The position numbers were made by a program, and so were the translations under genes. Below the pieces are notes generated by a model that did not search any database, was not told where the DNA came from, and saw nothing but the letters and a program-made list of their open reading frames with translations. Below, in pieces: positions 1 through 28,114 of a stretch of DNA of 28,114 nt (the stretch's first letter is position 1; each line of letters starts with the position of its first letter). Source of the stretch: a virus; IMG/VR virus record IMGVR_UViG_3300030107_006156, positions 1-28,114 of that record. One strand, given 5' to 3'.

Positions 1-1328
1 GCGACCCAAGAGACACTTACTTCGGACTTATAACCACCAGAACCGCTACTGGCACCACCTACGACGAAGGCTACCCAGACTACCTCAGAGCGATGCCGGA
101 GCCTGATGCCTTAAACATTGGCTTCCCGAGCGCTACTAACACTTGGGATGTGGAGTCTGGCTTGGAGTTCCAGTGGGTGTTCTCGCTTGACGACGTTACT
201 ACCGGATCCTCGGGTGCTGAAGCATTCTGGGCCTCAGGCTCGCGTGTGCGGGGTGTTGCAATGTCGCAGGTCCACGGATCGTCTTCGGCTATCCTTGAAC
301 TTGGATATAACAGCTTCACTAGCCCATTCTATGGCGGATACGACGGCTTGGATATCACAGAAAAAGAGCCGTTTGGTAATCACGTCATGACCTCAGCCGC
401 AACTGAACAGAATAATTATGCATACTACTCTGTTAGGAGAGGCATTAAGGCGGTTGCAGATCCAGAAGTTGTTGATTGTAACATGATCGCTGCTCCTGGC
501 GTCACTAACCAGAAATTGACCGAGTTCATGATTTCAACTGCTGAGAGTCGTGGTGATGCGATGGCAGTCATAGACATCGAGGATGTTTATACGCCAAAAA
601 CTGAAAGCACCGAGTCTTTCTCTAACAGAGTTGGCAACGTTGACACGGCTGCGAAGCAACTCAAAAGTAGAAATATTAATTCTAGCTATGCTTGCACATA
701 TTACCCTTGGGTCCAGGTGAGAGATTCACTAAATGGCGCAATCCTTTGGGTGCCACCTTCTGTGGTAGCACTGGGCACGTTTGGTTCATCGCAAGCTAAA
801 TCTGAGCTTTGGTTCGCTCCTGCTGGCTTTACAAGAGGCGGACTTTCCGAAGGCAATGCTGGCCTTGCGGTCACTGGAGTCACCGAAAGGCTCACCAAGA
901 AGGATCGGGACACGCTGTATGCTGCTAATATTAACCCGATTGCTTCTTTCCCGAATGAGGGAATAGTCATCTTCGGACAGAAGACACTTCAAGTTACGCC
1001 CTCGGCCCTTGATAGAATCAATGTTCGTAGACTTCTCATATTCCTCAAGAAGAGAATTTCGTTCATTGCCTCGCGCATCCTGTTCGACCAGAACGTGAGA
1101 GCGACGTGGCAAAGATTTAAGTCACAAGTTGAGCCTTTCCTTGGTTCTGTTAAATCAAGACTTGGCCTGACTGAGTTTAAAGTTGTTCTCGATGAGACGA
1201 CCACAACTCCTGACTTGGTTGATCGTAACATCTTGTACGCTAAGATTTTCCTCAAGCCAGCGAGATCGATTGAGTTTATCGCAATCGACTTTGTGATTAC
1301 AAGAACTGGCGCGGCTTTCGAGGACTAA
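1..1328 (+). CDS. Tail sheath protein, C-terminal part (5' end outside window)
   Basis: The reading frame is open from base 3 to the TAA at 1326-1328, so 441 residues are visible and the N-terminus lies upstream; the first ATG at 93 is internal. Sheath subunits polymerise around the tail tube and contract during DNA injection. The C-terminus is the clearest part. It has a segment with NEGIVIFGQKTL, then an Arg-rich stretch with NVRRLLIFLKKRI and FDQN, then PFLGSVKSRLGL, VVLDETTTTPD, a YAKIFLKPARSIEFI strand and the ending VITRTGAAFED. This order is the conserved C-terminal domain of gp18-type sheaths that docks on the tube. T4 gp18 has about 660 residues, so roughly a third is probably missing. 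It is followed one base later by a small gene and then by the tail tube gene, the usual order in myoviruses. Confidence 0.93.
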   Translation, partial: DPRDTYFGLITTRTATGTTYDEGYPDYLRAMPEPDALNIGFPSATNTWDVESGLEFQWVFSLDDVTTGSSGAEAFWASGSRVRGVAMSQVHGSSSAILELGYNSFTSPFYGGYDGLDITEKEPFGNHVMTSAATEQNNYAYYSVRRGIKAVADPEVVDCNMIAAPGVTNQKLTEFMISTAESRGDAMAVIDIEDVYTPKTESTESFSNRVGNVDTAAKQLKSRNINSSYACTYYPWVQVRDSLNGAILWVPPSVVALGTFGSSQAKSELWFAPAGFTRGGLSEGNAGLAVTGVTERLTKKDRDTLYAANINPIASFPNEGIVIFGQKTLQVTPSALDRINVRRLLIFLKKRISFIASRILFDQNVRATWQRFKSQVEPFLGSVKSRLGLTEFKVVLDETTTTPDLVDRNILYAKIFLKPARSIEFIAIDFVITRTGAAFED

Positions 1329-1329
1329 T

Positions 1330-1659
1330 ATGAAACTTAAACTTACAAAAGAAAGAATAAAGAGTATTATTAAAGAAGAGGTGGGCCGTATACAGGAGGC
1401 CGGGTTTGCGTATCACGCAGCCAGACAAGCCGAGATGGGGTCCACTTCTAAGTTTATCGCTTCTGCCATACTTGATGCCTTTGAAGCAAAGGGTATGACT
1501 CTTAGCGAGGAAGATCGATACGAGTATAACGAAGACATTGTGGGAAAACTAGAGAAAAACACAGAGCTACTTGAGTTCTTTGGTTCGCTCATGGATGAGA
1601 TTGAAAGATATCATTCTGATTCGGGCGATATGAAAGACGACAGGGCCTTGGACATTTAA
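1330..1659 (+). CDS. Small hypothetical protein with basic amphipathic N-terminus
   Basis: A 109-residue protein that I do not recognise. The ATG lies one base after the sheath stop, so translation is probably coupled to the sheath gene. The N-terminus MKLKLTKERIKSIIKEEV is an amphipathic Lys/Glu helix. Similar openings (Lys-Ile/Leu-Thr-Lys, then Ile-Lys-Glu-Glu) recur on many unrelated virion-region proteins of marine and environmental phages; that is from memory, not from a search. The rest is acidic and helical with a Glu/Asp-rich C-terminus, and there is no signal peptide, membrane segment or Cys pair. Its place between sheath and tube suggests a virion-associated or tail-assembly role, but this is inference from position only. 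Confidence 0.75.
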   Translation: MKLKLTKERIKSIIKEEVGRIQEAGFAYHAARQAEMGSTSKFIASAILDAFEAKGMTLSEEDRYEYNEDIVGKLEKNTELLEFFGSLMDEIERYHSDSGDMKDDRALDI

Positions 1660-1718
1660 GAAGAACAAATTTGTTTTAGCAACTAATTATTATTGAGCAC
1701 TAAAGGGAGACATAGACA
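1660..1718 (+). other. Gap with AT-rich palindrome and late-type AT motif
   Basis: AACAAATTTGTT (1664-1675) is a perfect 12-base palindrome, too AT-rich for a stable hairpin. CTAATTATTATTGA (1683-1696) resembles sequences at 3452-3466 and 14178-14191 just upstream of other genes, and may be a phage-specific promoter core. No sigma70 -35 box is clear here. Confidence 0.3.
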
Positions 1719-2312
1719 ATGGCAAGTTCAGCAGGTTTTTGGACATCCGCGATGGACCGCGAGCCAAAAAGACAATATAGATTTTTGGTCCGCATTGGTT
1801 CCATGCCTGATGGAGCGACCTGGTATGCCAAAAAGGCTACAAAGCCAGCGATTGAAATCACAACCACGGAACATCAGTTCCTCAACCACACTTTTAAGTA
1901 TCCAGGTAGGGCAAAGTGGAACAATGTTGACATTACCCTTGTAGACCCGGTTAGTCCGGACGCATCGATCAACTTGTCTAGAATCATTTATGAGTCTGGC
2001 TACCAGCCACCTGCTAATGTCAATGACACCACTACGATTTCTAAGGTTAACGCTGTGGCGGCCCTCCAAGGGGTTGTAATTGAGCAGATTGACTCCGCAG
2101 GTAACGCTATTGAGACTTGGTCGCTTAACAATCCGTTTATTACTAATGTTAAGTATGGTGACCTTGGTTACGATGGCGACAGCATGACCGAAGTCACTAT
2201 TACGTTTACCTATGACTGGGCGTCTATTGAAGTTGGACCTGGCCAAGAGTCGGCACAAGGCCCAACAAGCAGAGGTGCTCCCTCTAGAAAATACTGGGCA
2301 GATAGTGTTTAG
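1719..2312 (+). CDS. Tail tube protein (gp19-like)
   Basis: A 197-residue protein recognised as a T4 gp19-type tube subunit, which stacks in hexameric rings to form the inner DNA conduit under the sheath. Supporting features: N-terminal FWTSAMDREPKRQYRFLVRIG, a central TTEHQFLNHTFKYPGRAKW segment, DITLVDPVSPDA, and a C-terminal beta region NPFITNVKYGDLGYDGDSM followed by VTITFTYDWASIE. The helix-strand order and the closing alternating-hydrophobic strand are typical. T4 gp19 has 163 residues, so this one is slightly longer, mainly through a Gly/Ser/Pro-rich tail after residue 175. The start at 1719 has a GGGAG ribosome site about 11 bases upstream. An overlapping frame beginning at 1693 is a shadow. 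Position right after the sheath gene supports the call. Confidence 0.9.
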   Translation: MASSAGFWTSAMDREPKRQYRFLVRIGSMPDGATWYAKKATKPAIEITTTEHQFLNHTFKYPGRAKWNNVDITLVDPVSPDASINLSRIIYESGYQPPANVNDTTTISKVNAVAALQGVVIEQIDSAGNAIETWSLNNPFITNVKYGDLGYDGDSMTEVTITFTYDWASIEVGPGQESAQGPTSRGAPSRKYWADSV

Positions 2313-2315
2313 AGC

Positions 2316-2344
2316 TTGACACTATAGTATTTTCTTGTTATAAT
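2316..2344 (+). promoter_or_regulatory. Consensus sigma70-type promoter
   Basis: TTGACA at 2316-2321, a 17-base spacer, then TATAAT at 2339-2344: both hexamers match the bacterial housekeeping consensus exactly. Transcription would start near 2351, at the very edge of the GAGGTGAT ribosome site (2352-2359) for the TTG start at 2362, giving a leader of only about 11 bases. It lies in the 49-base gap after the tail tube gene and would serve the gp26-like gene and tape measure. Confidence 0.7.
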
Positions 2345-2361
2345 ATTTATTGAGGTGATAA

Positions 2362-3204
2362 TTGTCTAGAGATAATAGTTCGAGAGTTTCTGCTCCTAAT
2401 CTTGATTTACAGCCACCTAAGAAGCAAAACGATTCCTTTAATTTTACTTTGCCAACCACGTTTGTGGAACTACCGTCTAAAGGCAAGTATTACAGTGAGG
2501 ACCACCCGCTTCATGGCGTAGAGAGTGTTGAAATAAAATATATGACGGCGAAAGAAGAGGACATTTTGTCTTCGATTAGTCTTTTGCAAAAAGGTGTCGC
2601 GGTAGATAGAATGCTACAGAGCCTCCTTATCAACAAAGCCCTGGTCCCCAGCGATATGTTGATTGGCGATAAGAATGCGCTTATGGTTGCAGCACGCATA
2701 ACTGGTTTTGGCGAGGAGTATCTTGCTAACGTAACATGTCCAGCGTGTTCCACTAGATCGGAGTACGCGTTTAACTTAAGCAAAACAAAAAATGTATCCA
2801 TAGATGATTTGGATATTCCTGAGGTAGAACAAACTGAGCAAAATACTTTTGTGTTCGAATTGCCAGTGTCCAAAGTTAGAACAGAGGTTCGCCTTTTGGA
2901 TGGTAAAGACGAGCAATATCTGACTAGGCTTAATAACAGTAAAAAAGACAACAATCTCCCCGAAACTCCGCTGACTGATAGACTAAAGATCATTATAGCT
3001 TCAATTAACGGATCGACCATACGCGGAGACATAGAAAAATTTGTAGATCAGATGCCAGTTTTGGACTCTAGGTACCTTCGCGGTATGTACAGCAAAGTTG
3101 TGCCCAATATTGACCTAACACAAGAGTTTACCTGCACTAATTGCAACCATAGAGCGCCCATGGAGGTGCCGCTCACCGTAGACTTTTTTTGGCCTAGACT
3201 CTAA
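2362..3204 (+). CDS. gp26-like baseplate / tail assembly protein, zero-frame product
   Basis: A 280-residue protein starting at TTG 2362, chosen because a strong GAGGTGAT ribosome site ends two bases upstream and no better start exists. It matches by eye the phage family that includes T4 gp26. Features: FVELPSKGKYY near residue 35, a TAKEEDILSS segment near 62, a helical LLINKALVPSDMLIGDKNALM region, an ARITGFGEEY motif, then CPAC at 126-129 and a second pair CTNC at 258-261 that could together bind zinc. In myoviruses this family sits between tube and tape measure, where tail assembly chaperones are encoded. The zero frame ends at TAA 3202-3204, twelve bases after a run of seven T that could allow ribosomes to enter the next frame (3191-3421). 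Whether the protein is structural or an assembly factor is not settled by sequence. Confidence 0.75.
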   Translation: MSRDNSSRVSAPNLDLQPPKKQNDSFNFTLPTTFVELPSKGKYYSEDHPLHGVESVEIKYMTAKEEDILSSISLLQKGVAVDRMLQSLLINKALVPSDMLIGDKNALMVAARITGFGEEYLANVTCPACSTRSEYAFNLSKTKNVSIDDLDIPEVEQTEQNTFVFELPVSKVRTEVRLLDGKDEQYLTRLNNSKKDNNLPETPLTDRLKIIIASINGSTIRGDIEKFVDQMPVLDSRYLRGMYSKVVPNIDLTQEFTCTNCNHRAPMEVPLTVDFFWPRL

Positions 3205-3232
3205 GTATTCCGAAGTTCTTTACGAAGAATTT
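3184..3232 (+). other. Candidate programmed frameshift site (+1 or -2) with downstream hairpin
   Basis: Seven consecutive T (3184-3190) are read GAC TTT TTT TGG in the zero frame. A Phe-tRNA on TTT can re-pair perfectly after moving one base forward or two back. Either move enters the frame that continues GGC CTA GAC from 3191. A stem of eight pairs (3213-3220 with 3225-3232, one G-U) closed on a TACG loop lies 22 bases downstream. A single extra T, by mutation or sequencing error, would give the same picture. Confidence 0.55.
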
Positions 3233-3421
3233 TTTATGCTCAAATATCACGGAAATTGGAATTTTCATGAGGCCTATTCGTTGCCAACACAGATTAGAAG
3301 ATGGTTTATGAAGAGGTTGGTGAAAGAAAAGGAAATGGAGGCAGAGGCTAGGAAAAAGGCACAAAAATCTTCCTCCTCGCAGGCCCCGTACCAAGCAGTC
3401 CAGCACTTAAGACGCGAATAG
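3191..3421 (+). CDS. C-terminal extension frame of the gp26-like protein (probable frameshift product)
   Basis: This frame is open from the stop at 3179-3181 to TAG 3419-3421. Read from the T run it gives GLDSKYSEVLYEEFFMLKYH, then GNWNFHEAYSLPTQIRRWF and a Lys/Glu-rich coiled C-terminus. The first in-frame ATG is 3236, but it has no convincing ribosome site, and the protein-like residues already begin 15 codons earlier. Those two facts favour synthesis as an extension: residues 1-276 of the upstream gene plus 76 more, about 352 in total. The motif of an aromatic/His-Gly stretch followed by a Pro and Arg-Arg-Trp/Phe helix resembles C-terminal halves of tail-assembly proteins in T4-like environmental phages, as far as I can recall. 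It precedes the tape measure by one small gene, the usual location of tail chaperone extensions. Independent initiation at 3236 remains possible. Confidence 0.6.
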   Translation, partial: GLDSKYSEVLYEEFFMLKYHGNWNFHEAYSLPTQIRRWFMKRLVKEKEMEAEARKKAQKSSSSQAPYQAVQHLRRE

Positions 3422-3484
3422 AAAGTTTGTATGCTATTTTGCGGCTGTATACTAATTATAATATGAACTTATAGGAGCGCACTC

Positions 3485-3775
3485 ATGTATATTGATCTAA
3501 ATAACCCCAATGAAGCACAGTTTGAAAACGGCATACGTTCCATACTTGTAGAATCTATGATTGGTGAAGGTATGTCCCTTGATAAGGTAAAAATCAAAGG
3601 CACAAAGAATCAAATAGCTAAGTTCGCTTTGGTTATGGCTGCCGAAAAGAAATATCTAGAAATGATAGACCAGCAAGGGGAAGACTCCCTTATGGCCACC
3701 AAAACAAAAGCTGAGTTGCAGTCCAAGATTGATGATCTTGAGCGAGTTCTTGAGGCCAAGTGGCCTCTGGTGTGA
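3485..3775 (+). CDS. Small hypothetical protein between tail chaperone region and tape measure
   Basis: A 96-residue protein that I do not recognise. The ATG at 3485 follows a good AGGAG site at 3473-3477. Residues 1-35 look like a small alpha/beta start (MYIDLNNPNEAQFENGIRSI, then a GEGMSLDKVKIKG strand). From about residue 40 onward it is a long helix with heptad-like spacing, ending in LQSKIDDLERVLEAKWPLV, so a coiled coil is likely. There is no Cys, membrane segment or signal peptide. It sits immediately upstream of the tape measure gene with a 10-base gap, so a role in tail assembly or as a tape-measure partner is plausible from position only. Confidence 0.75.
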   Translation: MYIDLNNPNEAQFENGIRSILVESMIGEGMSLDKVKIKGTKNQIAKFALVMAAEKKYLEMIDQQGEDSLMATKTKAELQSKIDDLERVLEAKWPLV

Positions 3776-3785
3776 GGTTTAGTCG

Positions 3786-5444
3786 ATGGCAACCAAACAA
3801 GAAACTATAGATAGACTAGTCAGTGAGCTAGGCTATACTGAAGAGCAAGCTAAAGAAATAGTTAAAATTCTGGGCCCTGAGCCTAGTATTATCGCTGACA
3901 CCACGAAGAGCACCCAGTCGGTAAAGTCTTTAACAGATGCGACTGTTGAATTATCCGAAGCTTTCCTTGGGCTCAATAAGTCGAGCGCGGCGTTCTCAAA
4001 TTTCGCGCAATCCAGGAGGCTGCTCGAAGGACTAGACGAGGTTTCTAGGGTTGTCGCTGAGAGATTGCTTTCGGTCGCTGATAGATCGCTTGAACTGAGC
4101 GTGAACACAGAAGAAACCCAAGCTAGTTTTAATAAATTGACTGGGCAGTTGGGTAATTTCAATCAGGCTTTGTCAGAGGGCTTTGTTAGAAACGTCCAGT
4201 TTGGCGGTACACTGCGAGATTCATCTACAGCCCTACAAGCGGTCCTAAGGAATACCACCGAATTTACTAGAATGAGTGGCGACCAGCAGGATGCGCTAGT
4301 TGACACTATGATAGTTTTAGAAAAGTTTGGTGTGAGCCAATTCGCTACGGCAGAAGGCTTTGAGATGATGACTAGGGGCATGGGCATGTCCGACGAAGCT
4401 GCACGCGAAACGTTCCCAAACATGGTTGCTATGGCGGCTGAAATGGGCATGGAAGCTAGTGAACTTACCTCGCAATTCACTAGAAATGCGGATAAATTTG
4501 CTGTTTTTGGGGATCAAGGCGTTCATCACTTTAGAAGGTTGGCGGCTGAGTCTAGAAGATCTGGTGTTTCGATGGAGAACATGGTCAATGTCACAGCCCA
4601 ATTCGATACTTTCACAGGCGCTGCGGATAAAGTACAGGAGCTTAACGCACTCTTGGGGGGCACATATCTTGACACTATTGATATGATGATGACGGTTGAT
4701 CCCACGGAGCGTATGTTAAAAATAAGAAGCGCGGTTGAGGATGCCGGGTTTACCCAAGAAAAAATCTCTGCTATGGGCGAAACACAAGCATATTATTTCA
4801 GAAGCACACTCGCTGAAAGGATGGGGATGTCTGTCCTTGATTTCAATAAGTTGATGTCTGAATCCGGCGAGGAGTTTGCTAAAAATGCAACGGCTGCTTC
4901 TACTAGCCTTGAAGAGCTAGAGGGGGCAACAAAGTTTGGCAGGACCACAGCGGATCAAATTAATATTTTGAAAGACCAAGCAGCAGTGGGAGCCTCCCAA
5001 TTTATCACACCTGTGCGTGAAGTGGCAAAAGAATTTGCCTTAGAAATTACTGAAAATGTGTATGGTCCCATGGCAGAAGAGAACGCAGAATTTTTTGCAA
5101 AACTTGGTCAGGAAGGAGCGGATGGTCTTCGTGGGTTAAAGGATCAAGCAGTGGGTTATGCCGTTGAGTTTAGTGACAGTGTGCGGGAAAACTTGTTTGC
5201 GTCGTTGGAACTTATGAGAGAGTTCGAAACCGAAGCCAGGAAAATAGAGATGTTCTCCGCTCCAACCGCTGGGGCTGCCGGGGCCGCTGCTGCTGCGGCT
5301 GTTCCCGCCTTGACAGGCACTCCTGCGGGCGCTCCGATTACCGTAGAAAATCTACAACTAAAAATAGATGGGAGAGGCTTCCTTAGCCTATTAGACGGTC
5401 AGATCGCAAACGTTGTAATGAGCAAAATTGGATTAGGGGGATAA
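3786..5444 (+). CDS. Tape measure protein (gp29-like)
   Basis: A 552-residue protein, close to the length of T4 gp29 (590), which sets tail length and occupies the tube lumen. It is almost entirely helical, with long stretches of alternating charged and Ala/Leu residues from about 40 to 250. A central block contains QELNALLGGTYLDTIDMMM, then ERMLKIRSAVEDAGF and a YFRSTLAERMGMS helix, which I associate with T4-type tape measures. A C-terminal Ala/Gly/Pro-rich linker (residues about 500-525, with a run of Ala) is followed by a short beta-like end ITVENLQLKIDGRGF. It begins with a UBA-like helix pair (ELGYTEEQAKEIVKILG). It follows the tail chaperone region and precedes baseplate genes, as expected. 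Tail length cannot be inferred safely, because the helical rod boundaries are not clear by eye. Confidence 0.82.
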   Translation: MATKQETIDRLVSELGYTEEQAKEIVKILGPEPSIIADTTKSTQSVKSLTDATVELSEAFLGLNKSSAAFSNFAQSRRLLEGLDEVSRVVAERLLSVADRSLELSVNTEETQASFNKLTGQLGNFNQALSEGFVRNVQFGGTLRDSSTALQAVLRNTTEFTRMSGDQQDALVDTMIVLEKFGVSQFATAEGFEMMTRGMGMSDEAARETFPNMVAMAAEMGMEASELTSQFTRNADKFAVFGDQGVHHFRRLAAESRRSGVSMENMVNVTAQFDTFTGAADKVQELNALLGGTYLDTIDMMMTVDPTERMLKIRSAVEDAGFTQEKISAMGETQAYYFRSTLAERMGMSVLDFNKLMSESGEEFAKNATAASTSLEELEGATKFGRTTADQINILKDQAAVGASQFITPVREVAKEFALEITENVYGPMAEENAEFFAKLGQEGADGLRGLKDQAVGYAVEFSDSVRENLFASLELMREFETEARKIEMFSAPTAGAAGAAAAAAVPALTGTPAGAPITVENLQLKIDGRGFLSLLDGQIANVVMSKIGLGG

Positions 5445-5450
5445 TGATAG

Positions 5451-6326
5451 ATGTCAGACACTTTATTAGATAAGATTACGAATGGTGGTGCTTACGATCC
5501 GGGAAATATATTAGAGTCAAAGGGGCAAAAACTTGAGTTTTACCATGTCCCGTCAATGACGTCCGTTAACTTCCAGGCCATCTTGAAAACCTATAATGAG
5601 ACCTATACTTCCAACTGGACACCCGTCTCTGTTTTTGGTAGGGGTGATCCCATACAAAACTTTCAAGGCACACAGCGTTCCTTGTCGCTGTCATGGGAGG
5701 TCGTGGCATTTAGCCTCGACGGGCAAACTAGCGCAGAAAATAATATGGCTAAGTGCTCCACGCTTGCAAGAATGCTATATCCACAGTATACTGATGTGGG
5801 GAATGCCTCTACAATATCAAAGGCTCCTCTGATTAAGCTTAGATTTTCAAATTTGATCTACGATGGCAACCAGACGTATGGCGCAAGTGCTGCAACAACT
5901 GGTTTATTGGGGGTTATAACTAGCTTGACTTGGACTCCAAACCTCGACTCTGGTTTTTTGGACCCCGACACGAGGCTCTACCCCAAAGTTATAGACTTAA
6001 ATATCAATTACAATGTTCTTCACCAGCATCCTCTCGGTTGGCAGTCTGCTGGCGAATTCTCCTGGGACAAAACTCAGGCTGCTATGGACGATCTGGCGAG
6101 CGGAGAGGGAACCCAAAGACAAGTAGACAAGGCGGGCAAGCAAGATTATCGGGCTAGCAAAAAACACACCACCGCACCACAGTGGATGGGCGGTCAAAAC
6201 TTTCCGTGGAGCCGAGCCCTGTCACCACCTGCGGGTTTACAATTAGGTAGCACAGGCGGTGCAAAAAAGGGCTCCACTGAAGAAATTGTTTCCAATACTG
6301 AAACCGATGGAGCCCTAGACTCATGA
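5451..6326 (+). CDS. Putative baseplate tube-cap / tail-tube junction protein (gp48/gp54-like)
   Basis: A 291-residue protein. The body (residues about 25-195) looks like a tube-fold protein. It contains KLEFYHVPSMTSVNFQAILK, WTPVSVFGRGDPIQNFQGTQ followed by a beta strand RSLSLSWEVVAFSL, then a helix with LARMLYPQYTD, PLIKLRFSNLIYD, GLLGVITSLTWTPNLDSGF and a closing strand PKVIDLNINYNVLH. That alternation of strands and the PQY helix fits the tail-tube/baseplate initiator family (T4 gp48 and gp54), where the last tube ring meets the hub. The C-terminal 90 residues are polar and low in hydrophobics. It follows the tape measure after six bases and overlaps the next gene by four (ATGA). The assignment to gp48 versus gp54 cannot be made by eye. 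Confidence 0.6.
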   Translation: MSDTLLDKITNGGAYDPGNILESKGQKLEFYHVPSMTSVNFQAILKTYNETYTSNWTPVSVFGRGDPIQNFQGTQRSLSLSWEVVAFSLDGQTSAENNMAKCSTLARMLYPQYTDVGNASTISKAPLIKLRFSNLIYDGNQTYGASAATTGLLGVITSLTWTPNLDSGFLDPDTRLYPKVIDLNINYNVLHQHPLGWQSAGEFSWDKTQAAMDDLASGEGTQRQVDKAGKQDYRASKKHTTAPQWMGGQNFPWSRALSPPAGLQLGSTGGAKKGSTEEIVSNTETDGALDS

Positions 6327-6655
6327 GATATAGAAGAAACAAAATAATAAGAAACAAAGAGCCCATTTATGAGGAAGCCCTTGAGAACCGAGGCAAAAAT
6401 TTTGTGCGTCAATACGCATTGCCCAAGTTCAGACGATTGACAAAAGCCCAAATTGCGTCATTGGAAAAAGTGCCCCATGTTTGGTCGGAAGGGGACAGAT
6501 ATTATAAATTGGCTCAATTATATTATGGCGACTCTTCCCTTTGGTGGGTTATAGCCTGGTTCAATAAGAAGCCAACCGAGGCGCATGTTAATTTTGGTGA
6601 CCTGATATATGTACCAATACCCTTAGAGAAGGCTTTGAGTTATTACGGAGTTTAA
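6323..6655 (+). CDS. Baseplate wedge protein, gp53-like with LysM-type domain
   Basis: A 110-residue protein starting at an ATGA overlap with the previous gene. Residues 50-103 form a LysM-like unit: VWSEGDRYYKLAQLYYGDSS, then LWWVIAWFNKKPTEAHV, GDLIYVPIPLEKAL. The pattern of Gly-Asp then Tyr/Leu, a Tyr-Gly-Asp turn, Trp-Trp-x-Ile-Ala, Asn, and the closing Gly-Asp-x-Ile-Tyr-x-Pro is that of T4 gp53 and related wedge proteins, where the LysM-type fold is structural. T4 gp53 has about 196 residues, so this is a minimal form. The first 40 residues are basic (MRYRRNKIIRNK). It sits among baseplate genes, which supports the role. Confidence 0.72.
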   Translation: MRYRRNKIIRNKEPIYEEALENRGKNFVRQYALPKFRRLTKAQIASLEKVPHVWSEGDRYYKLAQLYYGDSSLWWVIAWFNKKPTEAHVNFGDLIYVPIPLEKALSYYGV

Positions 6656-6658
6656 ATA

Positions 6659-9217
6659 ATGGCTGACGAAATAACCCCCCAAGATACGGCACCGCAACCA
6701 GAAACCCCGACCCCAGCAGAGACAGAGAATACTGTTGAAACTTGGTCGGACGGTAGCGAGTATCAATATTCCTTTGATCCAGAAAAGAATGAGTTAGAGA
6801 TCACGGCTGCTCCCGAGGGGGCCTTTACGGGTACAGTCGACCCAAACTCGCCCGAAGGAAAGGCTATTCTGGCCACCAAGCCCCCCAGTCCCAAGGATGA
6901 GGATCAAGAAGAAGTGGGTGATTGTCCTGAGGATACCTACGATCAGTGTTGGCTTGTTCGCAATATGGACTTCTTCGCATCCCAGAGACCAGACGGGCAA
7001 CGCTTAGGCGAAAGAATACATATGTTGTCAGGTAACCCATCGACAATAATGTCTAAGATGACATTAAAAGATGGTGTCAGCACTTTTTTAAGTGTCAAAA
7101 CCCACGAATTATCTCAGTTGATGCCTTTTATAAGACTCCACAAACAATATTATGAGCCCGATGCAGAACTTGAAATAAAATTTCCAAACTTTATAGACCC
7201 AACCTTGGACTTACAATCTATGCTTGATAGTAGTCTCCAGAGGGGCATAGGCGTAGGCATAGAATCCTTTTCTTGGACGTACATCGGCCAGAATGCATTT
7301 ACTGCCCACAAAGATCTAGAGGCAACTTTAGTAATATACGCACAAAACTTTAATGAGCTTCTAAAAGACAGGACTGGCGTTGACTCTACTGGCCAACCAC
7401 GGACTTATAGGATTATTGATCTCGTTGTGAGGCAACCCATAACTGTCAAGGCAGGCGAAGACCGCCTAGCTAACAACCCAGAATTTTTTAGAACTAAAAT
7501 ATCGGCTGGCTGGGCAACTTCACCTGGTGGTACCGTAACCACAAAAGAGCTTGACAATGCTTTAAAAAATATGGTTGAAACTTTTGATCTAGGTCTTGTT
7601 GATCATGTATACGATATTAATGACGACGGCTCGGTAAGACTCACACTCACTCTTAGACCTTATGCTGAAACTTCTGGTTTCCACCCTAGTGCCAACGTTA
7701 TGACCTCTCCCGCTGTTCGTGGAATCATTGAGGACAGTGAAGAATCAGATATGTTAGCTTTTGCAGACGAGCAGGCTAAAAACGACCCTGATTTAGCGGA
7801 GCAAAATGCTGAAATTATTGAAGAGATAAAGAAGTCGAGGGCGGATAAAATTAGACAAGTAAAAGTTGAATCATATAAGTCTTTACTCAATCGCTTGATG
7901 TTTCCCAAAGATCAGTCAAAAAGAAAAACAAATATCTATTGTGTAACGCTCGGACCCGCTGAAGATGTCGAAATAACCACCCAGGAGGTAGTAAACGGGA
8001 GACTGAAGGAGGTCAAAAAAACTGTTAAACTTTATCCCCCTCTTGAGTCTAGAAAACTGGGGAAGAACGCCACGTCGGAGCAATTTTTTCTTAAAAAATC
8101 CAAGGACGACGAAACCCTCGTACCACCAGAGGATATAATGCAGGCGGGAACTAGGAACATAACATTCTTTTTTCTAGGTGATTTGCTTTCAGCGGCTTTT
8201 GATGCAGCACTGGAAAATAATAATGACTTGGATAGGGTAAGGCTTATTACCCCTACTTTTGAGTACCGTGATCTTGAAACCAACGAGGTTAGGAACGCTA
8301 ATTTAGCAGATATTCCCGTTTCTGTGGAATTGTTTTCTTCTTTTATGAGAGACAAAATTGTAAACACACAGCAGGAGACCTACCCCCTTTTTACTTTTAT
8401 TAGAGAGGTAATAAATGATCTAGTTTTTGAGTCTTTAGGTCCCGCATGCGGAGATGGGACAGTGGGCACAACCTTCGACACGTCTCAGATTAGAGGCTTG
8501 GCTGAGGGCGAAGATAAGAAAGACTCGCTATTGAAATATCGCTCGAAAGACGGCAGGATTGACCTTGGTCAATTTAAGAGCGACATAGATGGTTCGTCTA
8601 AGTTACTTTTTCCAAGAATAGACCCAAATGTTTCATCGGAAGAAACTTATAATTACGTCATCATATATCCAGTTAATTCACCTAATTTAAAAATAGATCC
8701 TAAACTTGATGATCTGGCTCGATACAATAAAGATTATGAAGAAGGAAGATATCATCTCACGCTTGGGCAATCAGATGGAATAGTTAAAAACGCAACCTTC
8801 TCAAAAACGCAAGTGCAGGGCATCAGGGCCCTTAGGTTCACTCAGGCGGACATGAACCCGGAGGCGCAACTTTCTGATGTTTATAATGTGGACATAAACT
8901 TAATAGGTAATGGGCTATTCGTCCCTGGCACTAGAATTTATCTAAATCCTATGGGTTTAGGTTCCGACAGATTAGGCAGCCCGTTTCAGGGAACGGAGTA
9001 CGGACAATTAAAAAGTTACGCGAATATGATGGGTCTCGGTGGCTACCATCTTATTACGGGAGTTAGCTCCACAATCACAAAAGACTCTTTTGAGACTACA
9101 ATAAACTGTCGTCATGAGGGGTGGAGAGAGGAAACCTTTATCATAGCTGATGATGAGATAGGCAGTGATCCAAACACAACTAAACCGGCTACAGGGGAGG
9201 AAGTTAGAAATGGCTAG
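6659..9217 (+). CDS. Large baseplate hub-type structural protein
   Basis: An 852-residue protein beginning three bases after the gp53-like stop. Residues 1-90 are Pro/Glu/Thr-rich and probably disordered. From about 95 the sequence is folded: CWLVRNMDFFASQRPDGQRL, MPFIRLHKQYY, IKFPNFIDPTLDLQSML, then GIGVGIESFSWTYIGQN and a strand DLEATLVIYAQNFNELL. The C-terminus contains a hub-like ending: NGLFVPGTRIYLNPMGLG, then MMGLGGYHLITGVSSTI and DSFETTINCRHEGW. The latter pattern (Leu-Gly-Gly-Tyr, Val, then Gly/Ser-Phe-Glu-Thr) is seen in phage tail hub proteins that display the tip. It is much longer than T4 gp27 (391 residues), so it may combine hub and additional domains. Exact T4 counterpart is uncertain. 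It overlaps the next gene by eight bases. Confidence 0.6.
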   Translation: MADEITPQDTAPQPETPTPAETENTVETWSDGSEYQYSFDPEKNELEITAAPEGAFTGTVDPNSPEGKAILATKPPSPKDEDQEEVGDCPEDTYDQCWLVRNMDFFASQRPDGQRLGERIHMLSGNPSTIMSKMTLKDGVSTFLSVKTHELSQLMPFIRLHKQYYEPDAELEIKFPNFIDPTLDLQSMLDSSLQRGIGVGIESFSWTYIGQNAFTAHKDLEATLVIYAQNFNELLKDRTGVDSTGQPRTYRIIDLVVRQPITVKAGEDRLANNPEFFRTKISAGWATSPGGTVTTKELDNALKNMVETFDLGLVDHVYDINDDGSVRLTLTLRPYAETSGFHPSANVMTSPAVRGIIEDSEESDMLAFADEQAKNDPDLAEQNAEIIEEIKKSRADKIRQVKVESYKSLLNRLMFPKDQSKRKTNIYCVTLGPAEDVEITTQEVVNGRLKEVKKTVKLYPPLESRKLGKNATSEQFFLKKSKDDETLVPPEDIMQAGTRNITFFFLGDLLSAAFDAALENNNDLDRVRLITPTFEYRDLETNEVRNANLADIPVSVELFSSFMRDKIVNTQQETYPLFTFIREVINDLVFESLGPACGDGTVGTTFDTSQIRGLAEGEDKKDSLLKYRSKDGRIDLGQFKSDIDGSSKLLFPRIDPNVSSEETYNYVIIYPVNSPNLKIDPKLDDLARYNKDYEEGRYHLTLGQSDGIVKNATFSKTQVQGIRALRFTQADMNPEAQLSDVYNVDINLIGNGLFVPGTRIYLNPMGLGSDRLGSPFQGTEYGQLKSYANMMGLGGYHLITGVSSTITKDSFETTINCRHEGWREETFIIADDEIGSDPNTTKPATGEEVRNG

Positions 9218-10505
9218 AGAAAGGTTTTTTAAGGGTAGCAACTCTTCTGGTGCCCGCGAGGTATTCAATTCCAGGTCGAAGTTTGCCGGCAAGGCGTATA
9301 GCGCAGCCGCAGACGAGGGGTATCCTGGTTTACTAAGAGATTTTTGGTTTATAGAGAATCTTTACTATGGTAGGATAGACAGAGATCACAGGCCCATTAT
9401 AGCACCACGCGATAGATTGAAGTCTCTGGTGCCAAGTCAAAACAATTCTCCGGTGGCCTTAGACTTTGTGTGCGATGCTTTTGCGGACATGAAAAAAGAA
9501 TTTGATAAACACACTAACCTTAGGCGAATTAGTGATGAAGATCCGTATTTAAGTGATTTGAGCGCAAAAAAATCTTGGGTAGATTTAAATGTTCTTTACA
9601 ATCAACATGTTTTACCTTTCCGAAAGGATTTTCTTAATAACTATATTTTAGCGAGATCCCTGGAGAATAAGATAAAAAACTTTGAAGACTTTGTTGACTC
9701 GCTCATGTCATATCTGGAGGAAAACTTAATCGGCATTCCATTCACCCGCACAGGCTTTTTAACTAGCAAGTATTGTACCCCCCTGGTTAGTGGGCTACAT
9801 GTTGAAATAGCCGATATCAGCTACGACAAAGACTCAGAAAAGATAGCTGAAATAATTGACAGCCCAAACTTCAACTTTTTTGAACTTTGTGCGACTAAAT
9901 ATGGGTTTTTGATTGATAAAAACCTGCCTTTTAGATTGGTGGCCAATATAGGATCCGTGGAGATGGAGAACTATATGAAAAAATATGATACAGATAGCGA
10001 TCTTGTCTTTGAGGACTATTATGGATTGGCGCACGCAGAGGATATCGATGTGTTCATTAAATATTGCATCAAGTTCTACAACAGATTCGTCAATGCTAGG
10101 CCGAACCTAAAAGAAGTTACGGGTGAGGGTAGAAACAAAGTGACAACTTTCAAAGAAAGGCCAAGGGTCAAGTTTGAAGATTATGCTCCGACTACTTTGG
10201 AAAAGCAAAAGTATTGGCTGGATAGATATATTAAAATAAGGAACATTGAGTGCCAAAATCGTTATACCAAAGCGTTTATGTCAAACCTGTCAAGGAACTT
10301 CGGAGGGTTTCTAGCCAAGGGAGACTACCCTGGCGCTTTGCGGTACATCGGCAGATGTTTTATAGGTTTCCTTAACGATACTGGCGGCTATAATGCCTAT
10401 GTGTATGCGAAAGCAGAACTCGAAGAAGGTGTGGAAATTTCTAGACGGGAGCTAGACAATGTGTTACTAAATTCCATACCGCTGAGTCGCGAGACACAAT
10501 ACTAG
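9210..10505 (+). CDS. Hypothetical structural-type protein
   Basis: I take the ATG at 9210 as the start: a GGGGAGGA site ends nine bases upstream and the first residues are MARERFFKGSNSSG. An earlier ATG at 9165 in the same frame lies deep in the preceding gene without a ribosome site. The product has 431 residues, no signal peptide, no obvious membrane segment and no enzymatic motif that I can see. It is rich in aromatic and charged residues (DFWFIENLYYGRIDRDHRP, YYGLAHAEDIDVF, FLNDTGGYNAYVYAKAEL). It ends the run of tail genes, directly before the polymerase gene. A baseplate, tail-associated or neck role is inferred from position only. Confidence 0.7.
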   Translation: MARERFFKGSNSSGAREVFNSRSKFAGKAYSAAADEGYPGLLRDFWFIENLYYGRIDRDHRPIIAPRDRLKSLVPSQNNSPVALDFVCDAFADMKKEFDKHTNLRRISDEDPYLSDLSAKKSWVDLNVLYNQHVLPFRKDFLNNYILARSLENKIKNFEDFVDSLMSYLEENLIGIPFTRTGFLTSKYCTPLVSGLHVEIADISYDKDSEKIAEIIDSPNFNFFELCATKYGFLIDKNLPFRLVANIGSVEMENYMKKYDTDSDLVFEDYYGLAHAEDIDVFIKYCIKFYNRFVNARPNLKEVTGEGRNKVTTFKERPRVKFEDYAPTTLEKQKYWLDRYIKIRNIECQNRYTKAFMSNLSRNFGGFLAKGDYPGALRYIGRCFIGFLNDTGGYNAYVYAKAELEEGVEISRRELDNVLLNSIPLSRETQY

Positions 10506-10517
10506 CATGGGGGCGTC

Positions 10518-11699
10518 TTGTATTTCCAAGCATTTGATGATAAAAAAGAATGTCGAGGCTATTATTACAACAAGTCAATTATTTATGGCCCGCTTCCACA
10601 GGGGCTCACACGGACATGGTCTCACCCTTTATCGGTAGACGGTCATAAGATCGAGTGTGCTGATCTATATTGCGGCAAGCGAATCGATCAGGCGTGCCCT
10701 GAAGATTTAAAGAAGGACTGGGGTCTTGCGACTAGCAGGCTTAAGGCTTTTCTAAAGTCGTTCATCCTATCTAAAGTTGATTTAAACGCTAATTGCTTTT
10801 ATGATTTGGTCCCCGAAAGATTCTTGCTAGACTTCTACGATATAAAAAATGAAATTACAAAAAGAGTGTTTGAAGAGTTCGAAAGGCCTCATAACTATGA
10901 TTTTCTGCATGACTTGGATCTTATCACAAAAGAGATCAAATACCAGAAGTTAAATGTAGACATGACGACTCTTAGAAGAAATAGCTATGATTTAAAAACT
11001 AAAAACTTTCTAAAGAGGGTGAGCGGTGGCCGAGTTTACTGCGACTACAATATATTTGGCACAAAAACCGGACGCCTAGCCACCAACTCGGACACGTTCC
11101 CAATACTTAATATGCACAAGAACTTGCGAAAATATATAAAACCAAACAACGATTATTTTGTAGAGTTTGATTATAACGCCTTCGAGTTGCGGGTCTTGCT
11201 ATATTTGTCTGGGAAGGCACAGCCCGACCAAGATATTCACAAATGGAATGTTAAAAATGTTTATGGCTCTTCATTGAGCAGAGAGGAGGCCAAGAGGAGA
11301 ATATTTGCTTGGTTGTATAACATTGACTCAAAAGATTCGTTGTCGGAAGCGGTATACAGCAGGGGAAGAATATTGGACCAATATTGGACCGGCACACAGA
11401 TTGTGAATCCTTTTGGTAGAGAGATAGAGTCTGATAAGTTTCACGCCACATCATATCTCATACAAAGTACCGCCGCTGATATTGTCTTGAGGCAAATGGT
11501 AAAACTATATAAGCTTTTAAAGGATAAAAAATCACACATCGCGTTTACGATTCATGATTCGGTGGTTGTGGACATGGCGAAAGAGGAGATGGGTTTGTTG
11601 GCAGCCTTAAAACAAGAATTCTCTATGTTTAATGACACAGAATTTTTGACTAATGTGTCCATTGGTAATAACTTCGGTAGTATGGAGAATAAAACATGA
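10518..11699 (+). CDS. Family A DNA polymerase, polymerase domain only
   Basis: A 393-residue protein from TTG 10518, which follows a GGGGG ribosome site (10509-10513). It copies DNA using the Pol I fold. Motif A is FDYNAFELRVL (217-227, catalytic Asp218). Motif B is R255-x3-K259-x3-F263-x3-Y267, the complete O-helix signature, with Phe at the position that discriminates against dideoxynucleotides. Motif C is TIHDSVV (344-350, Asp347). Upstream the template-binding segment FGTKTGRLATNSDTFPILNM is also intact. There is no 3'-5' exonuclease domain and no 5' nuclease domain, and the thumb region is short; E. coli Pol I has 928 residues and T7 polymerase 704. A 5'-3' exonuclease is encoded separately at 16002. 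The stop overlaps the next start (ATGA). It may act with, or in place of, the DnaE-type polymerase at 23149. Confidence 0.9.
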   Translation: MYFQAFDDKKECRGYYYNKSIIYGPLPQGLTRTWSHPLSVDGHKIECADLYCGKRIDQACPEDLKKDWGLATSRLKAFLKSFILSKVDLNANCFYDLVPERFLLDFYDIKNEITKRVFEEFERPHNYDFLHDLDLITKEIKYQKLNVDMTTLRRNSYDLKTKNFLKRVSGGRVYCDYNIFGTKTGRLATNSDTFPILNMHKNLRKYIKPNNDYFVEFDYNAFELRVLLYLSGKAQPDQDIHKWNVKNVYGSSLSREEAKRRIFAWLYNIDSKDSLSEAVYSRGRILDQYWTGTQIVNPFGREIESDKFHATSYLIQSTAADIVLRQMVKLYKLLKDKKSHIAFTIHDSVVVDMAKEEMGLLAALKQEFSMFNDTEFLTNVSIGNNFGSMENKT

Positions 11700-12133
11700 A
11701 AACGATAATCGTATCTGGTTATTTTAACCCACTACACAAGGGTCACATAGAATATTTTAATAATGCGAAGGCTCGCGGTGATAAGCTGTGCGTGATCGTC
11801 AACTCAGACCTCCAGAGAGACCTGAAAGGTTCAAAAGAATTCATGGACGAACAAGAAAGACTTACAATCGTAAAAGCACTTAAAGTTGTAGACGTCGCGC
11901 TAGTATCTATTGATAAAGACACAACGGTCAGGGAAACCATTCGGTTTGTACACAATTTATACCAACAGCACGCTTTAACCAGGATGTTTACATTAGCGTT
12001 TGCTAACGGCGGCGATCAGACAAACGACTCAATCCCAGAAAGAGAAGTTTGCAAAAAATTGGGAATCGAGTTAATAGATAACCTCGGGGACAAAGTACAG
12101 TCGTCTTCGTGGTTATTGGGGAGTGAAGAATAA
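11696..12133 (+). CDS. Cytidylyltransferase-like nucleotidyltransferase (HxGH)
   Basis: A 145-residue protein of the cytidylyl/adenylyltransferase superfamily, which joins a nucleotide to a phosphorylated substrate with release of pyrophosphate. The N-terminal strand TIIVSGYFNPLHKGHIEYF carries the HxGH signature at residues 14-17. It is followed by a Rossmann-like pattern (GDKLCVIVNSD, ERLTIVKALKVVD, FANGGDQTNDSIPE) and the C-terminal QSSSWLL, equivalent to the Ser-Thr/Ser region that closes over phosphate in glycerol-3-phosphate cytidylyltransferase and RfaE-type enzymes. The length is typical of a single-domain member. The substrate is not predictable. Neighbours are the family A polymerase (four-base overlap) and the tubulin-like gene (one-base overlap, TAATG), so it is co-translated with replication-region genes. 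Confidence 0.8.
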   Translation: MKTIIVSGYFNPLHKGHIEYFNNAKARGDKLCVIVNSDLQRDLKGSKEFMDEQERLTIVKALKVVDVALVSIDKDTTVRETIRFVHNLYQQHALTRMFTLAFANGGDQTNDSIPEREVCKKLGIELIDNLGDKVQSSSWLLGSEE

Positions 12134-12984
12134 TGGATATTATTGGCTTAGGAACACCGGCATGCAAGATAGCACAGGCTTTCTCGCAGTACCCGCAATA
12201 TGGGAACATTTATAAGGTGGATACTGACTGTGAAGAGGTTTCCGAGAAGAACATCAATTGTTTTAGCATCCCCGAACAGGACAGCCCTGAGAAGTATGAG
12301 GCGAACACTCCTAGTTTTAAAAAGCTTTTTAAGAAGCTTAATGACGAGGTGCTTTTTATAGTAACCGGCTCTGGAAAAATTTCGGGGATGTCCTTAGCCC
12401 TTCTAGAGCAGATAAAGGACAAAAAAATAACGATTTTATTTATTAGACCCGACCCGACCCTGTTATCTGAAAAGAAGAAGAAGCTTGGCAGAGCGGTATT
12501 TGGAGTATTACAAGAATATACAAGGTCCGGTATCTTTAACAGGATGCTGATTGTAGACAACGCCATGGTTCAGAAGGCCATGAATAAAATTTCTATAATG
12601 AACTTTTTTGAAAAGATTAATGAATTCATTGTATCAACAATTCACATGACCAATGTATATCACCACATTGGTGCCATATACGAGAACAAGCTGAAGGTCC
12701 CGGACTCTTGTAGGATAGGGACGGTCGGTTTGTATCAAATGGAAAGTTCAGAGAATAAGATGATGTTTGACTTGGACTTTCCAAGACATAAGAGATACTT
12801 CTATTGCATAAATAATAAAAAACTCAATGAGGACCAAGACCTTATAGATGTCGTCTCTTCGCAGATGAAGGCTGAGGCTTCTTCTGATGAGATTAATGTC
12901 TCATTTGGCGTCTATGCAACAAATTATGAAGATGACTATGTATACTCGGTTTGGTATACAAACAAAGTTCAGGAATGGAGTTAA
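12133..12984 (+). CDS. Putative divergent tubulin/FtsZ-like protein
   Basis: A 283-residue protein. Its layout resembles the N-terminal GTPase half of the tubulin/FtsZ fold. MDIIGLGTPACKIAQAF (1-17) looks like strand 1 plus the first nucleotide loop; YKVDTD (27-32) fits strand 2. FIVTGSGKISGMSLALLEQI (75-94) stands where the glycine-rich GGGTGSG tubulin signature occurs. KKITILFIRPDPTLLSE (98-113) matches the FtsZ strand and loop containing V-V-T-x-P-F, and GRAVFGVLQEYTRSGIFNRM with LIVDNA recalls the FtsZ helix and the I-V-I-x-N segment. The signature is degenerate, so GTP binding is uncertain. Some large phages use tubulins to centre their replication compartment or move capsids, but this gene could serve something else. 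It overlaps the previous gene by one base. Confidence 0.45.
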   Translation: MDIIGLGTPACKIAQAFSQYPQYGNIYKVDTDCEEVSEKNINCFSIPEQDSPEKYEANTPSFKKLFKKLNDEVLFIVTGSGKISGMSLALLEQIKDKKITILFIRPDPTLLSEKKKKLGRAVFGVLQEYTRSGIFNRMLIVDNAMVQKAMNKISIMNFFEKINEFIVSTIHMTNVYHHIGAIYENKLKVPDSCRIGTVGLYQMESSENKMMFDLDFPRHKRYFYCINNKKLNEDQDLIDVVSSQMKAEASSDEINVSFGVYATNYEDDYVYSVWYTNKVQEWS

Positions 12985-12985
12985 A

Positions 12986-13249
12986 ATGAATATTTACACT
13001 GGCACTTTTATAAAAACAAACGGCGATGTGAGGACTATGCGCTTTGTGAGGGTTCCCGATCTTCCAAAAACCTTCTTGGCGGGTAAGATTAAGAATACAG
13101 GTAAAAGCTCTACCTTGAAAGAGGGAAAGGAGCTAGTTTGGGATTTGGACAAAAATAATTTTAGAATTTTTGATTGGGGATCCGCTGTTGGTGAACCTTT
13201 GTGTGAAGCTGCCGAAGAAAGTTTCACAAAAACGTTTGACAGTATCTAA
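12986..13249 (+). CDS. Small conserved-looking protein, probable SH3-like beta barrel
   Basis: I choose ATG 12986, one base after the previous stop: GGAG (12977-12980) is correctly spaced. An earlier in-frame start at 12887 lies inside the tubulin-like gene and gives an unprotein-like Met-rich leader. The 87-residue product begins MNIYTGTFIKTNGDVRTMRF and continues VPDLPKTFLAGKIKNTGK, ELVWDLDKNNFRIFDWGSAVGE. The succession of short strands with Gly/Asp turns suggests a small beta barrel. I recall similar short phage proteins that pair a Thr-Phe-x-Lys-x-Asp-Gly strand with a Glu-Leu-Val-Trp-Asp strand; their function is unknown. It lies directly upstream of the SSB gene region. Confidence 0.75.
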   Translation: MNIYTGTFIKTNGDVRTMRFVRVPDLPKTFLAGKIKNTGKSSTLKEGKELVWDLDKNNFRIFDWGSAVGEPLCEAAEESFTKTFDSI

Positions 13250-13262
13250 CCTCGTGTTAGAT
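13244..13262 (+). other. Short hairpin over a stop codon
   Basis: ATCTAAC (13244-13250) and GTTAGAT (13256-13262) form a seven-pair perfect stem with a five-base loop; the stop codon of the preceding gene is inside the stem. No T run follows, so it is not a typical intrinsic terminator. It may limit read-through of ribosomes or nuclease attack, or be chance. Confidence 0.3.
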
Positions 13263-13277
13263 TGTCGCTAGAAAAGC

Positions 13278-13307
13278 TTGGAGATATTTTCTTTAAGTTT
13301 TTACTAT
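13278..13307 (+). promoter_or_regulatory. Possible promoter for the SSB gene
   Basis: TTGGAG at 13278-13283 (four of six matches to the -35 consensus), an 18-base spacer and TACTAT at 13302-13307 (four of six matches to -10). It lies in the 93-base gap before the SSB gene, the longest intergenic gap in the window. A strong AAGGAG site follows before the ATG at 13343, consistent with high expression of an SSB. The match is imperfect. Confidence 0.35.
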
Positions 13308-13342
13308 AGGGTAATTAACCCAAAAATAAAAAGGAGAAAAAA

Positions 13343-14128
13343 ATGGGTATTGATTTTGATAAACTTAGAAAGACCTACGATAAGGTCATGAACAAAAAGG
13401 GTGATTCTATTTTTTGGAAGCCAAAGGATGGCGAACAGATTATTAGAATTATTCCTACGAAGGATGGAGACCCCTTCAAGCCGTATTGGTTTCATTATGG
13501 CATCACGAGAGGCGGGTTCCTGTCTCCCTACAGAAACTTCGAGGAAAATGATCCTCTGAATGATTTTGTGCGAGGCTTGTTTGACGAGGCCACGGAGGAC
13601 AGTATTAAGATGGCAAAGAAGCTGATGGCTAAGCAACGCTTTTTTACCCCTGTTATTGTTCGAGGTGAAGAAGACAAAGGTGTTCGCTTGTGGGGTTACG
13701 GCAAGAAAGCCTATGAGACACTCGTTAAAATTTGCATGAGCAAGGAATACGGGGATGTCACAGATGTTCACAAGGGTCTTGACCTCAAGATCACTTATGG
13801 CAAACCGCCGGGCGCACAGTTCCCAATGACGGATATTTTGCCTGTCCCATCGTTTTCGCCAAACACGGATGGCCAAATGACCATTGGTTCTCCGGCGTCA
13901 CAAGATCCAGCCCAGATTAATGACTGGATTGAGGGTGTCCCTGACTACGACACCGCCTTTGAGCGAAAGACCCCCGAGGAGGTTGGACAAATTTTGGACA
14001 ACTACCTTAAGGATGAGGGCGAAAAAGAGGAGATGGTGAAGTACGGAGATGACGCTTCCTCCAGTCCTGCTACCAACGCTACCTCTAATGACGTAGAATC
14101 TAAGTTTGCGGAGCTTATGTCTCAGTAA
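13343..14128 (+). CDS. Single-stranded DNA-binding protein, T4 gp32 type
   Basis: A 261-residue protein that coats single-stranded DNA during replication and recombination. Recognised from FWKPKDGEQIIRIIPTKDGD (24-43) followed by a PFKPYWFHYGITRGGFLSP segment, MAKKLMAKQRFFTPVIVRGE, GVRLWGYGKKAYETLV, YGDVTDVHKGLDLKITYGKP, then a disordered, acidic C-terminal tail ending ESKFAELMSQ, the usual protein-protein docking tail. In gp32 and many relatives the region after FHY holds zinc-binding Cys. Here residues 58-75 (GFLSPYRNFEENDPLNDF) have none, so zinc is probably not bound. Strong AAGGAG ribosome site before ATG 13343. Neighbours include the recombinase, exonuclease and helicase with which it would cooperate. 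Confidence 0.85.
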   Translation: MGIDFDKLRKTYDKVMNKKGDSIFWKPKDGEQIIRIIPTKDGDPFKPYWFHYGITRGGFLSPYRNFEENDPLNDFVRGLFDEATEDSIKMAKKLMAKQRFFTPVIVRGEEDKGVRLWGYGKKAYETLVKICMSKEYGDVTDVHKGLDLKITYGKPPGAQFPMTDILPVPSFSPNTDGQMTIGSPASQDPAQINDWIEGVPDYDTAFERKTPEEVGQILDNYLKDEGEKEEMVKYGDDASSSPATNATSNDVESKFAELMSQ

Positions 14129-14142
14129 ATACTAGGACACCA

Positions 14143-14173
14143 CCGCAGGGGGGCACGGGTTTACAGGTGCCCC
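14143..14173 (+). promoter_or_regulatory. Conserved RNA hairpin element, copy 1
   Basis: CCGCAGG leads into a seven-pair stem GGGGCAC (14150-14156) / GTGCCCC (14167-14173) around the loop GGGTTTACAG. The same leader, loop core (GGG then TACAG) and stem geometry recur at 14823-14852 with compensatory base changes. It lies 14 bases after the SSB stop and 30 before the lipoprotein start. It could be a terminator, a processing site or a cis-regulatory element; the conserved loop and leader argue for more than a terminator. Confidence 0.6.
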
Positions 14174-14202
14174 ATCGTTAATTATTATAAAGGAGAAGAA
14201 TA

Positions 14203-14517
14203 ATGTTTGAGTTTATTAATCGTGATCACGTTTTCGGTGCATTGGCCGGGGTTGCTCTTATGAGCGCCACAGTCTTTCTGGTCGGATGTGACGGTGAGGA
14301 AGGTAAGGATACGGGTGATAGCGCTGTGGAAACCAGCACTACGACCAGTACTACTGTAACCGACCCAACCACTACTACGACTGGGACCACTACAACTGGG
14401 ACCACGACTACCGGAACCACTACTGGTACTACTACCGGAACTACCACTGGCACCACCACTGGTACTACCACCGGGACCACTACTGGCACGGGTACGGGCA
14501 CTGGAACAGGAGGATAA
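14203..14517 (+). CDS. Predicted lipoprotein with Thr/Gly repeat tail
   Basis: A 104-residue protein. Residues 1-29 are a lipoprotein signal: a short charged start, a hydrophobic core GALAGVALMSATVFLVGC and a lipobox L-V-G-C at 26-29 with Cys29 as the lipidated residue. Asp30 after the Cys would favour inner-membrane retention under the E. coli +2 rule, although that rule does not hold in all bacteria. After a short acidic segment (DGEEGKDTGDSAVE) the rest is Thr with regular Gly: three five-residue and six four-residue Gly-Thr units, then Gly-Thr pairs. Such a tail is extended and unfolded. It has an AAGGAG ribosome site and its last codons (GGA GGA) form the ribosome site of the next gene. 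Possible roles are superinfection exclusion or a spanin-like envelope function; neither is shown by the sequence. Confidence 0.75.
   Translation: MFEFINRDHVFGALAGVALMSATVFLVGCDGEEGKDTGDSAVETSTTTSTTVTDPTTTTTGTTTTGTTTTGTTTGTTTGTTTGTTTGTTTGTTTGTGTGTGTGG
14413..14484 (+). repeat. Six tandem 12-base units encoding Gly-Thr-Thr-Thr, all different at DNA level
   Basis: Six consecutive units encode the same four residues, yet no two have the same twelve bases: GGAACCACTACT, GGTACTACTACC, GGAACTACCACT, GGCACCACCACT, GGTACTACCACC, GGGACCACTACT. The protein repeat is exact while synonymous third positions are scrambled, which suggests selection on the protein and avoidance of, or age since, DNA-level slippage. 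Confidence 0.85.
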
Positions 14518-14519
14518 TT

Positions 14520-14810
14520 ATGGAATTCATTAAAGAAAACAAGAGTGTGTTTTTCTTGCTCGGAGCAGCCGTTTTGGCTGTGGGCCTTTGGGCCTTTGGA
14601 AGTAATACTTCCTCTGAGAATGCTGACGACGGCGTCACTGAAGCGCTCGCGGAACTCGTTGAAGAGTCTAAGGAGCATACCCCACAAGAGATTGTGGTGG
14701 AAGCTACCAAGGTCGAAAGTCTTGTTGATAAGGCCAACGAAGCAGCGGCAGTGAATCAGGCCAACGAAGCTGTGAAGAATACTATTGATGCCGATCACCC
14801 TCAACGGTGA
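14520..14810 (+). CDS. Small single-pass membrane protein
   Basis: A 96-residue protein that I do not recognise by family. Residues 9-26 (SVFFLLGAAVLAVGLWAF) form one membrane helix after a short charged start, with Lys at the cytoplasmic side, so the remaining 70 residues would face the periplasm. That part is acidic and helical (VTEALAELVEESKEH, VESLVDKANEAAAVNQANEA) and could form a coiled coil. Its ribosome site GGAGGA is the end of the lipoprotein gene, two bases before the ATG are left after that stop, so translation is coupled. A lipoprotein plus a one-pass periplasmic helix recalls two-component spanins, but the order is reversed from the common one and the lipoprotein is Thr-rich, not Pro-rich. 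Function is therefore open. Confidence 0.72.
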   Translation: MEFIKENKSVFFLLGAAVLAVGLWAFGSNTSSENADDGVTEALAELVEESKEHTPQEIVVEATKVESLVDKANEAAAVNQANEAVKNTIDADHPQR

Positions 14811-14822
14811 TTAGGGCGTCAG

Positions 14823-14852
14823 CCGCAGGGAGGCATGGGCTACAGATGTCTC
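14823..14852 (+). promoter_or_regulatory. Conserved RNA hairpin element, copy 2
   Basis: CCGCAGG leads into GAGGCAT (14830-14836) / ATGTCTC (14846-14852) around the loop GGGCTACAG. Compared with copy 1, one stem pair changes G-C to A-U, another C-G to U-A, and one G-C to G-U, so pairing is kept. The T-rich stretch at 14854-14865 could make this copy an intrinsic terminator. It ends 25 bases before the TTG start of the recombinase gene. Confidence 0.6.
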
Positions 14853-14876
14853 AATTTTTATTTTATAGGAGGAACA

Positions 14877-16001
14877 TTGGCTAGACAACAAAAAGTGAGA
14901 GTCGGGGGCCTGTCCAGCGACGATATTAGAAAGATGTTAAACAAAGGGTCTGGCTCTAAGGTAGCCTTCTCTTTAAAAGATGAGAACCCATCAGATGTAA
15001 AAGAGTGGGTTTCAACTGGCTCTAGATGGCTGGATGGGATAATTTGTAAGGGCAAATTGGCCGGTATCCCACTGGGCAAGATTGTTGAGATAGCAGGCCT
15101 TGAATCAACCGGAAAGAGTTATATGGCTGCCCAGATCGCAGCGAATGCACAAAAGAAAGGCCTAAAAGTGGTCTATTTTGATTCTGAAAGTGCGATTGAC
15201 TCAGAGTTCCTGCAAAAAACAGGCGTGTGCTTGGATGACTTGATTTATGTACAGGCGGAGACAGTCGAGTTTGTCCTAGAGGCCGTAGAAAAGATTATTA
15301 GCCAGGAGGAAAAGGTTTTCTTCATCTGGGATAGTGTTGCGAACACCCCTTGTAAGTCCGACGCGGACGGCGACTTCAATCCGCAGTCCTCCATGGCTGT
15401 AAAGGCAAGAGTTTTGTCTAAAGGCATGAAGAAGCTTGTTATACCACTAGCTAACGCAGATAGTACAATTTTGGCATTAAACCAGCTTAAAACAAATATT
15501 TCAAACAACACTGCTGATATACTTCTTAACCCACATGTGACACCTGGCGGTAAGGCATTACCATATGCGTATTCTTTGCGTATCTGGTTATATCCAAGAA
15601 GAGCTAAGAAGTCTTACATTATGGACGAAAAGGGTTATAGAATTGGGTCCGAGGTGAAGGCAAGGATTAAGAAGTCGCGCTTTGGAACTGAGGGCAGAGA
15701 GTGTGCTTTTAAGATCCTATGGGGCACAGAGGACGCGGTTATTCAAGATGAACAAAGTTGGCTAGATGCTGTCAAAAGTTCTGAGCACATTGACCAAAAG
15801 GGTGCGTGGTACATTCTTACACATAAGGATGGAAGCGAGCAGAAATTCCAATCGTCTAAGTGGCTTGAGCTATTAGCAGAGGATAAATTTCGATCCCGCA
15901 TCCTAGAAATTATGGATGAAGAGGTCATACAAAAGTTTTCATCTCGCGAGGGCGATGCTACGGCATTCTATGATGTTAACCAGGGCGCTGAAGATGAATA
16001 A
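14877..16001 (+). CDS. UvsX/RecA-type recombinase
   Basis: A 374-residue strand-exchange ATPase that pairs single-stranded DNA with homologous duplex in phage recombination-dependent replication. The start is TTG 14877, four bases after AGGAGG (14867-14872); an ATG at 14835 in frame lies inside the hairpin and would add 14 unlikely residues. Walker A is GLESTGKS (74-81), preceded by the RecA-like STGSRWLDGIICKGKLAGIP segment. VVYFDSESAID holds the acidic strand after helix 2, and VFFIWDSVA (147-155) is Walker B. A Gln/Asn segment ILALNQLKTNIS with the following disordered loop and TPGGKALPYAYSLRI match the DNA-binding L2 region and the strand after it. T4 UvsX has 391 residues, so this is full length. 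It is followed with no gap (TAA then ATG) by the exonuclease gene. Confidence 0.88.
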   Translation: MARQQKVRVGGLSSDDIRKMLNKGSGSKVAFSLKDENPSDVKEWVSTGSRWLDGIICKGKLAGIPLGKIVEIAGLESTGKSYMAAQIAANAQKKGLKVVYFDSESAIDSEFLQKTGVCLDDLIYVQAETVEFVLEAVEKIISQEEKVFFIWDSVANTPCKSDADGDFNPQSSMAVKARVLSKGMKKLVIPLANADSTILALNQLKTNISNNTADILLNPHVTPGGKALPYAYSLRIWLYPRRAKKSYIMDEKGYRIGSEVKARIKKSRFGTEGRECAFKILWGTEDAVIQDEQSWLDAVKSSEHIDQKGAWYILTHKDGSEQKFQSSKWLELLAEDKFRSRILEIMDEEVIQKFSSREGDATAFYDVNQGAEDE

Positions 16002-16964
16002 ATGAGAGCCCTAATTGTAGATTGTATGAATCTATACTTGAGGTCGTACATTGTGGACCCTAGTGTTTCGCTTAACGGGAACCCCATTGGCGGCCTCAAG
16101 GGCTTCTTAAAGACCTTTCAAAAGATATGTCGTGAAACTGGCCCTACAAAAGTATTTCTTGTTTGGGATGGTGCTGGTGGCTCAAAAAAGCGCCGCACAC
16201 TGGATAAAAATTATAAATCTGGTAGGAAGCCCCTAAGGCTGAACCGCGAGATTAGAAATCTTTCTGAGTCGGAAGAGGTTTATAATAAGTTCTGGCAACA
16301 AGCCCAGCTAATAGAATACCTTAACCTAATGCCAGTAGGGCAGTTCTGTTACGAGAATGTGGAAGCTGATGATGTGATAGCTTTTATATCCCAGAACCGG
16401 AGACTCAAGGATTTTCAAAAAATTATTGTTTCCAGCGACAAAGACTTTTATCAGCTTTGCGACAATAAGACAGTGGTGTATAGGCCAGCACAAAAGGAAA
16501 TAGTCAATAAAAATGATATACTCGATAGGTACTCTATACACCCGAATAATTTTGTGTTAGCTAGGGCCCTTTCAGGCGACAGGAGCGATGGCATTAAAGG
16601 TGTCGGTGGCGCAGGTTTGAAAACTGTAGCGAAGAGGTTCCCGTTTCTCGCAGAAGAGAAGTCCTATACGATAGATGAGCTAATTGACTTTTGTCTTGGC
16701 GTGGAGAACAAATTAATCATACACAACAACATTATAAACAAACCTGGCGTCATCGATAAGAACTATAAAATGATGCAGCTTACGGCTCCATCCCTGTCGG
16801 CTCAAACTTGCGGTAAGGTAAATTATATCATGGACAACTGTGAAATGGTTTACAACAGAATGGAATTTATTAAGATGATGTTTTATGATGGTTTTGGTGA
16901 TTGGAACCATGGTTCTCTGGATAGGACTTTTAGAAAAATCATCTTTGAGCATAAAAATAATTGA
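16002..16964 (+). CDS. 5'-3' exonuclease / RNase H-type flap nuclease
   Basis: A 320-residue protein of the FEN/T4 RNase H family that removes RNA primers and 5' flaps. Acidic metal ligands in the expected order: Asp7 in ALIVDCMNLYLR, Asp56 in VFLVWDGAGGSKKRR, Glu121/Asp123/Asp124 in ENVEADDVIAF, Asp146/Asp148 in VSSDKDFYQL, and Asp193/Asp196 in ALSGDRSDGIKGVGGAG, which also begins the helix-hairpin-helix DNA-binding motif. T4 RNase H has 305 residues, so it is complete. It directly follows the recombinase stop and lacks its own strong ribosome site, so coupling is likely. It supplies the 5' nuclease that the short family A polymerase at 10518 lacks. Confidence 0.88.
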   Translation: MRALIVDCMNLYLRSYIVDPSVSLNGNPIGGLKGFLKTFQKICRETGPTKVFLVWDGAGGSKKRRTLDKNYKSGRKPLRLNREIRNLSESEEVYNKFWQQAQLIEYLNLMPVGQFCYENVEADDVIAFISQNRRLKDFQKIIVSSDKDFYQLCDNKTVVYRPAQKEIVNKNDILDRYSIHPNNFVLARALSGDRSDGIKGVGGAGLKTVAKRFPFLAEEKSYTIDELIDFCLGVENKLIIHNNIINKPGVIDKNYKMMQLTAPSLSAQTCGKVNYIMDNCEMVYNRMEFIKMMFYDGFGDWNHGSLDRTFRKIIFEHKNN

Positions 16965-16989
16965 CAAATAGAAGCACACAGAGTATTTA
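16961..16989 (+). promoter_or_regulatory. Possible promoter before the helicase gene
   Basis: TTGACA (16961-16966) overlaps the exonuclease stop codon; 17 bases later TATTTA (16984-16989) is a weak -10 match (three of six). A GGGGG ribosome site at 16996-17000 precedes the ATG at 17009. The exact -35 box is suggestive but the -10 is poor. Confidence 0.3.
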
Positions 16990-17008
16990 GAATGCGGGGG
17001 AAATAACC

Positions 17009-18361
17009 ATGAAGAACAGAGACAATTTTGGCAAGTTCGGTAGGAGCTTCCAAGAGGGCCTATGCCAGCTACTATTGCAGGATAGGCCCTTTTCAGACCA
17101 GATGTTTGAGGTCTTGGATTTAAGTTTTCTAGAGTATAATTATTTGCGTTTGTTTGTTGAGGAAATAGAAACTTATAAAACCAAATATAAGGTTCACCCA
17201 ACATACAAAACAATGAACACGATCATTAGGTCAATGGAGCACGAAAATGAGGCCCTGCTGACTCAGTTGAAGGACTACTTCGCTAGAGTTCAGTCTACGG
17301 AGGTCGAAGGCCCAGAGTTCATTAAGGAAACCTCTTTGGAGTTTTGCAAAAAGCAAAAGTTGAAAGAAGCGATGCTTAAGTCTGTTGACTTACTACAAGC
17401 GTCTTCTTTTGACGAGATCTCTAAGATTATTAACAATGCACTCACCTTGGGCCTGAGCCCGGACCACGGCTATGACTATCTAAAGGATTTTGAGCGCAGG
17501 TTTGAGTTTAAACACAGGGATCCTGTAACTACTGGCTGGAGCGAGATCAATACTATTTGTAGAGGTGGTCTTGGCAAGGGCGAATTGGGTGTTGTTATCG
17601 CCCCAACTGGCGCTGGCAAGTCTATGGTATTGGTTCACTTGGGTGCGAGTGCCCTAAAGCACGGCAAAACTGTTGTCCACTATACTTTAGAATTGGGCGA
17701 TACCATCATAGCCAACAGGTACGATAGCTGTTTAACCAAGGTTCCCTTAGACAGTCTTGTCTCTTTTAAAGATATGATTTATGAGTCGGTCAAGGACCTC
17801 GATGGGTCTCTAATCGTCAAAGAGTATTCAACTAAGTCAGCTACCACAAACACGATTAGAAACCATCTTGAGAAGTTGCGAGTGAAAGGAATTGAGCCTG
17901 ACATGGTCATAGTGGATTACGGCGATCTTTTACGACCAATAAACAATCAAAGAGAGAAAAGAAATGAGTTGGAGTCTATTTACGAAGAGATGCGAGCGAT
18001 AGCACAGGATTTTAATTGTCCGGTGTGGACTGCATCACAGACGAATAGATCTGGACTTAACGCAGAAGTTATCACCATGGAGTCAATCTCAGAGGCATTT
18101 TCTAAATGCTTTGTTTCTGACTTTATATTTTCTGTTTCGAGAACAGTAGAGGACAAAGCTGCAAACTCTGGTAGAATCTATGTTGCTAAAAATCGGAATG
18201 GCCCGGACGGTCTGATTTTCCCAATATTCATGGACACTAGTAGAGTGAGCATTAATGTGTTGCCGTTAAATACGAATGCAGAAGTGACGACGGATACGAA
18301 AAATCAATCTGAGTTGCTAAAAGAAAAATGGAAAAAATTTAAGGAGAGTAGAAAAACATGA
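17009..18361 (+). CDS. Replicative DNA helicase, DnaB/T4 gp41 type
   Basis: A 450-residue RecA-fold helicase that unwinds duplex DNA at the fork. The N-terminal 150 residues are helical, as in gp41. The motor domain has a GLGKGELGVVIAPTGAGKS segment with Walker A APTGAGKS (198-205), a helix with VLVHLGASALKHGKTVVHYT, the acidic LELGD (227-231), Walker B DMVIVDYGDLLRP (298-310) and the sensor-type WTASQTNRSGL (340-350, with Gln344). C-terminal FIFSVSRTVEDKA and YVAKNRNGPDG match the later helicase motifs. T4 gp41 has 475 residues. No primase is visible in the window. The stop overlaps the next start (ATGA). Confidence 0.88.
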   Translation: MKNRDNFGKFGRSFQEGLCQLLLQDRPFSDQMFEVLDLSFLEYNYLRLFVEEIETYKTKYKVHPTYKTMNTIIRSMEHENEALLTQLKDYFARVQSTEVEGPEFIKETSLEFCKKQKLKEAMLKSVDLLQASSFDEISKIINNALTLGLSPDHGYDYLKDFERRFEFKHRDPVTTGWSEINTICRGGLGKGELGVVIAPTGAGKSMVLVHLGASALKHGKTVVHYTLELGDTIIANRYDSCLTKVPLDSLVSFKDMIYESVKDLDGSLIVKEYSTKSATTNTIRNHLEKLRVKGIEPDMVIVDYGDLLRPINNQREKRNELESIYEEMRAIAQDFNCPVWTASQTNRSGLNAEVITMESISEAFSKCFVSDFIFSVSRTVEDKAANSGRIYVAKNRNGPDGLIFPIFMDTSRVSINVLPLNTNAEVTTDTKNQSELLKEKWKKFKESRKT

Positions 18362-20214
18362 ACAAGGCATCAAAAATACTATCGGATATAACAGTGTATA
18401 TGAAGTACGCTAGGTATATGGCCGACAGATACCGTAGGGAGACATTCGAGGAACTCACAGACCGCAACAAGGCAATGCATATTAAAAAGTTTCCTGACTT
18501 AGAGGAGGAGATTAATGCGGCCTATAAATTCGTCTATGACAAGAAGGTTCTCCCTTCGATGAGGTCGATGCAGTTTGGTGGTAAGCCGATTGAGGTGGCC
18601 CCAAACAGAATTTTTAATTGTGCATATATGCCGATAGATGATGTTCGTGCTTTTGGTGAGGCCATGTTTTTACTTCTTGGCGGCACGGGTGTTGGCTACT
18701 CAGTACAAAAACACCATGTTGAGCAGTTGCCGGCTATTCTAAAACCTAATGGTAAAAGAACTTATCGTTATCTTGTATCTGATTCAATTGAGGGGTGGGC
18801 AGATGCCGTAAAAGCGCTTATCAACTCTTACTTTAAGGGGACATCTAAACTGCGCTTTGATTTTTCTGACATTCGACCCAAAGGGGCCCGCCTAGTGACT
18901 TCTGGCGGCAAAGCCCCAGGCCCGCAGCCGCTTCGAGAGTGTCTTGTTAAACTAAGGGGTATTCTTGATGCCAAAGAAAACGGCGACAAGCTGAGCCCTA
19001 TTGAAGTTCACGACATGGTGTGCCACATAGCGGATGCTGTGCTTGCGGGTGGTATTCGTCGTGCAGCCCTGATTTCTCTCTTTTCCGCAGATGATGGAGA
19101 AATGATCGCGTCTAAGTCTGGAAATTGGTGGGAGACGGATCCACAACGTGGCCGGGCAAACAACTCTGTCGTGCTAATGCGGCATATTGTGACTAAGGAA
19201 TTTTTTATGGAGTTGTGGGACCGCGTTAAAGCTAGCGGCGCAGGGGAGCCTGGCTTTTATTTTACGTTCGACAAAGACTGGGGGACCAATCCATGTTGCG
19301 AGATCGCGTTGAGACCCTTTCAATTCTGTAATTTAACAGAGGTGAATGTTTCTAACGTAACCTCCCAAGAGGAGTACGAGGCGAGAGTTAGGGCGGCTGC
19401 TTTTATTGGCACGCTCCAAGCATCCTACACAGACTTTCATTATCTTCGTCCAATATGGCAGCGTAACACAGAGAAGGATAGCCTTGTCGGCGTGTCTATG
19501 ACTGGTATTGCGTCCGGCAATGTTTTAAAATTGGATATGAAGGCGGCGGCTAAAATGGTGAAACAAGAGAACAAGCGGGTCGCAGAGCTAATCGGCATTA
19601 ACCCCGCCGCTCGAACAACGTGCGTCAAGCCAGCAGGAACTACATCTTTGACGCTTGGCACGTCATCTGGAATTCACGCGTGGCACAATGACCACTATAT
19701 CCGTCGTATCCGTGTCGGTAAAAACGAAGCTATCTATCAGTACCTGAAGCAGCTACATCCTGAGCTGGTAGAGGACGAGTTTTTTCGCCCTCATGACACC
19801 GCAGTTATCTCTGCGCCGCAGAAAGCTCCAGAGGCAGCCATCACACGCTCTGAGACCGCGCTAGACCTGTTGAACCGAGTGAAGAGGGTTAGCACTGAAT
19901 GGGTTAAGACGGGCCACCGGAAAGGGCAAAATACGCACAATGTGAGTGCAACTGTTACCATAAAGGATGATGAATGGAAAGACGTTGGTGAATGGATGTG
20001 GGAAAATAGAGAGAGCTACAACGGACTCTCGGTGCTTCCTCACTCTGACCACACTTACAAACAGGCACCATTTGAAGATTGCGACGAGGAAACATATAAT
20101 GAAATGTTAAAACTATTACTCGAAGTTGATCTTACGGGCGTAATTGAAATGCAAGACGACACTGACCTACAAGGAGAATTGGCATGCGCCGGCGGCGCTT
20201 GTGAAATAAGATAA
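18358..20214 (+). CDS. nrdJ: Class II (cobalamin-dependent) ribonucleoside-triphosphate reductase
   Basis: A 618-residue single-chain enzyme that makes deoxyribonucleotides with adenosylcobalamin. The conserved Cys of the first barrel strand is in FNCAYM (Cys88). The active-site loop is NPCCEIAL (311-318), with Cys313 as the thiyl radical residue and Glu315 in place; the position normally Gly is Cys314. The partner Cys324 is in FQFCNLTEVN. The substrate loop has VKPAGTTSLTLGTSSGIH. The C-terminus CAGGACEIR supplies the shuttling pair Cys610 and Cys615. Length and ending fit the monomeric Lactobacillus-type or cyanophage NrdJ group (739 in L. leichmannii), and no ATP-cone is present. Arg codons are mostly CGN (about 25, against about 10 AGR by hand count), unlike its neighbours, which suggests a different origin. 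Confidence 0.9.
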   Translation: MNKASKILSDITVYMKYARYMADRYRRETFEELTDRNKAMHIKKFPDLEEEINAAYKFVYDKKVLPSMRSMQFGGKPIEVAPNRIFNCAYMPIDDVRAFGEAMFLLLGGTGVGYSVQKHHVEQLPAILKPNGKRTYRYLVSDSIEGWADAVKALINSYFKGTSKLRFDFSDIRPKGARLVTSGGKAPGPQPLRECLVKLRGILDAKENGDKLSPIEVHDMVCHIADAVLAGGIRRAALISLFSADDGEMIASKSGNWWETDPQRGRANNSVVLMRHIVTKEFFMELWDRVKASGAGEPGFYFTFDKDWGTNPCCEIALRPFQFCNLTEVNVSNVTSQEEYEARVRAAAFIGTLQASYTDFHYLRPIWQRNTEKDSLVGVSMTGIASGNVLKLDMKAAAKMVKQENKRVAELIGINPAARTTCVKPAGTTSLTLGTSSGIHAWHNDHYIRRIRVGKNEAIYQYLKQLHPELVEDEFFRPHDTAVISAPQKAPEAAITRSETALDLLNRVKRVSTEWVKTGHRKGQNTHNVSATVTIKDDEWKDVGEWMWENRESYNGLSVLPHSDHTYKQAPFEDCDEETYNEMLKLLLEVDLTGVIEMQDDTDLQGELACAGGACEIR

Positions 20215-20220
20215 AATTAT

Positions 20221-20249
20221 TTGACTTAACAAATTAGATCAATTAATAT
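20221..20249 (+). promoter_or_regulatory. Possible promoter after the reductase gene
   Basis: TTGACT (20221-20226), 17-base spacer, TAATAT (20244-20249), in an AT-rich 55-base gap. The -35 matches five of six and the -10 four of six. It would start transcription near 20256, close to the GAGGTG ribosome site of the next gene. Confidence 0.4.
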
Positions 20250-20269
20250 ATCATGTAGTGAGGTGTGTC

Positions 20270-20491
20270 GTGAAGTTTAATTACCTGTTGCCAAAATATG
20301 AGCAGCATCGTCCGTGCGCCGTGGGTGGGACACATTATTACCTACCCACTACACATGTTGAATCTACCCTAAAACATGTTGCTGTTCGTTTTAGGTGTAA
20401 AAAATGTGGGGAATTGGCAACAGCTTTTTTCACACAAGAGGAATTTTTTCTCAATGAGAATCTTTTAAACAAGTACACAAATGGAGTTTAA
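20270..20491 (+). CDS. Small hypothetical protein with CxxC
   Basis: A 73-residue protein that I do not recognise. GTG 20270 is chosen because GAGGTG (20260-20265) lies at the right distance; another GTG at 20258 would place the ribosome site inside the gene. The product begins MKFNYLLPKYEQHRP, has Cys16 followed by VGGTHYYLPTTH and a later FRCKKCGELATAFF segment. A Cys-Lys-Lys-Cys pair with additional Cys16 or His could bind zinc but a full four-ligand set is not clear. It ends inside the ribosome-site region of the GroES-like gene and is probably co-transcribed with it. Confidence 0.65.
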   Translation: MKFNYLLPKYEQHRPCAVGGTHYYLPTTHVESTLKHVAVRFRCKKCGELATAFFTQEEFFLNENLLNKYTNGV

Positions 20492-20492
20492 A

Positions 20493-20756
20493 ATGGAGAT
20501 AGAGCCGAAATCAAAATGGATTCACATCGAATTACCATTTCAAAATGAAAAAAAAGATGAATTAATTTTGTTGCCTGAGGGCTTTAAGCCCGCCGACGAT
20601 GAGTATAAAGCAGCCAGTATTGTCAAAGACCCAGAGCAGGAATATAAATATGGTGATGTTGTGGTCGTGCCTTCACATATTATTAGAGAAATTAAAATTG
20701 AAGGTAATGTTTTTCACCTCGTGGAGAGAAACCATATAATGGCATTGTTGAAATAG
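20493..20756 (+). CDS. GroES-like co-chaperonin (gp31 type), putative
   Basis: An 87-residue protein. ATG 20493 is preferred, two bases after the previous stop, with a GGAG at the end of that gene; ATG 20481 lies inside the preceding gene without a ribosome site. The order of short segments fits a GroES-type ten-kilodalton beta barrel: WIHIELPF, then ELILLPEGFKPADDEYKAAS, IVKDPEQEYKYGDVVVVP and finally VFHLVERNHIMALLK. GroES-like proteins end in a Leu-Val-x-Glu-x-x-Ile-Met/Leu-Ala strand, as here, and have a Gly-Asp-x-Val turn in the middle. T4 gp31 replaces GroES so that the major capsid protein folds. The mobile loop is not obvious, so this stays a reasoned guess from pattern. Confidence 0.5.
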   Translation: MEIEPKSKWIHIELPFQNEKKDELILLPEGFKPADDEYKAASIVKDPEQEYKYGDVVVVPSHIIREIKIEGNVFHLVERNHIMALLK

Positions 20757-20759
20757 GGA

Positions 20760-20804
20760 TTTCATAACTACTTACTTATGTATTCAGGGGGGGTAGTTAT
20801 GAAA
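20760..20804 (+). promoter_or_regulatory. Perfect 12-bp inverted repeat covering the CPBP protease start codon
   Basis: TTTCATAACTAC (20760-20771) is exactly complementary to GTAGTTATGAAA (20793-20804). The loop of 21 bases contains six of the seven G in the ribosome-site run (20787-20793), and the AUG at 20799-20801 is in the stem. Two further G-U pairs can extend it inward. It begins four bases after the upstream stop. As RNA it would hide the start codon; as DNA it could also be a dimer operator. Confidence 0.7.
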
Positions 20805-21242
20805 AACCAAGCGATAGCCATAGCTGGCGGATGTGCTGTTGGCCTAATGGGCACATTTATGTTTAATTTTCTGATCAGTTTGTTTCCATCGTACAAGCCA
20901 GAGGCTGCAAGTGCGATTGGATTACTGCTGGGAATGGAAGAATATAATGTGATACACTATTCTTTAATAATTTATTTGTGTCTGTTTGCACCTATAACTG
21001 AGGAATACATATTTAGAGGTTTGTTCTGGGAATTTATTGAAGGGGTGTTTAACAAAAAACTAGCCTATTTACTTACGACTATTTTATTTTGTTTGGCACA
21101 TATTGAACTTTTGCATGTTGTCTGTATTCTACCATTATCCATATATTTTGGTTGGCTTAGATTAAACAGTAAAAGCATATATCTCCCAACTTTGGCACAC
21201 ATTGGAAACAACACACTAGCCACATTGATTTTTATTTTTTAA
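20799..21242 (+). CDS. CPBP-family intramembrane protease (CAAX/Abi type)
   Basis: A 147-residue membrane protein from ATG 20799, which follows a run of seven G; an upstream ATG at 20778 in frame precedes that ribosome site. Hydrophobic segments at about 5-30, 53-65, 88-100 and 104-120, plus a C-terminal one, give four to five membrane helices. All three catalytic motifs of the CPBP/CAAX protease family are present: EEYIFR (68-73, EExxxR) leading into GLFWEF, FCLAH (97-101, His101), and HIGNN (134-138, HxxxN). In bacteria such proteins process prenylated or peptide substrates, give bacteriocin self-immunity, or act in abortive infection. In a phage it is unusual; anti-defence or envelope remodelling is speculation. 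The gene looks AT-richer than the neighbours and sits next to a GroES-like gene. Confidence 0.82.
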   Translation: MKNQAIAIAGGCAVGLMGTFMFNFLISLFPSYKPEAASAIGLLLGMEEYNVIHYSLIIYLCLFAPITEEYIFRGLFWEFIEGVFNKKLAYLLTTILFCLAHIELLHVVCILPLSIYFGWLRLNSKSIYLPTLAHIGNNTLATLIFIF

Positions 21243-21252
21243 GGAGGGCTCC

Positions 21253-22086
21253 ATAAAAACTTTAACGATTAAAAGTTTAGTTATAGGCAGTAGCCTTAGA
21301 GCCCTCATTTATAGCTATAAGATGGGACTCCCAGTCCTCTTTGTAAAATCTGATGCCCCGTCTAGGTTTGATTATTTGCCCGGCAGCACACTTTCGGCAA
21401 TAAACAAAAGGCAGGCTTGGGAAGCTTTGATGTTTATATTAAACTTATCCGGGCTCCTGCTATTCCCAAATATGTTGAATAGATTAAAAGTTGAAGATGA
21501 TTTTTTGCTAGCTAGGACCCCAAGGAGCACGATAAAAATTAAATTTGAAAAACTTATTATTTTTGATGATTTTGCTTTAGACGGGCTGCCAAGAATAATG
21601 TCAGAGATCAAAGAAAAGAATCGTGTTATTGATTGGCTAAATGTAAGGTCTAGTGGTAGACACGATATTAATTTTATCCATGATGACAGTGACTTTGTGT
21701 CAGAAGTTATTTTTTATCCATCTGATAGAAGCGATAATAAAAATCATAAGGATTTAGTTGCCGTCTCTCACTTAACTGATGCCGAGGTTTTAGATTTTGA
21801 TTATTCTAGCACTATGGTAAAATTTAAAGTTTTAGAGATGATGAAGAGAGCAGGCATCAAGGGCAAAAGAAATGGCTTAGACCCAAGAAATAAGAATAAG
21901 TACAAATACTACGCTATAAAAATAGAGCCAGCCAAGAGAAGTGTTGTCAACATGTCAAAAAGGACCTACGAATACGACGATAGATTTTTATTTGTCGAGG
22001 ATGACCTGGCGGATATCTTGGGCATGCAAGATACCAAACATCCGATAAGTCTTGGGGAGTTGGTTTGTCATCAGATACCCATATAG
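21253..22086 (+). CDS. Conserved-looking hypothetical protein, apparent ATA start
   Basis: I extend this gene upstream of the first ATG (21322). The frame is open from 21229, and translated from ATA 21253 it reads KTLTIKSLVIGSSLRALIYS after the first residue. This is a typical beta-alpha start like a Rossmann fold. A strong ribosome site AAGGAGGG (21241-21248) ends four bases before ATA, whereas nothing similar precedes ATG 21322. No ATG, GTG or TTG lies between the in-frame stop at 21226 and 21322. The 277-residue product continues with GLPVLFVKSDAPSRFDYLPG, ARTPRSTIKIKFEKLIIFDD, DWLNVRSSGRHDINFI and MKRAGIKGKRNGLDPRNKNK. I do not assign a function. It overlaps the next gene by 22 bases, so the two probably act together. 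Confidence 0.65.
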   Translation: MKTLTIKSLVIGSSLRALIYSYKMGLPVLFVKSDAPSRFDYLPGSTLSAINKRQAWEALMFILNLSGLLLFPNMLNRLKVEDDFLLARTPRSTIKIKFEKLIIFDDFALDGLPRIMSEIKEKNRVIDWLNVRSSGRHDINFIHDDSDFVSEVIFYPSDRSDNKNHKDLVAVSHLTDAEVLDFDYSSTMVKFKVLEMMKRAGIKGKRNGLDPRNKNKYKYYAIKIEPAKRSVVNMSKRTYEYDDRFLFVEDDLADILGMQDTKHPISLGELVCHQIPI

Positions 22087-22928
22087 CCGGCGTCGTGCCT
22101 GTGTCAGGCCAAGACCTGGGCTTTAATTTTGACTGGCACGACTCGCTTATGCCATTGTCGCCCGACTATTTGGCGTTGGAGAGGGCTGTAATAGAATGTG
22201 CTTACGCGGGTTGTGATACAATATGGCTAGTTTGCAATGATGATATCACTCCCCTCGTAAGACACCGCGTAGGTGAAATGGTGGAAGACCCGGTGTGGTC
22301 AAATAGGAAGAGCAGGATCGCCTCCCAATATAAGAGGAGCATACCCGTTTTTTATGTGCCCATACATCCAAAAGATAGAGACAGGCGTGATTGCTTATCG
22401 TGGAGCATATTACATGGCGCACTAACTTGTTTTAAAATATCTTCTAGTATAAGCAAGTGGGTCGTCCCCAAGAAATACTATATAAGCTTTCCGTATGGGG
22501 TGTACGACCCAGAACTAATTCGAAAACACCGGAAGGAGATTCTTGGAGATAAAAACTTTTTTTTCTCCTTTGAGGGACAAACTGTTAAAGACGGTCTATA
22601 TACATCTTTTACCATGAATAAGGATGATTTCTTAGAATACAGAAGAGTTATAAGGCAAGAGGGCTCCGGACTATATGAAAATCCACAGCCGGGAAAAATG
22701 CCTCACAAAAAACTACCACCAAGCGAAAGATACTCTGCTAGAAACTTTACCCTTGACAAAGTCTTTAAACGTGCTAAAGTAGAAGAGTCCAATGTCGTTA
22801 GTTTGCCTTGGTATAACTCAATCGACAGTTGGGACAAATATTGTGAGTTCTTGTCTCTTGGACATAAACTTGAAAAACCAAAGGGTATCTTGTTACCTAA
22901 TAAAAAATGGAAACTAATAGGAGTTTAA
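22065..22928 (+). CDS. Hypothetical protein, weakly nucleotidyltransferase-like N-terminus
   Basis: A 287-residue protein from TTG 22065 with GGGGAG six bases upstream, overlapping the previous gene by 22. The first 75 residues (HIAGVVPVSGQDLGF, then LMPLSPDYLALERAVIECAY and AGCDTIWLVCNDDITPLV) have the rhythm of a sugar-nucleotidyltransferase Rossmann start: a Gly-rich turn, a Pro-Leu segment, a helix and an I-W-L-V strand. The expected Gly-x-Gly-x-Arg/Lys signature is not clear, so the resemblance is weak. Later parts (KKYYISFPYGVYDPELIRKH, GSGLYENPQPGKMP, VVSLPWYNSIDSWDKYCEF) show no motif that I know. Its tight link to the preceding gene suggests a shared pathway. Confidence 0.6.
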   Translation: MSSDTHIAGVVPVSGQDLGFNFDWHDSLMPLSPDYLALERAVIECAYAGCDTIWLVCNDDITPLVRHRVGEMVEDPVWSNRKSRIASQYKRSIPVFYVPIHPKDRDRRDCLSWSILHGALTCFKISSSISKWVVPKKYYISFPYGVYDPELIRKHRKEILGDKNFFFSFEGQTVKDGLYTSFTMNKDDFLEYRRVIRQEGSGLYENPQPGKMPHKKLPPSERYSARNFTLDKVFKRAKVEESNVVSLPWYNSIDSWDKYCEFLSLGHKLEKPKGILLPNKKWKLIGV

Positions 22929-22929
22929 A

Positions 22930-23124
22930 ATGAAAATGAAAGAAGTAGATATTAAATTGGCCAATCTCGAACAAGAGGTTGCTAGACTAAACCAGAAGAA
23001 CTCGATGCTTGAGGGTAAACTTGGTAGACTGAGAGCCAATCTCATGGCACTTGAGTTTCCCCGAGAACATCAAGTGACGGTGAATAAATTTTTTGAAGCA
23101 GTTGAGCGCACCATCACTAGTTAA
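22930..23124 (+). CDS. Small coiled-coil protein
   Basis: A 64-residue protein with a GGAG ribosome site at the end of the previous gene and an ATG one base after its stop. Residues 4-42 have clear heptad spacing (VDIKLANLEQEVARLNQK, then MLEGKLGRLRANLMAL), followed by a short Pro-Arg-Glu break and a final helix. It probably oligomerises. Function is unknown; it precedes the large polymerase gene by 24 bases, so an accessory role in replication is possible by position only. Confidence 0.65.
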   Translation: MKMKEVDIKLANLEQEVARLNQKNSMLEGKLGRLRANLMALEFPREHQVTVNKFFEAVERTITS

Positions 23125-23148
23125 TAGAACAAAGAGGGGGGTAGTTTT

Positions 23149-26100
23149 ATGGATAGAACAAAAACAAATATACCATTTGTGGGCCTGCACGCACATAGCG
23201 TAGCAGGCTCAGTTTTCGATGCAATCGGATACCCACAGGAGCATATGGACTTTGCCTATAACAATGGCAGCACCGCGTTAGCTTTAACGGACCATGGTAA
23301 TATGAATGGGTTAGCACATCAAGTTCTGCACGCCAAAAAGATGAGGGAGCAGGGCAAAGAATTTAAGCCTATTTTTGGTTGTGAGGCATATTTCCTACCC
23401 TCTTTAGAAGAGTGGCATGCTGAGTACGAGCACTCTAGGAATCAGAAGGCCAAGAATAAAAAGAAAGATAAGACAAGTGGCACGACTATTGAAGATGAGG
23501 GGGCTTCGAAGAAGGCCATGGACAATATCCTTAACAGGAGGCGGCACCTTATCTTGCTGGCCCAGAACCAGGAGGGACTGAGCAACCTATTTAAGATTAT
23601 TTCTCAAAGTTACAAGCCGACAAACTTCTATCGATACCCGAGAATAGACTATGATCTTCTCAGTAAGTATTCAGAGGGCATAATTGCTGCGTCGGCCTGC
23701 CTTGGGGGAGTTTATGCCGGTGATTACTGGGAGAACATGGCGGATGGCGAAGAGGCCGTCTTAGCTGCAATGAGAGCCACGACTGAGAAGATGCTTTCTA
23801 TATTTGGTGATCGCTGGTACGGGGAGTTGCAATGGAACAATGTACCAGAACAACATAGGCTAAACAAGTGTATAATTAAGATGCACGAAGAATATGGTAT
23901 AAAACTGATATCCACCGCTGATAGCCACTACCCTGGGCCCAATTCTTGGAAAGACCGTGAGCTATATAAAAGGCTTGGCTGGTTAGGCAAGGGACGCCCA
24001 GAAGGGGCCGAATTGCCCGACAACGTCGAGGAGATCGGCTACGAGCTTTATCCAAAAAATGGCGATCAGATGTGGGAATCGTACCAACAATACTCGCAAG
24101 AGGCTGGCGAGGAGTACGATGATGAAATTATTTTGAGGTCTATAACCGAGACACATCGAATAGCTCATGAACTGATCGATGACTTTATGCCATCTACCGA
24201 AGTACGGCTTCCTGACTTTGTAGTCCCGCCGGGGGTCAGCGCGATTGCGGCACTTACTAAAATGTGTATTGAGGGCCTAAGGCAAAGGGGCCTTACTGAA
24301 AATGATGTCTACATTAGTCGCCTTAAAAAAGAATTGTATGTGATTAAAGATCGTGGCTTTTCAAAATACTTTCTAACAATGGATGCGATAGCAAAGGTAG
24401 CCAACGAACTAATGTTAACCGGAACAGGTAGGGGCTCTGCCGCCGGGTCTCTGGTGGCGTATGTGTTGGGCATCACTCAAATTGATCCGATTAAGTATGA
24501 CTTGCAATTTGAGAGATTTTTGAGGTCTGACGCGACTGACTACCCAGATATTGATTATGACGTGGCTGAGCCAATGGCCCTTAAACAAAAACTTATTGAT
24601 GAGTGGGGTGAAAATTGTGTCGTCCCTATATCTAATTGGAACACCCTTCAGCTTAGGTCGCTAATCAAAGATATTTCCAAGTTTTATGGCGTGCCCTTTA
24701 CAGAGGTAAACTTGGTCACAAGCAAGATGATAGATGAGGCCACGGGCCTTGCCAAAAAGAAGCATGGAATCAAAGCTGGAGTCTATAATCCAAACTTTCA
24801 AGAGGTCATGGAGTACAGCGAATCACTTAAAAGGTTCTTAAGTAAATATCCACACATTAAGACTCACGTCGAAGCGCTGTGCGGTCAGGTTAGGTCTTGC
24901 TCCAGGCACGCTGGGGGTGTGGTTATTGCTGAAAATTTAGATAGTTATATGCCTTTGATTAATTCTGGTGGTGTTACACAAACACCTTGGTCCGAGGGTC
25001 AAAACGTTCGACATCTGGAGCCGATGGGTTTTATCAAATATGACTTATTAGGGTTGGCCACACTTAGAACTATCCAAGGTGCAATATACCATGTTCTTAA
25101 GTCGCAAGGAATTGACGAGCCCAGCTACGAGCAGATAAAAGAATTTTATGATAACAATCTTCACCCCGACAAGATTGATTTACACGACCAGAACGTCTAC
25201 GAAAACATATTTCATGGAGGCAAATGGGCAGGTATCTTTCAATTTACTGAGGACAACGCTCAGGCGTTTTGCCAAAAGGTCAAACCAACCAGTATAATTG
25301 ATCTGGCTGCGATCACATCAATTCAAAGACCAGGTCCTCTGTCTGCCGGGGTCGACAAAGACTACTTCTCGGCAAAGACAAACCCTGCACAAATTAAATA
25401 TGTTAGTGAGGCGCACAAAAGTGTTACACAGGAAACCCACGGCTTTTTGATCTTTCAAGAGCAAATCGCTATGTTGGCGCATACACTTGGAGAGGATTTA
25501 TCTCTCGATGAGGGCAATATACTTCGCAAGGTGCTGACTAAGAAGGGAACAGGGAAAGCAGCAAAGGTTAAAGAAGCCTTACATAAAAAATTCATAGATG
25601 GTTGTATACAAAAAGGCCTAAAGAAGTCCACCGGTGTGCGCCTTTGGGACACATTTGAGTACTTTTCTGGCTATGGTTTTAACAAGAGCCACGCTGTCTG
25701 CTACTCACTGCTCTCATTTCAATGTGCTTGGCTTTTGAACTACTACCCCGCAGCTTGGGTCGCGGCGTTCCTAGATAAAGAGCCAGAAGACCGGAAAGAG
25801 AAGGCAATAAATATAGCTAAAAGCTTAGGCTACACCATCGATCAGGTTGATATTAATAAGTCGGGTACCGTTTGGGAGATTGCGGAGTGCGGCAAAAAAT
25901 TTATTCAACCCCTTACTTCTCTCAAAGGGCTGGGGGATAAGGCAGTTGAACAAATCTTGAACAATAGACCGTTTCATACAGTGGAAGACCTCCTGTTTAA
26001 TGATGATATTATCTACAGCAAACTTAATAAAAAAGCTCTGGATGTTCTGGCTAGGAGTGGTGCCTTAAGCCATTTAGTAGATGATAGATTTACGGGGGCT

Positions 26101-26574
26101 AAACATTTTTGGAGTGCCGCGATAGTGGACAGACCCAAAACTAAAAAAAGGTTCCTCCAGAACATAGACGCCTACAGAGAGGAGGGGGAGTTTACAAGCG
26201 AAGAGGAGATTCACAACATCGCTAGTCTAACTGGTACGTTCCCGGTAAGTATGGTCATGACAGATGAACTAATGAAGAAGCTTGATGAGATGATGGTTCC
26301 TCCGATCTCACACTACGACTCGGACCTGATGGTAGCGTGGCTAATACCAAGGAATATTGCCCTTAAGAAGACCAAGTCAGGCAAGTCCTACTACCAAATA
26401 GACGTTATAGACAACACTAATTCGTCTACAATCACCATACGGTGCTGGGGCATCGACCCAGACAAGGATAAGATTTATGTGAATCGCCCCTATCTGGTTA
26501 GACCCAAGTATGACCCCCAGTGGGGCTTCTCTACGAACGGTAGGCTCGCAAAGACATGGAAAATACTTGCGTGA
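23149..26574 (+). CDS. dnaE: DNA polymerase III alpha subunit, DnaE type (family C) with PHP domain
   Basis: A 1141-residue family C polymerase, full length compared with E. coli DnaE (1160). N-terminal PHP domain: VGLHAHSVAGSVFDAIG (11-27) and ALTDHGNMNG (45-54), with later STADSHY (255-261); the metal-site His/Asp residues are largely kept. The palm has the Gly-Ser motif GRGSAAGSLVAYVLGI (427-442), catalytic PDIDYD (Asp467, Asp469) and the third Asp632 in KYDLLGLATL. SRHAGGVVIAEN, GIFQFTED, QRPGPL and a FNKSHAVCYSLLSFQCAWLL block are further DnaE landmarks. An HhH motif lies near 923-937 (LTSLKGLGDKAVEQI), and a C-terminal OB-like part ends YQIDVIDNTNSSTITIRCWG. A charged insert (residues about 95-122, Lys-rich) splits the PHP region. 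Ribosome site GAGGGGGG. It is likely the main replicative polymerase. Confidence 0.93.
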   Translation: MDRTKTNIPFVGLHAHSVAGSVFDAIGYPQEHMDFAYNNGSTALALTDHGNMNGLAHQVLHAKKMREQGKEFKPIFGCEAYFLPSLEEWHAEYEHSRNQKAKNKKKDKTSGTTIEDEGASKKAMDNILNRRRHLILLAQNQEGLSNLFKIISQSYKPTNFYRYPRIDYDLLSKYSEGIIAASACLGGVYAGDYWENMADGEEAVLAAMRATTEKMLSIFGDRWYGELQWNNVPEQHRLNKCIIKMHEEYGIKLISTADSHYPGPNSWKDRELYKRLGWLGKGRPEGAELPDNVEEIGYELYPKNGDQMWESYQQYSQEAGEEYDDEIILRSITETHRIAHELIDDFMPSTEVRLPDFVVPPGVSAIAALTKMCIEGLRQRGLTENDVYISRLKKELYVIKDRGFSKYFLTMDAIAKVANELMLTGTGRGSAAGSLVAYVLGITQIDPIKYDLQFERFLRSDATDYPDIDYDVAEPMALKQKLIDEWGENCVVPISNWNTLQLRSLIKDISKFYGVPFTEVNLVTSKMIDEATGLAKKKHGIKAGVYNPNFQEVMEYSESLKRFLSKYPHIKTHVEALCGQVRSCSRHAGGVVIAENLDSYMPLINSGGVTQTPWSEGQNVRHLEPMGFIKYDLLGLATLRTIQGAIYHVLKSQGIDEPSYEQIKEFYDNNLHPDKIDLHDQNVYENIFHGGKWAGIFQFTEDNAQAFCQKVKPTSIIDLAAITSIQRPGPLSAGVDKDYFSAKTNPAQIKYVSEAHKSVTQETHGFLIFQEQIAMLAHTLGEDLSLDEGNILRKVLTKKGTGKAAKVKEALHKKFIDGCIQKGLKKSTGVRLWDTFEYFSGYGFNKSHAVCYSLLSFQCAWLLNYYPAAWVAAFLDKEPEDRKEKAINIAKSLGYTIDQVDINKSGTVWEIAECGKKFIQPLTSLKGLGDKAVEQILNNRPFHTVEDLLFNDDIIYSKLNKKALDVLARSGALSHLVDDRFTGAKHFWSAAIVDRPKTKKRFLQNIDAYREEGEFTSEEEIHNIASLTGTFPVSMVMTDELMKKLDEMMVPPISHYDSDLMVAWLIPRNIALKKTKSGKSYYQIDVIDNTNSSTITIRCWGIDPDKDKIYVNRPYLVRPKYDPQWGFSTNGRLAKTWKILA

Positions 26575-26614
26575 TTTTTAGTGTGTGTTATGTTTCGAGT
26601 GAACAGGAGGTAAC

Positions 26615-27142
26615 ATGAACATCTTCGGCATTGAAGGTAACGGTAAAAAGATTGATTGGGTCAAGTCAGCAGAGTCGCAAGACAACTACAGAGTCGTTAA
26701 AATGATTCTTGAGTCTTGTCAGATGCTCTGCACCAACCTTAATTTTTTATATGGCAAACAGGTTGCGCCCTATAAAAGCTGCCACGTCAATCACCCTAGC
26801 ACCAAATGGGCAAGGGAAAGCTCTGCTAACTTTTTGTCTCTAGTTGAACACACACAATCACTAATATGTGAATACAAAAAGCGCTTTGGTGAACATAAAG
26901 TTCATAAGTGTGAAGGTGTTCTTTGGAGATGTATAGACCTGTATGACAAAGATATGTTTGACAAACATGTGGAGACCGAGTTACCTATGGCTATGCCTGA
27001 AGAGTACAAGTCTGATAATATTGTGGAATCTTATCGTAAGTTTTACGCAAGTAAGCCTCGAATTAGATATCCTGAGGACAAAGTTCCTTCATGGTTCACA
27101 CAGTATCGTGGCGATCAGCCATATGAAATTATAAGCGAATAG
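26615..27142 (+). CDS. Conserved phage protein of unknown function
   Basis: A 175-residue protein with an excellent AGGAGGT ribosome site. The layout matches, as I recall, a small protein common in marine and T4-like phages. It has an MNIFGIEGN start, VVKMILESCQMLCTNLNF, then HVNHPSTKWARESSANFLSL, CEYKKRFGEHKVHKC, ELPMAMPEEYK, ESYRKFYASKP and a closing Pro-Ser-Trp-Phe. Conserved His, Asn, Arg-Glu-Ser and Tyr-Arg positions suggest a nucleic-acid or nucleotide role, but I know no established function. It lies between polymerase and dUTPase genes, so an accessory role in DNA metabolism is plausible. Confidence 0.75.
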   Translation: MNIFGIEGNGKKIDWVKSAESQDNYRVVKMILESCQMLCTNLNFLYGKQVAPYKSCHVNHPSTKWARESSANFLSLVEHTQSLICEYKKRFGEHKVHKCEGVLWRCIDLYDKDMFDKHVETELPMAMPEEYKSDNIVESYRKFYASKPRIRYPEDKVPSWFTQYRGDQPYEIISE

Positions 27143-27150
27143 GAGATATA

Positions 27151-27438
27151 ATGTTTAGTGTAGTTGATGAAGTTAGTATTGTAGAAGAAGTGAGAGATGA
27201 AAAGGTAGAAAAGATGATTGAATACATCAGAAGCCTTAATACGATCGAGGAAGCTATGGAGCCCTATAAAGAGCAGAAGCGTGAACTTCGAAAAGAATAT
27301 AAGGAACAAGAGTGGCTCACCAAAGACGAAATCTCTATGGCTGTTAAAGCATATAGAATGATGAAGTCTGAAGTAGACATCGATCAGTTTGTTAGTGTTT
27401 ACGAATCTGTGAAGAAGATAGCCGGGGGTGGGAGTTGA
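27151..27438 (+). CDS. Small helical protein, possibly GapR-like
   Basis: A 95-residue, highly charged helical protein with an AGGAG ribosome site. After residue 15 it reads DEKVEKMIEYIRSLNTIEEA, then YKEQKRELRKEYKEQEWLTK and DEISMAVKAYRMMKSEVDID. A helix, a Tyr-Lys-Glu-rich coil, a Trp-Leu-Thr-Lys turn and a basic helix with VKAYR recall GapR (DUF2312-like) DNA-binding coiled coils found in phages and alphaproteobacteria. The resemblance is to overall layout and not to specific residues, so it is tentative. It overlaps dUTPase by four bases (TTGA). Confidence 0.6.
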   Translation: MFSVVDEVSIVEEVRDEKVEKMIEYIRSLNTIEEAMEPYKEQKRELRKEYKEQEWLTKDEISMAVKAYRMMKSEVDIDQFVSVYESVKKIAGGGS

Positions 27439-27899
27439 TCCTCGAATATTTTGCTCTGCCACACTGCAAACACAAGCCCGTCCGAGCTAACCCTTCGGAC
27501 GCAGGCTTGGACCTCCGGTTCAACCCGCAGGATGATAAACTGCTTCCGGTTGAGATTCCACCTGGGGGAAGTGTTATCTTGGGCACAGGCCTGAAGTTTG
27601 GCGTCCCACACGGCTACATGATCCAGATTATGAACCGTAGTGGCAATGCTGCCAAGAAGCAACTTATGGTCGGTGCTTGTGTTGTAGATTCTGGGTATGA
27701 CGGCGAGGTTTTTGTGAACCTGCACAACATTGGCAGTCAGCCACAGGCTATTAATTCTGGCGATAAGATCGCGCAAGCAGTGGTTATTCCTGTTGTTCAT
27801 GCTCGTTTCGTAGAAACCACAGAAGACAATCTTTATAGCGAACATCCGATCACAATTAGTGGTCGTGGAGATGGTGCGCTTGGGTCTACTGGGAATTAA
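27435..27899 (+). CDS. dut: dUTP diphosphatase (trimeric type)
   Basis: A 154-residue trimeric dUTPase that converts dUTP to dUMP, supplying thymidylate synthase and keeping uracil out of DNA. Start TTG 27435 overlaps the previous stop (TTGA), with GGGAG just upstream. All five family motifs are visible: DAGLDL (22-27), NRSGN (67-71), VDSGYDGEV (84-92, with Tyr88 and Asp89), GDKIAQAVVIPV (109-120) and the C-terminal GRGDGALGSTG (143-153). Motif five usually reads Gly-Gly-Phe-Gly; here it is Asp-Gly-Ala-Leu-Gly, so the aromatic lid residue over the base is missing. Arg codons visible in the gene are all CGN. It is followed after two bases by thyX. Confidence 0.92.
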   Translation: MILEYFALPHCKHKPVRANPSDAGLDLRFNPQDDKLLPVEIPPGGSVILGTGLKFGVPHGYMIQIMNRSGNAAKKQLMVGACVVDSGYDGEVFVNLHNIGSQPQAINSGDKIAQAVVIPVVHARFVETTEDNLYSEHPITISGRGDGALGSTGN

Positions 27900-27901
27900 T
27901 A

Positions 27902-28114
27902 ATGAAAGATATTAGTGCAACGGTGCCCCAGGCGGTGCCATTTGAAAAAGAAACAAAAAGGAGTATAAATGTCTATGGAGACGGAATTGGCTGTGTTGAC
28001 CTCGTGGAGCACATGGGTACTGATCTCACTATCGTTAATAGTGCCCGCGTTAGCTTTGGCAAGCACAAGGAAAAGTTAGATGAGAAAGATGAGCGACTTA
28101 TTAACTACTTGGTT
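27902..28114 (+). CDS. thyX: FAD-dependent thymidylate synthase, N-terminal part
   Basis: Partial gene running off the window (71 residues visible). ThyX methylates dUMP using FAD and methylene-tetrahydrofolate. VDLVEHMGTDLTIVNSARVS followed by FGKHKEKLDEKDERLINYLV matches the ThyX N-terminal domain (typical Asp-x-Met-Gly-Asp, then Ala-Arg-Val-Ser and Asp-Glu-Lys-Asp). The RHR signature is beyond the end. The ATG at 27902 follows the dut stop by two bases without a strong ribosome site; the first 25 residues are unlike ThyX and could be a poorly translated leader. A strong AAGGAG at 27958-27963 lies inside the gene, in front of another frame's ATG at 27969. Confidence 0.88.
   Translation, partial: MKDISATVPQAVPFEKETKRSINVYGDGIGCVDLVEHMGTDLTIVNSARVSFGKHKEKLDEKDERLINYLV
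27969..28079 (+). CDS. Possible nested small membrane ORF within thyX
   Basis: In another frame inside thyX, ATG 27969 follows AAGGAG (27958-27963) with five bases between. The 36-residue translation has one hydrophobic helix (WSTWVLISLSLIVPALALAS) between a short acidic start (MSMETE) and a basic end (TRKS), ending at TAG 28077-28079. The signal may be a real small membrane protein, a relic of the true thyX start, or chance. Confidence 0.25.
   Translation: MSMETELAVLTSWSTWVLISLSLIVPALALASTRKS

Follow-up and report, generated by a model that had tools for sequence, protein, structure and literature searches.

A predicted compact RNA pseudoknot at gene boundaries of uncultured phages and its possible role as intercistronic punctuation

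The gene 32 mRNA of phages T4, T2 and RB69 carries a pseudoknot that acts as the autogenous operator of gp32 (excerpts of PMC3014915 and PMC535899); according to the excerpts of PMC3014915, T4 gp32 binds this RNA pseudoknot 5' of gene 32, and RNase E cuts the gene 32 message at a conserved site close to the stop codon. Protective intercistronic structures, in which a stable RNA lies between cistrons, have likewise been documented, as for malE-malF (excerpts of PMC5927463).

Here a phage element is described that lies near gp32-type genes, on their other side. It was found within a 28,114-nucleotide stretch of viral DNA (a 28-kb virus record, termed here the window) and was then followed through relatives from IMG/VR phage contigs. 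Structured intercistronic RNA is a known kind of element; the predicted pseudoknot fold of this one and its repeated intergenic use appear to be new as far as the searches reach, and no publication on the element was found in the literature searched.

Two elements within the window and their gene neighborhood

The window encodes a gp32-type single-stranded DNA-binding protein (SSB), a lipoprotein-like protein, a small membrane-type protein and a RecA/UvsX protein, in the following arrangement:

13343-14128, plus strand: gp32-type single-stranded DNA-binding protein gene (Pfam PF08804 gp32, 44.5 bits against a cut-off of 26.8; PHROG 1192)
14142-14173, plus strand: predicted pseudoknot, copy 1, between the gp32-like SSB gene and the lipoprotein gene (from the sequence, a model R2 match at 14143-14173 and pair counts in relatives)
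14203-14517, plus strand: small Thr-rich lipoprotein-like gene (104 aa, by eye from its translation; 12-base repeats)
14520-14810, plus strand: small protein with an N-terminal membrane segment (96 aa, by eye from its translation)
14822-14852, plus strand: predicted pseudoknot, copy 2, between the membrane-protein gene and RecA (from the sequence, a model R2 match at 14823-14852 and pair counts in relatives)
14853-14860, plus strand: G-free tail of copy 2, AATTTTTA, in which the RNase E preference RN|WUU fits directly behind the stem
14877-16001, plus strand: RecA/UvsX-like recombinase gene (Pfam RecA, 131.5 bits; PHROG 97, UvsX-like)

Copy 1 follows the gp32 stop codon by 13 bases and copy 2 the membrane-protein stop codon by 11; a further 24 bases separate copy 2 from the TTG start codon of RecA, which is preceded by AGGAGG at 14867-14872. 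The RecA of this phage group is distant from described phages: its highest identity to a record of the searched named-phage collection is 34%. For the lipoprotein-like product no Pfam or PHROG family was found at E ≤0.1, and for the membrane-segment protein Pfam and PHROG gave weak matches, none above the Pfam cut-off. Much of the lipoprotein gene (14373-14514) consists of 12- to 15-base repeats coding for Thr/Gly-rich sequence.

An earlier note on this DNA had described two hairpins with a shared leader and a seven-pair stem that differ by compensatory changes, and the sequence bears this out. Copy 1 (14143-14173) consists of CCGCAGG, the stem GGGGCAC/GTGCCCC and the loop GGGTTTACAG; copy 2 (14823-14852) consists of CCGCAGG, the stem GAGGCAT/ATGTCTC and the loop GGGCTACAG. 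Two stem pairs are changed on both sides (G-C at 14151:14172 to A-U at 14831:14851, and C-G at 14156:14167 to U-A at 14836:14846), and one has become G-U (14153:14170 versus 14833:14849). The stretch 'TAGG...C...CA', which the same note took as a shared upstream feature, falls outside the conserved element, and the bases upstream differ among relatives. Hairpin energies of the two copies are unremarkable (z -1.54 and -0.04); fold energy being thus uninformative, the evidence for the window elements is covariation. When model R2 was run on the 28-kb record, its 2 matches at E ≤1 were the two copies and nothing else (best 1.2e-10).

Pseudoknot fold and its covariation in relatives

A lack of further copies, which the earlier note had named as grounds for abandoning its proposal, is the opposite of what was found. 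On 80 RecA-bearing loci, some of them without a match, model R1 gave 94 matches at E ≤5, all 94 on the coding strand, and at least 344 distinct copies were eventually obtained from IMG/VR phage contigs. The first search pattern fixed leader and loop (both C1 and the loop GGG) and left the stem free; it returned at least 120 stretches, and among the matches listed for it about half were chance occurrences without pairing. Relatives were additionally gathered by a search for RecA relatives. Clean tests of leader-loop pairing come from the sets obtained with leader G and a free loop, with leader C and a non-G loop base, and with leader-blind scans. The loci are partly overlapping pieces that were dereplicated by flanking sequence alone. 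Identical flanks were collapsed for the counts of tail composition, of -1:18 pairing and of RN|WUU; one chance match, L013, was removed before the tail, -1:18 and within-locus similarity counts; and stems of other than 7 pairs were left out of the RN|WUU tail and within-locus similarity counts.

From these comparisons, each element is predicted to be an H-type RNA pseudoknot on the mRNA strand. Stem S1 comprises three Watson-Crick pairs (-1:18, 1:17 and 2:16) and a purine-purine step, 3.15 (G.G or A.A); stem S2 comprises seven pairs; and loops L1 (CAGG) and L3 (nnACAG, ending ACAG) are nearly invariant. The window copies are laid out as follows:

Copy 1, S1: A14142-U14160, C14143-G14159 and C14144-G14158, with the purine step G14145.G14157
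Copy 1, loops and S2: L1 CAGG, 14146-14149; S2, 14150-14156 with 14167-14173; L3, 14161-14166 (UUACAG)
Copy 2, S1: G14822-C14840, C14823-G14839 and C14824-G14838, with the purine step G14825.G14837
Copy 2, loops and S2: L1 CAGG, 14826-14829; S2, 14830-14836 with 14846-14852; L3, 14841-14845 (UACAG)

Relative to the earlier note, the positions stand, except that each element starts one base earlier (at 14142 and 14822), that base pairing with a loop base; similarly, its 7-bp stem stands, as part of a predicted pseudoknot instead of the plain hairpin described there. Its central claim--that compensatory change has kept an RNA structure--is strongly supported by the additional copies and by covariation in relatives.

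Because base -1 belongs to none of the search patterns, it provides the strongest test of pairing. It pairs with loop base 18 in 326 of the 344 distinct copies, against a mean of 155 and a maximum of 183 after shuffling, as A-U in 142, C-G in 128, G-C in 26, U-G in 14, U-A in 12 and G-U in 4, with 18 mismatches; control pairings, by comparison, occur at chance (-2:19 in 175, shuffled 180; -1:19 in 159, shuffled 161). Within loci reached solely by leader-blind scans, the -1:18 pair is formed in 160 of 169 copies. Its wobbles comprise 18 G.U-type and no A.C-type cells; likewise, among 54 stem-blind copies that have five or more Watson-Crick pairs, the 18 non-Watson-Crick cells consist of 16 G.U and 2 U.U, with no A.C. 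Since wobbles are G.U and never A.C, selection acts on the coding-strand RNA.

The 1:17 pair behaves in the same way. At leader-blind loci, each of the 135 copies that read CGCAGG at positions 2-7 has C1 together with loop G; when the pattern specified leader G but not the loop base, every one of the 49 fully paired matches (not dereplicated) had the loop GGC; and the pattern that combined leader C with any loop base other than G returned 2 matches, neither of them paired. Pooled leader/loop counts are C/G 216 and G/C 27, with no other combination, in a set that takes in many loci fetched with leader-containing patterns. The purine step between position 3 and loop base 15 is G.G in 293 copies, A.A in 46, A.G in 5 and G.A in none; a third class has the leader CCACAGG or CCACGGG and the loop AGGG. 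In a set of 43 distinct cores, pairing is kept in 99% of cells, and 4 of the 7 pairs show double changes; for 54 sequences drawn from all classes, the nine-pair pseudoknot has a standard pair in each of its 486 cells, the informative part being the S1 pairs inasmuch as these sequences were picked for intact 7-bp stems.

Raw counts of this kind are inflated by shared descent. Switches of pair type among copies of one locus, however, support pairing independently of them: among 77 multi-copy loci, 59 differ at -1:18 between copies, every copy still pairs in 47 of these 59, and 42 loci hold two copies that differ on both sides of -1:18 and are both paired. The window is itself such a case, with A-U at -1:18 in copy 1 and G-C in copy 2.

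One copy (in L600, minus strand, near 1501-1562) has a 41-nt loop, in which an additional stem (TTAAAAC..GTTTTTAA) may form between GGG and ACAG; this copy indicates that the third loop tolerates insertions.

Database searches returned no described counterpart. Against Rfam 15, the window gave no match at the gathering threshold and none at the elements up to E 5; in five other records, matches at E ≤3 were tRNA genes, their antisense or weak hits elsewhere, with none at an element. Blastn of four element forms against named phages (50,697 records) yielded no convincing match: in one of these searches fifteen records matched over 80% of the query at E 0.6-8, the annotated ones lying in RNA or DNA polymerase genes. 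Model R2 had 0 matches on 4 named phages, a set without a positive control. Apparent copies in cellular genomes were rejected as chance: a pattern scan gave at least 119 stretches, and among those listed none had all 7 pairs and 10 had 6. Some weak model matches in two large contigs (G026 and G045) were, on inspection, likewise judged to be chance.

Genomic position of the copies

The element typically begins shortly behind a gene. Its start lies 3-20 nt after a stop codon in 311 of 356 candidates (mode 7-10), a set that includes the chance match L013 and in which 347 have an upstream ORF stop in the searched span. On the downstream side, a next start codon was called for 106 of 114 first-set copies; it lies 15-43 nt past the element in 85 and 60-97 nt past it in 5, the remaining 16 calls being artefacts inside or right at the element. 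Of 347 copies, 51 have an in-frame extension of just 0-3 codons past the upstream stop codon, its length varying widely in the others, and stop-codon readthrough was rejected as a general role.

Main-class copies lie mostly between a gp32-type ssDNA-binding gene and RecA. Among the first 88 contigs, gp32 and RecA were both near the element in 78, RecA only in 4, gp32 only in 3 and neither in 3; at gene-independent loci, 163 of 175 copies were flanked as expected by gp32, by RecA or by both no more than 4 kb away, 11 were near a contig end and 1 was elsewhere. The 39 copies of the G-leader class are distributed differently: 16 are elsewhere, 17 lie close to the end of a contig and 6 are next to gp32 or to both genes. 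Large contigs having the element carry 1-4 matches each, and sampled large contigs had none in 7 of 18, 5 of 20 and 11 of 40 cases.

Within 121 mapped gp32-RecA loci (109 distinct intervals), 93 contain at least one element, 20 contain neither an element nor a called ORF, and 8 contain an ORF with no element found, where L168 was counted as lacking an element yet carries one with an inserted base. An element without any called ORF occurs at 18 loci, of which 7 have room for a missed gene, ORF calls in this interval being heuristic. The earlier note had also suggested that the elements might be the duplicated ends of an inserted two-gene cassette. As a general rule this fails: at 11 of the 121 loci the element sits in a gap of ≤130 bases with no room for a gene, and copies beside tRNA genes, as well as a divergent form before a phoH-like gene, likewise speak against it.

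The gp32-RecA interval (14129-14876 in the window) is, over the 121 mapped loci, a hotspot for many unrelated small cargo genes, with none to five called; these include lipoproteins, membrane proteins and FKBP-like, ClpP-like and ParB-like proteins (the last three named by eye).

Further contexts are varied. Copies occur after an AAA ATPase gene and after a Cas4-like exonuclease gene; the 41-nt-loop copy lies between a nucleotidyltransferase-like gene (by eye) and a tRNA-Thr gene, and another lies between tRNA-Met and tRNA-Leu genes. Among the copies next to tRNA genes, one begins 11 nt past a stop codon and ends 5 nt short of the tRNA gene, a placement in keeping with the punctuation role proposed below. 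The 183-kb closest relative holds a divergent match, scored at 30.4 bits by R1 and 29.4 by R2 and with a 17-base loop starting AAGG, in an apparently monocistronic 5' leader, where promoter-like sequence is followed by the element and then by a phoH-like gene (by eye).

Separately, two adjacent small proteins (~139 and ~101 aa) are common to three class-G contigs (L649:10402-11116, L654:5166-5931 and L657:9617-10337) and to the closest relative, G001 (E 9e-30 to 7e-42), which hints at a common host.

Possible roles and comparison with known systems

The role tentatively favored here, and put at somewhat short of an even chance, is that of an intercistronic element protecting mRNA 3' ends after RNase E-type cleavage. 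The pseudoknot would punctuate the polycistronic phage transcript: the G-poor tail directly behind the knot would be cut by RNase E of the host, or by an equivalent enzyme; the knot, with its 7-bp stem toward the 3' side, would block 3'-to-5' exonucleases; and the upstream message, above all that of gp32, would be stabilized and separated from the downstream genes, making the knot a pseudoknot counterpart of the malE-malF protective structure. This role is favored because of selection on the RNA strand, the post-stop position (as for a malE-type structure, near the upstream stop), replacement by plain hairpins, a tail resembling a cut site and the RNase E precedent in T4. Among the roles offered by the earlier note, processing site is the best fit, a partial terminator or attenuator being possible.

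The tails have a distinctive composition. The first base behind the stem is A in 78-98% of copies and is followed by about six or seven bases with little G, the tail being T-rich in classes A and B and C-rich in class G. The sequence RN|WUU, an enteric RNase E preference (in the excerpts of PMC5222698), fits 109 of 239 class-A tails directly behind the stem, where shuffled tails give a mean of 17 and a maximum of 30, and 23 of 50 class-B tails (shuffled mean 2.6). Class-G tails have RN|C in 22 of 37 (shuffled mean 5.6), which resembles the mycobacterial preference (in the excerpts of PMC10641625), and 4 of 37 match the fuller mycobacterial RRCNU; these consensuses are enteric and mycobacterial, and the phage host and its RNases may differ. 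Against protection, 130 of 239 class-A tails lack RN|WUU at that offset, as does window copy 1 (tail ATCGTTAA), and the tail signal could have other compositional causes. Moreover, the phoH-leader match and the inter-tRNA copy have no message directly upstream and therefore fit poorly with protection of an upstream message pure and simple. Because a plain hairpin would suffice for end protection, the fixed loops suggest a specific partner or fold--that is, an exonuclease-resisting tight fold, a bound protein or catalysis may be involved.

Where the element is missing, something else usually stands in its place. Of 22 distinct gp32-side gaps scored as lacking it, 20 hold a GC-rich stem of at least 6 pairs, which lies 3-25 nt after the gp32 stop in 19 and at 80 nt in one, with TTTT behind the stem in 11; one of the two stemless gaps is that of L168, which really has the element with an inserted base. 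The gap after gp32 thus usually holds a stable structure, terminator-like in half of the cases. In two of the loci without the element (L139 and L153), a terminator-like stem is followed, by eye, by promoter-like TTGACA/TATAAT between gp32 and RecA, and RecA may there have its own promoter.

Since half of the replacement stems (11 of the 22 gaps) are terminator-like, they suit an alternative in which the element is a partial transcription terminator (attenuator), knot and pyrimidine tract sometimes stopping RNA polymerase to give much gp32 and fewer downstream products. Of the class-A tails, 131 of 244 have TTTT within 10 nt, as do 15 of 46 class-B tails but just 2 of 37 class-G tails; and a T run directly behind the stem, as in an intrinsic terminator, is approximated by about half of class A and not by class G, the run being offset by the A that comes first. 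Terminators, moreover, need no invariant leader, S1 or loop sequence, a tRNA gene follows closely behind two of the copies, and element-bearing large contigs carry 1-4 matches rather than one per operon end. An attenuator is, on balance, unlikely. A genome-wide terminator was rejected as a general role, given 0-4 matches per large contig and class-G tails without T runs.

A second conserved hairpin is seen in the gp32 5' leader. It has a variable stem of ~8 bp and an 8-nt loop near GARATTWG, usually followed by ACTNTA, and lies 20-44 nt before the start codon in 25 listed cases. A search favoring ATT-containing loops found it in 141 of 203 distinct leaders, and in the window a variant is seen by eye at

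13272-13308: gp32-leader hairpin variant, AAAAGCTT/AAGTTTTT, then ACTATA

This hairpin may be the gp32 autogenous operator. In a further alternative, the pseudoknot is an operator: a protein of the host or of the phage would bind it and so control translation downstream, in the manner of gp32 at T4 gene 32. The near invariance of L1 and L3, the proximity of most main-class copies to gp32 (78 of 88 contigs with gp32 and RecA) and the T4 precedent would suit an operator; the knot, however, lies downstream of gp32 while those 141 leaders carry the different hairpin, and class-G copies mostly follow genes without gp32 similarity. Nor did any phage protein family track the element: when ORFs of 60 aa or longer from a small set of partial contigs were compared by blastp, no family was present in all element contigs yet absent from two without it, which hints that the element works with host machinery. 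An operator of this kind must be considered doubtful.

That the knot is itself cut, as a self-cleaving ribozyme or an endonuclease substrate that separates transcript units, is improbable. A compact pseudoknot with several fixed unpaired bases, one loop that tolerates insertion, and copies placed between mRNA units and beside tRNA genes would be in keeping with it; on the other side, known self-cleaving RNAs are larger than this knot, and Rfam yielded no match at the elements (E 5 for the window, E 3 for the five other records). Least probable of all is a DNA-level recombination element, in which copies provide homology or a site for shuffling gp32-RecA gene cassettes: the interval is highly variable, many loci having about one element in each gap, and same-locus copies are somewhat more alike (mean 2.85 versus 3.40 differences, the lowest of 500 permutations being 2.85; identical pairs 21 of 106 within loci versus 5.4%), but selection tracks the RNA strand (G.U, no A.C), same-locus copies often differ at -1:18 (59 of 77 loci, with all pairing in 47 of the 59), 11 loci have an element in a gap without room for a gene, and copies occur elsewhere without an array.

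Returning to protective punctuation, a broader proposal is put forward with greater reserve: the elements could represent a new class of compact ~32-nt phage pseudoknot that punctuates polycistronic RNA, either by stopping bacterial exonucleases or by being itself cut, that is present in different uncultured phage groups, probably using host machinery, and that marks gene boundaries in a fast-changing hotspot. As a sharply defined fold with fixed loop bases that occurs in hundreds of uncultured phage sequences and in no Rfam family, it points to a shared mechanism by which phages may set replication-protein ratios. The knot is small enough for direct structural work and reporter tests, could become a portable part for setting operon expression ratios, and marks a large phage group whose RecA is distant from that of named phages.

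Among comparable systems, the terminators and plain hairpins of relatives lacking the element share its position past the gp32 stop, but are plain GC-rich stems that lack a fixed leader or loop and, in 11 of 22 gaps, are followed by a T run. PeSLs, attributed to Arbiol (2010), are reportedly mobile promoter/stem-loop cassettes, that is, repeated intergenic stem-loops in variable regions of T4-type phages; unlike these, the present element leaves little room for a promoter in its ~25-nt gap to the next start, and it is a predicted pseudoknot with nearly invariant loops. An integron attC element travels with its gene through a site-specific recombinase; here, elements occupy most gaps of a variable interval and show weak within-locus similarity. 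STAXI (RF01728; excerpts of PMC2864571) is likewise a pseudoknot near single-stranded DNA-binding protein genes, but consists of tandem repeats with frequent UUCG loops, and its model matches 0 of 10 element records at E ≤1.

The T4 gene 32 operator resembles the element in being a small pseudoknot tied to a gp32 gene, with unstructured A+U-rich RNA behind it. An RNA pseudoknot is indicated here too, by S1 and S2 covariation, though not in the gene 32 5' leader: the T4 pseudoknot lies ~67 nt upstream of gene 32 (excerpts of PMC3014915 and PMC535899), whereas the phage element lies downstream, often in multiple copies, and has different stems and fixed loops (R2 gave no T4 match, in the set without a positive control). 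The malE-malF structure, with its differential operon decay (excerpts of PMC5927463), is similar to the arrangement proposed here, in which a stable RNA after the upstream gene would separate differently needed genes; the phage element differs in being a sequence-specific predicted pseudoknot conserved across phages. Finally, xrRNA/coremin (excerpts of PMC10520033) are also short folded RNAs, some of them intergenic, that block an exonuclease, although these belong to RNA viruses and Xrn1 and have a different sequence; if the phage knot does stop exonucleases, it would be a bacterial counterpart of such viral exonuclease-resistant RNAs.
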